NCBI GenBank assembly: GCA_963575745.1
Contig: CAUYUJ010012581.1
Coordinates: forward strand, 117,001 to 181,000
Direction of reading: 5' to 3'
Length of the DNA stretch: 64,000 nt
DNA from: Prorocentrum cordatum
Taxonomy: Eukaryota; Sar; Dinophyceae; Prorocentrales; Prorocentraceae
Part shown: positions 1 through 64,000 of the stretch, in pieces
Layout of the letters: each line of letters starts with the position of its first letter
Numbering within the stretch: position 1 is the stretch's first letter
Made by a program: the position numbers and the translations under genes
Notes under the pieces: model-generated
Databases searched by the model: none
Told to the model about the DNA's origin: nothing
What the model saw: the letters and a program-made list of their open reading frames with translations, nothing else

Positions 1-450
1 TTGGGCGTCTTCTCCAGGGGCCGCTCCCGAGTCCGGGTAACGCTCCGCGGCGCGGCCCCAGAGTTGGCCGACCTTTGGTCTCCAGCCGAGGGCAGGGTGG
101 TGTTTCTGCTCGTCAGAAGGCTGCTCGCTAGATCGCCATCCGCGCTGGAGTCCCAGACTTGTGGCGGCCCCCCTGGCGACGCTGCTGGCCGGAGGCAGGG
201 TTGAGCCATCGCGTGTGTACACACAAGGCGTTCGTCCAAAGTATCCTCTCCTCTGTCTCCTCATCTTCCTCCCCATCTCTCCTATCTCGCGTTGTTGGAT
301 TGACTTGCCCGTCTGGGCCATTACATACGGACGATCTCCCATCTGCCGTCGGATATGCAGTTTTGTATGCTTTGTTGTTTGCCACGGTGTGCAAGGACCA
401 GTTTTTTCTGATACTGCGCTGGAAACTATCAGTCTATCGGTCGTTATGTC

Positions 451-490
451 TTCTCTCTCTCTCTCTCCCTGTCTCTCTCTCTCTCTCTCG
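451..490. repeat. (CT)n microsatellite
   Basis: An almost pure CT/TC dinucleotide run of about 40 bp with two interruptions. The surrounding 1-650 region shows no supportable gene; its short ORFs are open in several frames at once. Confidence 0.85.
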
Positions 491-657
491 TTTCCTACTG
501 TTTTGTCGCAGCCATCCATCCCTCAAGCTCAGACCATTTGGCTCGGCGATTCAGGTGTTGTGCAGGCAGTCCTTGTATCTCGGCATGGTGCTTGAGGACT
601 CCGCCACTGTCACTGGTGGCTGCGACAGCAGGGATGCCGCCTCGCAGTTCTAGGCCG

Positions 658-1601
658 TGGACGCGCTGCGACAACTGCAAGGCATGAGAACCGCTCCAAC
701 GGCATGAATTTCCAACATTGCGACTTCAGTGCCAAACGGCAGCCCAATTCCCGTGCTGCATACGGTCGCCACGTTCGATTCGAGGATGAGGGTGGCTCGG
801 GGTTGGAAAACTTCAGCGTGGGCAGAGCTGGTGGCGGCGGCGGTCGTCGCAACCGCATTCCCAGTGGCCGCAAATCGAAGGGCCAGGCCACCAAACAGTC
901 AGACAGTTTGCTGGAGCAGGCACTGCGGACCGCCCAGGACGCGGAGATGCGGGCCGCCCTGGACGCAGAACGCACCCTCCTTGCCACGCTCCCGCCGCAG
1001 TTCAAGAAGGCGATCAAGTCCGTCAAGAAGGCGGACGGAGCGTCCCAAGCGGCCAACCATCGACACGAGTAGCTCTTGTCCCAGCTGCTGCGGCTGAGGA
1101 CCCAGTTCTAGGTAGCGGAATTGACAGAGCATGCCGCCGCCGAGGGGTTGGAGCGTGCCGAGCGTTTTCAGATTGAGGCCACGGCCGCGCCGGCCAAGGC
1201 GGATGGCGTGAAGAGTTTTCCAGAGGCTGGAGGCACAGGCGTGGGTGCTGGGCAGGGCGCGCGGCCCAGTATCAGCCGCCACAAACAGTCGGAAATGTGG
1301 GCCAAGTTCGAGGAGTCGGACGTTAAGGGGTCCAGCGAGGTCACCTGCAGGGCGCTCAAATAGGATCTACAGATCTGCAAACTCAGTCTCGAGCAGAAAA
1401 ACACAGAGCTCAAGACATTTGCGGATCGCGCGGCGGCGACACAACAGGACGTTTCGCATCGCAGGCCGAACCAGAAACGGAACTTCAAGGAATGACTCGC
1501 TGTTGCAGGAAGAGGTGTTGCTGCATGAGCTGCCGATCTTGTGGCAGGCGCGGGATCTTGTGGAGGTACCAAGGCTGGCCGACCAGAAACAGCATGAATG
1601 A
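658..1601 (+). pseudogene. Decayed zinc-ribbon + coiled-coil ORF, retroelement ORF1-like
   Basis: The reading frame begins with W-T-R-C-D-N-C (658-678), the start of a RanBP2-like zinc ribbon (W.C..C...N...C..C). After a frame change near 685 it continues as N-R-S-N ... F-Q-H-C-D. Downstream comes a basic Gly/Arg stretch, then a charged helical segment (about 892-1041) rich in Leu, Glu, Ala and Lys. The frame that starts at ATG 704 is interrupted by TAG at 1070, at about 1117 and at 1361, but protein-like sequence continues between the stops. A frame change near 1490 gives a further helical stretch ending at 1601. Zinc ribbon plus coiled coil resembles the first ORF of some dinoflagellate LINE-type elements (inference). 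No RT follows, so this is a relic or a processed pseudogene. It could instead be exons of a host gene, but I see no convincing splice sites. Confidence 0.5.
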
Positions 1602-2940
1602 CTAGAGCGAGCCAGTGCTGCTGCGGCGAAGCAGCACAGTGGGTGGGGTCGCCGGTGACGCCAATGGCTGCGTGGCCAGATTCTTTCTTTCTGCCACCAT
1701 GTGCATTGCCCTTCTTAGCGGCTTTCTCAACCAGCCACGATTACCTTGCAATGTGCGAGACGCGCGTCGGGAAGCAGGGCGTCATTTCTCGGGCCAACAT
1801 GGTCCGTCGGGCATCTCTGGGGCTGTTCGCCAAGGCTGCGAGGCCGACGACCAAGTGGATCAATCCCGACGCCCAGGCCGACAGCAGCACCCCTGAGGGG
1901 GAAGGCGCATTCTCGTTCAAAAACACCAGCCAGTTCAGCTGCTAAGCGGGGCCCGCGCAGCCGCAGTCCTGCGGGCAGATAGGGGGCCGTGCACGATGGG
2001 CTCGCGCTCCGTGTCTTCCACATGCACGATGGGACTTCCCATTACACTTTGCAGCTTCCGCGGACACTCAGGTGCAGGATTGCGCGATGCCCACGTTGCA
2101 GATTTCGCCAGGTAGTGTGCTTGTTTAAACGTGGCTGGTTCCATGGGTCGCCGCAACGCATCGGAACCTCGCGGCCGGCTTGCTCGTGGGAGTCGGCGGT
2201 GACATGGATGTTAAGGCGCACGGTGCACGCGCGCGCCTGGGCGAGGGTCAGCGCCCAGCTTTCTCGACCATCTCATGGGCCCCCCCAGCATACTGCCCCA
2301 ACGTATGATGCGCGACGCGAGGAGGATGCGGAAGCCCCCCGAGGGTCGGTTGCGCTGGCCCTGGAGGGCGGCAGACTTTGCCGCGTGCCCAGGGACGTTC
2401 ATTTTGGCCCGTCCTGGCGTCGGAACGCCCGATATCTACGTTCCTGAGCGGCCTGCGGGCCGCGGGGGCTGCGAGGCCGGAGGGCCCTGGGTCTCTCAAG
2501 GACTTCGGAAATGGGGGGGGCCAGGGGCGTGGAGTCCACGCCCACGCGTTTGTTCCAGACAAAGTTCCGCACAATGTTGTGGACAGATTCGTTCCGGACG
2601 TGGCACGTTGCCAACACAGCTTCTAGTGTTCCACATTCATGTGGGGTATTTTGGATCCCTCCACGCCAGCCCCGACACGGCCTACACAATCATTTTCCTG
2701 GAGAGCCTTCTGGGAACATGCTGCTCGCCGTCAGTCCGACCAAGATTCGCAATAGGATAGGAACAGGCCACGCCGACGACGCCGGCGACGTCGACGTCGA
2801 CGTCGATGGCTGCGGCTACGCCGATGACGATGTCGAGGCCAGAATTGCACTTGCCTGCCAGGAGAGTGATTGGGGCAATAGTTTATGGGGGGAAAATGAT
2901 GATGAGGTTTCCGGAGCTGCGAGGAGCGCAAGCGCGCCGA
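1602..2940. other. No supportable gene
   Basis: ORFs here overlap on both strands and none shows family motifs or a biased hydrophobic/charged pattern. A short (GACGTC)n-like patch lies near 2780-2810. Nothing else recognised. Confidence 0.5.
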
Positions 2941-2954
2941 GAGCGCGCGCGGTT

Positions 2955-3490
2955 CTTATTTTTGATATATGTATATATGCAGACGTACATAAATTCATAC
3001 AGACATGTATATGCACATGCATATGCGTATATCAATATGTTCGTTTATCGTTATCCCTATATCTCTAGTTTCCTTTGTTTGTTATATTTACCTCTCTCTC
3101 GTTCTTTATTTATATCACACGTTTTTTTTTTTCTCTCTCTCTCTCTCTCTCATACTATTTCTCTCTTTCCCTCTCTTTCTTTTCTGTCGGGTATTATCCA
3201 TTCCTGTTTTGCTCTGTTCAAAAATTAGGTGCACGCATGAATAGGTTGTCTATCGTTTTCTCCTTTTACTTTATCTCTCTCTCTATATATATTCATTTAT
3301 ATCTCTCTATATCCGTCTCCTTGTTTAGTGGCCTTGTCCATGTATATCGGTGCTCGCGTACTTATATACATGTATATCTATATATGTCATATGTACATCG
3401 TTTGTCGTGTGTCCCGCTATCCCTCTATATGCTTATATTGATATCCTCTTCGCTTTCGGTTTCTCTCTCTCTCTCTTTCTCTCTTGGTCT
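2955..3490. repeat. Pyrimidine-rich and TATA-rich low-complexity block
   Basis: A run of T/C-rich sequence with (CT)n tracts (for example 3132-3150 and 3460-3485) mixed with short ATATAT and GTATAT stretches. ORFs crossing it translate to Ser/Leu/Phe/Tyr-rich sequence and are composition artefacts. Confidence 0.75.
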
Positions 3491-4169
3491 CTGTCACCCA
3501 CATGCTTGGGAAGGATTGCAAAGCCACTGCGTTCCACCCCGAGTTGTGGATGGGCGCCTCTCGCGGCAGCAGCATCGAGCCAGGCATCACGCTCGTGCTC
3601 GGAGCATCGTCATCGTTCTGCATACCGTCTATCGATCAGTTCAAGCACCATCGTTCAACACATCGTTTATCGATCAGATCAAGCACCCGTCCGCCGTAAG
3701 GATAGCGTTTCGATCGAAAGTCAGGCGTATGAAGTTCATTCGTTGTTGGCTGCTCATGATGGCGCCTGGCCTTTCAATGAGAGGCGTTCTTGCTCGGGTG
3801 GGCATCGTGTGTATTGCCAGCGAACTTCCCAGAGGGTAGGGTGTCGTTGTGAGACTGGTCGCCCATTGTGACCCCGCAGCTCCTGACTCCAGCTGCGCAG
3901 ACCCTGGATCCAGCTATATTCGCCATGCAGAGGGGTCCGGAGGGAGACGGGACCTGGACGGCGGGGCTTTCCCCAGGGCCGCCTGCGCGCGCCGAGCGCC
4001 AGGTCATGGCCCGCCGCGACGCCGCCACGGAAGTGGACACCGCGCAGAGGCTCGAGGCGGAGGTGGGTCCCGCTGCGACCGGGCGGCAGAGGGGCCGCCG
4101 TGCGCCCCCGCCCCGTTTTGGGCGGCGAGGGCTGCGCACACGTCATTCCTCTGCATCTGCGGGAGACCT

Positions 4170-4315
4170 CGCCTGTCCCAGAGATGGCGGTATTTTCCTG
4201 CATGCCAGCGCGGATCCGACGCGGACTCTGCGCGGTGTCGGCGTGGCTTCGACGTGGGTTCGATTCGGCACGTTCGACGTGGATTCGATGCGGATTCGAC
4301 GCGGACAGCGGCGCG
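4170..4315. repeat. Degenerate TTCGACGTGG / GATTCGATGCGGA repeat
   Basis: Repeated CGACGCGGA, TTCGACGTGG and GATTCGATGCGG words in about 10-12 bp steps. Related GATTCGATT-type words form clusters at 43,190-43,385 and 57,330-57,510. Confidence 0.55.
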
Positions 4316-4652
4316 ATGAGACAGACAAGGCCACCCGAAGATGCATCGCGAGTACCCACTGCCCCTGTGCGGGCCCGCCCTCAGAGGAGGAAACGATACC
4401 GATCACGATGCGCTTCCCTCGTCGCCACGGCTGGACTCGCCTCGGAGTCCTTGTCAGAACGCGCCTCGGGAGAGGTCCATGGACAAGCGGTGCATTTTTG
4501 TTTCCCCATGTCTTCGTCCGAGAAGCAGTGCAGGTGACCCCCTTTCCTTGGCCGAATTGGGAGTGCGCTTTTACCGCTCCTGGGCTCGGCGGCCAAATCT
4601 AAAACCTACCCTCGCTGGTCAACGACTCAGGCGACTCGATGGGCCTTCGGGC

Positions 4653-4753
4653 TAGGGTTCGGAATTCGTCGAACACGTGGCGAAATCCGAACCCTACCCC
4701 CGCCTCACACCGATTCAGGAGAATCGATGCTTGGGCGGGGGGTAGGGTTCGGA
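4653..4753. repeat. TAGGGTTCGGA motif, direct and inverted copies
   Basis: TAGGGTTCGGA occurs at 4653-4663 and 4743-4753, in inverted form (TCCGAACCCTA) at 4686-4696, and again at 5190-5200. The first two can pair as a hairpin with 11-bp arms. It is loosely telomere-like (TAGGG) but not a telomeric array. Confidence 0.7.
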
Positions 4754-5555
4754 TGTCGCCACCCAGCCCTGGCGCTCGCTTCCTTATCCTGCTGCCGCGC
4801 GTGCAGTCCGCACCACGCAGCCGTTACTTGCGCTGCCGCGCGTGCCGTCCACACCACGCAGCCGTTACTTGTGTCAGGGACCACTTGCTCAAGAGAAGAT
4901 CTTGTTTGTTTTCCGCTCGCGTGGTGTGAAAGCAGAGGGGTGGTACCGGGCGGAAGCAGAGGATGGCCATTGTGTTTTTTTCTGTTCTTTGCTCTCCGCT
5001 ATGCGCCTTGCTGCTCTAGCCCCGTTTCTGCGGGTATGGGAGAGGGTGCGATCACTGTTTTCTACGGTGGGCTCATGCTGCGGCTGGTAGCTGCGCCGCG
5101 TCTTGGCCCACGGAGGTCCAGAAGTGGCTCCCGCTCGGTCGTCTCGCTTTCACGCTCTGATCACAATGTGCAATGAAATCCTTCAGAGTTAGGGTTCGGA
5201 GTTCAGCGTGTCCATCCGGGGCGACGACTCGCTGGAGCCTGCAACGGGCCTGCTCGCCTTGACATCGCAGACAACCATGTGGGATCCTGGGATGGGCACG
5301 CGCGCGGCGCCTCGCGCATCTGACGTCCCTGTCGCGGCGTGGGGAACTCGAACAGGCTGGCGCATGTCAGGCACGCGTGGAAAACACCGGGCTTGTCCAG
5401 CACTGCTTGTCGCTGCTCGGCACTGTCTTTCAGAAGGCCAGTCTGGGGTCCCGCGGCAGGCCTGCAGCAGGCCTTCGCCTTGGCAGAAGTTCTTGGGAGC
5501 CTCTGGGCGCTCCCTCATGACGGGATCCGAGCCGAAACGGCTACGAACCCTCCCT

Positions 5556-5690
5556 GCGTGGCCCCCCCGCGTGGTCCCCAACGCGTGGTCCCCAACGCGT
5601 GGTCCCCAACGCGTGGTCCCCCACGCGTGGCCCCACGCGCATCTTCCCAGCGTGGCCCCCCAGCGTGGCTCCCGCAGAGACGAGCTTTGG
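5556..5690. repeat. 14-bp tandem repeat GCGTGGTCCCCAAC
   Basis: Three near-perfect 14-bp copies followed by diverged ones (GCGTGGCCCC) spread over about 130 bp. Confidence 0.8.
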
Positions 5691-6075
5691 ACAGGCGAAC
5701 GCGCGCAGGGTATAAAACCGTTCAGGTACCTTCCTTTTCTCTATCATGTTGCTCTTTTCTCTGCACGTTGCATTGCCCCCCTCAGGTCTGATCTCTACAT
5801 TATACTGTCCATGTTCTTACCCTCCTCTCTCCGCATTCGTCTTCCCACTACTTGTTCTCTACACCATTGCTTTCTGCTTTCTGCATTATGCAATCCTCAG
5901 TATAGGCTCTGTTCCATGCTACGTTTTATGTTATTCCCTCCGCTCTGGACTCGAGTTTCGATATGTTGTTTATTCCTCTTTCTCTCTATGTATATATTCA
6001 ATCGCTTCGCTCACTCCGCCGGCCCGTGTTGCATGATCGCTACTGCTTCGGCGCGGGCTCGGGGCCATTTCGGCG

Positions 6076-6215
6076 CCGCCGGAAGGAGGAAGATGAGGAT
6101 GGGGAGGGGGAGGGGAGGAGGAGAATAGGATGAGAAGGAACGGAGGAGGATGAAGATAAATATGAGGAGGAGGAGGAGGAGGAGGAAGAGAAAAAGGCGG
6201 AGGAGGAAGCCTCTC
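6076..6215. repeat. Purine-rich (GAG/GGA)n tract
   Basis: About 140 bp, almost only G and A, with GGAGGA runs. It sits directly before the CTTGGG array, an arrangement that recurs elsewhere in the window. Confidence 0.8.
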
Positions 6216-6225
6216 GATGGCATCT

Positions 6226-6890
6226 TGCGGCGCTCTTGGGGCCAAACAGGGCCGTCGTCCAGATGCTTCTTTGGGAGGCCCTGGGGTCTGTTGAGAGGCC
6301 GTTCGGGGGCGCCTGAGGGACATTTTTGAAGCCTTGTAGAGCCTCTTTGAGCCTCCTTGGAGCCTCCTGGGGTCTCTTGGGGGCCTCTTGGCGGCATCTT
6401 GGGCCATCTTGGAGGCCTCTCGGGGCCTCCTGGGGCCCTCTTGGGGCGGAAGGCTCGAGGTTTCGGTTCGTGGTCCCCATCTTGGGCCCCTCTTGGGGCC
6501 GTCTTGGGGCTCTCTTGGGTCGTCTTGGGCGACTCTTGGGCCGTCTCGGGGCCAGTTTGGGCTCTCTGGGGGCCTTCTTGGGGGCCTCTTGAGCCGTCTT
6601 CGTGCGCTCTTGGGGGCCTCTTGGGCCGTCTTGGAGCATCGCAAAACCGAAAATGCGACAAGGCCAAAATCCTTCCAAAACCATCGTAAAATGTATGACT
6701 TTGGCCTCTCGGGGCGCTCTTGTGAGGCCTCTTGGAGGCCACTTGGAGCGTTTTGGCGGCTTCTTGGGCCGTCTTGGGATCATCTTCGGCGTCTTGGAGC
6801 TTCCTTTGGGCGTCTCGGGGGCCTCTTGGGCAGTCTTGGGGGCCTCTCGGGGCCCTCTTGGCGCGCTCTGGGGGGCCTGAGAGGCCGTAC
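6226..6890 (+). repeat. CTTGGGGGCCT-type degenerate minisatellite
   Basis: More than 30 copies of words such as CTCTTGGGGGCCT, GTCTTGGGCC and CTCGGGGCC in irregular 10-24 bp steps. Near 6690-6712 it contains the linker word GTAAAATGTATGACTTTGG, similar to linkers inside the other CTTGGG arrays. ORFs here translate to GxLG/SWG-type repeats on one strand and PRGP-type repeats on the other. Confidence 0.85.
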
Positions 6891-6914
6891 CCAGGAGGAA
6901 AACCATCTCTGAGT

Positions 6915-6950
6915 AGACCTTCCCGGGACCTTCCCGGGACCTTCCCGGGT
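6915..6950. repeat. 11-bp tandem ACCTTCCCGGG x3
   Basis: Three perfect head-to-tail copies of the 11-bp unit. Confidence 0.9.
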
Positions 6951-8253
6951 TGCGGTCGGGGTACTCTTCGCCGGGGGACCCCCAGGGGCCGCCCCGCGAG
7001 CCCGAACTAGAATAATTGTGAACCAGTTACCGGAGATCTTAGCGCGCCTCTGGCCCTTTGGGCCGGCGAATTTCTCGCGCTGTGTTGTCTAGATTCGGTG
7101 TGTACGGTATGCCCCCCCTTCTCTCTCAATATGTATGTATAGGTGCATCGGCGCGTATGTATCAATGCCTGCATGCCTACATCTTTGCGTGTGAACACAT
7201 ACGTACATACAGTGTGTAATATGATACGCACCTCTCCGAAGGAGTAAGGCTCAGAGGCGCTTACTTTGTCACGTGCGCTGTGTCTGACCGTTTCGTTCGG
7301 AACAAACTGATCATTCAGAACATTTGACACACGTCTTACGCATATCGCAACGCCAGGGTAAAACAACATAGGAGTGCCAACATGTGAACATCAAACGCTC
7401 AACAACCCAATGAATTTCAAGGAGTCTGCATAAGGCCTTTCTATGATCGCCTGCCTAGCTCTTCAGCTGAGTATAAGGAAGCCTTCACACAACAGCATGG
7501 TGTTCATTGATGCTGTAGGCAATTGTTAGGAAAGCATGATTTCGACTTTTGGTTCCCTCATGTGGCAACACCATTGCTGGCTCCCCATTGCTGTTTCTAT
7601 GATCCTAGGCACTCACGTTTGATTGCACATCATCTACACTGTTTCCACTTTGTCTTTTCGTTCTACTCTGCCTGCATGCGACTCTCTACACTGGGCACCT
7701 GACTGCCCCACGGAATCGGCGAGACATTTTCACACCCGGGAGCCTGGGACTATATCAAATTTTACCCATATCCACTGCCCGATGGGGTCCCAGAACGACG
7801 GTCCCCCAAGCGGTGGATATGTATACATCCTCGCCTCGCAAGCAGGGCGTACAGCGTTCACCCATAGGGAACCTTGCTGCACATGCCACCAAGGGGCAGC
7901 CTCAGCCGCGAGGGTGGACGACGATCGGGCCGACGGAGCGTAGCACGGACCCCTGGTGCTCGAGCTCACGGGGATTTTCGGGGGGTCGGAGCCGAAAGGG
8001 GGGGGCGAGAGGGGCCCACCAGTGACAAATAGGGCAGTGAACGACGCCCACACATTTTTGGCCTCGCGGCAACGCGCGCAGCGGCGCGACGAAGAACGTC
8101 GGGCGAAGGGATGCGCGCGGCTGGCCCAGGTCACGACCGAGACACACACACACACACACACAGCGCTGCACAGCGCGGTAGCGGTATTTTTCTGCCGAAC
8201 GTGGGATGAGCGTTTCCGAAAATTCGCCACTCCCCTCCCGCACGCCTGGGAAT
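6951..8253. other. No supportable gene
   Basis: Mixed unique sequence with a short (CA)n at 8146-8162. ORFs are short and lack motifs. Nothing recognised. Confidence 0.5.
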
Positions 8254-8340
8254 TCTTGACGCTCCGCACATCCCCACCGGCCCATCCAACAACAGACGCC
8301 AGTCGAGTTGCCCTGATCAGGGATGTATACTTCGCAGCAT
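8254..8340 (+). repeat. Dispersed repeat, copy 1 of 2
   Basis: TGACGCT.CGC..ATCCCCACC.GCCCATCCA ... TTGCC..GATCAGGGA is shared, with mismatches, with 48,822-48,905. It is non-coding and its origin is unknown. Confidence 0.65.
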
Positions 8341-9916
8341 GCGGCCTAGCAGTGAACCGCACTGGTCTTCGATGTTGGCGACGACGACGATGACGTCCAG
8401 GAGCCCTGGCGGCAGCTTTGGACGGCGGGGTTTGGGGATACTGGGCCGAGCTGGTGTCCGCCAGCTGGCTCCTTCCAAGAGCGTCGGGGAGACTTCCCCG
8501 GGCATCCTCCCGCGCATTCCCGCACCAGCAGCAGAGGCGGGCTTTTGCCGGAAGGGTCTTCGAGCCTGCTGTTCTGTCCCGGGCTCGCTCTCCCCCGTGC
8601 TCCTCTTGTCGCCGTTCTGGCCTTCTCTGCCAGGCGTCCTCCATCCGTCCCCTTTCTCTCATCTGCGCCCTTCTGCCTCGAGCCACATTTTATATCCTAG
8701 GCCCTCACGGAACAGATGAATTGTTGTTGATTCACCCGTGTGCGTTGATCTTTTTTTTCTGTAAAATGTCTTGGGTGAGGAGCGAAAAGGGTAACAGGTG
8801 ATGGCAAAGTCAGCCATTTCAAGACTCTGTTTCAGTTGGCGTGCGTACGGTTCCACATCGTGCATTTGTGGTTTGATTTTGACGAGTCCATCGCACCGAG
8901 CCGCGCATCTTTTTTGGCTCATTCTGCAGCGGGCGCCGTGTCGGGCCCACCAGTGTGTGCCTCCAGTCGTGACTGCATCGATGGCGGTCGTGTCCAGCTG
9001 CATGCAGAAAGAGATGGAGCTCACCAGGTTGATGCCCGAGGCTGGCACTCCAGTCTGCATGGAGGGAGCAGTCTTGACTTTCAGGAATGGTCTGCCTAGC
9101 AACTTCCGCATCCCAGACTCTGACTATCGTCGTCCCGATTCAAAATCATGGAGAGACATGCGCAAGGGCGAAATTCAGGCCGCTCGGACATCGACGCCAG
9201 ACCATAATCACTTCTCCCATACGTCCTCCCCTCACTTGCCTCCACACGAAGCTTTCGAACAAGATCACTAAGTGCTCCGCCCCGCTCGCACTAACCCTGG
9301 AGGCCCCGCCCTTCGGCGGACACCAGCGCGCTCTCTCCCATGCTTTCCTACCCGTAGACTTGGGCCTGGTTGGCGCACCCTCAGCTAAGGCGAATTGTTG
9401 TAGGTATTATGTGGATTGGGCCCGCTGGCAAGAGAGCAATCTATGTTCGCATCGAGGGGGGCCTCTGGCTGCTTGCCGGCCCCCTGTTCCAGTCCAAGCG
9501 AGCTGAAGATCTGCAGAGTCATTTCTGACATTCCGTTCTCTTCCGTGCAGCGTGCTGGGGCGATTGGGGCATTCGTTCTTTTGAGGGGTGCCCCGGGGAG
9601 CGTTCCTCCTGGTGCTCTTCCCTCCCGCCCCTGCTTCCCCTCATGCTGTGGCAACCACCAACAGGGAGGGGAGTGCAGGAGCCCCTGCCAGCGTCTGGGT
9701 GCCCCTTGGAGCACATGAGCCTAAGCCCTTGCGGCACTGAACGTTTCTGCAGTTGGATGCGACCGACGAGGGAAACGGGCCACCCAATATGTCATATACA
9801 CCTACAGTAATTTGTAGCATATATACAGTTTTATGTGTGAGTTTGTAATGGTTTTCGGATTATCACGCCACCGTGTCTGGGTTGTGGTCGTAGGCATCTA
9901 GGATGTTTGTTTGATG
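8341..9916. other. No confident gene; weak ORFs on both strands
   Basis: An ORF at 8798-9271 (+) and one at 8659-9111 (-) overlap. Neither has motifs that choose between them. 9300-9840 holds nothing recognised. Confidence 0.4.
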
Positions 9917-10340
9917 TCGCGGGGGCCTCTTGGGGCACTTTCGATGCTTTTTTGGATCATATCCCGTTGGGTGCCTTTTGTTGGGGCCTACTTGGGGCCT
10001 CCTGGGGGCCTCTTTGGCCGGAAGACTCGGATTTCGGCTCGTCTTGGGTCCTCTTGGGGCTGTTTGTAGGCCGTCTTGGGCCGTCTTGGGCGCCTCAGGC
10101 AGTCCAAGAGGAGCCCCAAGACGGCCATGCAGGGCCCCGAGATGGCCCGAAGAGAGCCTGATGACGGCCCAAGAAGGCCCCAAGACGCCCCCCGAATCAA
10201 TTCAAATCGTGACCACGCGTCGTTCAGGGAGACCGCTGTTGGAAGCAGGGTGGCCCGGGGAAGCACTCAGAGGCCCCCAGAAGGAACCCAGGAGGCCTCC
10301 AGAAGGCCCGAACAAGCCCTTAAAGATTGTCATGAGGCCC
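9917..10340. repeat. CTTGGG array, two opposed halves
   Basis: 9917-10100 carries CTTGGGGCC words on the + strand. 10,100-10,340 carries the reverse (GGCCCCAAGA). The two halves face each other and could form a long imperfect hairpin. Confidence 0.75.
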
Positions 10341-10507
10341 TCAAGAGGGGGCTGAGGATGGGGACGAATTCGCAGGGTAGGGCGAGAATGAGGGAGATGG
10401 CGAGGGAACATGAGGGGAGGGTATCGAAAAACATGATTGCAACGACGATCCGGGAAAAGGCAACAAAGAGGTATCGCTACATGGTCCGTTTTACCTTAAG
10501 CGTGGCG

Positions 10508-10531
10508 TATATATATATATATATATATATG
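10508..10531. repeat. (TA)n microsatellite
   Basis: A pure TA run of about 24 bp. Confidence 0.9.
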
Positions 10532-10659
10532 TATCCGCCGCCGTACCCCTGTGAGGGGCTCTTGTTCGATCCCCTGAGCCCCAGTTCTCGATACTGGATA
10601 TCTTTTAGAGGTCCACAGGCCAGATTGCCAAATCTCCTTGGGCTTCCCGCGTGCCCCAT

Positions 10660-10885
10660 GGGCTCCCCCAAGTGTTGCCGCATGACTCTCTCGTGGCCAA
10701 GCGGGCCCAAGACGGACCAAGAGACCCCCAAGAGCTCGCCCAGACGGTCCAAGGTTGCCACGAATCGTTACAGAGTTGGTCCAAGACGTCCAAGATGGCC
10801 CCAAGCATAATCTTCATAGGCGCCATAAGAGAGCCCCAAGAGCCTTCCCAAGAAGGCCCCGAGAGGCCGAAATCATTGATTGTCC
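10660..10885 (-). repeat. CTTGGG array, reverse orientation, with linker
   Basis: CCAAGA / GGCCCAAGACGG words in irregular steps. It ends with the linker whose reverse complement reads AATCAATGATTTCGGCC (10,868-10,885). It abuts the composite satellite module that starts at 10,894. Confidence 0.75.
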
Positions 10886-10893
10886 GTAAGTTG

Positions 10894-11252
10894 TTTCCCA
10901 ACCATCTTGTGGTGGTGGGCCCCCGTTTTGAGTAGACAGCGCCCCGCGTCGTTCATTCTCCTTCCTCCTCCTCCTCCTCCTCCTCCTCCCGCTCGTCTCT
11001 GTTGCGCCACACCCCTCACCCGCTTCGTGGCCACACAGGAAGCTCCACCGAGGGCTCCAGCGGCAGGGTCAGCATGGCGTAACCGCACCCGATTTGGCAC
11101 ACACTTCGCACGTTTCGTGGCCCCACAGGGAACTCCACCGGCGGTTCCGACGGCAGGGTCGCCATGGCGCACCAGAACCTGATTCGGCAAACCCTAACAC
11201 GCTTCGTGGCCCCATGGGGAGCTTCACCGAAGGCCCCAACGGGAGGTGATTG
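10894..11252 (-). repeat. Composite satellite-GAG-tail module, copy A
   Basis: Read on the - strand: three diverged satellite units (core GGAGCTCCCTATGGGGCCACG-like), a GAG tract (10,958-10,990), and a conserved tail ending in CCACCACAAGATGGTTGGGA (rc of about 10,894-10,950). The same order occurs at 34,655-35,545 (-), 36,690-38,666 (+) and 38,860-40,570 (+). Confidence 0.8.
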
Positions 11253-11254
11253 CA

Positions 11255-11352
11255 CTGTGGATGTGTGAGTTACGTGGTGCAAGCTATGTGGTGCCAGCTA
11301 TGTGGCGCAAGTTATGCGGTGCAAGCTGTTTGGTTTAAACTATGTGGTGCTA
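11255..11352. repeat. TATGTGGTGCAAGC array
   Basis: Six or seven copies of a 16-17 bp unit (CTATGTGGTGCAAG and variants). Related copies occur at 12,137-12,176 and at 29,080-29,490. Confidence 0.8.
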
Positions 11353-11359
11353 TCTACTA

Positions 11360-11970
11360 TCGAAATCATGCGCACGCAAGGGCGCGCGCACGATTTCGAC
11401 AGGTGGATGTTGTTTGGCACAGTTCCATGGAACTGTTTGAGAGCATTTCTTGGTTTGCCTAAAACGTCGCAAGAGCGCCAGCGGACGCTTTTTCGGAAGC
11501 TGGTGTTGCGAAACCATGTGTTTTGATATGTGTTTCTCGGACACTTGTTTTGAACGATTTCGGCATGCGCGCGCGACAACGCGCGCGCGTGCAGCTCGTC
11601 TTTTTTGTAATGGATTCTTGCGACGGCACGCGCGCATGGGCGTTCGAACGATTTCGACGCGCGCGCGAAGCCTGTGTGTTAGCAAGTTCTGAAAATGTTG
11701 AAACACCTATGTATGCTTTTGTTTGAAGCACTCGCGCGAGAGTGCGCGCACACTTTTGTTGAAAGTCCGTGTTGCGAAACCCTGTTGTTTTATATGTGTT
11801 TTGTTCGACTCGATGGATTTCCTTACAAAGCCAGAGGTTTTTGGACATCCGTACGAAGCCAGAGGTTTTCGAAGGATTTTGGCATGCGCGCTACGACGCG
11901 CGCGTGCGCACTTCGTCTCATGTTTTGCAATGGGCTATTGGAAACTGATGTTGATAAACGAGCGCGCGCG
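11360..11970. repeat. CGCGCG/CGATTTCG-rich imperfect duplication
   Basis: Two related blocks about 270-320 bp apart. TGTTGCGAAACC.TGT recurs near 11,503 and 11,770. GGCATGCGCGC..CGACGCGCGCG recurs near 11,560 and 11,880, each followed by CTCGTC and TTTTG.AATGG. Confidence 0.65.
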
Positions 11971-12136
11971 CATAATAGTTGTTGCATAGGATGGCGGGGC
12001 GGGCCGATACCGGCCACCTTGGGACGGCGTACTTTCATATTTAGGATGGACGGTGGGGCAGAAAGAAATACATCTAAATTGCAGCACGAAAAGAGGATGG
12101 GGAGTCTCATTCTCTATTTAGATAGGAGGGAGAATC

Positions 12137-13450
12137 TATGTGGTGCAAGCCATGTGGTGTAATTCATGTGGTGGCGCGGCAAGAGGCGGCAGCGGGCGGC
12201 ATCATGGCGAATACTCGGCGCACCCCCCCAAGCGACAGTGGCGAATCCTCGGTGACCCCCCCCCAGCCCGCAACGAAGCGGCGTCGGGCGGCCACGTTGC
12301 ACATCCCCGGCGAACGCCCCCAATGACAATGAGGCGACAACAGGTGGCAGCGTGGCGGGTCTTTGGCGGACCCCCCAAGCGGCAACGAGGCGACCACGAC
12401 CCGCCACGGGCGGCATCGTGACGGATCCTCAGGTGGCAACGAGGCGGCCACTGGCGGCAACGTGGCGAGTCTTTGGCGGACCCCCCAAGCGGCAAGGAAG
12501 CAGCAACGGGTGGCAACGGGCGGCAACAGGGCGATCCCTCGGCGGACCCCCCAAGCGGCAGTGGGGTGGGCCACGGGCGTCAACGTGGCGAATCCTCAAA
12601 GGACTCCCAAATGAGGCGACCACGAGCGGCAACGTGGCGAATCTTCGGCGGACCCCCCAAAACGGCAATGAGATGGCCACGAGGTCGGCCACGGGCGTCA
12701 ACTTGACGAATCCTCGACGGACCCACCCAATTATTTAGTGGCGGAAGCGACGACCCTTAAGCGCAAAGCATGTTTGGGGAGTAAGAACCCCTGAGTGCAA
12801 ACAGCGCGCGGTGGGCGGCAACGAGGCAGCTGCGGGCGGCAACGTGGCGAGTCCTCGGCGGATGCCCCAAACGCGGCGGGCGGCAGCGAGACGGCCACTC
12901 GAAATCTCGGCGGAGCCCCATCGCGGTGGGCAGCAACGAGGCGGCCACGCGGCGAAACCTCGGCGGCTCCACCGAGTGGGCGGCAGCGAAGCGGCCACGA
13001 GGCGGCCACGAGACGGCCACGGGCGGCGACGCGGCGAAACCTCGGTGGATCCCCACCCCCATGCATGGCGGGCGGCCACGCGGCGGAGCTTCGGCGGGCC
13101 CTCCAAAGTGGGCGGCGGCGAGGCGGCCACGAGGCGGCGACGCGGCGAAGCCTCGGCGGATCCCCAACCAACGCGTGGGCGGCCACAGGGCGGCCACGAG
13201 GTTGCCCGGGCGACGACTCGGCGAAGTTTCGGCAGATCCCCCATGTGGGCGGCAAGGCGGAAAAGAAACACACAGACACAATTAATCCTCGATTTCCAAG
13301 AAAATATGGGAAAATATATGAAAATATGGGGGATAATTTTATTTGTGTGTATTTATTTGTGTGTCCTGGGGCCCCTTCAATGTGGGCGGCAAGGAGGTGG
13401 CCACGAGGCGGCGACGCGGCGAGTTCTTCGGCGGATGCACATCATGAGGG
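12137..13450. repeat. GGCGGCAACGTGGCGA / GGACCCCCCAAGCGGCAA array
   Basis: An irregular GC-rich array with repeat distances of about 60-115 bp, containing GGCGGACCCCCCAAGCGGCA and GAGGCGGCCACGAGGCGGC. It begins with two TGTGGTGCAA units. All frames stay open for hundreds of bases, which explains the long overlapping ORFs on both strands. Confidence 0.8.
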
Positions 13451-14099
13451 CACCATGGCGGCAACGAGACATCGCGCCCGCCAGGCAATTCCAACTCTTC
13501 TCGAGATTGGCGATAACCTCCTCTTTGGGCAACCACCTGTTGGCGAGCCATCGGCCTAAGATAATACGGCGCACAGCGTGGTCCCGTGGAGGAGAGAGCC
13601 CAGAGGTCTCGACCCAGTCCCCCGGACAGGCTGTTTATCCTGAGTCGGTCGTTGACTGGCCCCCAGAGGCTGAAAATAGCGAAACATTGCCCGTCGTGAT
13701 TTTTCTGGGAGGCGACCCCCTTCTAGCAAGTGGCGGCCGAGCGTTTCGCCACCCCCCGCAGAGGCGCCCTGCGCGCGGCCCCCTCCGTTGGGCGGCCCCA
13801 GTGCGCCCGCCGTGGCGGCGGCCCGCAAGAGGGCATACAGGCCGAGCCAGGCGAGCCAGGCACCGAAGGGGGGGGGGGAGGAGAAGTGAAGGCGGAACGT
13901 GCAGACTGGCAAGGGTCTGGCGGGCAGTGAGCGTGAGGGGGGATCGAGGACTGCAGGGAAGTTGGCCCTGTAGGGGCCCTCGGGGGCCCCCAGACTGCCA
14001 CCGCAGGCCTGGAGGGTGCACGAGAGGTGCACGCTTCTTCTTGCTGCGTCTATTGCCCTTTGGGTAGCAAGCCACAGGGACCTTGCATGTCCTCGTAAT
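13451..14099. other. No supportable gene
   Basis: GC-rich sequence with a poly-G run near 13,870. Proline/arginine ORFs occur on both strands; none is protein-like. Confidence 0.45.
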
Positions 14100-14215
14100 T
14101 ATGTTTTTGGAGTGCATTAGCGCGCGCTAGCGCCTGGCAGTCGATGATTTAGCGTCGATGAGCATCGATTCAGCGTCGATTAGCGTCCACTAGCGGCGGT
14201 TCGCATGAGCCAGCA
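14100..14215. repeat. GTCGATTAGCG cluster, copy 1
   Basis: Words GTCGATGA, GCATCGATT, AGCGTCGATTAGCGT and ACTAGCG repeat within about 110 bp. The same family occurs at 14,890-15,060, 41,500-41,660 and 41,790-41,995. Confidence 0.7.
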
Positions 14216-14469
14216 CGATTGAGGCTCCCTACTGAACTGCCCCTCCTGTTGACGAACACCCGAGCAGGCGGGCCTGGGGCAGGGATGTGAGCCATGCTGG
14301 GGCCGCTCGGGCTGGGCCCCGGGCCTTGGTCGATCGGCTGGGCCACCTGGATCGGCTACGTGGAGCGTCGTCTTTGTTTGTGGTCGGGGCCATGAGCATG
14401 CCCACTATACCATGCTATGCTTGTTCTCCACTTAGTGGCAGACGGCTGCCTCAACATAACCCACGTGTA

Positions 14470-14550
14470 TACACATATATATATATATATGTGTACATGT
14501 ATGTATGTGTGTGTTTTTGTGCGTGTGTGCGCGCGTGTGTGTGTGTGTGT
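14470..14550. repeat. (TA)n-(TG)n compound microsatellite
   Basis: A TATATA run followed by GTATGTATGTGTGTG and a GTGTGTGTGT run. Confidence 0.85.
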
Positions 14551-14889
14551 CAAGACATGTCACCCGGAGAGCTGGCCAGGCAATCATACGCTATACGTTG
14601 TCATGTGGCGTTTCAGCGAAGCCCCCGGGGACAAGTCCCAGATTGTTTAGTCTGTATACGTGCCGCTCCCATGATCTGCGGTGTGCAAGGGGCACACCAC
14701 CGCTGGTTCGGTGGGGCGTCGGCGGCTCCCTGACGCGGTCATTCTGCCACAATGGAGTCCGCCTCGCTGCAGGGCGCTTACCCTGCCGTGAAGTCACAGA
14801 GCGATGCGAGCCCAGCCTCGGTCGGTCTGAGTGGGATGGGGATGGTCGGTGCGGAGGACGTTCGGTAGCAAATCTTTGGAGCCTGGAGA

Positions 14890-15060
14890 ATCCTCGCAAT
14901 TTCGGCTTTCGAGTGCACTCGCGTCGACTAGCGCCTGTTAATGGATGAGATGCCGCCGATTTGGCGTCGATGAATTGTCGACTAGCGTCGATCAGCATCG
15001 ATTCGCCAGAGCCAGCAAGATGGTATGGGAGTCACCTATGAGTTGCCACAGAAGAGGACA
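14890..15060. repeat. GTCGATTAGCG cluster, copy 2 with longer 3' part
   Basis: CTCGCAATTTCGGC, then GTCGACTAGCG and GCATCGATTCGC, then GGTATGGGAG....ATGAGTTGCCAC. The same order is found at 41,800-41,990, so this is one dispersed element and not a random cluster. Confidence 0.7.
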
Positions 15061-15374
15061 CATGGTCGTGGTGGACAGGGAACCGTGGAAATTCAAGCAG
15101 GGGAGGATCGACACACGATTCAAGGGCGAATTGGCGCGATTGCAGCGGCGAGGGAGCCAGCAAACCACAAAGCCTCAACCAGGGACTTACCGCGATCATT
15201 ATATATATATATAGACATTGATTATCGATTATGGTGTTGTAACTGCTGCTATGACTTGTTTGATGTTGCTATCCTCCTGTGCTCGTCGCCAGAGTATGCT
15301 CATACATATACATATACACATAATGTATATCCGAGAGGCTTACGCCATTCCGCCGGCCCCCAGAACAGGGAAGA

Positions 15375-15872
15375 CGTCCACGGATGAGGCCTTTCTGGGG
15401 CATCTTGGGGGCTTCTTCGGGCCTCTTAGGAGTTTCTCGGGTGCCGGCTGGCGGTCTCGGGGGTTCTCCTAGCTACCTCTCTTGGGCCCCTGATGGGGCC
15501 TTCTTGGGCTATGTTGGGCGCCTCTTGGGCCGTCTTGGGACGCTCGTCGGCCGTTTGGGGGCCCTCTTGGAGGCTCATTGGGCTGTTTTGAGCGATCTTG
15601 GGGGCGTCTCAAGCCGCCTTGGATGCTGCTGATACAGATATGCGAAGTTGGTGAACGTATAGGTCTCCCATACAGAATGCGGACGCATTTTGCTCCTTGG
15701 GCCCTCTAGAGAATGGTCTTGGAACCCTCTTGGCGCGTCTTTGAGGCCTGCTGGGCAGATGTGAGGCCATTTTGGTCGTCTTGGAGGACTTCGCTTCATG
15801 TAGGAGCCCAGCGTGAGCCAGCTTCGAGGCCATCTTGGACATCTTGCAGGCCACGGGGTGTAGATTTGGAGT
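15375..15872 (+). repeat. CTTGGG array
   Basis: Degenerate CTTGGG / CCTCTTGGGCCGTCTTGG words at 15,375-15,610 and again at 15,715-15,872, separated by about 100 bp of unrelated sequence. A small (TA)n lies at about 15,199-15,213. Confidence 0.75.
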
Positions 15873-16042
15873 CTCATGATGCCCTGGGGGTGAGTAGTTG
15901 ATGGGTTCACAGTGCACCCCCCCGACTGGGCCCCCCTCCTCTAGTGCGATGTTGGACCCTTGGAGAGGGGGAAAGGGGCAGGGGTACAGCCACATGCCTC
16001 ACACGCCTCTTCAAACCTGCAAGTGGGGCTCGGCGGATATAT

Positions 16043-16124
16043 ATGGCGGCGTTTTCAAACTTCCGTTTCCTGCCATCCCGTTTGCCGTCAATGCCACTGT
16101 CTGTTGGCATTCATCTCAAGCTCT
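16043..16124 (+). repeat. Split direct repeat A1 (left end)
   Basis: An 82-bp repeat starting ATGGCGGCGTTTTCAAACTT. It differs from A2 at two positions (T/G in TTCCG(T/G)TCC and C/A in TCAT(C/A)TCAAG). Confidence 0.93.
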
Positions 16125-16142
16125 TTTTTCGACGGCCGGCAC

Positions 16143-17707
16143 ATGTACTCCCGACTGAGGGGCCTAGTCACTTCGCTCGGAGCCATAGTCGGGTCGAACT
16201 TCAGCGGATTCATCGGAGCTGCAGGGGGGCTCAGCAGCCTCGCGCAGCAAGTGACGGACTGCGCAGTGCTGGAGTTGGGCGCACAGTGGGCTCCTGCTGC
16301 ACTGGTGCTGGTCGCGACCTTCGGCTTCTTGGTGGGTGTGCTGTGTACGTGCTGCTATGTCCAGCAGTGCTCTACGAGTCGGGCGCCGCCTCAACCTACA
16401 GTGGGGAGGGGGCGGGACCTGGCAGGCCCGCATCGTCGTTGGTCCAGCCACACGGAAGGATCTCAGCGATATCATGGAGATAGAGGCGAGCGCTCAGCAG
16501 GAGTCAGACGGCAAGATCTGGTACCTTCTGAGCCCGGACCTCGACGTCTACCCAGTGCTGGTGGACGCCCCGGACCTGCGCGGCTACGAGCTTCTGGACA
16601 ACGACGGGAGCGTGCTGTTGAGGTCTGGGCTCCGCCGGGGCGGGAGACCGGTGTACGGCTCCGAGTGGGTGCCCACCGCGCTCGAGTTGGTGGACGCGAT
16701 GGAGGCGGTGGCCCCACAGCTCCAGCCCGAGCGCAGGATGTCCAAGAAGGGTCCGCTTCTTCCGACGGGGGCAGCAGCGCAGACACCTACGGATTTGGTG
16801 AATATAGTGACTGGGAGTGAACGGCTCCCGGACGTGAAGCCACTGCGCTGGTACGTCACGGCTGGGCCCAACAAGTCCGAGATCGACGGCCTCTTCCCCC
16901 ACTCCACGGTGGACGAGTTCGCGCGCTCGGATGACATGGCCATCGCTGTGGTCGGCACCGGCGTGTACACCCTCAGGGCCCTCGACCCGAAGGATGGCGT
17001 CGTGCAGGTGATCCGCGACGACCGCCTGCTGGCGATGGCGAAGGACAGCAGCGGGATCCGCAAGAAGCTGTTCAGGGATGCCGTGCAGGAGGTCACGGAG
17101 AGCCCGTGGCCGGGGTGGCCGCTCCTGGGGCCGCGTACGGCGGCCTGGTGCGTCCGTTCGCTTCATCGCGGAGCAGGACAGCCGCCCCCGGGCCCGCCAC
17201 ACCAAGTGGTTGCACGAGACGGGGCTCGCACAGTCGGACCCGGGGGTGGCTGATCATGAAGTTGCCATGCGGGCCATCGAGTTCGGTCTCGTGTACGATC
17301 AGGTGAACGTTGGAGAGCTCGTGAGCTTCGAGCTCTTGGCCCGGCGGGCGCAGATGGCGGAGTGGCGCTACCGCGACCGCCTAGCGCCCCGCCGGGCCGA
17401 TGAGACGGCGGAGGACGAGCATCTCTACATGGGCGCGGGGGAGACGAGGGGCCTCATCATGATGGCCCCTTTCCTGGTGGAGCACATCTCGACGGAGCTG
17501 CACCGGGAGAGCCAGGTGATGAAGGAGAAGAGGAAGTTGAGGGAGGAGCGCCAGCTCGCGAAGGGCACTGGCGCCGACGGCGACACGAAGGAGAGCCTTC
17601 GCAAGAAGGTCGAGAGTCAGGCTGCGGAGCTTCGCCGGCTTCAGCAGCGAGGGGGCAAGGGAGACCCCGCCGGCGGCCGCGATGCCGGCGGCCGCGGCGC
17701 CAAGTGA
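16143..17707 (+). pseudogene. Gag-like first ORF of the YR retroelement, frameshifted
   Basis: ATG at 16,143 opens a frame encoding a hydrophobic, probably membrane-spanning segment (A-L-V-L-V-A-T-F-G-F-L-V-G-V-L, about 16,296-16,340). The protein-like signal then moves to a second frame between about 16,375 and 16,420, with acidic, globular sequence to about 17,110. It moves to a third frame near 17,110-17,150 and runs to the stop at 17,707. The C-terminal part has a coiled-coil-like charged stretch (17,500-17,650) ending in Gly/Arg-rich sequence. Position before the RT and the basic C terminus suggest a structural (gag-type) protein; there is no CCHC knuckle, so this role is inference. The last 26 bases overlap the start of the RT ORF (ATG 17,682). 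The N-terminal membrane segment is unusual for a gag. Confidence 0.65.
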
Positions 17708-20278
17708 CAGCGCCATGCCCGCGCCTCGGGAGCTGCTTCCAGTGCCGCTCCCGCAGGCGCCCCTCGGCAGCAGCGGGCATGCCAGCTCGTGCTGTCGCAC
17801 GGTGCGGTCTCGTCTACTCCGCCACCGGCATGTCGACGGGTGGGGCATGGAGGTGCATCAGGCGCTGAACTGCCTCCACGGGCGAGGGGGCGCTGATCCT
17901 GGATGCCCGCCCACTCTAGGGCAAAGTTTTGGTTCTGACCATGTGCGAGCTGCTGTTCAAAGTATCGGGGCTCCTACTATCACCGGCGCGGCAGCCTTCA
18001 AGGAGCTGTGCGCCAGCAAGCCCGGCTACACATCGATGCCGGTGAAGCCAGCCGCCTTCCAGCGCGACCTCGTCGCGCTGCCCTCGCCCGGCGCCACGTG
18101 CGACGGCGCCAGCATCCTGCAGGGCGAGGCGCTCGACCTTTGGGAGGATTGGCAGGAGCGGTTGTTGCGGAAGAGCCCAGATATCTCCGCCGTGAAGCCT
18201 CATTGCGACGCGAAGCTGATGCAGAGCAAGTCCAGCTACGCCTCCTTCGTGGCTGACTTGTACGATGCCGGGCTGGTGAAGTTCGGCTCATTACGTGAAT
18301 CTACTCTCGGTATTTTTTTCGTCCCCATGTCTGATGGGAAGTTGCGGCTCATCTTTGACACGCGTCGGGTCAACCAGCTCTTCGAGCCTCCTGCGCACAC
18401 GGCGCTGCCTACGGCTGGCTGCTGGAAGGGGTTACTCTTGGAGCCGAATGACGAGCTGTGCCTCTCGCAAGTTGACGCGGAGGCTTGCTTCTACCGCATG
18501 CGTGCACCTCCCGGGATGGAGGAAGTTTTCGTCTTACCCCCGCTGGACTGCGGTGCCCTTCGCCGACTTCGGCCAGACATCGCCATCGGCGGGGACCTGA
18601 CATGTTCTCCCTTGCTCATCGTTCTGCCCATGGGTTGGAACTGGTCACTGTTTTTTTTGCCAAGAGATGGTCACACAGTGCGTGCAGCGTGCTGGTTACC
18701 CGCCGTCCCGTATTATTGAAGACAAGCGGGCGACTCCATCCCTGGTCGGCCAGACCGCTGCCGCGGTGTACGTCGACGGAGTCGCAGTGATTGGCACGCA
18801 GAGCGCGCAGACCGTGCAGGACTGGTCGCACGATCGCCGAGTCCCTCCTCGCAGTGGGCCTGGTCACAAAGGACATGGAGCTGCCACAGGACGAGCAGCC
18901 GCTCACCGGGCTCATCTTCGAGAAGGGGTCCGGGCGGATCTCCCTCTCGCGCAGCCGGATCTGGAGGATCCGACGGGCTTTCCAGCATGCCGCCGAGGCC
19001 GACAAGCTCACTGGCGTGCAGATGCGCATGCTCCTGGGGCACTACACCTGGGCAGCCATGCTGAGGAGGCCACTGCTGTCCGTCTTCGCCGCCTGCTACT
19101 CCTTCGCGGAGAAGGCCGGGGACATGGCGTGGCGGCCTTGGGCTACTGTACGCCACGAGCTCAGGCTGGGCGCGGCACTGGCGGCGATGGCCTTTGTAGA
19201 TTTGCGTCGGCCTGTCGCCGCCGCTGCCCTGGCTACCGATGCCTCTGGCGGCGCCCGGCAGGTCCGCAGTATCGACCCAGACCTGGCGCCGCCAGGGCTC
19301 GAGTCGGCCGCCGCTGGCGACCACGGTAGCTTCGGCGCGGTCAGCCGCGAAGTCCCTCGCTGTGCCGTGGCCGCCGCTCTTCAGCTCAGCGAGAAGTGGA
19401 GATTCAAGACTCTCGACTTTCTAGGGGCTCGGGCATCAGCGCTCGGCCTCAAGGATGATCCTCACGATGCTGCTGCGCAGAATCATCCTCCTCCTGTGAA
19501 GTATCACCGCGTACCGCCATCTGGGATGGGAGAGTATGCCAACGAGCCTTCATCATCGACGCCGCCGCCACATCGCTACGTCATCACTTGGGAGGAGGAG
19601 CAGAAGTTTTTCGAGATCGGTAAGAGTATATTGGGTTCTCAAGAAGACTGGAAGGTTTGTTTCTATGGACGGTTCAACAGGGCCGCCGCGTCGTTATCCT
19701 GGAGGGGGAGGCTCTGGTCATGGGGGTCCGCCATTTCGTTCGCAACACTGCCAACCATGGGCGTCGCCTGCTGCTGCTATGCGACAACATGGGGCTGGTG
19801 CTCGCATCGGGAAAGGGGAGATCTTCGGTGCCGTCGCTTAACCTCGTGCTTCGTCGGCTTGCTGCGATCTACATCTTCGCCAACATCGATATCACAGCGC
19901 GGTGGATCCCTTCAGAGTTGAATCCAGCAGACGCCCCGTCGAGACTCCCAGCAGCCAGGGCTCAGGACGCCCGCCTCGACCTCCGCTCTTTCGGAGGCCG
20001 CCCTGCACCAGAGCCCGACGATGGCTCGCTATGGCGAGCCGCTGCGGAGGAGCTCGCCGCGGAAGCGCGCCCGCGGCGGCGCGACCCAGGCCTTGCCGGC
20101 CTCGGCGACGCCGCGGCGCCCGCGGCACTGGCCCGGGGCTTCGGGCTCCACCGGGGGGGCATCGGCGTGCAGCCGAACGACTCCTCGGACAGCGACTCGG
20201 AGTCGGAGCCCACGGCCAGCTCGAGCGACTCCAGCCCCAGCGGAGCGAGCTACAGCGAGGAGGGCGAGGTTGGCGGCC
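17682..20278 (+). pseudogene. Reverse transcriptase-RNase H of the YR retroelement, frameshifted
   Basis: RT motifs appear in order: K-L-R-L-I-F-D (18,339-18,359); motif A V-D-A-E-A-C-F with Asp at 18,474; motif B L-P-M-G-W-N-W-S (18,624-18,647); motif C Y-V-D-G (18,769-18,780). Motifs B and C are in different frames. The shift coincides with a run of eight T (18,651-18,658), where seven would keep the frame. A second shift lies near 18,815-18,830 and a third near 19,650-19,670. RNase H follows, with A-T-D-A-S (about 19,230), I-L-E-G-E-A-L, L-L-C-D-N-M-G and R-W-I-P-S-E-L-N-P-A-D-A-P-S-R (about 19,900-19,945). A Ser/Asp/Glu-rich linker (about 20,180-20,260) leads to the recombinase. The family copies RNA into DNA and removes the RNA strand. 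Gly as the second residue after V-D in motif C departs from Y.DD and may itself be damaging. Confidence 0.85.
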
Positions 20279-21301
20279 GAGCGGACCAGGACGGCACGCG
20301 CCACTACCTTGGCGCAGCCGACCGGGACAGCGCTCACGTACCTGCAGGCGCGCAAGATCAGGGCCTCGTCCAACGTGCACTTCGTGACCTCGTACCGGAA
20401 CTTCGACAACTGGTGCCAGACGCACGCCGTGCCAGTTCAGACCGCCAGCGAGATCGACAAGGCCATCAGCGAGTACATGGGCGTGCTCTACTTCGACGGG
20501 ATGCCGTCGGACGTCGCGTCGAAGACGATCGCGGCCGTCCGGCACTTCCGCCCCGCGGCGGTGGGCGGGGCCGAGCTGGCGGCCAGCAGGGCCGCCCTGA
20601 AGGGCTTCCGCCTGGTCGGCCCGGCCCGCGCACGCCAGCCGCTGGTCCGCGAGGCGGTCTTCTGCCTGATAGGGTTGGCGATGCTGGACGGCGAGTCGGG
20701 GTTCGCAGAGGCCCTCAGCTTGGCGTGGGACACCGCCCTCCGCCTGCCCAGCGACCTGATGCAGTTGCGAAGTCCGTCCCTCGTGCCGCCGCAGCCCCGC
20801 ATGGAGATCTACGCGCGGAGCCTGCTGCTGTACCCAGAGGAGACCGGCCTGCGCAGCAAAGGGAAGCAGTTCGACGAGGGGGTCCAGCTCACGCCGGCAG
20901 GCTCCAAGGCCCTCGGCCCTGCCCTGGCGCGCCTACGGGAGCGCCCAGCCCAGGCACCCTTGTGGGACCTCGACGCCAGGCGCTTCGGCCAGCTCTTCAA
21001 GAAGTACGCGGAGATGATCAACCTGAAGGACCCGCACCCATATCGGGTGCGACGCGGTTCGGCGAGCTGGGACATCGCCAGCGGGACGCGGAGCCTCGAG
21101 GCTGTGCAAGCCCGTCTTCGGCACGCCAGCGCGACCAGCACCCAGCGGTGCAGCCGAGCCGCTCGGTACACCGCGGAGCTGGAGCTGGCGCCAGAGTCGG
21201 TCAAAGCCTTCGGCGCCGCGGTGGCGGACCAGTGGGCTTTGACGCTCCAAGGCCGAAGCCGCCTGCCGCCCCGCCCGCGGCGCCCCGACACGCCGTGGTG
21301 A
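20279..21301 (+). pseudogene. Tyrosine recombinase of the YR retroelement, catalytic Tyr apparently replaced
   Basis: The frame is open over about 340 codons to TGA at 21,299-21,301. An N-terminal SAM-like DNA-binding region (T-Y-L-Q-A-R-K-I-R-A-S-S-N-V-H-F and following, from about 20,335) is followed by the catalytic domain. Box I is T-A-L-R-L-P-S-D-L with Arg at 20,741-20,743. The second box is H-P-Y-R-V-R-R-G-S-A-S (from 21,035). The last box is R-L-R-H-A-S-A-T-S-T-Q-R-C-S-R. In the family this box reads GRW/GH ... RRY; the residue aligned with the nucleophilic Tyr is Cys (TGC, 21,149-21,151), one transition from TAC. A Tyr lies six residues later (21,167-21,169) and could be an alternative alignment. 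The enzyme class integrates the circular cDNA. The start is unclear because the frame is entered by a shift near 20,280. Confidence 0.82.
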
Positions 21302-22149
21302 GCAAGAGGCCAGCAGGTGACACATATCAGCCCACTGATTCTTTGCCCCTCTCATCCCTCCGCAAGCGCATGCAGAAGTTGTTTGATGTAGCCCGTAGAG
21401 GCCGCAATCGTGTTCAGGTGTTTCTAGATCTTTTCGCCGGTGACGGCAGTGTCGCTAGCAAAATTTGATCGTGTACTGAATATGGTGTCGTCTCTATCGA
21501 TATTAGGTCTGATCCTTGGCTTGATTTGTCTGACATCCGTCTCGTTCGTATCCTCATGGGTTGGATCGGATGTGGTGCTGTGCGCGGCATATGGATCGCG
21601 CCACCCTGCAGCACCTGGTCAGTGGCCAGCCGTGGTAGATACAGATCGCCTCTTCATATTTACGGGCACCCAGATCTCGATCCCAAAGGTTTTGCCCGTG
21701 CCCAACTCGGAAATGTTTTGTTGAAGCACTCCCTACTGATAGTCACCGCCTGCCTCAAGAGAGGAATGCCTGTTGCACTCGAGAACCCTATGTCCAGTCT
21801 GATGTGGCAAGAGCCCCTACTTTCTCACTTGCTCACCTTGCCGTCTTGCAATACTACCGTCTTTGACTTTTGCGCTCACGGGACGCGGTGGAGAAAAAAC
21901 ACCCGCCTGGCGTCGTGGCACTGCGGCGCAGCCCCTGAGGCGCTGACCCGCCGGTGCCATAGCGTCGGGGTCAGGTGCTCATTCTCTGGCCGTCCTCACA
22001 TTTCCCTCGAGGGTAAAGCCCCTTGCGGGCGGCGCTGGACTTCCATTGCCGAGCCGTACCCGCCCTCCGCGGCCCGTGCGATGGCCCGATGGCTGTCGCG
22101 TGCTGCGGATCGGATTCATCTCGAGAACTTGTCCCGTGTGTGTAATTGA
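21302..22149 (+). pseudogene. C5-methyltransferase-like module of the YR retroelement, one in-frame TGA
   Basis: F-L-D-L-F-A-G-D-G-S-V-A (21,421-21,456) matches the S-adenosylmethionine-binding motif I. V-V-S-I-D-I is a motif II-like acidic strand. P-P-C-S-T-W-S (21,601-21,621) matches the PC motif with the catalytic Cys at 21,607. L-E-N-P-M-S-S-L-M-W (about 21,778-21,807) matches the EN(V/P) motif. Together these suggest a cytosine-5 methyltransferase fold rather than the Dam-like domain of classical DIRS elements. A TGA (21,466-21,468) follows A-S-K-I; the same frame continues with good similarity, and TGG would fit there. The frame overlaps the end of the recombinase frame. Retrotransposons carrying cytosine methyltransferases are known in dinoflagellates. 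The target-recognition region is not evident, so activity even before the stop is uncertain. Confidence 0.65.
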
Positions 22150-22182
22150 CATGTGCCGGCCGGAGGCCAGGTTTGGGTCTTC

Positions 22183-22280
22183 GGTCACTTCAAGCACGTG
22201 CTTCATGGTGGAGCCCGCCGGCCAGCCCGCCGTTCTCCATATAGATCGAACCATCTCTGGTGAAGAAACGGGTGGGACAT
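22183..22280 (+). repeat. Split direct repeat B1
   Basis: A 98-bp repeat starting GGTCACTTCAAGC and ending GGGTGGGACAT. It lies just after the methyltransferase frame and overlaps A2 by AT. Confidence 0.92.
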
Positions 22281-22360
22281 GGCGGCGTTTTCAAACTTCC
22301 GTGTCCTGCCATCCCGTTTGCCGTCAATGCCACTGTCTGTTGGCATTCATATCAAGCTCT
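22279..22360 (+). repeat. Split direct repeat A2
   Basis: The second copy of the 82-bp left-end repeat. Its junction with B1 has the sequence expected if the right end of the element (GGGACAT) is joined to its left end (ATGGCGG) over a shared AT. Confidence 0.92.
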
Positions 22361-22410
22361 CCTCCTCCCTCCCCTCCTCCTGTATGCAAGGATTATGTTA
22401 ATGATCTGCT

Positions 22411-22508
22411 GGTCACTTCAAGCGCGTGCTTCATGGTGGAGCCCGCCGGCCAGCCCGCCGTTCTCCATATAGATCGAACCATCTCTGGTGAAGAAACGGG
22501 TGGGACAT
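22411..22508 (+). repeat. Split direct repeat B2 (right end)
   Basis: A 98-bp repeat matching B1, ending GGGACAT immediately before the (AT)n tract. A 50-bp pyrimidine-rich spacer (22,361-22,410) separates A2 from B2. Confidence 0.92.
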
Positions 22509-22563
22509 ATATAGATATATATATATATATATGTATATCTATATATATATATATATATATATA
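22509..22563. repeat. (AT)n microsatellite at the element/LINE boundary
   Basis: ATAG followed by AT runs of about 55 bp. It lies between the right end of the YR element and the truncated LINE. Confidence 0.9.
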
Positions 22564-22569
22564 TCCGGC

Positions 22570-23927
22570 TTTCTGGGATGCTGATCCCGCTGGGCCGAAC
22601 GCCGACCTAGAGGTCGTCTCTCTCGTGGACGCCGCGTTCGTCGACGACGAGTGCTTCATGCTCACGGCGCGTCTGCCCAAGGAGCTGGACGCTGCCATCG
22701 ACGTCGTGCTGCACGCGGTGTGTGACATCTACGACCGCCTGAACCTGACCATCAATTGGAAAGTGGGCAAGTCCGAGTGCTTCCTCACGCACCGAGGCCA
22801 CGGGGCCACCGCCCGGCTACAGCGGCGCCGGGTGCTTCCCGACGGAGGTCTTGCAGTCGCTGTACCCCGGCCTGGGGCACTACTGCTGGCGGTCACCACC
22901 TATAAGCACCTTGGCGGCGTGGTGAGCGCCACTGGCGCCGCGGCCCCAGGCGCCAACCACTTGAGACAGCAGGCGGCCATGAGCTATGGGCCTCTAGCGA
23001 GCAAGGTTTTCGGCTCGGCGGTCGTGGACGCCAGCTTGAAGGTCTGGCTCATGCACTCGTTGGTCCTCAGCCGCCTCCTCTTCAACGTGCACGTGGTCGT
23101 CCCTACGAGGCGATATCTGCAGGTGCTCAACGGCATGTACATGCGGGTGCTCCGACGAGTCGGCGACGCCCCGCGGTTCGGCCACTCCGAAACGGACCTC
23201 GAGATACGTCAAGCAGCCCAGCTTGGACTGCCTGGCGATGCGTGCTCGTCTCCGCTACTTAGGGCGCCTGGTGCGTAGTTCACCGCCCACGCTGCTGGCC
23301 TTGCTCGCCGCGCGGCCTGGCGGAGCGCGCCTGCCCTGGGTCACTCTGCTTGTCTCCGACCTGGGCAAGCTCCGCGAGCTCGTTGCCCTGTGCAGCACGC
23401 TGCCGCCGCCGGAGGGTACTGCGAGCGCTTGGGTGACGTTCATCGGCGACTCCCCAGCGCGCTGGGCAAATGCCGTGAGCATGTTGTTTTTCACCGACTC
23501 TTGCTGTGACCGTGGCGGCGCCGCTCCAGTCGGAGGCGGCACCCGCCCATTTGCTTGCCACCAGTGCGACGCGCGCTTCGCGACAGCGAAGGCGCGTGAC
23601 CAGCATCTCAGAATTCGAGATCATGTCCGGTGCTTACAGAGAAGCTACGCCAGCGCTGATGCGACCTGCCCGGTGTGCCACACCGCGTTCGGTTCACGCC
23701 TGCGGTTGTTGTCGCACCTTTGCGACTCCCGCCGGCCGGCGTGCTGGGAAGCCGTTCGTGCTTCCCCAGCCCACTACCCTCCGCTACCTGAGAAGCAGGT
23801 CGCTGAGCTTGACGACCTTGACAAGGTGCAGCGCCGCGAGGCTCAGCGTCAAGGCCTGTCGCACGCACCGGCCAAAGGGCCCGCCCGTCGTGCTGACGGC
23901 AGCGTCGTTGGGCGCGCCCGTGTCTGA
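22570..23927 (+). mobile_element. 5'-truncated LINE: RT C-terminal half with C2H2 zinc fingers
   Basis: The sequence starts inside the RT domain. A-F-V-D-D (22,634-22,648) is motif C of the palm, G-K-S-E-C-F-L (about 22,763-22,783) is motif D, and Y-K-H-L-G-G (22,901-22,918) is motif E, typical of non-LTR elements. Thumb-like sequence follows, then a frameshift near 23,215-23,225 to the frame that ends at 23,927. The C terminus has two zinc-finger-like units: C-H-Q-C ... H-L-R-I-R-D-H (about 23,560-23,625) and C-P-V-C-H ... H-L-C (about 23,668-23,730). Zinc fingers at the C terminus of LINE ORF2 probably contact target DNA or RNA. The endonuclease and RT motifs A and B are missing, as in a 5'-truncated insertion. 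(TA)n tracts flank both sides; the 3' one may be the tail of the element. Confidence 0.82.
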
Positions 23928-23987
23928 CCCTTGGTCAGCCATATTCCAGCATAACTTGATACTCTCCGCGCTACACTGGGAGAGTAA

Positions 23988-24033
<46 letters not shown>
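23988..24033. repeat. (TA)n microsatellite after the LINE
   Basis: A pure TA run of about 44 bp, 60 bp after the LINE stop codon. It may be the LINE 3' tail. Confidence 0.88.
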
Positions 24034-24036
<3 letters not shown>

Positions 24037-24888
24037 CAATATCGCCGCCAAGGTAGCATCGATAGTGCTAACGGAATGAGAGGTCTCCTTATTCTGAGCG
24101 TGGACAAGCACAAGGGGGGGGTCCCAGTTGTGAGATCGTGGGGTCCGGTTCGACCGCTGTGAAAGCTCGGAAGTGCGGGGCTCAGGCAGTGTATTCCAGA
24201 AGTCCCCGAGCGCTTCCAGTTTAGGACGTCTCTTAGCGCGGTCATTCTGGGTGTGCTTTGCTGCTGCGCGAGCACTTGGGTTGCAACCCTCGAGGGAGCT
24301 CCCCGACTTTGAACACGGTTCCTTCCTTGTGGTCCAGTTGTTCCATATTGGCCCTTCGGAGACAGGAGCGGCGCCGACCGTGCAGGAACACGTCGGCAGA
24401 CCTTGGCGGATGCTCCTATCCGATCCAGCCCGGCGAGCCAATGGGTGGGCAATTTGTTTTGGCATGAGGTCGCCATGTTCGGGCGAGTCATATGATGATA
24501 GAAGGGGTCGCAATCATTATCGATGTCAAACAACCTATTGACGTGTGCATTCAACCTACCAGTCGGCAGTGCCATGACAGTCCATGTTTTGAACGACGAA
24601 CGCGAATACTGCGACTGGGAAGTGGGCGGGATGCCCCACGCGTGTTTCCCAACAGTGCGAGGGCAGGAATCGACCAAGATTTTTGGTTTTCTCCATTGTC
24701 TCAGCATTGGGACACTCCGCTGGAACAGATCTCCCCCCTGATCTAGGAGCGGCCATGCTGCACGCAGTTCCCGAGTACAGTATATTCTTCCTTCCAGCTT
24801 CCCTCAAGTGCCTATTCATGCTTGGCCCACACATCCTAAGTTGGAGTGTTGCTTCCTCTGGGCACCCCTCACAGGAACCAGGACACCC
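24034..24888. other. No supportable gene
   Basis: Mixed sequence with only short ORFs on both strands. Nothing recognised. Confidence 0.5.
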
Positions 24889-24889
24889 G

Positions 24890-25250
24890 CACAATCACTG
24901 CCATCGTCACCACCACCAATACCGTCATCATCCGCATCATCGCCATCATTTCTAGTATCATCCTCATCATTACCATGCCGTTCCTAACCATCATCACTGT
25001 CATCACGCCATGGTCATCATCGCACTTAGCCCACCATCACACCATGAACATGACTATCAGCATCTACCATCATCAACAATATCAGCCTCGTCGGCACCAC
25101 CACACCCACGCATTACCCACTCATAATGAGGACGTCTCTCCACATCGTCATCATCATTTTCGCCCACACCGTCAACATCGCCATCAGCTGTATGTCATTA
25201 CCAGCACCATCAAGGACATTTGCCATCACGGTCATCATCATCAGTCTGGA
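24890..25250. repeat. CAT/CAC-rich low-complexity block
   Basis: Dense ATCATCATC, CACCACCAC and GTCATCATC words over about 360 bp. A His/Ile-rich ORF here is a composition artefact. Confidence 0.8.
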
Positions 25251-25329
25251 GCGAGTTATGATGTATTTTCTGCGCTTTACTATATAGGATACGCAGGACT
25301 TTTCGATCAGGCGACTCGTCTGTAAGTGA

Positions 25330-26345
25330 ACGTGTGTGGAAGTATCGAGTCGAGCGGGAGCATCTTCCCTATGAGGCCCCCTTCTGCATGTTTGTAATCG
25401 CAGGCCGTCATTGGAAACCTGTAGCAAGCATAGCAATTCAGTACCCGAAGGGGGCTGAATGTTGAGGAAGAATCGCGCGGGAGCCCCGCCTGTGAGTGAA
25501 AGGCAAAGAAGTCTCGAGCGGGAACCCCTTCAGTATGAGGTCCGCACTTCATGTTAGCAATCGAGGCGGCCATCGGAAAACCAGTAGCTGTGTGAGTATT
25601 GGGGAAGTCTTGAGCGGGAGCCGCGTCTGTGAGTGAGACCCGAGGAAGTCTCGAGCGGTGGGGCCCGCATTTCATATTGGTAATCCGAGGCGGCCATTGG
25701 AAAACCGGCAGCTGTCCGAGTATTGAGGAGGTTTCGATCGGCAGTTTCGTTTGTGAGTGAGACTCGAGGATGTTTCGAGCGGGAGACCCCTCATTATGGA
25801 GCCCGCGCTTCATATATTAGTAATCCGAGGCGCTTTTGGGAAACCTGTAGTTGAGGAGGTCTCGCGCGGGAACCTCGTCTGTGAGTGCGACGCAAGGAAG
25901 TCTCGAGCGGAAACCCCCTTCCCTACGGGGCCAGCACTTCATCTCAGTAATCCCAGGCGGCCATCGTAAAACCTGTACCTGTTGTCACAGTTGGGCTCCT
26001 GATGTTTGAAAATTGGGGAAGTATCGAGCGGTACCCCTCCCAAAGGGGCCCGCATTACATGTTACTTGTCCGAGGCGGCCCTCGGACAACATGTGACTGT
26101 CGTTACGTTTTTTGGCTCCTGAGGCTCGAACATTCGGAGCCTCGCGTGTGAGTGAGACGCGAGGAAGTCTCAGGCGGGAGCCCTCCCTGCGAGGCCCGCA
26201 CTTCACGTTAGTAATCGAGGCGGCCATCGGAACACTTGTACCGGTCGTCATGTTTGGGCTCCTGAGGCTTGGATATTCAGGATCTCTCGAGTGGGAGCCT
26301 CGTCTGTGAGTGAATCCTGCGGAAGTCTCATGCGGGAGTCCTTGA
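25330..26345. repeat. GAGGAAGTCTCGAGCGGGAG array, about 125-bp spacing
   Basis: About eight degenerate units: GTGAGTGAGACGCGAGGAAGT, CTCGAGCGGGAGCCCC, a GCCCGCACTTCATGTTAGTAA word and GAGGCGGCCATCGGAAAACC. The core, read in reverse (CTCCCGCTCGAGACTTCCTC), resembles the CGCCTGAGACATCCTCGC core of the arrays at 27.0-28.9 and 45.9-47.1 kb. Confidence 0.8.
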
Positions 26346-27020
26346 AAGAGGGACGGGGGACGAGGGGGGTGGGGAGGAGAGGCAGGAGGACGAGGAGAAG
26401 GCAGAGTAGGGGGCGGAAGGAGGACCTCCGCCAGGGCGACAAGGAGCCAAGGCGTTGAGGTGACAGGAATCATGTGTTGGCAGTCACACGGACAACGATG
26501 ATACTTTTTTATTGATGAATTTGAAATGGTGCTATAAGGGGTCCTACTGTCGGAGTGCTGTGCATTCCGTACTGCTCCTTCCTTACCATTGGAGGGGGAA
26601 TGGCGAATGTTAAAGAATCTAGACGCCCTCTTCAGGAGCAGCTGCAGCAGCCAGTTTGCATCATGACTCCGGCGGCAGACTGCCAACACCGCCTTGCAGT
26701 CGGGATCTTAGTATGCTGATATCGAGCTTCTCTCTTCCCCTCTCACACGGGAGATCACGAACGACACATATTGGGTTGCCTTTCAGTTGCCCTCGGCGGG
26801 GTGAAGCCGATTATTTGAATTTGCTTGTAGATTACATATATGTCCTATTCTTGTGCGCATGCATATGGGAATTTCTCGTTGGCTTCCGTTCAATAGGTTT
26901 TGTCTGGGAGTGTTCCCGGGTCGCCTGGCTGGTGCCGAGGGGAATTGTTGGGGTGAGGACGAATGCCGCCCGAGGGGCCCGCGCGTGGAGATATTGGCAA
27001 CATGCTCAGGCGGTTCGGCC
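26346..27020. other. Purine-rich block, then no gene
   Basis: 26,346-26,440 is G/A-rich (GGGGAGGAGAGGC). The remainder has no supportable ORF. Confidence 0.5.
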
Positions 27021-27029
27021 CGTTTCGCA

Positions 27030-28880
27030 TGAGACATTCAAGTCTGCATTTTGAGACGCCCAGATGTGCCGCCCAGATTTGAGACGCCCAGATTTCAAGT
27101 CTGCATTTTGAGACGCCCAGTCTGCATTTTGAGACGCCCAGATGCTCAGGTGGTCCGACCCGTTTTGCTTGACACATCCTCTCAGTTCCGGGCGCCCAGA
27201 CGCCACGCGAGAGGTGGTCTGGCTCTTGCCTCGTCCGTTTCGCTTGAGTCATCATCGCTACGCTAGATTTGAAGATGCCGCCCACGAGGTGAGCCGGTTC
27301 TGTTTGGCCTGAGGAGTCCCCGCAATTTTTGGCAAAGAGATGCGGCGTGCGAGGGTGCCCAGCCAGTTTCGCATGAGACGCCCCCGCAATTCCGAGCAAC
27401 CGTTGAGGAGTGCGAAGCGAATGAGGAGCGGGAGGAGGAGGAGTAGCAGGATGACTCAGGACGAGGGGAAGGATTACTGTCAACGCTCTGACACTTCTCG
27501 CCGCCAGGGCTGGACGCGGGTCGATTCTGCCTGGTGATGCGGGCTGGTGCTCTGCCGACGAAGGGTGTGTCACGGGCCCGTTCGCGTCCAGATTGTGGGG
27601 ATGGCTCGAACGGTCTATTTGTTTTACGGGGTGGAAGTGTGTTTCCGAGCCGTATGGTCCTCGCTGGCCACTTCGGATGGCTTTTTTGGGTTTTCTGCTT
27701 TCTGTTGGCCCCCATCCAGGGCTTGCCTTGGCTGGCGGGGGTGGGCAGTGCACCTGAGCCCGGTCTCCCAGGGCGCCTGGGACAGCTCCAGGCGACCCTG
27801 GCAACCCCAACGGCGGTGACGGGGAGGTGGGGGCTGCCCTCAAAAGAGCTGGGTGCGTCCCAAGGCCCACAGAGACATCCTCGGGACCTCGGGAATCGAG
27901 ATGCCTTGACTTGATGTGCTCTGGCTCGTTTCGCTTGAGGCGTCCTTACAATTCCGGATTCCAAGATTTGGTTCGCAAGGAAATCAGGCCCGTTCTGCCT
28001 CAGACATCCTCGGAACCGCAAACTTCGACAAGCACCAAGTTGAGGTGCCTTGGCCCGTTTCGCTTGAGACGTTCTCACAATTCTGGGTTCCAAGATGTGG
28101 TTCGCGAGGTACTCAGGCACGTTTCGCCTGAGGCATCCTCAGAATCCCTGGCCCTGACCCTTTGGCCTGAGACGTCGCATTTCTGGGTTGAGGATGCGGT
28201 TCACGAGCTGTTCAGGCCCGTTTCGCTTGAGACATCCTCGGAACCCTTGGTTCCGAGATGCCCTGACCTGAGATGCTCAATCCCGTTTCACCTGAGACAT
28301 CTTCATTACGTTGTTCGCCCGAAACATCCTCCAGGCTTCGAGATGCCTTGAATTGATGTGCTCTGGCCCGTTTCGCTTGAAACGTCTTCACCACTCTGGG
28401 TTCCAAGATGTGGTTCGCGAGGTGCTCAAGCACGTTTCGCCTGAGACATCCTTGGAATTCCTGGCTCTGACCGTTTGGCCTGAGACGTCCTCGCAATTCT
28501 TGGATGAGGATGCAGTTCGCGAGGCCAGGCCCGTTTTACTTGAGACATCCTCGGAACCCCGGACTCCGAGGTTCCTTGACTTGAGGTTCTCTGGCCCGCT
28601 GGGCTTGAGACATCCTCGCAACTTACACCTCTGGGTTTTAAGATGCGGTTCGCAAGGTGTTCTGGCCTGTTTCGCCTGAGACATCCATGGGTCCAAGATG
28701 TGGTTCGCGAGGTTTTCGGGCCCGCTTCGCCTGAGACATCCTCCGAATCTCGGGCTACTGCGAGATGCATTGAATTGATGTGCTCTGGCCCGTTTCGCTT
28801 GAGACGTTCTCAGAATTCTGGGTTCCCAGACGTGGTCCGCGATGTGCTCAGGCCCGTTTTGCCTGAGACATCCTCGGAAT
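27030..28880. repeat. TTCGCTTGAGACATCCTCGGAA array, diverged
   Basis: 27,030-27,190 has short GAGACGCCCAGAT-type repeats. From about 27,860 to 28,880 there are roughly 65-75 bp units containing CCCGTTTCGCTTGAGACATC, TTCTGGGTTCCAAGATG and GTTCGCGAGGTGCTCAGG. About 27,290-27,850 is largely unrelated sequence. The core is the same as in the cleaner 65-bp array at 45.9-47.1 kb. Confidence 0.78.
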
Positions 28881-29079
28881 CCCTTGCTCCGTTATGCCCT
28901 GATGTACGGAGTCCTGGGTGTAAGTGCGCCACGCTTGAAGGCGACATTGACAGTGTTGTTGTTGGGGTTGCCCCCGGCAGAACAAACGAGAAGTGACAGA
29001 ACACAGGAGGAGTCGCCATTCTGTATTCGTATATATCAGCCAGCGTGGACCGAAGTCAGTGCGGTCTAGTATGATATTT

Positions 29080-29490
29080 GTAGTTGCGTACGTTATGCAA
29101 CATATGCTGGGCAATTGATGATGTGCAATACATGTGCTTGGACCCATGTGCTGCGATCAATGTTGTGTCATTAATGGTGTGCAACAAAGGTAAAATTTTG
29201 TATCGTGCGATCTATGTTCTGCAGTCTATGTGGTGCAATATAGGTGGGGTAACCTCGGGTGACCAGTAGATGCTGTGAAATCTAGGTGGTGCAATATATG
29301 TGGTGATAGCTATGTGGTGCAACTTATGTTGTGCGAACTATGTTGTGCAATCTGCGTGGTGCAATCTATGTGGTGCGGTATACGTTGTGCAGTCAGCGTT
29401 TGCATTCCATGTGCTGCAATAAGAGCGGTGCAATATCTGCGTGGTGCAATCTATGTTGTGCAAATTGCGCGGTGCAAGCTATGCGGGGCG
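29080..29490. repeat. CTATGTGGTGCAAT array
   Basis: About 20 copies of a 16-17 bp unit (TGTGGTGCAATCTATG and variants) over 400 bp. It is the same unit as at 11,255-11,352 and 12,137-12,176. Confidence 0.85.
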
Positions 29491-29712
29491 GCGGGGCGGC
29501 GACGAGGCGCTGACGGCGAGCATGGAGCCGCCATACCAGCCCGCAGGCACAGTCGACGGGCGACGACGAAGCGGCGACGGCGCGGCGACGTCGAGCACGG
29601 AACCGCTTGACCGGCCCGCAGGCCCAGACGACAGGCGGCTACAAGGCGGCGACGGGGCGGCGACGGCGAGCACGGAGCCGCCAGATCGGCCCGCAGGCTT
29701 GGGTCCTTCGAA
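29491..29712. repeat. 75-bp tandem repeat
   Basis: Units start at 29,518, 29,593 and 29,668 (GAGCACGGAGCCGCC ... GGCCCGCAGGC ... GGCGGCGACGG). The 75-bp period keeps a frame, so the translated ORF is a repeat artefact. Confidence 0.85.
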
Positions 29713-30767
29713 AACAAAAGCTAAGCCATGAGTGCCAGCTCTGTTTGGAAAGTATACACGCAGTAGCTGTTTATTGTTAGCCCACGTCAGAGAGGTGGGG
29801 GCATGGAATATACCTGGACTTCCCAGGTACCCATTCGCAGAGCGACACTCTTACAATTTGCATTCAGCCATACGTCTTCGATTCCTCCGTGTCCTTTGCA
29901 CGAGTTAGCAGAGCGCCGTTTTGATAATGAGGGCCCAGGAAAACCCAGTAAGATTGGACGCAGAACACCAGGCCGCTTTGCGAACGTGTGCCATGCAAGC
30001 GGAGAAACTGATTGCCAATAGTTTGAGGTGGTTGAGCAGGGTTGTGGTCTGCTGATGGGGGCCCAGGAAGCCGAATGTTCCCAGGATGCGGGCCCTTTAG
30101 GTTATTTATCATGCAGATAACCTGAGGGGGCACGGGGGTATTTCATTTTGCGTAGCGACTCGTTGAGTAGATCAGGGAGGTTGGAGATTCCGGAGTAGAG
30201 GGTATATAGCCTTGCGCCTGCAAGTTAAGGAATGTTTCAGGTAGTAGAGCGCATACAGTTATAGAGTAGGGAGCAGAGTGGAGAGGTTTGAGTGAAGAGT
30301 GAAGTCTAGAGAAGATAGAGCATGATGAGTGTGGTCTACATATCAGCTGTAGAAGGGGGATGCTCGTCCCATCACCAGCAGGCCGCCGTTATCTAGTTGC
30401 GCTGCCTCGTGAAACCGCGAACATCGCAGGGACTTGATCAAACGAATCACCGCCTGCTGGGCTCGATGCGCAGACTGGTCCTACCTATGTTTCGCAAGAT
30501 ACGAAACGACAGAGCCAGACACTGAAACACACCAACCGTTGCAAGCGAGGTGGCGGACATGACGCGTATGCGAAATCGTGGTTTGGGCTTCCTAGTGTAA
30601 TTCCAACGACCATTGTACATTGCGGTGCTTCCTTGTCCGATATGCTTGGCCTCCGAGGTCCAGACAGTGACGGTACCAGTGCCGCAGGTTCATCAGACGC
30701 CGACGCACCGCATGCAGGCGTTTGCATGTCGTTTCCCCCTCCTTACAGCTGCCCGAGCCAGGAGTAT
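29713..30767. other. No supportable gene
   Basis: AT-richer sequence than its surroundings, with short ORFs only and no motifs. Nothing recognised. Confidence 0.5.
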
Positions 30768-30815
30768 GAGGAGGAAGAGGAGGTGCAGGAGGAGGAGGAG
30801 GAGGAGGAGGAGAGG
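30768..30815. repeat. (GAG)n tract
   Basis: About 48 bp of GAGGAGGAG. The Glu-rich ORF through it is not supported outside the tract. Confidence 0.85.
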
Positions 30816-31059
30816 CGGCAACTGCGGAGAGTATTTGTTGTGCAGAAGGTTGTCGATATCCTTAGTGGTGCAGGCAGCCATCATGGAGGCGGTAGTTGTA
30901 GCCAGATGTTTTCGCGGGGGAGCATGACGCAGAAATCCCACCAGCCCTCTGGGCGTTGGTGGTTTAGAGAGTCTCCTCTTCCACCCCTCCTTCTTCCCCT
31001 TCGGGGAGGGGTTTACCCCTCCCCCTCCCCCCTCCCCATGAACCTGGACAGGGGGTTCC

Positions 31060-31215
31060 TCGAGGTGTCGGAACGTCCAAAGCGGCCTCGGCGAGGAAAC
31101 AACAATCATTGGTTTTACCAGGGTGTTGGTTCCATTTTGGCCTCCTGGGGGGGGGGGGGCGAAATTAAGGAACCCCACTTCGTTGACCGATATCATCCAA
31201 CATGGTCGCAAGAGC
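31060..31215 (-). repeat. Dispersed CTTGGG-associated unit, inverted relative to 49,640-49,775
   Basis: ACGTCCAAAGCGGCCTCGGC, AACAATCATTGGTTTTACC, CCATTTTGGCCT and CCCCACTTCGTTGACCGAT match the reverse complement of 49,640-49,775 in the same order. A 13-base G run lies at about 31,147-31,159. Confidence 0.75.
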
Positions 31216-31615
31216 GCCCCTAAAGCTTCCAATAATGCCCCGACAAGGCCCCCAAACGAGCCCAGACGGGCCCAAGAGGCGCCCAGGAGGCCCGAAGAGG
31301 CCCCAGGATGGCCCCAAAATGGTTCCACAATGGCCCCACGAGACCCCCAAAAGACCCCCAAGAGGACCCCAACCGGCTTCCCCGAGGCACTCAAGACGCC
31401 CAAGAATCCTCAGGACCGCCAAGAGACCCCCGAGACGTCCCAAGAGGCTTCGAAACAACCGCCCACGAGATATCCCAAGGGGTTCCGAGAGGCATTCAAG
31501 AGACCTCCAAGAGACCCGGATAGGCTTCTCGAGGATCCCCGAAACCCCCAAGATCCCCCCAGACGCTCCAAGAGGTTTCCAAAACGACCCCCAAGAGACA
31601 TCCCAAGAGGATCAT
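31215..31615 (-). repeat. CTTGGG array, reverse orientation
   Basis: CCCAAGAGGC / GACCCCCAAGA words in irregular steps over about 400 bp. Confidence 0.8.
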
Positions 31616-31673
31616 CTGTCCGCCCTGTTTTCTCCTCCTTCGCGTCCTTTTGAGTTGTCTTTTCATGCTCCTT

Positions 31674-31735
31674 TCCTCCTCCTCCTCCTCCTCGTCCTCC
31701 TCCTCCTCCTCCTCCCCCTCCTCCTCCTCCCCCTT
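31674..31735. repeat. (CTC)n tract
   Basis: About 60 bp of CTCCTCCTC, the reverse of the GAG tracts, directly after a reverse-oriented CTTGGG array. This mirrors the order at 6076-6890. Confidence 0.85.
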
Positions 31736-31865
31736 GTCCGTCTACCAACGCCAACTCGGTCCAAGGCCTTTCGGGGCCGTGCGAGCACGCGCTAGGGGTC
31801 ACCCTGCCCCGCCCGCGCCCTCCCCTCCCCGCTTTCTCCGGCCCCCTCTTCTCCCCGCCCGCGGG

Positions 31866-32376
31866 ATGGAGGGGCTGCCGGCCCAGGAGGGTGGCGCCCG
31901 CCGCCCCAATCGGCCTGCCGCCGCACGCCGCGCCCAGGAGGTGCGGGCGCAGGGGCGGGCCACCCACCACCTCCTGCGAGTTTTCGCGGAGGTGCAGGCG
32001 CATAGGGGCCAGGAGCTCTCCTGTCTGGCCCGCGCCTCGCGCCAGGTGCTGGAGGTCGACCGTGAACATGGAGCTCCTCCCCCTCGCGATCAGCATCCGC
32101 GTGACGCTGATTGACCACGAGTGGTGGATCTTCCGCGATTGGGCCTTCCTCCACCAGTCGTGGGTCTTCAAGCTGGTGCGCGAGCTGACCGCGGGGATCT
32201 GCACCTCCGAGATGCTGGGCCGCATTTTCGGCACGCAGGTGCGGATCCTCCGCGTGAAGCGATTCTTCCACCAGTAGCCGATCTCTTACCAGGCGCGCTA
32301 CCGCCAGATGCACCTGTCCTCCAATGTGGAGACGTCCGTGGCGGTGCGCAGCAGCAACCTCGAGCAGGCGCAATAG
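31866..32376 (+). pseudogene. Possible degenerate coding fragment, unknown
   Basis: Protein-like sequence with hydrophobic/aromatic content (I-D-H-E-W-W-I-F-R-D-W-A-F-L-H, about 32,110-32,160) runs in one frame to TAG at 32,275-32,277. The same frame then continues protein-like for about 33 codons to another TAG at about 32,376. A preceding frame from ATG 31,866 is Arg/Ala-rich. No family is recognised. It may be a pseudogene, an exon, or chance in GC-rich DNA. Confidence 0.3.
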
Positions 32377-32501
32377 GTCTAAGATATGACACTCCATAGA
32401 CCGCATCTCCTGCCCAGCCGCTTGCTCTTGGGGCCACGCCTCGTCGTCGACGGCGCGTCCAAGGGGCGCCTGGGCCCAAGGACGCAGAAGAGGTCGAACA
32501 C

Positions 32502-33837
32502 GTGGGCGACGATGCATCGACGCTCCATGAGCGTCGATTTTCCGTCCCTTGCGATAAGGCTGCAAGTGTTGTGCCCTTCTCTGTTGGCCCCTCGTCGCGT
32601 CGTGCTGGCGCGGGTCTGGAAGAAGGCTCTCGCGTCCATGGCGCTAACGCCGAATGCGTCATAGGGGCGGACACGCAGCCCCTCCCCACGCCTCCGAAGA
32701 ACCCCCCTGCGGATAACGTGGGCAAGAGTGGCGGGCATGACGACTGCGGCGCCGTCATTCCTCCGGTTGTTGCGCCCCCATCGGGGCTCTCTGATTCAAA
32801 GTCGGAGGAGGGGCGAAGCAATGCCCAGTCGAAGGCCAGCGACAATCACCCGGTGACACAACCAGTTCTTCGCCCTCCCGGCCGGCGCGCGTGGAGGTTT
32901 GCCACGACAGGGCGGAAGCATCCAAGATGCGCCAGCTGGTGCGGAGTCCAGGGCCGCAGGTTTGTTCGCAGGCGCATTTGGGCCCGCGGCTGGCGAGCAG
33001 GACAAATGCGTGCCAAAACAATTCGCTCAAAATGGTCCCGCGGCGTCTGGGCACGTCATGGGCCCGTTTTCGAATGCCATGCCGATCGACTTCCAGGGCG
33101 CGTCCACTCCGACTGCCACTCCTGGGTCGGCGGTCTTGCCGATCAGGCCTGCCGCGCGGCCGCCTGCCCGTGCCCCCGTCGGCGCTCGGGTCACGGGGCA
33201 GGGGCCTCGCGGCGCTGCTGCTGGAAGCACGCGGCCTCCGCTCGGAGTGAGGGCTGACATGGCTTCCGAGGCCCATCGTGTGGAGGTCGACGAGGTCCAC
33301 ATCCGTTTGCGCAGAGTCACTGGTCGAGGCGATGCCAGCGCTGAAAGTCAAGGGCGCGGTGACAAGCCGCACCCAGCTAGCGCAGCCCATGGCGAAGCAA
33401 GCGGGGGCGATGGCCGCGAGCCGAACCCATGGCGAAGCTCGTGGCGCCACATATTTCAGGGCTGGTTTCTATCTGAGGCTGCATGCCGCGGGTTGGCCTT
33501 AGGAGCTACCGCTGCTGGCTCGTTGACTGGTGCTTCTGGGCCCATCGCTGGAGCCGCTGACAGCCCACGACAAAACAACGAACCGGAGACGGCCCAGGCA
33601 GCCCATGGCGAGTCTGACCGCAGAGACGGCGCGTGCCGGGTACTCCGCGAAGACATGGGGGTCCAAGTCAGCGATGATCTGAAAGCAGACGTGCCAGGTC
33701 AGAGACGCCGTGGCCGCCCTCGTCGGCTCGTGCGGTACCGCGCACAGGGTCGGCTATGTGGTCGGGACGTGCAGCCACGAGTAGGTCTGGGGCGCTCGTT
33801 GCCTGGGACCTCCCGCTGGAGGGAGGCGCCGACATGA
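32502..33837 (+). pseudogene. Possible degenerate Ala/Pro/Gly-rich ORF, unknown
   Basis: Two overlapping + frames (from 32,502 and from 32,899) could be one reading frame broken near 32,880. The product would be Ala/Gly/Pro/Arg-rich, with low-complexity linkers and no recognised domain. The antisense frame 32,755-33,450 is open too, so the coding claim is weak. Confidence 0.25.
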
Positions 33838-34654
33838 CCTTCCATCCGCTCGACGAGTGGCAACATTTCACACGTGTCTGACTTGTTGATGTTTCCTTCA
33901 TGCTCGTCACCTCGATGAGCGACTTGTCTGGTTTTTGGGTCGCACGAAGGAGGACGTCTACGCCTTCCCCGTCACTGGCTTCGCCTGCGGATCTTCCTTG
34001 ACTCGCCCTGCCTCCACGCTTTCTTCCACCTTGCCCTCTCCGCCATCGCGGCGCGAGGGCGCCTCGGCGTAGTCCTTCGGGCGCGCGCCAGCGCGGCCGG
34101 CGGGGGGCGCGCGAGAGGCGCTGCGCCCCTTATCCGTTTACCCATCATCCGAGAACCAGCACCATCAGCAACGACAGCAGCAGCACCAGCGACAGCGACG
34201 GCAGCAGCAGCACTTGCGGAAGCAAGAGCACTAGCAATAACACTTGCAACCTTCGCCGCAAAAGATCTCCCAATTCACCGTTGATGCCCGTTCCGGTTCA
34301 CTATGTGAGTCTCTTCTTCATTTTTTCCGTCAGCTCTCCTGGGCGTCGTTTCTGGATGGGCTGGTGGAGATTTGTGGTCGCAGCCGCAAGTGAAAGCGCC
34401 GGCGGGGCTGGTGGAGGTATGCGAGGCGTCTAAAATCGAGCATTCTACTGGCATGTCTAGCGACGAGAAGAGGCAGACATTGCCGCATGACACGATTGTG
34501 TAACCAAGTCTTTCGCAATCAGTGAGTGTTTACCCCACTCGCACGGTGTTTGCGCAGTCACGCTGTCCGTTGATGAAGGTGCCCACGGCGTCGTCGTAAT
34601 CGATATATGTTGCACTGTCTTTTTCTCAACCTCTTATCCATTATATCCTTGATG
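33838..34654. other. No gene; short CAG/CAA-rich patch
   Basis: 34,150-34,255 is rich in CAGCAGCAC and AGCAACGAC words. The rest shows nothing recognised. Confidence 0.5.
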
Positions 34655-35545
34655 TTCGCTTCTTGCTTCCCAACCGTCCTGTACTGTTGTGTCTTCGTCT
34701 TGACGACGCAACGCTCCGCGTTCTCGTCCTCTCTTCCTCGCCCTCCTCTTTCCATCCCTGCTTCTGCATTCCGCATGTTTGTGCTTCGGCGCACCCATCA
34801 CATGTTTCGTGACCTCGTACGGGCTTCGTGGCCCCATAGGGAACTCCAGTGACGGTCCCAGCGCGGCGCAGCCCGCATGCGCTCGCGCCACACATGTAGG
34901 CACACTCCTCACACGTTTCGCGGTCCTATAGGGAACCCCACCGCAAACTTCAACGGCGCAGCCGGCATGCGCCCGCGCCACCCATTCCGGCACACCCATC
35001 AGACCGTCCGTGGCCCCATAGGGAATTCCACCGAGGGTCCTAGCGGCGCAGCCCGCATGCGTCCGCGCCACCCATTCCAGCACACTCCTCACACGTCTCG
35101 TGGCCCCATATGACGCTCCAGTGACGGCCCCAGCGGCGCAGCCCGCATGCGTCCGCGCCACAAATTCCGGCACACCGCTGGCACGTCCCGTGGCCCTATG
35201 AGGAGCTCCACCGACCGTCCCACGGCGCAGCCCGCATGCATCGGCGCTACCAATTCCGGCTCACCCTTTACACGATTCGGGGCCTCATAGGGAACTCCAC
35301 CGAAGACTTCAGCGGCGCAGCCCGCATGCGCCCGCTCGGCACACCCCTCACACGTCTCGTGGCCCCATCATGACCTCCACCGAAACTCCCACGGCGCAGC
35401 CCGCATGCGTCCGCGCCACAAATTTCGGCACACATCTCACACGTTTCGGCCCAGTGGGGGGCTCCAGCGAAGGCTTTGGCGGCGCAGCCCACCTGCGTCC
35501 GCGCAACCGATTTCGGCCTACCCCTCCACACGCTTCATGGTCCCG
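34655..35545 (-). repeat. Composite satellite-GAG-tail module, copy B
   Basis: On the - strand: about eight diverged units with GTGGCCCCATAGGGAACTCC (given here as the + strand) and GCGCAGCCCGCATGCGTCCG, then a GAG-rich stretch (34,715-34,760), then the tail (rc of CCCAACCGTCCTGTACTGTTG, near 34,670). It matches copies A, C and D. Confidence 0.78.
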
Positions 35546-35551
35546 TAGGAG

Positions 35552-35650
35552 AATACACACATATATATATATATATATATTTATATATATGTGTATATAT
35601 ATATATATGTGAGTATATATATACAGACTCACATATATATATATACGCTC
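35552..35650. repeat. (TA)n tract
   Basis: Several TATATA runs with short interruptions over about 100 bp. Confidence 0.9.
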
Positions 35651-35694
35651 GCCCCCCCACATGATCATACACATGCTCCCTTGATCCCTCCAGT

Positions 35695-35989
35695 CGTTCA
35701 TCCCCCTTCCTCCTCCTGCTCTTCTTGATTATGTTTTGCTACGTTGTCAACCCAGTCGATTGCATTCCAAGCGCTTGCGGCTTCAATCGTTGGCAACGCA
35801 TTACAATCCAATCGGCTGCGTTGCAGTTGATCATTAAGTATCGTTTTATAGAGGTTCTTCTCCCTCCTGATCCTCCTCATCCGCCTCATATTCCTCCTTC
35901 TCTTCCCTCTCATCCACCTAAGTATCCTTCTGTGAAGGGTTTCAACGCGAATCCTTCTGTTGATAATTTCACTAGGAATCATTATATGG
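35695..35989. other. No supportable gene
   Basis: Sequence with CCTCCT words and short ORFs on both strands. Nothing recognised. Confidence 0.45.
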
Positions 35990-36640
35990 CGAATTGTGTT
36001 GTAGCGGGAGGTTCCTCGCAAAACTAGTTGTGCAGTTGCGTTCACAACTCGATTTGTGAGTATCGCCTCGAAGCGGAGAGAAGGGGGCACAATGACGAGG
36101 TGCAGGAGGAGCAAGAGCAGGAGGAGGAAGAAGAGGAGGGTGAGGAGCATGACGATGACGAGGAGGAACTCATTACTCACAAAACTAGTTGTTGAACGCC
36201 GTTCACAACTAGTTTTGCGAGTAGTGTCTTGTAGCGGGAGGTTCCTCGCAAAACTAGTTGTGCAGCTGAGTTCACAGCTAGAATTGTGAGTATTGCCTCG
36301 AAGCGGAGAGGAGGGGGCACAATGACGAGGAGCAGGAGGATCAGGAGAAGGAAGAAGAGGAGGGTGAGCAGCACGACGATGACGAGGAGGAACTCATTAC
36401 TTACAGAACTAGTTGTGGAGCGTCGTTCGCAATTAGTTTTGCGAGTCGTGTCTTGTAGCGGGAGGTTCCTCGCAAGACTACTTGTGCAGCTGCGTTCACA
36501 ACTAGATTTGTGAGTATCGCCTCGAAGCGGAGAGAAGGGGGCACAATGACGAGGAGCAGGAGGAGCAGGAGGAGCAGGGGAAGGAAGAAGAGGAGGGTGA
36601 GCAGCATGACGATGACGAGGAGGAACTCATTACTCACAAT
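35990..36640. repeat. About 225-bp tandem repeat with ACTAGT hairpins, 3 copies
   Basis: TAGCGGGAGGTTCCTCGCAA starts at 36,002, 36,232 and 36,455. Each unit has CAAAACTAGTTGTG / CACAACTAG arms, a TGAGTATCGCCTCGAAGCGG word and a GAGGAG tract. One more copy lies at about 38,660-38,835, between the two + strand satellite arrays. Confidence 0.85.
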
Positions 36641-36689
36641 ATCCTGGCGAAAGACCCAACCATAAGCAATTGTTGGTAACGCGTTGTGG

Positions 36690-38570
36690 GTGCCGCTTTC
36701 GGTGGGGCTCCATATGGGGCCACGAAGCGCTGCCTTGGATGGGGGAACCGCATGCGGACTGCGCCACCGGGGCGGGCCTTCGGTGGAGCTCCCTATGGGG
36801 CTACGAAACGCTGCCCTGGGTGGGGGAACCGCATGCGAACTGCGCCACTGGGGCCTTCGGTGGAGCTCCCTATGGTGCCACGAAACGCTGCCCTGGGTGG
36901 GGGAACCGCATGCGAACACCGCCACTGGGGCCTTCGGTGGAGCTCCCTATGGGGCCACGAAACGCTGCCCTGGGTGGGGGAACCGCATGCGAACACCCCC
37001 ACTGGGGCCTTCGGTGGAGCTCCCTATGGGGCCACGAAACGCTGCCCTGGGTGGGGGAACCGCATGCGAACACCCCCACTGGGGCCTTCGGTGGAGCTCC
37101 CTATGGGGCTACGAAACGCTGCCCTGGGTGGGGGAACCGCATGCGAACACCCCCACTGGGGCCTTCGGTGGAGCTCCCTATGGGGCCACGAAACGCTGCC
37201 CTGGGTGGGGGAACCGCATGCGAACACCCCCACTGGGGCCTTCGGTGGAGCTCCCTATGGGGCTACGAAACGCTGCCCTGGGTGGGGGAACCGCATGCGA
37301 ACACCCCCACTGGGGCCTTCGGTGGAGCTCCCTATGGGGCCACGAAACGCTGCCCTGGGTGGGGGAACCGCATGCGAACACCCCCACTGGGGCCTTCGGT
37401 GGAGCTCCCTATGGGGCTACGAAACGCTGCCCTGGGTGGGGGAACCGCATGCGAACACCCCCACTGGGGCCTTCGGTGGAGCTCCCTATGGGGCCACGAA
37501 ACGCTGCCCTGGGTGGGGGAACCGCATGCGAACACCCCCACTGGGGCCTTCGGTGGAGCTCCCTATGGGGCTACGAAACGCTGCCCTGGGTGGGGGAACC
37601 GCATGCGAACACCCCCACTGGGGCCTTCGGTGGAGCTCCCTATGGGGCCACGAAACGCTGCCCTGGGTGGGGGAACCGCATGCGAACACCCCCACTGGGG
37701 CCTTCGGTGGAGCTCCCTATGGGGCCACGAAACGCTGCCCTGGGTGGGGGAACCGCATGCGAACACCCCCACTGGGGCCTTCGGTGGAGCTCCCTATGGG
37801 GCCACGAAACGCTGCCCTGGGTGGGGGAACCGCATGCGAACACCCCCACTGGGGCCTTCGGTGGAGCTCCCTATGGGGCCACGAAACGCTGCCCTGGGTG
37901 GGGGAACCGCATGCGAACACCCCCACTGGGGCCTTCGGTGGAGCTCCCTATGGGGAAACGCTGCCCTGGGTGGGGGAACCGCATGCGAACACCCCCACTG
38001 GGGCCAACACCGCTGCCCTGGGTGGGGGAACTGGGCCTTCGGTGGAGCTCCCTATGGGGCCACGAAACGCTGCCCTGGGTGGGGGAACCGCATGCGAACA
38101 CCCCCACTGGGGCCTTCGGTGGAGCTCCCTATGGGGCTACGAAACGCTGCCCTGGGTGGGGGAACCGCATGCGAACACCCCCACTGGGGCCTTCGGTGGA
38201 GCTCCCTATGGGGCCACGAAACGCTGCCCTGGGTGGGGGAACCGCATGCGAACACCCCCACTGGGGCCTTCGGTGGAGCTCCCTATGGGGCCACGAAACG
38301 CTGCCCTGGGTGGGGGAACCGCATGCGAACACCCCCACTGGGGCCTTCGGTGGAGCTCCCTATGGGGCCACGAAACGCTGCCCTGGGTGGGGGAACCGCA
38401 TGCGAACACCCCCAGCTGGGGCTACTGGGAACCGGTGGGGCCTTCGGTGGAGCTCCCTATGGGGCCACGAAACGCTGCCCTGGGTGGGGGAACCGCATGC
38501 GAACACCCCCACTGGGGCCTTCGGTGGAGCTCCCTATGGGGCTACGAAACGCGTGAGAGGTGTGCCGAGA
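36690..38570 (+). repeat. 77-bp satellite array with 154-bp dimer structure
   Basis: About 24 copies of a 77-bp unit (TCGGTGGAGCTCCCTATGGG ... CTGCCCTGGGTGGGGGAACC ... GCGAACACCCCCACTG). Copies from about 37,033 to 37,649 alternate between ...GGGGCC and ...GGGGCT, a 154-bp higher-order unit; later copies are uniform. Two rearranged copies lie at 37,957-38,035 and an insertion at about 38,413-38,440. All three + frames are open because 77 is not a multiple of 3 and the unit has no + strand stop. This is composite module copy C. Confidence 0.93.
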
Positions 38571-38574
38571 GCAG

Positions 38575-38666
38575 AGGCAAGGAGGGGGAGGAGAGGAGGA
38601 GAGGAGGAGAGGACGCGGGCACCGTCTCTTCAAAACGAGGACCCAACACCACAGGATGGTTGGGAA
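38575..38666 (+). repeat. GAG tract and conserved tail of module copy C
   Basis: GGAGGAGAGGAGGAG followed by CGGGCACCGTCTCTTCAAAA, then CACCACAGGATGGTTGGGAA. It is nearly identical to 40,465-40,570. Confidence 0.85.
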
Positions 38667-38859
38667 AAACTAGTTGTGGAGCGCCGTTGACAATTAGTTC
38701 TGCGAGTAGTGATTCGTAGCGGGAGGTTCCTCGCAAGAGTATTTGTGCAGCTGCGTTCACAACTAGATTTGTGCGTATCGCCTCAAAGCGGAGAGAAGGG
38801 GGCACAATGACGAGGAGCAGGAGGAGCAGGAGCCCGCGCCCATAGGGAACTCCATCGAA

Positions 38860-39200
38860 AGCCCGCGCCGATTGGACCGGCGAAGGCCCCAGTGCTGCCG
38901 CCCGCATGCGTCCCGCACACCCATTTCGGGACCCCCCTCACACGCTTCGTGGCCCCATAGGGAGCTCCGCCGAGGGCTCCAGTGCTGCCACCCGCATGCG
39001 TCCCGCACACCCATTTCGGGACACTCCTCACACGCTTCGTGGCTCCATGGGGAGCCCCACCGAGGGCTCAAGTGCTGCCGCCAGCTCCTGTGGGGCCACG
39101 AAACGTGTGAGGGGTGTGCCGAAATGGGTGTGCGGGGACGCATGCGGACTGTCCCACACGGGCCTTCGGCGGAGCTCCTATGGGGCCACGAAGCGTGTGA
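38860..39200. repeat. Diverged satellite units, mixed orientation
   Basis: 38,860-39,075 has units in reverse orientation (CACACGCTTCGTGGCCCCAT). 39,080-39,200 has units in forward orientation (GGGGCCACGAAACGTGTGAG). The array turns round at about 39,075. Confidence 0.8.
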
Positions 39201-39214
39201 GGGGTGTGCCGAAA

Positions 39215-39442
<228 letters not shown>

Positions 39443-39444
39443 GT

Positions 39445-40435
39445 GGGGGCGCATGCGGACTGTCCCACTGGGACCTTCGGTGGAGCTTCCTATGGGGCCA
39501 CGAAACGTGCGAGGGGTGTGCCGAAAATGGGTGTGCGGGACGCATGCGGGCACACCCACAGGGACCTTCGGTGGAGCTCCCTATGGGGCCACGAAACGTG
39601 CGAGGGGTGTGCCGAAATGGGTGTGCGGGACGCATGCGGGCACACCCACTGGGACCTTCGGTGGAGCTCCCTATGGGGCCACGAAACGTGTGAGGGGTGT
39701 GCAGAAATGGGTGTGCGGGACGCATGCGGGCACACCCACTGGGACTTTCGGTGGAGCTTCCTATGGGGCCACGAAGCGTGTGACGGGTGTGCCCCAATGG
39801 GTGTGCGGGACGCATGCGGGCACACCCAGTGGGACCTTCGGTGGAGCTTCCTATGGGGCCACGAAGCGTGTGACGGGTGTGCCCCAATGGGTGTGCGGGA
39901 CGCATGCGGGCACACCCAGTGGGACCTTCGGTGGAGCTCCCTATGGGGCCACGAAACGTGTAAGTGGTGTGCCGAAATGGGTATGCGGGACGCATGCGGG
40001 CACACCCACAGGGACCTTCGGTGGAGCTCCCTATGGGGCCACGAAGCGTGTGAAGGGTGTGCCGAAATGGGTGTGCGGGACGCATGTGGGCACACCCGCT
40101 GGGACTTTCGGTGGAGCTCCCTATGGACTCACGAAACGTGCGCAGGGTGTGCCGAAATGGGTGTGCGGGAGGCATGCGGGCACACCCACTGGGACCTCCG
40201 GTGGAGCTTCCTATGGGGCCACGAAGCGTGTGAGGGGTGTGCCGAAATGGGTGTGCGGGACGCATGCGGGCACACCCACTGGGACCTTCGGCGGAGCTCC
40301 TATGGGGCCACGAAACGTGTGAGGGGTGTGCCGAAATGGGTGTGCGGGACGCATGCGAGCACACCCACTTGGACCTTCGGCGGAGCTCCCTATGGGGCCA
40401 CGAAGCGTGTGAGGGGTGTGCCGAAATGGGTGATG
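39445..40435 (+). repeat. 90-bp satellite array
   Basis: About 11 copies, period 90 bp (GGGACCTTCG at 39,651, GGGACTTTCG at 39,741, GGGACCTTCG at 39,831). It shares TTCGGTGGAGCTCCCTATGG and the GGGGCCACGAA core with the 77-bp array but carries GTGTGAGGGGTGTGCCGAAA in place of the CTGCCCTGGG part. 90 is a multiple of 3, so one frame stays open. Confidence 0.93.
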
Positions 40436-40464
40436 ACGACGATGATGATGACGATGATGATGGT

Positions 40465-40575
40465 GGGAGGAGGGGGCAGGAAGGAGGGGGAGGAGGAGGA
40501 GAGGAGGAGAGACGCGGGCCACCGTCTCTTCAAAACGAGGACCCAACACCACAGGATGGTTGGGAAAAAAGAGAA
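40465..40575 (+). repeat. GAG tract and conserved tail of module copy D
   Basis: A GAT/GAG-rich stretch, then CCACCGTCTCTTCAAAACGA and CACCACAGGATGGTTGGGAA. Confidence 0.85.
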
Positions 40576-41004
40576 GAAACAATGAAACAAAGAGAGGGGA
40601 AGCCACGCAGAGGAAGAGCTGAGCGGGTGCACCGCGCCGGCACCAGCAGCAAGCAAACGACGCCCCGCCAACAAGAAATCAACAACCTTACAATCGGAGT
40701 GGGGGGATTCGACTCCTCAACCTCCTGCAGGGGCCCCTTTCGGGCCTTTGTCTTCGCCTCCCATGTAGGCCGTCCCCCTTTACCACCCGCCCGATGTACC
40801 CTCACCCGATCTTGCCCTCGTCCTGGCTTCGTCTCGCACTGGGCACGGGTGGCGCACGAGCGGGAGGGGGGGGCCGCTCCCGCAGGCGGCGCCCTTGGCG
40901 CCGGCGGGTGCCGCAGCGGTGGCGCCAGTGGCGGCGCCGCGCGTCGTCGTGGCTCGGGCGCCAGTGCAGGCCACGTGGAGTGGGGGGCTGGAGCCGTCTG
41001 GGAG

Positions 41005-41265
41005 GCGGAGGAGGCCCAGCACTGGTTCTGGGCAGCAGTGAGGGTGGGTATGTTCGGAGCGCTTGGTTCGGGAAGGTGTTTTGCCAGTTTCCGCTTCCCA
41101 GGGCGTTTTGGCCCCCTGAGACAACGGTTCCACGGTCCACGGTGGAAAATTGCACCCAATGGACCCTGGGCGGGGATTGGGGACGGAGTTGGCCCATTCC
41201 CCCTCCTGAAAGGTTTTCTGGGGCCCCAACCAGCTCAGACCTCCTGGCCGCCTCCAAGGAAGGGG
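41005..41265 (+). repeat. Dispersed about 250-bp repeat, copy 1
   Basis: CCCAGCACTGGTTCTGG, GCTTGGTTCGGGAAG.TGTTTTGCC and CTCAGACCTCCTGGCCGCCTCC-like words appear in the same order as at 57,737-57,985, with many mismatches. Confidence 0.6.
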
Positions 41266-41499
41266 GATCGAATCAACAGAACGAGCATCATATCAGTTCA
41301 CGTCTGCATCCCGTTCGCGTCGTGGTGTGGACTTGGTTTTTGCTTCACAGAGGGGGAGATCCCACTCCTCACCAAGACCCCCATCGCCCAACCTGACTGC
41401 CCCAGGCCACCTTAAATTTCATGTCGTGGGGTGTACGGGTTCCAGTGTATTGTTCATATGTTTTCGAGTGCCTCCCCACCCGAAATTGACGCGCCGTCC

Positions 41500-41995
41500 A
41501 GCATGATCGGTAAGAATTCGTGGGAGCCTCGTATACCCTCGCAATTCCGTCTTTACCATGCTATAGCGTCAACTAGCGTTTGGCAATCAATGACACGCGC
41601 CGACTTGGCGTCGATTTAGCTTCGACGAGCGTCGGTTAGCGACGGCTCCAAGGAGGTGTACTTACCAAGCCACCCCCACCCAACCTGAAGGCTCTGCACC
41701 ACCTCAGACTTCCTGTTGCGGGGGCGTACGGGTTTCATTGTGATTTCTGAATGTTTTCGAGTTCCTCCCAAGGTCGGTAGCAGGTCATGGCAGCCTCGTA
41801 TGTTCTCGCAATGCCGTCTCTAGACTGCACTCACGCCGACTAGCGTGTGGTAGTCGATGAGACAGCGCCGATTTAGCACCGTATAGCGTCGATTAGCCTC
41901 GATGACTCGATGTAGCGATGATTAGTGACGGTGGTCGTCGATTCGCAAGGGCGAGCAGGAAGGTATGGGAGGCTCCCATGAGTTGCCACCGACGC
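41500..41995. repeat. GTCGATTAGCG clusters, copies 3 and 4
   Basis: 41,500-41,660 and 41,790-41,995 both carry CTCGCAAT.CCGTCT, then ACTAGCGT, GCCGA.TTAGC and GTCGATTAGC words. The second continues into GGTATGGGAGGC....ATGAGTTGCCACC as at 15,020-15,050. Confidence 0.7.
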
Positions 41996-41999
41996 GGGG

Positions 42000-42815
42000 G
42001 GGTGATCGGAGAAACTCGCTGCACCGACCTGGCAAGCCCCCCGTCGTCCCTCCTCCGTCCTCCTCTCCTCCTCCCTCCCCCCTGCTTGCCCCTCCGCCCT
42101 CTGTCCTCCTACCCTGCCCCCTCCCTCCCTCCCCCTCGTCAGTCGTCCGTTGCTCCTCCTCCCCATTTCTTCTCCTCTTGCTTCCCCAACTCGCCGTCGT
42201 GCCGCTCCTGCCCCTCCCGCCACTCTGGCCGACAAATTCCTTTCTTTCGTCTCCTCCACTGCTCGCTCTGCTCATATCCCCATCGCTCCCCGCACGCCGA
42301 TGCTGCCCCAGATGGGTAGTACGATGTGGATGGGGGCAGGGAAGATGAGCTTGGCCGCCCCCTCCACCTAGTCCCTTTGCAGAACTCCCTCCCCATCGCA
42401 CTCTCCAGACGTGTCTGAGACTTGCGAGGAGCTACGAGTCGAAAGCTTAGAAATTCCGACATTCGTACTGATATATGATATAGCGCTGTCTTCAACATGT
42501 CAGCGCGGCGCACGTATTCATAACATACCAATTCCACGACTTCCACGGTTGGATGGCGCGAGGAACAGAATGTGTGGCTCTCGCCATGTCAGCCGGCACA
42601 TTATTTTTACGTGTTTTAAACAGCTACACGGTTCAGGCATCAGATCTCTCACATTGCGTCTTGTTCAATGTGTTGTGGCCGTTAGATCGTTTGGAGGTTG
42701 ACCGGCATAGAATGTCACCACATTGGTGCCACAATGGCGTAGATGGGAGTGGGCCATTTGAAAGCAGGGCTCTCGCTGGACAATTCCTGGCACTTCATGG
42801 TAATTCCTGCTCGCG
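42000..42815. other. No gene; CT-rich patch at 42,040-42,200
   Basis: CCTCCTCC-rich low-complexity sequence, then mixed sequence with overlapping short ORFs. Nothing recognised. Confidence 0.45.
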
Positions 42816-42819
42816 CGCA

Positions 42820-43036
42820 TGAGGAGGAGGAGGAGGAGGAGGAGGAGGAGGAGGAGGAGGAGGAGGAGGAGGAGGAGAGGAGGAGGAGGAGGAGGAGGAG
42901 GAGGGGAGGAGGAGGAGGAGGAGGAGGAGGAGGAGGAGGGGAATAAGGAGGAGGAGCAGGAGGAGAGGAGGAGAGGAGGAGGAGAAGGAGGAGGAGGAGG
43001 AGGAGGAGGAGGAGGAGGAGGAGGAGGAGGAGGAGG
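42820..43036. repeat. (GAG)n tract, about 215 bp
   Basis: The longest GAG trinucleotide tract of the window, with GAGAGGAGG and GGGGAGGAGG breaks. Confidence 0.95.
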
Positions 43037-43189
43037 CGCGGGGTCCCCGCCGCGCAGGTGCCCGCCCCCGCTGCCGCGCCGAAGGGCGCTGCGGCTGGGC
43101 AGCCGGCGGTGGCCCCTGCGGTCGTGATGCGGGCGCCAGTCCACGCGGCCGGGGTGGGCCGGGGCAACGCGCCATTGGGCTCCTCCACC

Positions 43190-43385
43190 CGATCGATCCG
43201 ATTCGACATCGATTCTGGACGGGCCGATCCGCTTCGATTCCGATGTCTGGACGAGCCGATGCGGCCCGATGCGGATTTTGGCGCAGCTGATCCAGATCCG
43301 ATTCGGTTTCGACTCCATGCCGACGCAACCCGATCCAACGCAGATTTCGATGCCATCCGATTTCCGATTCGATGCCGCCTCTCCT
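43190..43385. repeat. GATTCGATTCCGATG-type repeat
   Basis: CCGATTCGACATCGATTC, CGATGCGGATT and CGATTTCCGATTCGATG words. Similar to 4,170-4,315 and 57,330-57,510. Confidence 0.6.
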
Positions 43386-43397
43386 TGCCACGCCTCC

Positions 43398-43560
43398 CTC
43401 CCATCCGTATCCGTGGCCTCGCGGGTCAGGTTCTGGGCCAGGGTCGCGACCCCGCGGGCACGGGGCGTTTTTTCACGGGTGCTCCTCGCGGGATCGCGGC
43501 CTGGAATCCAGACCGCGAGGTCGCGGGTATGGATATATTCGCCGCTCGTCCGTTGGTACC
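43398..43560 (+). repeat. Dispersed repeat, inverted relative to 56,660-56,825
   Basis: ATCCGTATCCGTGGCCTCGC, GCGACCCCGCGGGCACGGGG and TTTTTTCACGGGTGC occur in the same order in the reverse complement of 56,660-56,825. Confidence 0.72.
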
Positions 43561-43732
43561 GGCGGTCTTCCAGCCTCGCATGCTCTCCAGCAGTTGCGCG
43601 TCGCCGAACGCGTCCTGGAGGTTCCCCGCATAGCCCCGAACGGCCACCCGAGGCCCAAGTGCAGGACCGAAAACTACCATGTGACCTGCTCTGGGTGGGA
43701 ACATCGAGCTTGAATCGTCGATACAGGCCTCG

Positions 43733-43882
43733 AAGGGCTGCAACGGGTCCACGAAGGGCAGCAAAGGGGCCACGAAGGGTTACAACGGGGCCACGAAAGG
43801 CATCGAGGGGGCCACGAACGGCTGTAACAGGTCCACGAAGGGCAGCGAGGGGGCCACGAAGGGCTGCAACGAAGCCACGAAG
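43733..43882 (+). repeat. 21-bp tandem repeat
   Basis: Seven copies of GGGCTGCAACGGGGCCACGA-type units with no indels. One frame encodes a seven-residue G-P-R-R-A-A-T repeat. The CCACGAAGGG word resembles the satellite core. Confidence 0.88.
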
Positions 43883-43899
43883 GGCATCGAGATCCCGAT

Positions 43900-44135
43900 T
43901 CCTAAGTAACGCTGGAGCACATTGCGGCGAATTCTTTAGTACATTGCAAGCGAGTCTCCAGCGAGAGCACGATTCCAGAGCGCCGGGAGAACGTTTCCTG
44001 AATACATGGTAAAGAAGTCCCAAGCGAGAGCGCGATTCCTGAATAACACGCGAGGAAGTCGTATGCGGAAGCGGGGGTCCTAGCCAAATTGTGAGGACGT
44101 CTCAGGCGGGAGTCGTTGTTGTAACCCGGGGGCCG
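43900..44135. repeat. GCGAGGAAGTC...GCGAGAGCGCGATTCC array, about 55-bp units
   Basis: Four degenerate units. The same units resume at 44,750-45,000. The core matches the 25.3-26.3 kb array. Confidence 0.72.
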
Positions 44136-44139
44136 GGGG

Positions 44140-44395
44140 CCGAGGAGGAAAGCCTTCCCTTATAGAAAACAGGATGCGAGCGCCAGGAGGGGCACTTCAA
44201 TTGGAAAAGTAGAAAGTGCACCAGAACGGGGATCAACAATACGTATTCTTCAGTAATGGGAATTCAACATCAACAACAATAAGCGGGGGGCCAGGGGCCC
44301 AGTTTGAGCCCCGTGATTTGCCTTGATAAGAAATATAAGGATGCGAGCCTTGGGGAGGCACTTCAACTGAAAAGCGCAATGGTCACCGGAGGATC
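44140..44395. repeat. GGGGCCAGTTTGAGCCCCGTG family, two copies
   Basis: AGGATGCGAGC....GGGGCACTTCAA and CAGTTTGAGCCCCGTGATTT words at 44,147-44,250 and 44,290-44,390. A third copy lies at 45,005-45,130. Confidence 0.72.
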
Positions 44396-44749
44396 AACAA
44401 GAGTTATCGTTCAGGAGTGAGAGATCAACAACAAACACACTCATCTGCTCGCGGGCCAATCAATACGTATATCCCATACCTTCGGTACCCGCCCTCGTCG
44501 TCTTCGATCGTACCCCCTTGAGGGTCTATCTTTTTTACCTTCCACGGGTATTGTGTGACGCCCCTAAATCAAGGGAAGAGAGGAAGGGTGGAAGGGGGAG
44601 GGAGAATAATGGAACACGAGAGGAATCAGCAGGAAAGGGGCAAGGAGCAGAAAACAAGTGATATAATCAGACGGGCAGATCGGGTGGGCAGACCCATAGC
44701 GGGCAGGTCGGGAAGGCGGGCCCAGGCGACCATGTCGAGCAGGCGGGTT

Positions 44750-45130
44750 GCTGAAGCGTGGGTCCTGCATGAATCGCGAGGAAGTCTCGAGCGATAGCGC
44801 GTTTCCAAAGTAAATTGCGAGAGAAGCCAAGGCGGGAGCGTGATTCCTGAAAGCCGAGGGTGGATCGTAAAAACAAACTGCGAGGAAGTCCCATGCGAGA
44901 GCGCGATGCGTACATGGATAGTGAAGAAATCCCGCGCGACAGCGGGATTTGGGAATGAACTGTAAGGAACTATCCGGCGACAGCAGATGCTGTTATACTA
45001 TATACACACTGGGCGCCAGGACCAGTTTGAGCCCCGTGAGTTGCCCGGGCAAAAATTCCAGGTGTGAGCCCCGGGAGACGCCATTCAATTGAAAAACACA
45101 CAGGTCATTGGATGGGGGCCTACAATACAC
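44750..45130. repeat. GCGAGGAAGTCTC array, then GTTTGAGCCCCGTG copy 3
   Basis: About 44,770-44,985 has four to five about-55-bp units (TCGCGAGGAAGTCTCGAGCG). 45,005-45,130 has CCAGTTTGAGCCCCGTGAGT and GACGCCATTCAATTGAAAAA. Confidence 0.7.
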
Positions 45131-45174
45131 CGCACTCACATCTATACCCCTGGGTGGGTGTATGTGCGGCCGTT

Positions 45175-45540
45175 TTCGCGCTGTCATGTGCGCGCATGTG
45201 CGCGGCATGTGCCAGTCATGTGCCAGGCCTGTGCGGTCCTTCTTGGATGGACTTCCTACTGTGCACGTCGTGCCCGGGCATGTGCGGGGGCATGTGCGCT
45301 GTGTTTTGATGTATCCATCATACGCACATGCACGCACAGTCCGACGCACATGCGCGCACATGCGTGCACATGCGGGAGGTGTTCGAGAATCGCAGATTTG
45401 TCATCGGCACATGCACGCACATGCCTGTGCAACCTCTCTTCGGGAGGCCGCGCGGGCCCGCACATGCACGCACATGCGGTGAAGCGCGCGGGCGCACATG
45501 CGTGCACATCCCAATGCACATGCACGCTCATGCCCTAGGA
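45175..45540. repeat. GCACATGC / ATGTGCGC-rich array
   Basis: Dozens of CATGTGCG and CGCACATG words at irregular 8-14 bp steps. Related patches lie at 46,010-46,060 and 47,085-47,265. Confidence 0.8.
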
Positions 45541-45849
45541 GCTGTCTGGGACCCCTGTGCCTCCAATGCCTCCTGGCCTTCGCAGAGCTAACCTGGGGCG
45601 TGCCAGGGCTTCCTGAAAGAGTTTGTTGTGCGTTTAGACTCGCCCGCTGCTGGCGGGGGCGGTTCTTCGCCCGGTTCGTGAGCTGGCGGTGGCGCGCCCG
45701 CCTAATAAAATACTCTCCCGCGCGCCTTCTCAGCTCGGCCGGAGAAGCAGGGATGGGGGGGGGAGAGGTGGAAGGGGGGAGGAGGGGGGGGCGGAGGAGG
45801 CGGGCGCCCCCGGCTCGGCCGGCCCGCCTGCCTGTTCGGCTCGGCCAGA

Positions 45850-45912
45850 GGAGAAGGAGGAGGAGGAGGAGGAGGAGGAGGAGGAAGAGGAGGAGGACGA
45901 GGAGGAGGTGAG
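45850..45912. repeat. (GAG)n tract
   Basis: About 60 bp of GAGGAG, just before the 65-bp array. Confidence 0.88.
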
Positions 45913-46109
45913 AGTTGCGAGGATGTCTCAGGCGAAAGCGGCTTGACGGCCCGAGCTCAGGGAATCTCGGAATCGCTGGCCTGGCTCGGCCACCGGCGAG
46001 CCCGGCCTGTGCGAATACTGTGCGTACCTGTGCAGTGCATGTGCGGGACGTGCAAGAATGCCGGGGCCGGCGTTCGTCTCCGGACGCCGGCGCGTTCGCG
46101 TCCGGCCAG

Positions 46110-47085
46110 TTCCGCGTGAGACGTCGTCGGCAATCTGGAGGCCGACGTGCTTTGACATGAAGTGATCTGGCCACCTTCGCCTGAGACATCCTCGCAACTC
46201 TGGTCTCGGAGATGCCCTGCCCCATGGTGGCCCGGCCACTTTCGCTTGAGACATCCTCGGGACTCTGGGTTTCGAGACGCCCTGAGCTGAGGTGGTTAGA
46301 CCACTTTCGCCTGAGACATCCTCGCAACTCTGACCTCAGAGATCTCCTGCCCCATGCTGGTCAGGCCACGGTCGCCTGAGACATCCTCGCAAGTCTCGAT
46401 TCCGATATGCCCCGAGCTGAGGTGGTCAGCCACTGTCGCCTGAGACATCCTCGCAACCCTGATCTCAATGATGCCCTGCTCGATAGTGTCTCGGCCCCTT
46501 TCGCCTGAGACATCCTCGGAACTCTGGGTTCCGAGACGCCCTGAGCTGAGGTGGTTAGACCACTTTCGCTTTAGACATCCTCGCCCGAGATGCCCTGAGT
46601 TGAGCTGTTCAGGCCACTTTTGCCTGAGACATCCTCGCAACTCTGACCTCAATGATGCCCTGCTCCATAGTGTCTCGGCCTTTTTCGCCTGAGACCCTCG
46701 CAACTCTGGGTTCTGAGATGCCCTGAGCAGGTGGTCAGGCCAGTCCTGCCTGAGACATCCTCGCAACTCTGGGCTCCGAGATGCCCTGGGCTGAGGTGGT
46801 CAGACCACTCTCCCCAGAGACATCCTCGCAACTCTGACCTCAGAGATCTCTTGCCCCATGGTGGTCAGGCCACTTTCGCTTGAGACATCCTCACAACTCA
46901 GACCTCGGAGGTGTCCTGCCCCATGGTCGTCTGGTCACCTTGACCAGCGACATCCTCGCCACTCTGGTTTCCAAGATGCCCTGCCCCATGGTGATCCGGC
47001 CACGCTTGCCTGAGACATCCTCGGAACTCTGGGTTGCGAAATGCCCCGAGCTCAGGTGGTCAGGCCACTATCGCCTGCGACATCT
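46110..47085. repeat. 65-bp tandem repeat CGCCTGAGACATCCTCGCAA
   Basis: About 14 units. The core falls at 46,181, 46,246, 46,311 and 46,376, an exact 65-bp period, with some shortened units later. One inverted core lies at about 45,917-45,940. Units alternate between GATGCCCTGAGCTGAGGTGG and GATGCCCTGCCCCATGGTGG types. Confidence 0.9.
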
Positions 47086-47265
47086 CTGCGGCATGTGCGG
47101 GCATGTGCGTCTATGCTTTCAGAGTTTTGCTTGACCGTGCATTCGACTGTGCGTCGGACGGTGTGGCATGTGCGCGCATGTGCGGCAATGCTGTTGAGGC
47201 TTTTGTATATTTGCATGGGCATGTGCATGCGACTGCGCGGCATGTGCCTGCATGTGCGGCCCCTT
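47085..47265. repeat. ATGTGCG-rich patch
   Basis: GGCATGTGCGGGCATGTGCG words, as at 45,175-45,540. Confidence 0.7.
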
Positions 47266-47825
47266 CCGGACCACAATTTCAAAGTGAGCACTATAGAAGT
47301 GAGCGCTATAGAAGTGAGTCCGGTGTAATTATTCTCCGGCAAAAAAAACGAATCAAACATCCGCACCGCGGAATCTCAGTTCAGGCACGCACCCAGGGAC
47401 AGTAAATGACCGTTCGGCCCCCTCACTTTGAGATCGAACAGAGCATACCTTGAATATCACCACGGGTAATAACATAAAATTAGCGACCCTAACAGAGCAT
47501 ACGAAGCATTTCGTAGCGTATCGCCACGGAGCAAAGCATAGCATCTCATCGCAAAGCATGCAATGACAGAGGTGAGCATGACAAAACATACTTCAACCGA
47601 GTAGTGTTTGAAGTTCGAAGTGGTCTTCATGACATAATAGGCCGTACCATAACGCCGTACCATAACATGACCAATGGCGCCGTGCGCACCGAGATCGGCC
47701 CAGCCACAATCAGGCGCAGCAGCGACCGATCGGACGACGCAGGCGTCAGGGCGCCACGCCGCCCCGTCGACAGCACAGCATATCATATAGTAGCACCACT
47801 GAATAAAACCGGATCGGGCATACCA
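47266..47825. other. No supportable gene
   Basis: AT-richer sequence with repeated GAGCATA / CAAAGCAT words near 47,430-47,600. Short ORFs only. Confidence 0.5.
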
Positions 47826-47903
47826 TACGAGGAGGAGGTGGAGGAGGAGGAGGAGGAGGAAATGGAGAAGGAGGACGAGCAGAAGGAGGAGGAGGCCAGT
47901 GGA
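47826..47903. repeat. (GAG)n tract
   Basis: About 75 bp of GAGGAGGTGGAGGAGG-type sequence. Confidence 0.85.
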
Positions 47904-48244
47904 AACCCTAGAGTCATCAACGATGTTGGAATTAACCCTCCCTCCAAGCTCTCCTTCTCCATAGACCCCTACAACGGTTCATTCCCATTGGGGGAATTGC
48001 CCCGCTGGAAGATAACAGCTTGAAGATTTTGAAGCGTGCCAAAACATTGTTTTCGGGATTTTGACGCCACTTATCAACCTGACTGCTGCGTCTTTTCGCT
48101 GCAGATCCGTGCCAGAATTCAATTTCTGGGACCTCGACACAGCGAACCAACATAACTATTGCGCCCGCGCAATCCTGAACCCATCCAAACCACCATTTCG
48201 TTTTGACATTAATCATCGGGACCCGCGAAATTCTCGCAACATTT

Positions 48245-48710
48245 AAAAACGCATGTGCGCGGCGCGAAGGCGAAAACCACATTTTGAAAACAACCCGCCT
48301 TCAATCCGTGAAACTCTTGCACATTTGAACACGAGTATGCGCGGCCCTAAGGCGAGAGCCACATGTTGAACACGACCCGCCCTCAATCCTTGAAACCCTT
48401 GCAAAGTTTAAAACGAATGTGTGCGGCGCTAAAGGCGAGAGCCACATTTTGAGAAGGAGCTGCCCTCAATCCGCGAAGTGTTCTGCAATCTGTTATATGG
48501 AATACGCTCGGCGCTAAGGCGAGAGCCACATTTTGAAAAGGACCCGCCATCAACCCGTGAAGCTCTTGCACATTTTCAAAAACGAATGTGCGTGGCGCTA
48601 AGGAAACAGCCACATGTTGAAAAGGAACCGCCCTCAATCCGTGAATCTCTTGCAATTGTTTATAAAGAATGTGCGCGGCGCTAAGGTGAGAGCCACACTT
48701 TGAAAACCAT
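48245..48710. repeat. About 84-bp tandem repeat
   Basis: About 5.5 units: GCGCTAAGGCGAGAGCCACA, TTTTGAAAAGGACCCGCC.TC, AATCCGTGAA.CTCTTGCA and AAACGAATGTGCG. Confidence 0.88.
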
Positions 48711-48821
48711 AAGTTTCAGAGTCATAAGTGGTGAGGGAGTCTCTGGTGAAACGCCCGGTCCGCCCTAAAAACTGGCCTCGGGGTGCGACAGGGAGGAGTT
48801 GTCTAGAAGGAGAAGGAATTG

Positions 48822-48905
48822 TTGACGCTTCGCGAATCCCCACCAGCCCATCCAGAAACGATGCCCAGAGGAATTGCCTCGATCAGGGAAGCGGGCAGCA
48901 CACAG
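48822..48905 (+). repeat. Dispersed repeat, copy 2 of 2
   Basis: The partner of 8,254-8,340. It lies directly before a CTTGGG array. Confidence 0.65.
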
Positions 48906-48919
48906 AGGAAGGGTCCCCC

Positions 48920-49775
48920 AGCGGAGGCTTCTTGGAGCGTCTTGGGGGCCTCTTGGCGCTCCCCTTCGCCTCTTAGAGCGTCTTGGGTGCCTCGGAGAGC
49001 TTCTGGGGGCCTCTTGGGGGTCTCTTGGGAGCCTCTTGGAGGCCTCTTGGGCCCCTGTTGGGGCCTCCTGGATGCCTCTTGGGGCCCTCTTGAAGCGCTC
49101 TTGGGAGCCTTGGGAGCGCTCTTGGAGCCCTCTCGGGTCATCTTGAAGCCATCTTGAGGCCTCGGCGAGAAAGCCAACAACATGGGTTGTCCTAAGGTTT
49201 TGAAACCATTTTGGCCTCTTCGGGGCCTCCTGGGGGAGCTCTTTGGCCACTTGGAGCCGTCTTGGAGCGGTCTTGGGGCCTCTTGGAGCATCGTGGGCGC
49301 CATCTTGAGGCATCTTGGGATCTCTCGAGCCATCTTGGAGATCATCTTTGGCTGTCCTAGGCGCTCCTGGAGTCATCTGAAGCAGTGCCCCCCCCCCAGG
49401 AGGCGAACATGTGGCCACAACCTTGGTAAAATCAACTATTTTGGCATTGTCGCCGAGGCCTCTTGGAGCGTCTTGGGTGCCTCTGGGGTGCCTCTGGGGG
49501 CCTCTTGGAGGTCTCTTGGAGGTCTCTTGGGAGCCTCTTGGGGGCATCCTTGGGGCCTCTTGGGGGCCTCTTGGGGCCTCCTGGCCACCCCTTGGGGCCC
49601 TCTTGGGGCACCCTTGGGAGCCTTGGGAGCGCTCTTGGGGCCATCTCGGAGGAGATCGATCAAAGAAGTGGGGGTTACGGATTACAGTCGCCCCCTCAGA
49701 AGGCCAAAATGGGGCCCAAACCATAGCAAAATCAATGATGTTGGTTTCTTCGCCGAGGCCGTTTTGGACGCCCCG
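48920..49775 (+). repeat. CTTGGG arrays with linkers
   Basis: Arrays at 48,920-49,145, 49,200-49,385 and 49,455-49,650. The linker words GGTAAAATCAACTATTTTGG (49,428) and AGCAAAATCAATGATGTTGG (49,728) lie beside CGCCGAGGCC. 49,640-49,775 is the inverted partner of 31,060-31,215. Confidence 0.82.
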
Positions 49776-49964
49776 ACGACTCGCGACCCCCCCCCCTCCA
49801 GGTCTGGGGGAGGGGGTAGGGGGAGGGGTCAAGACCCCCTCCCCGCCCGCAAGCCGTCTCGCTCACTCCCACCCGTCCTCCCAACACATACGTAGCACCC
49901 GAGTCCGGCCCGAGCCTCAGCATATTCAGCAGTCGTCTTTGGATGGGTAGCTACTGGGGGCCAA

Positions 49965-50092
49965 TCCGCCACCGCCGCCGCCGCCGCCGCCGCCGGCGCC
50001 GCTGCCGCCGCCCGACGCCGCCGCCGCCACGCCGCCGCCACGCCGCCGCCGCCGCCGCAGCCGCCGCCGCCGCCGCCGCAGCCGCTGCCGCT

Positions 50093-50123
<31 letters not shown>

Positions 50124-50130
50124 ACGCTGA
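49965..50130. repeat. (CCG)n tract, about 160 bp
   Basis: CCGCCGCCG with CCA, GAC and CAG breaks. ORFs on both strands are poly-Ala, Arg, Pro or Gly artefacts. Confidence 0.95.
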
Positions 50131-50238
50131 TGATACTAGATATGTTTCTTTGAGTTCGGCAACCATCTAATACCGATCGGCTCGGATGCCCAGGGAACAT
50201 AGAAGCTCACGCTACCGACAACCAGAATGTCGGACGCG

Positions 50239-50337
50239 AATGAAAGCGGTGGGCGAACGAAAGCGGGAGGCCAGCGACAGCGGGATGCGAGCGACGGCGG
50301 GAGTCGAGCGAAAGCGGGGGGCGACCGAAATCGAGAG
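50239..50337. repeat. 17-bp tandem repeat
   Basis: About 5.8 gap-free copies of an AGCGAAAGCGGGAGGCG-type unit. Confidence 0.88.
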
Positions 50338-50465
50338 TGTTCGCATTCCGTGTTCGCATTTCTTTTTGTCGCGAATGTTTGTCGCCAGACGCACGTACCC
50401 ATGCCCCACCCCTGGTGATCGATGCAGGCCTTCTAGTTGCGGTCGGATTGGGAGGGGTCAGAAGA

Positions 50466-50590
50466 TCGTGACGCATCGCCGATGCATCGGCGATGCGGCT
50501 CGATGTTGAGCACGACTATCTCCGCGCCGACGTCGCCGATGCACCGCCGACGTCGCCGATGCATCGACGATGCGGGGCGATCCTCCGACC
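50466..50590. repeat. CGCCGATGCATCGGCG palindrome cluster, upstream of the gene
   Basis: The exact 16-bp palindrome occurs at about 50,477, with further GCCGATGCATCG, GCCGACGTCGCC and GGCGATGCGGC words. The cluster ends with GCGATCCTCCGACCC. The same family lies at 53,860-54,095. Confidence 0.82.
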
Positions 50591-50627
50591 CTATCTACTC
50601 CGACCCCATCCGGGAGGCCTCTGGGTA

Positions 50628-50925
50628 AGACTTCGGGTTTCGAGCAGACAGCCCCCTCAGGCAGTCCCGGCTGGCCTCAACAGGCACCCCCACCAGTCAA
50701 TCCCAGCTGGCTTCAGAAGGCCCCCCGATTATTCCAGGGCGGTCTCAACACCCACCTCTGTGGTGCAGAGCGCCTCAGAGTCGCCGCTGTAGGCGGCGCC
50801 CGGAGTGTTAAAACCGTTCTGGACTACTGGAGACTTCTTGAGGCCAGCTAGGACTACTAGGGGGGCCTGTCGAGGCCAGCCAGGACTGCCTGGGGGGCTG
50901 TCCGTGCGCAACCCGAAGCCTCAAT
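50628..50925. repeat. Imperfect inverted repeat (foldback), arms about 115 bp
   Basis: Left arm words TTCGGGTTTCG, GACAGCCCC.TCAGGCAGTC and GGCTGGCCTCAACAGGC occur in reverse complement, in mirrored order, in the right arm (50,800-50,925). The centre is near 50,770-50,800. It could be a MITE-like element or a fold that acts on the gene downstream; both are inference. Confidence 0.72.
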
Positions 50926-51184
50926 GACATCCTCCTCGTGGTCCCGTCGCCCAGCTGTTCTATCCGTGTCGCCGTTCGAATGATGTGCGCTCCGCCTGAG
51001 CGGCGGCCGTTCCTTGGAGGGGGCGCGCGGTCCCCATCGTTCGGCCTCGCCGTTCGCGCTCCTTGCTCGGACCACCGTGAGTGACCTCTTTGGTCCAAGT
51101 CATAATCCAACGACAGTCACACTGTCCCCCGCTGTTTGTGCCAAACTCCATCCGTTGATCGTCCGCAGTCTTCCTGGATTGATC

Positions 51185-52759
51185 ATGGCAGCCACTGCTG
51201 GCGTGGCAGCGTTGCTCGCAGTTTACGGTCTTGCTGACGCTGCACGTGTCAAGGACTTAGGCGATGTGGGGAATAGCTCTTTGTCGAATAATTGGTTGTT
51301 TTCTTTCGACTTCTCGAAGAAATCCTGCGACGTCGACACGCTGGTTTCTACCGACCTAGCCACGGCCGCCGATGCGAAGAAAAGCGATTCTGGCAACATG
51401 GGTGGTGTCTATTTCTTAACGCTTGCAGCCCGGGATTGCAACCTGGTGATCAAACCTCGGCTCGATTTGCACGACGCCTACGCATCGTCTTTGGGCACAG
51501 CGCTCGGGGCGCCAGTTGCAAAGACGCGGCTTTTGTCGCCGCAGGACACGCCTGCAGAGTGGAGCGCCCTGCTGGTGTCGTTCGACAAGTTCGATTCTCG
51601 GGAAGCCTTTCTCTCCACAGTCGAGGAAGGCTCTGGCTTCGCGCAGATCATGGGCGTTGCTGAAGGCAAGGACTTGCACGACATGACCGACCCGACACTT
51701 GGCTGGGAGGCATGCAACGCCTGCTTGGGAGACTTAGTCCTTGCTGGCATTCGGAAGGGGCTGAGTGCTGTCGATGATGCCGATATTCCGGTAAAGTTGG
51801 CAGCGAAAATGGCTAAGTCCATTAATCGTGACACTCGGGTTCTCTGCAAGAACATGTGGACCCACTTCTCAATCGATTCCGAGAAACTCGCCAGGTTTGG
51901 AGACACGTCGAGATGGTGCCCAGAGGCTTGGCGTAAGAGCGATGAGTTCGCTGCAGATGTTCAGAAGTACTACGATACCAACCCCGACGACGTCATGGCA
52001 GAAATGGCCTTTGCTTATGCCAATGGCCCGTTCCGGACATTGAACGGTGCCTGCCCCGCCAGCAAGAGGCCACTGCAGGCTGACGTGGATGGCGCAAAGC
52101 ATTACACCCGGCTTGTTATGAACAGTACGTCGACAAAGGTTGACATAGCCCAGCTCAGCGCCTTCATGTCACTCATCGCGGAGAACGATGGAATGAGCGG
52201 CATGGGTTACACCACGTCGAACTACCACAATGTTTTCTTCTCTCCTCTTCATGCAACTGGCATCGACATGGCAGTTGGCGGAGCACTTACGCACGATCGG
52301 ATACAACCGGATGCACAGGGAAAGTTTGACCCCTCGACGAATGTTCTGAATGCTGTCGGGGGCATAGCGTTTAATTACGACGACGTCACAAAAGCAGCGC
52401 ATCTGGGAACTTGCGGCACCGAGGAAGAGCTCAAAGCATTTGCAGGGAAATATGCGAACAAGATGCAACGGCCGTACGCGGGAGACCGTGAACTCAACTA
52501 CAAACAATGTGCTAAACTCCATGGGCATACAGCTCCGCTTCCTGAATTGATCAACCATGGCGTTGACATCCTAAGATTATGGCCCGCTGCGATGAAGCAC
52601 ATCCTTGATCACGCCGATGCCGCAATTGCCACTGTGAGGACGCAGTTCAGCCCTCCGAACCATCTCGCAGATGCGATTAAGGCATTCCTCGATTTCCACT
52701 TGGAAAATCTCAAGAAGGCGTATGACGAAGGCATCGAGGCATGTGCCCCGACTGAGTGA
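51185..52759 (+). CDS. Intact 524-codon secreted or luminal protein, unknown family
   Basis: One uninterrupted frame, ATG 51,185 to TGA 52,757-52,759. The frame is also open from ATG 51,014 (581 codons), but 51,185 is preferred because it puts a signal peptide at the N terminus: M-A-A-T, the hydrophobic stretch A-G-V-A-A-L-L-A-V-Y-G-L-A, and a likely A-x-A cleavage site after A-D-A (about residue 19). The mature part has about a dozen cysteines and N-glycosylation sequons (N-S-S, N-S-T), consistent with secretion or an ER route. Residues 73-91 (G-G-V-Y-F-L-T-L ... N-L-V-I-K-P), followed by a D-A-Y-A-S-S-L-G-T-A-L-G-A-P helix, resemble the ATP-lobe pattern of actin-fragmin-kinase/HipA-like proteins. 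I see no convincing H.D....N catalytic loop, so this is a weak guess. Codon use is balanced, unlike the repeats around it. No introns are seen over 1.57 kb. Confidence 0.85.
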   Translation: MAATAGVAALLAVYGLADAARVKDLGDVGNSSLSNNWLFSFDFSKKSCDVDTLVSTDLATAADAKKSDSGNMGGVYFLTLAARDCNLVIKPRLDLHDAYASSLGTALGAPVAKTRLLSPQDTPAEWSALLVSFDKFDSREAFLSTVEEGSGFAQIMGVAEGKDLHDMTDPTLGWEACNACLGDLVLAGIRKGLSAVDDADIPVKLAAKMAKSINRDTRVLCKNMWTHFSIDSEKLARFGDTSRWCPEAWRKSDEFAADVQKYYDTNPDDVMAEMAFAYANGPFRTLNGACPASKRPLQADVDGAKHYTRLVMNSTSTKVDIAQLSAFMSLIAENDGMSGMGYTTSNYHNVFFSPLHATGIDMAVGGALTHDRIQPDAQGKFDPSTNVLNAVGGIAFNYDDVTKAAHLGTCGTEEELKAFAGKYANKMQRPYAGDRELNYKQCAKLHGHTAPLPELINHGVDILRLWPAAMKHILDHADAAIATVRTQFSPPNHLADAIKAFLDFHLENLKKAYDEGIEACAPTE

Positions 52760-53455
52760 GCGGCCAGGCTTGCATCTCGACGTCGGCCTACTCACGGAGA
52801 CCTCGCCCGAGCAGGCTCGCGGCGGCTCAGAGCACAGAAACATGCTCGGGGCAGCGTTCTCACCCGACAGTCGGTTCCGCTCCCAGCTTGCAGTGTTGCT
52901 CTCGCCTCGGCGCCTGCCGTTCACCCGCCCCGTCGCCTGGCGGTTCTTGCCTTAGTGCTGTCCACCGTGCTCTCGCCTCATCGCCGACCACGCCCGGCTC
53001 GGAGTGGTGCCCTCGCCGCAGCCAAGCTGTGTCGGCCAGTGGTTCCGGCGCGATCGCCGACCACTGCCCGAGGGACCCGATGGAGGATGTGGATGGTTCT
53101 GCCCTGCCGCCACGAGGCCATGGAGCTCGGTCTCAGCGCTGGCTGCATTCCTGGATCGTAACAGTGTGTGTTGCCGCTCAGCCAAGGAGCCCTACCAGGT
53201 ATTCGAGAAGGTGGCCTCCGTGGTTATGGTATGCAGGAGCCTGGCGTATCTCGAGCGGCCTGGTGCTAGTGTTGGCTCGTCTGTCAGATCTCCCAGTACT
53301 TCACGACCTGAACTTCCGAGTTCCGCGGTCATATAGGATTCTGGTCTCAGGAACGTGGCTGGGAAGCTCCAGAACAGTTTCCTGGGGGCGGCCTGTAATT
53401 CAGCCCTGATCGCTTGGCGTCTGGGTTCTTGGCGTCTGGGCTCTTGAGGATGACT
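52760..53455. other. 3' flank of the gene, nothing recognised
   Basis: GC-rich sequence with overlapping ORFs on both strands. No poly(A) signal or second gene could be supported. Confidence 0.5.
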
Positions 53456-53660
53456 CGTAGGAGGAGGAGGAGGAGGAGGAGGAGGAGGAGGAAGAGGAGG
53501 AGGAGAGGGCGAGCAGAAAGGCCAGAGGCCTCCTGGATGCCTCTCGGAGTCTCTCCGGATTTCCCTCGGGAGTTGATTGGACTCCTCGTGGGCCGTCTTG
53601 GGGGTCTGCGCGCGTGCTCCCACGGGGATCTGAGGGGCCGGATGCGAGCTTCCCCCGGGC
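53456..53660. repeat. GAG tract and short CTTGGG-like patch
   Basis: (GAG)n at 53,460-53,512, then CCTCCTGGATGCCTCTCGG and GCCGTCTTGGGGGTC words. Confidence 0.75.
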
Positions 53661-53859
53661 CTCCTGGATGAGATCGGGGCGCAGTCGCTGCCGAGTAGTG
53701 CTTCGAGTTTGCCACATCAAGGGTGCCCTCACGTCTTGTGGTTCGCGACCCATGCTTCCGTCAGTTCTACGGCAATGTGGCCCTCGCAAGGGTCTCGTGT
53801 TTTTGTTCACGTCTCCTCTCCAATCAACCCCGACTGTATATGGGGTCGGGGGATCGTCC

Positions 53860-54095
53860 CGCATCGCCGATGCATCGCCGATGCGGCTCGATGCGGAGCC
53901 CACTTGTATCCTCGCCGACGTCGCCAGTGCATCGCCGACGTCGCCGATGCATCGCCGATGGGGCTCGTTGCGGAGCCCGATTTCCTCCACGCAGACGTCA
54001 CCGGACCGATGCATCGCCGACGTCGCTGATGCATCGCCGATGCATCGCCGATGATAGCCGACGCATCGGTGATGCATCGGCGATGCGCCGCGATT
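53860..54095. repeat. CGCCGATGCATCGGCG palindrome cluster, downstream of the gene
   Basis: GCATCGCCGATGCATCGCCG, GACGTCGCCGATGCATCG and GGTGATGCATCGGCGATGC words over about 230 bp. The cluster ends in GCGATTCTCCGACCCCAT, as the upstream cluster ends in GCGATCCTCCGACCC. Confidence 0.82.
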
Positions 54096-54830
54096 CTCCG
54101 ACCCCATGTGCCCAGATCCCTTTTTGTGAGGCTTCTAGTCAGTTATTGCAATGTGACTCGCCTGTTTCCGAATCTCCTCGCGGCAGTCGCGCGACCCCAG
54201 GAAGATGCGCGCGCACGCTTTCGTGTGTGCGGCAGTGCGCGCGACGAGCGTGCTTGGTTTGGAACGCTCGTGGATGTTCGCGTTTCGGAGCCCAGGGCAG
54301 GCAGCCGCCCCCGTGCCGCATCTCAGCCCGCCCGCCCCGCTGGCGCCGCCTGCGCTGACGCCTCTGGCGGGCCCCACCTTTGCAGCGCCACAGAAAGCGC
54401 AGGCGAGACGGGTGGGGGGGCAGCTGCGGAGGCTCCGAGAGGGTTGGACGTAGGTTTGTGATTGCCGAGCCGGTCAGAGATCACTGGGCCTTGTGGGCGC
54501 CCGCTTTTCACCTCTTACCTCGGGCACATGTTTGAGTATGAGAAGTCGCCCAGGAGCGTGATCCCGATGCCCAGCTCTGTCTGACTTCGCTCCTCAGCTC
54601 GAACAGGACGCATGGCTAATCCTGAAAGGAGCTCTCGCGCCCTTCGTTTCTCCTCGGAGTTCTTGTTTGCTGCCTCCATTTCGGCCTTGCATAGCCCCCA
54701 CGCCCTCATCGCTCATTCGCGCTCATTCGTATACATTATGTTTTCATTCGCTCCTCACACACATCATGTTCTCTTTCACTTGGTTCTGGTTGTGTCATTG
54801 CAGGGATGAGGCGAAGCAGGTGGAGGGAGG
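54096..54830. other. No supportable gene
   Basis: Ala/Pro/Arg-rich overlapping ORFs and no motifs. Confidence 0.45.
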
Positions 54831-54833
54831 AGG

Positions 54834-54880
54834 AGGAGGAGGAGGAGGAGGAGGATGAGGAGGAGGAGGAGGAATATAGG
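54834..54880. repeat. (GAG)n tract
   Basis: About 45 bp of GAGGAG. Confidence 0.88.
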
Positions 54881-55017
54881 AGGATCGGTGGTTTGGGGGT
54901 GAGATCGAAGTGGAACGGAGAGCCCCCCACAAGGACATCGGTTTCGGTTTCGTGCTCGTGTCGTGCGTGCGGGCGAGGCGAAGCTGCGTGCGCGGGCGAG
55001 AGGAATTCATTCTGCTG

Positions 55018-55920
55018 TCGCTGGTGGTTTGCCAACATAAATGTTTCCCCCGCCGGCGCGCGTCAAGCGGTGGCCCGCATTGTCCCGTCGGTTGCCCGCC
55101 GTTGTCCTGTCTGTCGCTAGTGGTTCGCCAACATGAATGTTTCCCCCGCCGGCGCGTGTCAAGCGGTGGCCCGCATTGTCCCGTCGGTTGCCCGCCGTTG
55201 TCCTGTTTGTCGCTAGTGGTTTGCCAACATAAATGTTTCCCCCGCCGGCGCGTGTCAAGCGGTGGCCCGCATTGTCCCGTTGGTTCCCCGCCGTTGTCCT
55301 GTGTGTCGCTGGTGGTTCGCCAACATAACTGTTTCCCCCGCCGTTGTCAAGCGGTGGCCCGCATCAAACATAAATGTTTCCCCCGCCGGCGCGTGTCAAG
55401 CGGTGGCCCGCATTGTCCCGTTGGTTGCCCGCCGTTGTCCTGTGGTCGCTGGTGGTTCGCCAACATAACTGTTTCCCCCGCCGGCGCTTGTCAAGCGGTG
55501 GCCCGCATTGACCCGTCGGTTGCCCGCCTTTGTCCTGTCTGTCGCTAGTGGTTCGCCAACATAATTGTTTCCCCCGCCGGCGTGTGTCAAGTGGTATCCC
55601 GCATTGTCCTGTCGGTCGCCCGCCGTTGTCCTGTCTGTCGCTAGTGGCTCGCCAACATAACTGTTTCCCCCGCCGGCGCTTGTCAAGCGGTGGCCCGCAT
55701 TGACCCGTCGGTTGCCCGCCTTTGTCCTGTCTGTCGCTAGTGGTTCGCCAACATAAATGTTTCCCCCGCCGGCGCGTGTCAAGCGGTGGCCCGCATTGTC
55801 CCGTTGGTTCCCCGCCGTTGTCCTGTGTGTCGCTGGTGGTTCGCCAATATGTTCCCCCCGCCGGCGCGTGTCAAGCGGTAGCCCGCATTGTCCTGTCGGT
55901 CGCCCGCCGTTGTCCTGTCG
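55018..55920. repeat. 96-bp tandem repeat
   Basis: About 9 units, period 96 bp (for example starts at 55,024 and 55,120): GGTTCGCCAACATAAATGTT, CCCCGCCGGCGCGTGTCAAG, TGGCCCGCATTGTCCCGTCG and TTGTCCTGTCTGTCGCTAGT. One unit (about 55,345-55,370) is shortened. The period is a multiple of 3, so ORFs run through it on both strands. Confidence 0.92.
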
Positions 55921-56032
55921 TGAGATCGATAGTTAGATCGATCGTGAAATTGATAGTGACACCGAAAGTGAAATCGATAGTGAGACCGAATGTGAGACCG
56001 AATGTTGGATCGATACTGAGATCGACAGTCAA
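55920..56032. repeat. 12-bp tandem GTGAGATCGATA
   Basis: About nine diverged 12-bp units (GTGAGACCGAAT, GTGAAATCGATA, GTTGGATCGATA) directly after the 96-bp array. Confidence 0.85.
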
Positions 56033-56655
56033 CGCCAGGCACTGCCAGCGTGACTCCCAAGGCAGGATAGGAGAGGTCCGGACGCACGCACCAGGCCCTG
56101 CCAGTGCACGCATCGTCGACTGGATCGTCGTGGGGTGAGTGCCGCGTCGCGCAGCGGCAAACCGAATGACACAAAACGCCCAAGCGAAAAAACAAAACAA
56201 ACTCCGCCACGTCATCCACACCATCATCGGCCATCAGCACCACATTCACCACAGTTGTCCTCATGAGCCCCCCCCTCCCCCCCCCACAACCTCCGTATCA
56301 CCCGCAGGGTGGTCGTATAGGTAAGGATGAGGAGGAGGAAGAGGAGGAGAAGGAGGCAGGTGAGTCGGAGGGGATCTATATATGGGTGCGTGCGGCAAAT
56401 TTGCCACATTGAGAGAGCGAGGCGCTCTGTGTGGCGATTCTGCAAGAAACGCCCATGTTGCCGATACATGTGAAGCCTCTTGTATCCACATCTTGGGGAG
56501 TATTTACTTTCACCATCTTTGGGAATCCGGCTCTGGGCCTCTCTCTGAGTTTTTCAGCCAGGAACGGACCAAGCCCCAAGACAGCGAACGCCTCTTCTAC
56601 TTTCTCTCCTCCTCCTCTCACGATCGACGGACGCATCCGTGTCCGGGCCCTGGCG
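56033..56655. other. No supportable gene
   Basis: A CCCCCC-rich patch near 56,268-56,285 and a GAG-rich patch near 56,325-56,360. Short ORFs only. Confidence 0.45.
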
Positions 56656-56659
56656 GGTA

Positions 56660-56830
56660 TCCGGCGAACGTGTTTGGGCGAACGTATCCGTATCCCGTAT
56701 CCCGCGGATGCGCGGTCGTACAGATACGTTTCTCGCGAGGCACCCGAAAAATAATCACCCCGTACCCGTGGGGTCGCAGCACAGTTGCCTGGCCCGCGAG
56801 GCCACGGATACGGATACGTAGTTCGCCCAA
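56660..56830 (-). repeat. Dispersed repeat with terminal inverted arms
   Basis: TGGGCGAACGTATCCGTATCC (21 bp, with arms at about 56,676-56,698) recurs inverted at about 56,805-56,829 with a 3-base gap. The internal sequence matches 43,398-43,560 in reverse orientation. The inverted ends suggest a small non-autonomous element. Confidence 0.65.
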
Positions 56831-57329
56831 GATCCTCGTCCTTTTTTTCTCTCGTGTTCCTTGTTTTTCTGCGCTTTCCGCCCCTTCGCTCAATTTGCCC
56901 CGGCGCGTCCCGCCGCTGCATGCACGTTGCTTGATCTCTCGCGGCCGCCAACCTACAACGTGTCCTCCTTCCTCTTTGTGCTTCGTCCTCTATCCCTCCT
57001 GGGCTCTGGCGGGCCTATAATCGAGATACATCCGTTCCAGAGCGTTCCAGCACGCCCTCAGAGCTTTCCAGAACACGCTGAAATTGCCGCGGCGCCCGAT
57101 GCATCCTCCAAACCCGCAGATTCTCAGAGATTTCCGATTGATATTGATCCGATTTTGTCTCGATCCTGCTTGTGTATTGCAGAGCCCTGAGCGCCAGGAG
57201 CTTCCCGCCAGCTCACCGCGCGCATCGGAGAGCGGCAGCACCGCGGCGACCTCCTCGGCCGGGGACGAGGCCGCCACCACCCTCGGGTGTGCCGTGGAGT
57301 TGGTGCGGGCTGGGGCAGGGCCCATTTTG

Positions 57330-57510
57330 ATTTCTACGACTTCGAGTTCGATTCGATTTCGATTCGACTTTGGATTCCGATGTGGATTCCGGCTTTTCAC
57401 TGGAGGCCATATTATTTTGCCGAGTGCCGCCGATTCGGCTTCTCCCTACTTTGCTGCCGATTCCTGCGGATCCGATTCGTTTCGATCGCCGATCTGACTT
57501 ATCGATTCGT
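57330..57510. repeat. GATTCGATTTCGATTCG-type repeat
   Basis: ATTCGATTTCGATTCGAC, GGATTCCGATGTGGATTCC and GATCCGATTCGTTTCGATCG words. Confidence 0.65.
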
Positions 57511-57599
57511 TTCTGGGCTCTCCTGCTGGGGGTCTGAGATGGCCCATCGAACTGCCAGAGACGGGGATCTTTGCAAACGGGGGCTAGCCAGAGCACCGG

Positions 57600-57690
57600 C
57601 TCTTGCAGGATCCTGCAGAGCCATGGTCCATGGTTGCACTGACCTTGGCTCGGGCACAGGATCCTGCAGGATCCTGCAGAATCATGCGAA
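57600..57690. repeat. AGGATCCTGCAG short repeats
   Basis: GCAGGATCCTGCAG occurs three times, twice head-to-tail, near CCATGGTCCATGG. The units are self-complementary. Confidence 0.75.
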
Positions 57691-57736
57691 GCCTGATTGA
57701 CCCAGGTTAGCATTGGCCCAGGTCAGTAGAAGCCCG

Positions 57737-57985
57737 AGCCCACCCAGCACTGGTTCTGGCCATCAGGAAGGGCGGGCGAGGTTCGAGGTGCTGGGTTCGA
57801 GAAGCTGTTTTGCCTTTTTCGGACCCTGGGGGCCGTGTTCGGGCCCGGAACTGTCAACACCGATCCGGGGTGAACACTTGAACCAGATGGTCCCCATGAG
57901 TGGTCTGGGGCAAGATTTTGAGCGGTTCTGCCATTTTTTCCCCCTCCTTGACTTTTCTCGAGGTCCATCTACTTCAGACCCCCGG
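57737..57985 (+). repeat. Dispersed about 250-bp repeat, copy 2
   Basis: The partner of 41,005-41,265: CCCAGCACTGGTTCTGG, GTTCGAGAAGCTGTTTTGCC and CTTCAGACCCCCGGACGCCTCC-like words in the same order. Confidence 0.6.
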
Positions 57986-58004
57986 ACGCCTCCACGCGCG
58001 GAGG

Positions 58005-58375
58005 TTTCGAGGTCGCCAGCGAGGGCGCGAAGATTGCTGCGCTTCGCTCGTCGCGGTCTAGCCAGAACGGCCACCAAGTACCAATCTCCAAGGTGGCCGC
58101 AAGAGGGCACCAGGGCGCGAAGATAATCGCACGTCTCCGCCTTGTCGGGAGGTACCTCGGTCCCACAATCCGAAGGGCTGGGTTGGATGTGGCCTTTTTC
58201 TCTAGTTGTTTGGATCCAGCCCGCCAGTTCGAGCGGGTCGGATCGAAGCCCTAGGTCACCCAGGCAGAGGGGCGCGAAAGACAACCGCGCTTCGCGGTCC
58301 GGGCCAGAATGCCGTCTTTCTCTCCAAGGGGGGCGCGCGAGCGCGCTTCGCGTGGCGCGAAGCGAGAACCGAGCT
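58005..58375. repeat. GGCGCGAAG / GCGCTTCGC-rich imperfect duplication
   Basis: GGGCGCGAAGAT....GCGCTTCGC (about 58,025) and GGGGCGCGAAAGA....GCGCTTCGC (about 58,268), each followed by CCAGAA and TCTCCAAGG words. Confidence 0.55.
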
Positions 58376-58477
58376 CACCAAGAAGCTGATAGGGAGCCTT
58401 TGGATCACATGTTCCAGATTGTCAGATTGGTTGACAGTGGGTCACTTGTTGTCAGTTTCTGATTCGGGGAGCGCCCT

Positions 58478-58945
58478 GTGCCTCAAGTAACCCAGACTCG
58501 CTCTCGGCACCGGAGGCACGGACGGTCTAGCTGCAGGGATGGAGCATGTGAGGCCTTGGCTGAGAATCTGGAAGCATGCCGAAAGCCGTCATACCTTCCT
58601 CTTCTCCATGAGCGCGTCGTCGAGACTGGCGAGATGCACCTGGAGCACGCGCCCACGCGCCCACCGCGACGCATCGCGGAGACGGGTTCACTGCAGCCAT
58701 GCCTCCGGCGCGAGTCCTTGGTGCGCGCCCTGAAGCCGTGGACACAGGCAGGCCCCATCTGTTGTAATGCGTTGCTCGGCGAGGGGTGTGTGTGGGAAAC
58801 AGCCACATCAGCCCCAGTAATTTCCCTGGGCGATCCATCCGCCATCGCCACGCATTTGCGCGCCGAATTTCCTGACATGCTCATTGCGCGCATGTTTGCT
58901 ACCGTGTGGAATGTTGCCCGTGCACGAATGCAACTCGCTGCATGA
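58478..58945 (+). CDS. Weak ORF, unknown
   Basis: A 155-codon frame whose last third (I-A-T-H-L-R-A-E-F-P-D-M-L-I-A-R-M-F, about 58,840-58,900) looks like an amphipathic helix. No family is recognised, the antisense frame is also open, and the start codon is not supported by context. It could be an exon or chance. Confidence 0.2.
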   Translation: MPQVTQTRSRHRRHGRSSCRDGACEALAENLEACRKPSYLPLLHERVVETGEMHLEHAPTRPPRRIAETGSLQPCLRRESLVRALKPWTQAGPICCNALLGEGCVWETATSAPVISLGDPSAIATHLRAEFPDMLIARMFATVWNVARARMQLAA

Positions 58946-59770
58946 GCAGCGACTCGCAGGCATCGTCGCGCGGAGACTATCCGCCACTCCGGGTGTAAGT
59001 AAATTAGGGTTGTTGGCTATGCGTTCTTGCATCTTGCTGTTTATACCCCAACACACGTGCTGTCTTGCATTGTTTGCTTTCAGCGTGTTGCACGGCGTCG
59101 TGTAGCAATGCAAATCTGTCGAGCCCACATACCTGATATAGATGGTGCGTGTATACAGCGTGGCACGGCCGTCTGTCTCAACATCCCTGGGGGACCAGCG
59201 GCGCGACGCCGCCTCCCAGATATGCATTGCGATATACTCACGGGCAGGCTCAAGTTCGGCATCGCGCTGGGAAATGTTCACGGGCAGGACGCGCCGTGAG
59301 TTTCAGCGGCTAAGTTGGCTCATTGCGCGCTTATCCAGATCTATCGATTCCCTTCTGTGTTGCCGCCTCGGCCTTCCGTCAAGCACGCTCTACCGATTCG
59401 TCCAGCTGTGGTGCTCTATCTACTTGCAGAGGGCATTGGACCACCAGAGTTGCTGAACCTATCCGAGGCCATCGGTAACCGGTAGACGGAATTAGTATAC
59501 AGACCTCAATGCGAATTCTATTTGGACTGGATGATTACACAGCAGAGTCACCCATTAATCCCATTACACCGTAGATTACTGCAGGCACGCATTCGCAGCT
59601 GAGGTAAGCTACCTCGTGTGGCTCCTTCATGCCAGCATCAATACGCCTACGGCGAGTCCCTGCCCCGACTGCATAGCGTGAACAGTCGAGCGCAGGTGCG
59701 GCCACGCCAGTGGACTGCGTGTGACTGTGTGTTCCCCCAGCTGTTGGGGAATCCAATCCACCAGGAGAAC
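58946..59770. other. No supportable gene
   Basis: Mixed sequence with short ORFs on both strands. Nothing recognised. Confidence 0.5.
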
Positions 59771-59774
59771 CCTG

Positions 59775-60340
59775 GGATGGGCCTTCGGGACTGTCTTGGG
59801 GCGATCTTGGGGATGTTTCCGGGCCCTTTGGGCATTCTTAGGGGCCGCCTGGGGCCTCCTGGGTCGTTTTGAGGCTCTCTGGGGCCGTCTTAGGGCGACA
59901 TTGGGCAGTCTGCCGCTTTCGGATGCAGTCTTCGGAGCCCTTCTGGGCGGACTTGGGGGACACTTCGAGCTGTTCAGGGCCGTTCTGGGGCTGTCTTGTG
60001 GTCTTCTGGGCCGCCCGAGGGCCAATTTGGGCCGTGTTGGGGTCTTGGGGTCCTCTTTGGGGGAAGCGGGAAGGAGGGGGAGGGGGAGGAGGAGGAGGGT
60101 GGGGAAAAGAAGGAGGAGGGCCCCCCCCCTCCCTCTGCTCGTGGCCAGGCGCCCGTGGATCTCAGCGGCAGCTGGGTGCTCAACAGAGTGGAGGGTGACT
60201 TCGAGGCTCCCCGCCGCGGGGGGCGGCGAATGATGGCAACTATGAAGGAAAGCGTTGGTCCTGAGGTAGCAGGGTCCTGGAGGAAGAGGAGGAGGAGGAG
60301 GAGGAGGAGGAGGAGGAGGAGGAGGAGGAGGTGGGGGTGG
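59775..60340 (+). repeat. CTTGGG array with purine and (GAG)n tracts
   Basis: 59,775-60,065 has GTCTTGGGGCGATCTTGGGG words. 60,068-60,115 is G/A-rich. 60,285-60,340 is (GAG)n. CTTGGG arrays lie beside purine tracts here, at 6.1 kb, at 31.6 kb and at 53.5 kb. Confidence 0.8.
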
Positions 60341-60767
60341 AGGGAAGGGGGGAGGGAGAGGAGGAGAAGCAGTGGCAGCAGGACGAGGACGAGGAGCCTC
60401 CCTGGTAGGTTTTGTTCGAAGTGTTCTGACTTTGAGGAGGGTCAGGAGGAGGATGAGGAGGAAGAAGAGGTCGGTCGTTGAGAGAGCGCCCACCGAGACT
60501 AATCAACTGAGGAAATCTGCACCGGTTCACTCGGCATCGGCATTCGAGTGTACCAGTGCAGTCCCCCGTCGGTTTCGCTAGTCGACGCGCGTTTCGCCAG
60601 ATACATTCGGCTGCTGTTGGACGTCGATTAGTGGTTCCGCCCGGGTGCACTCGGAATGCGGTGGTGCGCTTCCGTGGACTGCCCTTGCAGCTCTCGCTAA
60701 AGCGCATTGTGCAAACGGGGTTCTGTATTCATATGTGTATAAATGTATGCATGCATTTATATAAACT

Positions 60768-60802
60768 TATATATATACATATATATATATATATATGTAC
60801 TT
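60768..60802. repeat. (TA)n microsatellite
   Basis: TATATA runs with one ACAT break. Confidence 0.88.
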
Positions 60803-60962
60803 ATATACCGTAGCACCCCGCATATGCGGATATAAGTGAGGGGGTGGTGGGGTTGTCGGCAGTTTGCGAGACTCTGGAGACGCCCGCCGCAGGCGCCACA
60901 GTTTCACAAAGTACACAACGAGACCGCCGCAGGCGCCGATTTTTTCATGAAGTCAATGTGGG

Positions 60963-61320
60963 TAGGTCGCGGGTGGGGCGATGTTGGGTCGCGGGTGGGT
61001 CTCAGGTGGGTCGATGTTGTGTCGCGGGTGGGTCGCAGGTGTAGAGGGCAGAAATCCACCCCATTCCCTTGAGGGTGGGTCGCGGGGTGGGTCGCGGGTG
61101 CTCTGCGGGGTGGGTCGCGAGTGTGTCGCGGATGTGTCGCAGATGGGTCGCGTGGTGGGTCGCGGGGTGGGTCGTGGGTGGGTCGCGGGTGGGCCGCGGG
61201 TGGGTCGCGGGTGAGTCGCGGGGTGGGCCGCGGGTGGGTCGCGGGGGGGGTCGCGGGTGGGTCGCGGGGTGGGTCGCGGGGTAGGTCGCGGGGTGGGTCG
61301 CGGGTGGGTCGCCGGTGGGA
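60963..61320. repeat. GTGGGTCGCGG minisatellite, 10-12 bp unit
   Basis: About 30 copies of GGTGGGTCGCGG with small length variants. The Gly/Ser/Arg-rich ORFs are artefacts. Confidence 0.92.
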
Positions 61321-61326
61321 CACCGA

Positions 61327-61380
61327 CAACAAGCAACAACAACAACAACAACAGCAACAACAACAATAACAACAATAATT
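61327..61380. repeat. (CAA)n tract
   Basis: About 50 bp of CAACAACAA with CAG and AAT breaks. Confidence 0.9.
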
Positions 61381-61477
61381 ATTCACTGCGTGGGGATCCC
61401 CATATGTGCATCTCCTTGCTGGCGCTCCCTTGGTGGTGGGACTCGGTGAGGACGAATCTGGATTTAAGTGTGACTGA

Positions 61478-61709
61478 GCTGCCTCTCTCTCTCTCTCTCT
61501 CTGCTCTCTCTGTCTCTCTCTCTCTCTGCCCTCTCTCTGTCTCTGCCTCTCTTTCCCTGCCTCTCTCTCTCTCTGCCTCTCTCTCTGCCTCTCTCTCTCT
61601 GCCTCTCTCTCTCTCTGCCTCTCTCTCTGTGCCTCTCTCTCTCTGCCTCTATCTCTGCCTCTCTCTCTCTCTCCTCTCTCTCTTCTCTCTATTCTCTCTC
61701 TGCTCTCTC

Positions 61710-61742
<33 letters not shown>

Positions 61743-61773
61743 GCTCTCTCTCTTCTCTTCGCTTCTCTTCTCT

Positions 61774-61808
<35 letters not shown>

Positions 61809-61828
61809 ATCTCTCTCTCTCTCTCTGC
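61478..61828. repeat. (CT)n microsatellite, about 350 bp
   Basis: CTCTCT with GCCTCT and TTCTCT breaks. It lies immediately upstream of the ORF at 61,924, and that frame stays open into it. Confidence 0.95.
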
Positions 61829-61923
61829 CAGCCTCGGCCGTCTCGCGTGCTCACACGCCTGCCCTGGGTCCTGGCTCCCTCGCAACCTCGCGTGTTAGCA
61901 CCAGCACTGCCAGCACTAGCACT

Positions 61924-63258
61924 GTGACTGTACGGGAGCACTTCGAGCGCTTCCTCGGACCGCAACCAGCCACCATCGGTCACCTCCGAGCCGTAAACTG
62001 CCGTTTGGCCGCTTGGATCCCACCACGGCTCCACGCGGGCACAGCGGTCATCGTCCAGGGTCAAGTCCACAACCCCATCAACGGCCTCCGAGGTATCGTA
62101 CGGGGGCAGTCCAGCGAGCACCCCGGCCACTGGACCGTCACGCTGTCGTCTGGGGACACCGCCCACCTGAGATGCTCCAGTCTGACCGTCCCTGCACCTG
62201 CGCTCCGCGCCGAGATGCCGTCCCCCAGTACGGGCGCACAGACCAAGGCCCAAACTCAGGGACCCCAGCCCGGCCCAGCAGTGGACCCACGCCACCGTAC
62301 CTCAGCAGCACAGCGCCCTGACGTCACGGCAGCAGTACCCTGCAGGCCACCTGCGCTGACCGTCCCACCAGGCACCCGCGCCCAGACTGAACGCACAGCT
62401 GACTGTGAAGTCGGACTCCGAGACTCACGCGACGACGGCGCCGACGACCACTACCTCCACCACGACCTCGGGGCGCAAGCGCCCGTGGGCTTCTGGGGCC
62501 CGATCGGGTGCACAGCCGACGGCCCCAGCTACGGCCCCCCTACGGCCGGCCCCTCTGCGGCGAAGCCCGTGAGCAGCAGCGTCGCCGCTGGGAGGCAGGA
62601 CGCCGACCCTAACGGCCGCAATTTCCAGGGTGCGGACACGCTGCGAGAGGTCGCGGAGATGCTGTCGCACTTGAAGGAGCAGGACCTGCTCCAACGACTG
62701 GAGGCTGAGGAGCGCTCCGACAGGAGGAGGCTGAGGAGGCTGAGAGCCAAACGCAAGGCCGCAGCAGCCGCCAAGGGGGGCGGCGGGGACGCCGCGCAGG
62801 CCCAGGAGGAGCCACCCTACCAGGATGCTCCGGCTCCTGCGCTCCGCCGGGCCAAGCGGATCCTCTTGTCATGGGTGTTGGCCGCGTACCTGCCGCCTCT
62901 TGTGGCGGTCCCCGACCGCCGCCCCGCTAGGCACACCCACTGGTTCCGCGAAGCTGGACCACAGTACGACGGACCGAGAAAGGCCGACGCGCAGCCGACT
63001 GCCCACCGATGCATCGAGCTCCGCCTATGGAGTCTGAGAGCTCCTGGCCCCCGCCCGACTCTGGCCCGCAGTTCGGACATGCTCCTAACCTGCGTGGACG
63101 CGGCCCTCGGCCTCCCGCACGGCCGCACAGCAGGCCTCATCCACCGCGCCACTCTCAAGCGTCTGCGCACTGATACTGTTTTCCTTCTTCAGTTTCTCAC
63201 GTGGTCCGACGCTTTTGAAGAACGCTGGGGCTTCTCATTCACTTTGCCCTCATCCTGA
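61924..63258 (+). CDS. Long ORF with NG..G.V SH3-like motif, start unresolved
   Basis: A 444-codon open frame ending TGA at 63,256-63,258. The first listed codon is GTG, not ATG; the frame is open further upstream into the CT tract, so the true start or an upstream exon is unknown. Residues about 39-90 (A-G-T-A-V-I-V-Q-G ... N-G-L-R-G-I-V ... W-T-V-T-L) match a short beta-barrel pattern (V.V.GL....NG..G.V.......W.V.L) frequent in dinoflagellate proteins. A long Pro/Thr/Gln-rich linker follows. Residues about 235-285 form a Leu/Glu/Arg/Lys-rich helix, probably a coiled coil. The C terminus is globular-looking and not recognised. Intact length and no stop in GC-rich DNA favour a real or recently decayed gene, but it could be an ORF of an undescribed retroelement. 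Confidence 0.5.
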   Translation: MTVREHFERFLGPQPATIGHLRAVNCRLAAWIPPRLHAGTAVIVQGQVHNPINGLRGIVRGQSSEHPGHWTVTLSSGDTAHLRCSSLTVPAPALRAEMPSPSTGAQTKAQTQGPQPGPAVDPRHRTSAAQRPDVTAAVPCRPPALTVPPGTRAQTERTADCEVGLRDSRDDGADDHYLHHDLGAQAPVGFWGPIGCTADGPSYGPPTAGPSAAKPVSSSVAAGRQDADPNGRNFQGADTLREVAEMLSHLKEQDLLQRLEAEERSDRRRLRRLRAKRKAAAAAKGGGGDAAQAQEEPPYQDAPAPALRRAKRILLSWVLAAYLPPLVAVPDRRPARHTHWFREAGPQYDGPRKADAQPTAHRCIELRLWSLRAPGPRPTLARSSDMLLTCVDAALGLPHGRTAGLIHRATLKRLRTDTVFLLQFLTWSDAFEERWGFSFTLPSS

Positions 63259-63549
63259 CCAGCGTGGTACGGCCAGCATGATGTTTGTATGTGCCAATCT
63301 TGAGTTTATACTTGTTTCTGGTAAGCCTGTTGTACAGTCGTTGGTGCGTACTCTTCACACGCAGTATAGATGTATTTGTTGTCCCTCCTTCCTGAATGTG
63401 GTGACGTTAACCCGGCCGGCCACCTTCGCTATCTACTGCTTGGCTTTCAGAGCAAATAGGCGGGAAAAAATGCGCTGTACTTTTCAAGAGCGAAGAACGC
63501 TGGGGCTTCTCATTCACTTTGCCCTCATCCTGACCAGCGCGGTACGGCC
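63217..63549 (+). repeat. 58-bp direct repeat pair over the ORF end
   Basis: 63,217-63,274 and 63,492-63,549 are identical except for one base. The repeat starts GAAGAACGCTGGGGCTTCTC and ends GTACGGCC. The first copy contains the stop codon of the ORF; the copies are 275 bp apart. Confidence 0.92.
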
Positions 63550-63744
63550 TCGCCCTCGCCGCAAGTGCGCGTCCTGCCTTGCTCACCCGGGCGCTGTTCC
63601 CTGGTGCGCCGTGCCTGCTGGCGGGGGTGGCGGCTTCAGCCCCACCCCACGCACCCGAGCCATCACGCCATGTCTTGTCCGCCATGTCGTAGCGGGTGCA
63701 TCCGCTGTGAGGGCCTCCTCTGCACCCTTGCACTGTCTCTGCCT

Positions 63745-63946
63745 GTGCGCATGCTGGGCCATACGGCTCCCAGCATGTGCACCTTTTCCTCAGCGCGTCT
63801 GGCGCTCTCTGCCGTCCGCCGCCTGGCCGCGGACTCTGTCTCTGTGCGCACTGTGCTGGGCCATGCGGCTCCCAGCTGGTGCACCTTTTCCTCGGCGCGT
63901 CTGGCGCCTCTCTGCCGTCCGCCGCCTGGCCGCGGACTCTGTCACT
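63745..63946 (+). repeat. About 100-bp tandem duplication
   Basis: 63,745-63,843 and 63,844-63,946 match with few differences (GCTGGGCCAT.CGGCTCCCAG, CACCTTTTCCTC.GCGCGTC, GCCGCGGACTCTGTC). Confidence 0.9.
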
Positions 63947-64000
63947 TTCGAGGTCCGTCAATGGGGGCTAAAGGTTAGCTGGCAGCGGCTGGTGCCGCTG

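What the first reader, a model, noticed from the sequence alone, without database searches (positions are those of the whole stretch)
16043..22508. Nearly complete Ngaro/DIRS-type tyrosine-recombinase retroelement with split direct repeats
The repeats read A1 - ORFs - B1 - A2 - B2, the diagnostic order of this class, and the interior carries RT, RNase H and a tyrosine recombinase. Recognising the ends gives exact boundaries for an element that annotation by coding similarity alone would miss.
Basis: partly seen in the sequence, partly recalled or inferred. Interest (0 to 1): 0.85.

Follow-up and report, generated by a model that had tools for sequence, protein, structure and literature searches.

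The report
Decayed DIRS-type jumping element, probably dinoflagellate
This is a nearly complete but broken copy of a known class of retrotransposon that integrates with a tyrosine recombinase, probably in a dinoflagellate; its ends are clear, but the kind is already described.

Summary
A1 (16043-16124) matches A2 (22279-22360) at 80/82, and B1 (22183-22280) matches B2 (22411-22508) at 97/98, in the order A1-coding-B1-A2-B2. B1 and A2 overlap by AT, and the element sits in AT repeat, as expected if a circle with one B-AT-A junction recombined at AT without target duplication. If that domain is real, the element is not Ngaro as defined in print (Ngaro lacks it), but nearer PAT-like elements or the Symbiodinium SymbioDIRS-Dnmt3 elements, published in 2018 with the same A-coding-B-A-B order (PMC5890265). 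The copy looks dead: apparent frame changes, one internal stop, Cys at the likely catalytic Tyr. Copies elsewhere in the assembly could not be searched (tool did not complete). New member of a known kind; modest interest.

The parts
16043..16124 (+). A1, left terminal repeat (82 nt)
   Evidence: 80/82 identical to A2
16143..17707 (+). gag-position ORF1, with apparent frame changes near 16.4 and 17.15 kb; begins with a hydrophobic stretch (max 19-residue Kyte-Doolittle mean 2.45)
   Evidence: ATG at 16143, open frames, third-position GC switching from pos%3=0 to pos%3=1 at about 17.14 kb; no Pfam match for the 16255-17250 frame; the 17012-17704 frame has only two weak PHROG hits of unknown function (E 0.092 and 0.32), so 'gag' is by position only
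17715..18946 (+). reverse transcriptase; frame changes near 18.66 and 18.81 kb; YVDG at the YxDD position (18769-18780)
   Evidence: 17 relatives at E<=0.01, best 2.4e-40; 8 of 8 relatives scanned (of 17) match RVT_1 at E<=0.01, 2 of 8 above Pfam's cut-off; tblastn positions by frame; YVDG position
18830..19980 (+). connection/RNase H-like region (TDAS motif near 19.24 kb; ADAPSRL near 19.93 kb); frame change near 19.65 kb
   Evidence: P0014 aligns to 18833-19474 and P0004 to 18830-19204; PF00336 DNA_pol_viral_C at E 0.04, below cut-off; motifs recalled
20003..21301 (+). tyrosine recombinase (open frame 19922-21301), overlapping the end of the RNase H frame; the likely catalytic-Tyr position reads Cys in this copy
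   Evidence: P0001 37% identity over 69%, E 5e-52; phrog_216 integrase 2.6e-4, phrog_1 integrase 0.0035; PF00589 0.078, below cut-off; alignment A1; residue numbers
21337..22149 (+). putative DNA-methyltransferase-like domain (FLDLFAGDGS, IAPPCSTWS, ALENP), one internal TGA at 21466
   Evidence: phrog_757 'DNA methyltransferase' E 0.0036 and 0.003; no Pfam match, no NCBIfam match; no relative in protein search; motifs recalled
22183..22280 (+). B1, internal repeat (98 nt); last two bases AT shared with A2
   Evidence: 97/98 identical to B2
22279..22360 (+). A2, internal repeat (82 nt); B1-A2 is the predicted circle junction
22361..22410 (+). 50-nt A2-B2 spacer, pyrimidine-rich at its start
   Evidence: sequence
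22411..22508 (+). B2, right terminal repeat
22507..22564 (.). AT microsatellite, inferred target of insertion
   Evidence: left flank also ends GGATATAT

Best explanation
A decayed copy of a DIRS-order (tyrosine-recombinase) retrotransposon with split direct repeats, in a probable dinoflagellate genome. Inferred cycle: the element is transcribed from A1 to B2; RT/RNase H make cDNA; the internal B1-A2 block, which holds the two outer ends joined, serves as template or splint to close the cDNA into a circle with a single B-AT-A junction; the recombinase exchanges strands between the AT of that junction and an AT in the chromosome (here in AT repeat), leaving A1 at the left, B2 at the right and no target duplication. 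Shown here: anatomy, RT and YR homology, AT overlap, AT flanks. Inferred: circle, splint role, recombination at AT, role of the methyltransferase-like domain.
For: Repeat order and identities. RT relatives. YR relative and integrase profiles. B1/A2 overlap of AT and AT on both flanks; uninterrupted AT/TA runs of 10 nt or more cover only 0.34% of the window, the element's own right flank included. Third-position GC marks the coding frames, with the YR frame strongest at 20390-21189. The same repeat order is reported for DIRS elements of Symbiodinium. A 3-bp circular junction and no target duplication are reported for DIRS1-like elements.
Against: Pfam recognises no RT, RNase H or YR domain above cut-off in the window's own frames, and NCBIfam gives the YR only a weak recombinase hit (E 0.15, behind an unrelated hit at 0.069). 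P0001, the YR's one relative, has no Pfam match at E<=10 and only phrog_216 at 0.081. The canonical His-x-x-Arg box reads HPYxxR in both proteins, so the usual His is not clearly in place. The AF2 models were useless (mean pLDDT 38.9 and 33.9). The AT target rests on one copy, with only 6 nt of AT on the left. No second copy could be looked for: the genome search did not complete (16 calls).
Confidence: 0.9

Rival explanations
1. It is a Ngaro element in the strict sense (no methyltransferase) and the C-terminal domain is a chance profile hit.
For: Split direct repeats downstream of the YR; the methyltransferase hit is weak (E 0.003) and Pfam and NCBIfam give nothing; no relative in the protein search.
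Against: The 21337-22146 frame is open but for one stop, carries three methyltransferase-like motifs (recalled), and the profile hit, residues 76-202, covers two of them.
Confidence: 0.2
2. It belongs to the SymbioDIRS / PAT-like side: a split-repeat DIRS element with a methyltransferase domain.
For: Same repeat order in a dinoflagellate; methyltransferase-like domain; RT relative from Amphidinium; DIRS/PAT elements are described with an MT domain.
Against: No Dnmt-type (PF00145) or Dam (PF05869) match. The domain lies after the YR, whereas SymbioDIRS-Dnmt3 has the DNMT in Pol with the RT. No SymbioDIRS sequence could be compared.
Confidence: 0.55
3. The repeats come from unrelated nested insertions or tandem duplication, not from one element.
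For: A2-B2 has a 50-nt spacer, and a LINE-like fragment adjoins on the right (by reading).
Against: The outer ends A1 and B2 are exactly the two ends joined at B1-A2, sharing the same AT; RT and YR lie between.
Confidence: 0.03

Closest known systems
SymbioDIRS-Dnmt3 and Dnmt-less DIRS elements of Symbiodinium (PMC5890265; passages and sections 6 and 7 read)
   Same: A-coding-B-A-B repeats (reported for SymbioDIRS-Dnmt3), RT, RNase H, tyrosine recombinase, dinoflagellate host, a DNA-methyltransferase-type domain in one group
   Different: Their DNMT is Dnmt3, in Pol with the RT; here the weak methyltransferase-like domain lies after the YR and is not detectably Dnmt3. No sequence comparison was possible.
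PAT-like elements (Pat1, Toc, Kangaroo)
   Same: Split direct repeats plus a methyltransferase domain in the DIRS group (PMC4157794, passages read)
   Different: The DIRS-group MT is described as Dam-like N-6-adenine type (PMC3783388, passages); no PF05869 match here. Relationship by tree not tested.
Ngaro elements
   Same: A1-ORFs-B1A2B2, RT, RNase H, YR; about 6 kb (PMC8547959, passages read)
   Different: Ngaro lacks an MT domain and does not usually have ORF overlaps (PMC3266345, passages read).

Membership tests
DIRS order (YR retrotransposons) | reverse transcriptase | tested here: met
   17 relatives, best E 2.4e-40; RVT_1 in 8 of 8 relatives scanned, 2 above cut-off
DIRS order (YR retrotransposons) | tyrosine recombinase | tested here: met
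   phrog_216 integrase 2.6e-4 and phrog_1 0.0035; P0001 5e-52. Against: Pfam only 0.078, below cut-off; P0001 itself has no Pfam match and phrog_216 only at 0.081
DIRS order (YR retrotransposons) | RNase H | tested here: inconclusive
   recalled motifs, collinearity with P0014 and P0004, PF00336 E 0.04 below cut-off
DIRS order (YR retrotransposons) | no target-site duplication; junction bases shared with the target | tested here: inconclusive
   One copy only: AT at B1-A2 and at both ends; no empty site available
Ngaro | A1-ORFs-B1-A2-B2 split direct repeats | tested here: met
Ngaro | no methyltransferase domain | tested here: inconclusive
   phrog_757 E 0.003, no Pfam match
Ngaro | groups with Ngaro in an RT or YR tree | not testable with these tools
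   no reference Ngaro sequences at hand
PAT-like | split direct repeats plus methyltransferase domain | tested here: inconclusive
   repeats met; methyltransferase-like hit weak, PF05869 not found
SymbioDIRS-Dnmt3 | Dnmt3 domain (PF00145) in Pol | tested here: not met
   no PF00145 match in the frames scanned
DIRS1-like | inverted terminal repeats and internal complementary regions | tested here: not met
   8 inverted pairs of 25 nt or more in 15000-23600, all 8 in the AT array at 22503-22566; shorter or gapped inverted repeats were not excluded

The most novel reading that the evidence does not exclude
A dinoflagellate lineage of split-repeat DIRS elements with its own methyltransferase-like domain, neither Dnmt3 nor Dam, placed after the recombinase, and with a two-base AT core that directs insertion into AT microsatellites.
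Probability: 0.25. Interest if true: 0.5.

Novelty: new member of a known kind. Interest (0 to 1): 0.32.

Why it matters
It gives exact ends and a junction sequence for an element of a poorly annotated class in what is probably a dinoflagellate genome. If further copies confirm the AT core, the target choice of these elements can be read straight from genome sequence. If the methyltransferase-like domain is real, it would be a further methyltransferase capture by DIRS elements.

Tried and rejected
Structure prediction: YR with a two-row alignment (pLDDT 38.9) and the methyltransferase-like piece alone (33.9); both unusable, so no fold search was made. Relatives in viral contigs: YR, RT, methyltransferase-like, P0003 and the B1-A2 junction pattern: none confirmed in 7 scans. 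PDB by sequence: nothing relevant in 3 of 3 searches. Protein search for the methyltransferase-like piece: none of 236 candidates at E<=0.001. The YR search scored only the 7996 candidates sharing most words. Rfam and tRNA scans of the window: 0 matches. Dinoflagellate spliced leader (recalled 21-mer, up to 3 mismatches) in the window: 0 matches, so the host is inferred only from the one named RT relative and the literature.

Overlap test: the RNase H/methyltransferase frame is open through the whole YR region. In shuffles that keep the YR protein this happens in 2.2% of cases for 20003-21298 and 11.6% for 20288-21298. Of the eight other frame tests made in the same call, one (an alternative frame of 18860-19639, with three stops) gave a similarly low 1.2%, so the test does not discriminate. 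Third-position GC in 20390-21189 favours the YR frame, so a full-length overlapping Pol is not claimed.
Full report
Observation. A1 16043-16124 and A2 22279-22360 agree at 80 of 82 positions; B1 22183-22280 and B2 22411-22508 agree at 97 of 98. BLAST E-values within the 64-kb window are 1e-34 and 3e-45, and at E<=1e-3 the element has no other match in the window. The order is A1-coding-B1-A2-B2. B1 and A2 overlap by AT. The left end is preceded by GGATATAT (6 nt of AT), and the right end runs into an AT array to 22564. Uninterrupted AT/TA runs of at least 10 nt make up 0.34% of the window, this array included, so the location suggests AT targeting, but it is one copy. A 50-nt spacer lies between A2 and B2; the printed flanks of A1 and B1 show no counterpart.

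Coding content. Of 8 relatives scanned (of 17), 8 match RVT_1 at E<=0.01 and 2 of these 8 exceed Pfam's cut-off. tblastn of all 18 fetched proteins against the window shows the RT running in one frame to about 18656, in a second to about 18.81 kb and in a third from about 18.82 kb. P0014 and P0004 continue the match to 19474 and 19204, into the region that carries RNase H-like motifs. The RNase H call itself is weak (PF00336 at E 0.04, below cut-off).

Recombinase. The ORF ending at 21301 has one relative, P0001 (E 5e-52, 37% identity over 69%; only the 7996 candidates sharing most words were scored), and integrase profile hits (phrog_216 2.6e-4, phrog_1 0.0035; PF00589 0.078, below its cut-off; NCBIfam XerA 0.15, behind an unrelated hit). 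P0001 itself has no Pfam match at E<=10 and only phrog_216 at 0.081. In the alignment with P0001 LRLPSDLM, HPYxxR and RLRH are shared; the usual His-x-x-Arg box is thus not clearly present in either protein. Where P0001 reads KRYSK (Tyr 300) the window reads QRCSR (Cys 383). The window's matches to PF00589, phrog_216 and phrog_1 all end at residue 382, and P0001's phrog_216 match (residues 239-302, profile 159-223) would put Tyr 300 at about profile position 221, right after the window's last matched position, 220. That this is the catalytic tyrosine is my inference from these positions and recalled motifs.

Methyltransferase-like domain. After the recombinase, 21337-22149 is one frame with a single TGA at 21466. 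It carries FLDLFAGDGS, IAPPCSTWS and ALENP (residues 29, 87 and 147 of the piece), which by recall resemble DNA-methyltransferase motifs, and it matches phrog_757 'DNA methyltransferase' at E 0.0036 (21469-22146) and 0.003 (stop read as X, residues 76-202). Pfam gives nothing, neither PF00145 nor PF05869, NCBIfam gives nothing, and the protein search found no relative. I treat it as likely but unproven.

State of the copy. Third-position GC and open frames with tblastn indicate frame changes near 16.4, 17.15, 18.66, 18.81 and 19.65 kb, plus the stop at 21466 and the Tyr-to-Cys difference. Those at 18.66 and 18.81 kb are backed by homology. The others rest on open frames, motifs and composition. 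The repeats differ at 3 of 180 positions; no rate is available for a date. Assembly error was not excluded for any of the frame changes.

Mechanism. In DIRS1-like elements a 3-bp junction recombines with an identical genomic sequence without target duplication (PMC3266345, passages). [quoted passage not shown] The anatomy here fits: the internal B1-A2 block is the two outer ends joined on AT, and the target flanks offer AT. Circle formation and recombination at AT are inferred.

Comparison with what is known. PMC5890265 (start of abstract in a listing, passages, sections 6 and 7) reports SymbioDIRS-Dnmt3 elements in Symbiodinium with the order A-coding region-B-A-B, and DIRS elements without a DNMT. 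PMC4157794 and PMC3266345 (passages) state that Ngaro and Viper elements lack the methyltransferase domain and that PAT elements have split direct repeats. PMC3783388 (passages) calls the DIRS methyltransferase N-6-adenine type (Dam, PF05869). PMC8547959 (passages) describes Ngaro elements of a protist with A1-[ORFs]-B1A2B2. So the element belongs to the DIRS order with split repeats; the name Ngaro is not established; PAT-like or SymbioDIRS-like is at least as likely. No reference sequences were available for a tree. Paper searches were (open-licence PMC only); the only paper on dinoflagellate DIRS elements that I opened is PMC5890265, and I make no claim about what is absent from print.

Limits. 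The host is inferred to be a dinoflagellate from one named RT relative and the literature; the dinoflagellate spliced leader (recalled) was not found in the window.

Noticed in passing
22562-23924: LINE-like fragment next to the AT array: an FVDD-type RT remnant by reading (no Pfam match for 22562-23275) and, in another frame, a C2H2 zinc-finger hit (PF13894, E 2e-4, below cut-off); a second AT array follows at 23992-24033.
   Followed up: partly
36698-38518: Large tandem array with a 77-nt unit, 17 copies at 97% and 5.1 copies at 99% matches, and a 90-nt array with a similar-looking unit at 39446-40432.
   Followed up: no
55015-55919: 96-nt tandem array with higher-order 236- and 332-nt periods.
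   Followed up: no
18769-18780: RT active-site motif reads YVDG. Of the 12 relatives that reach the motif, 10 have YVDN, one YVDG (P0010) and one YVDK, so YVDG is probably a lineage variant and not decay.
   Followed up: partly
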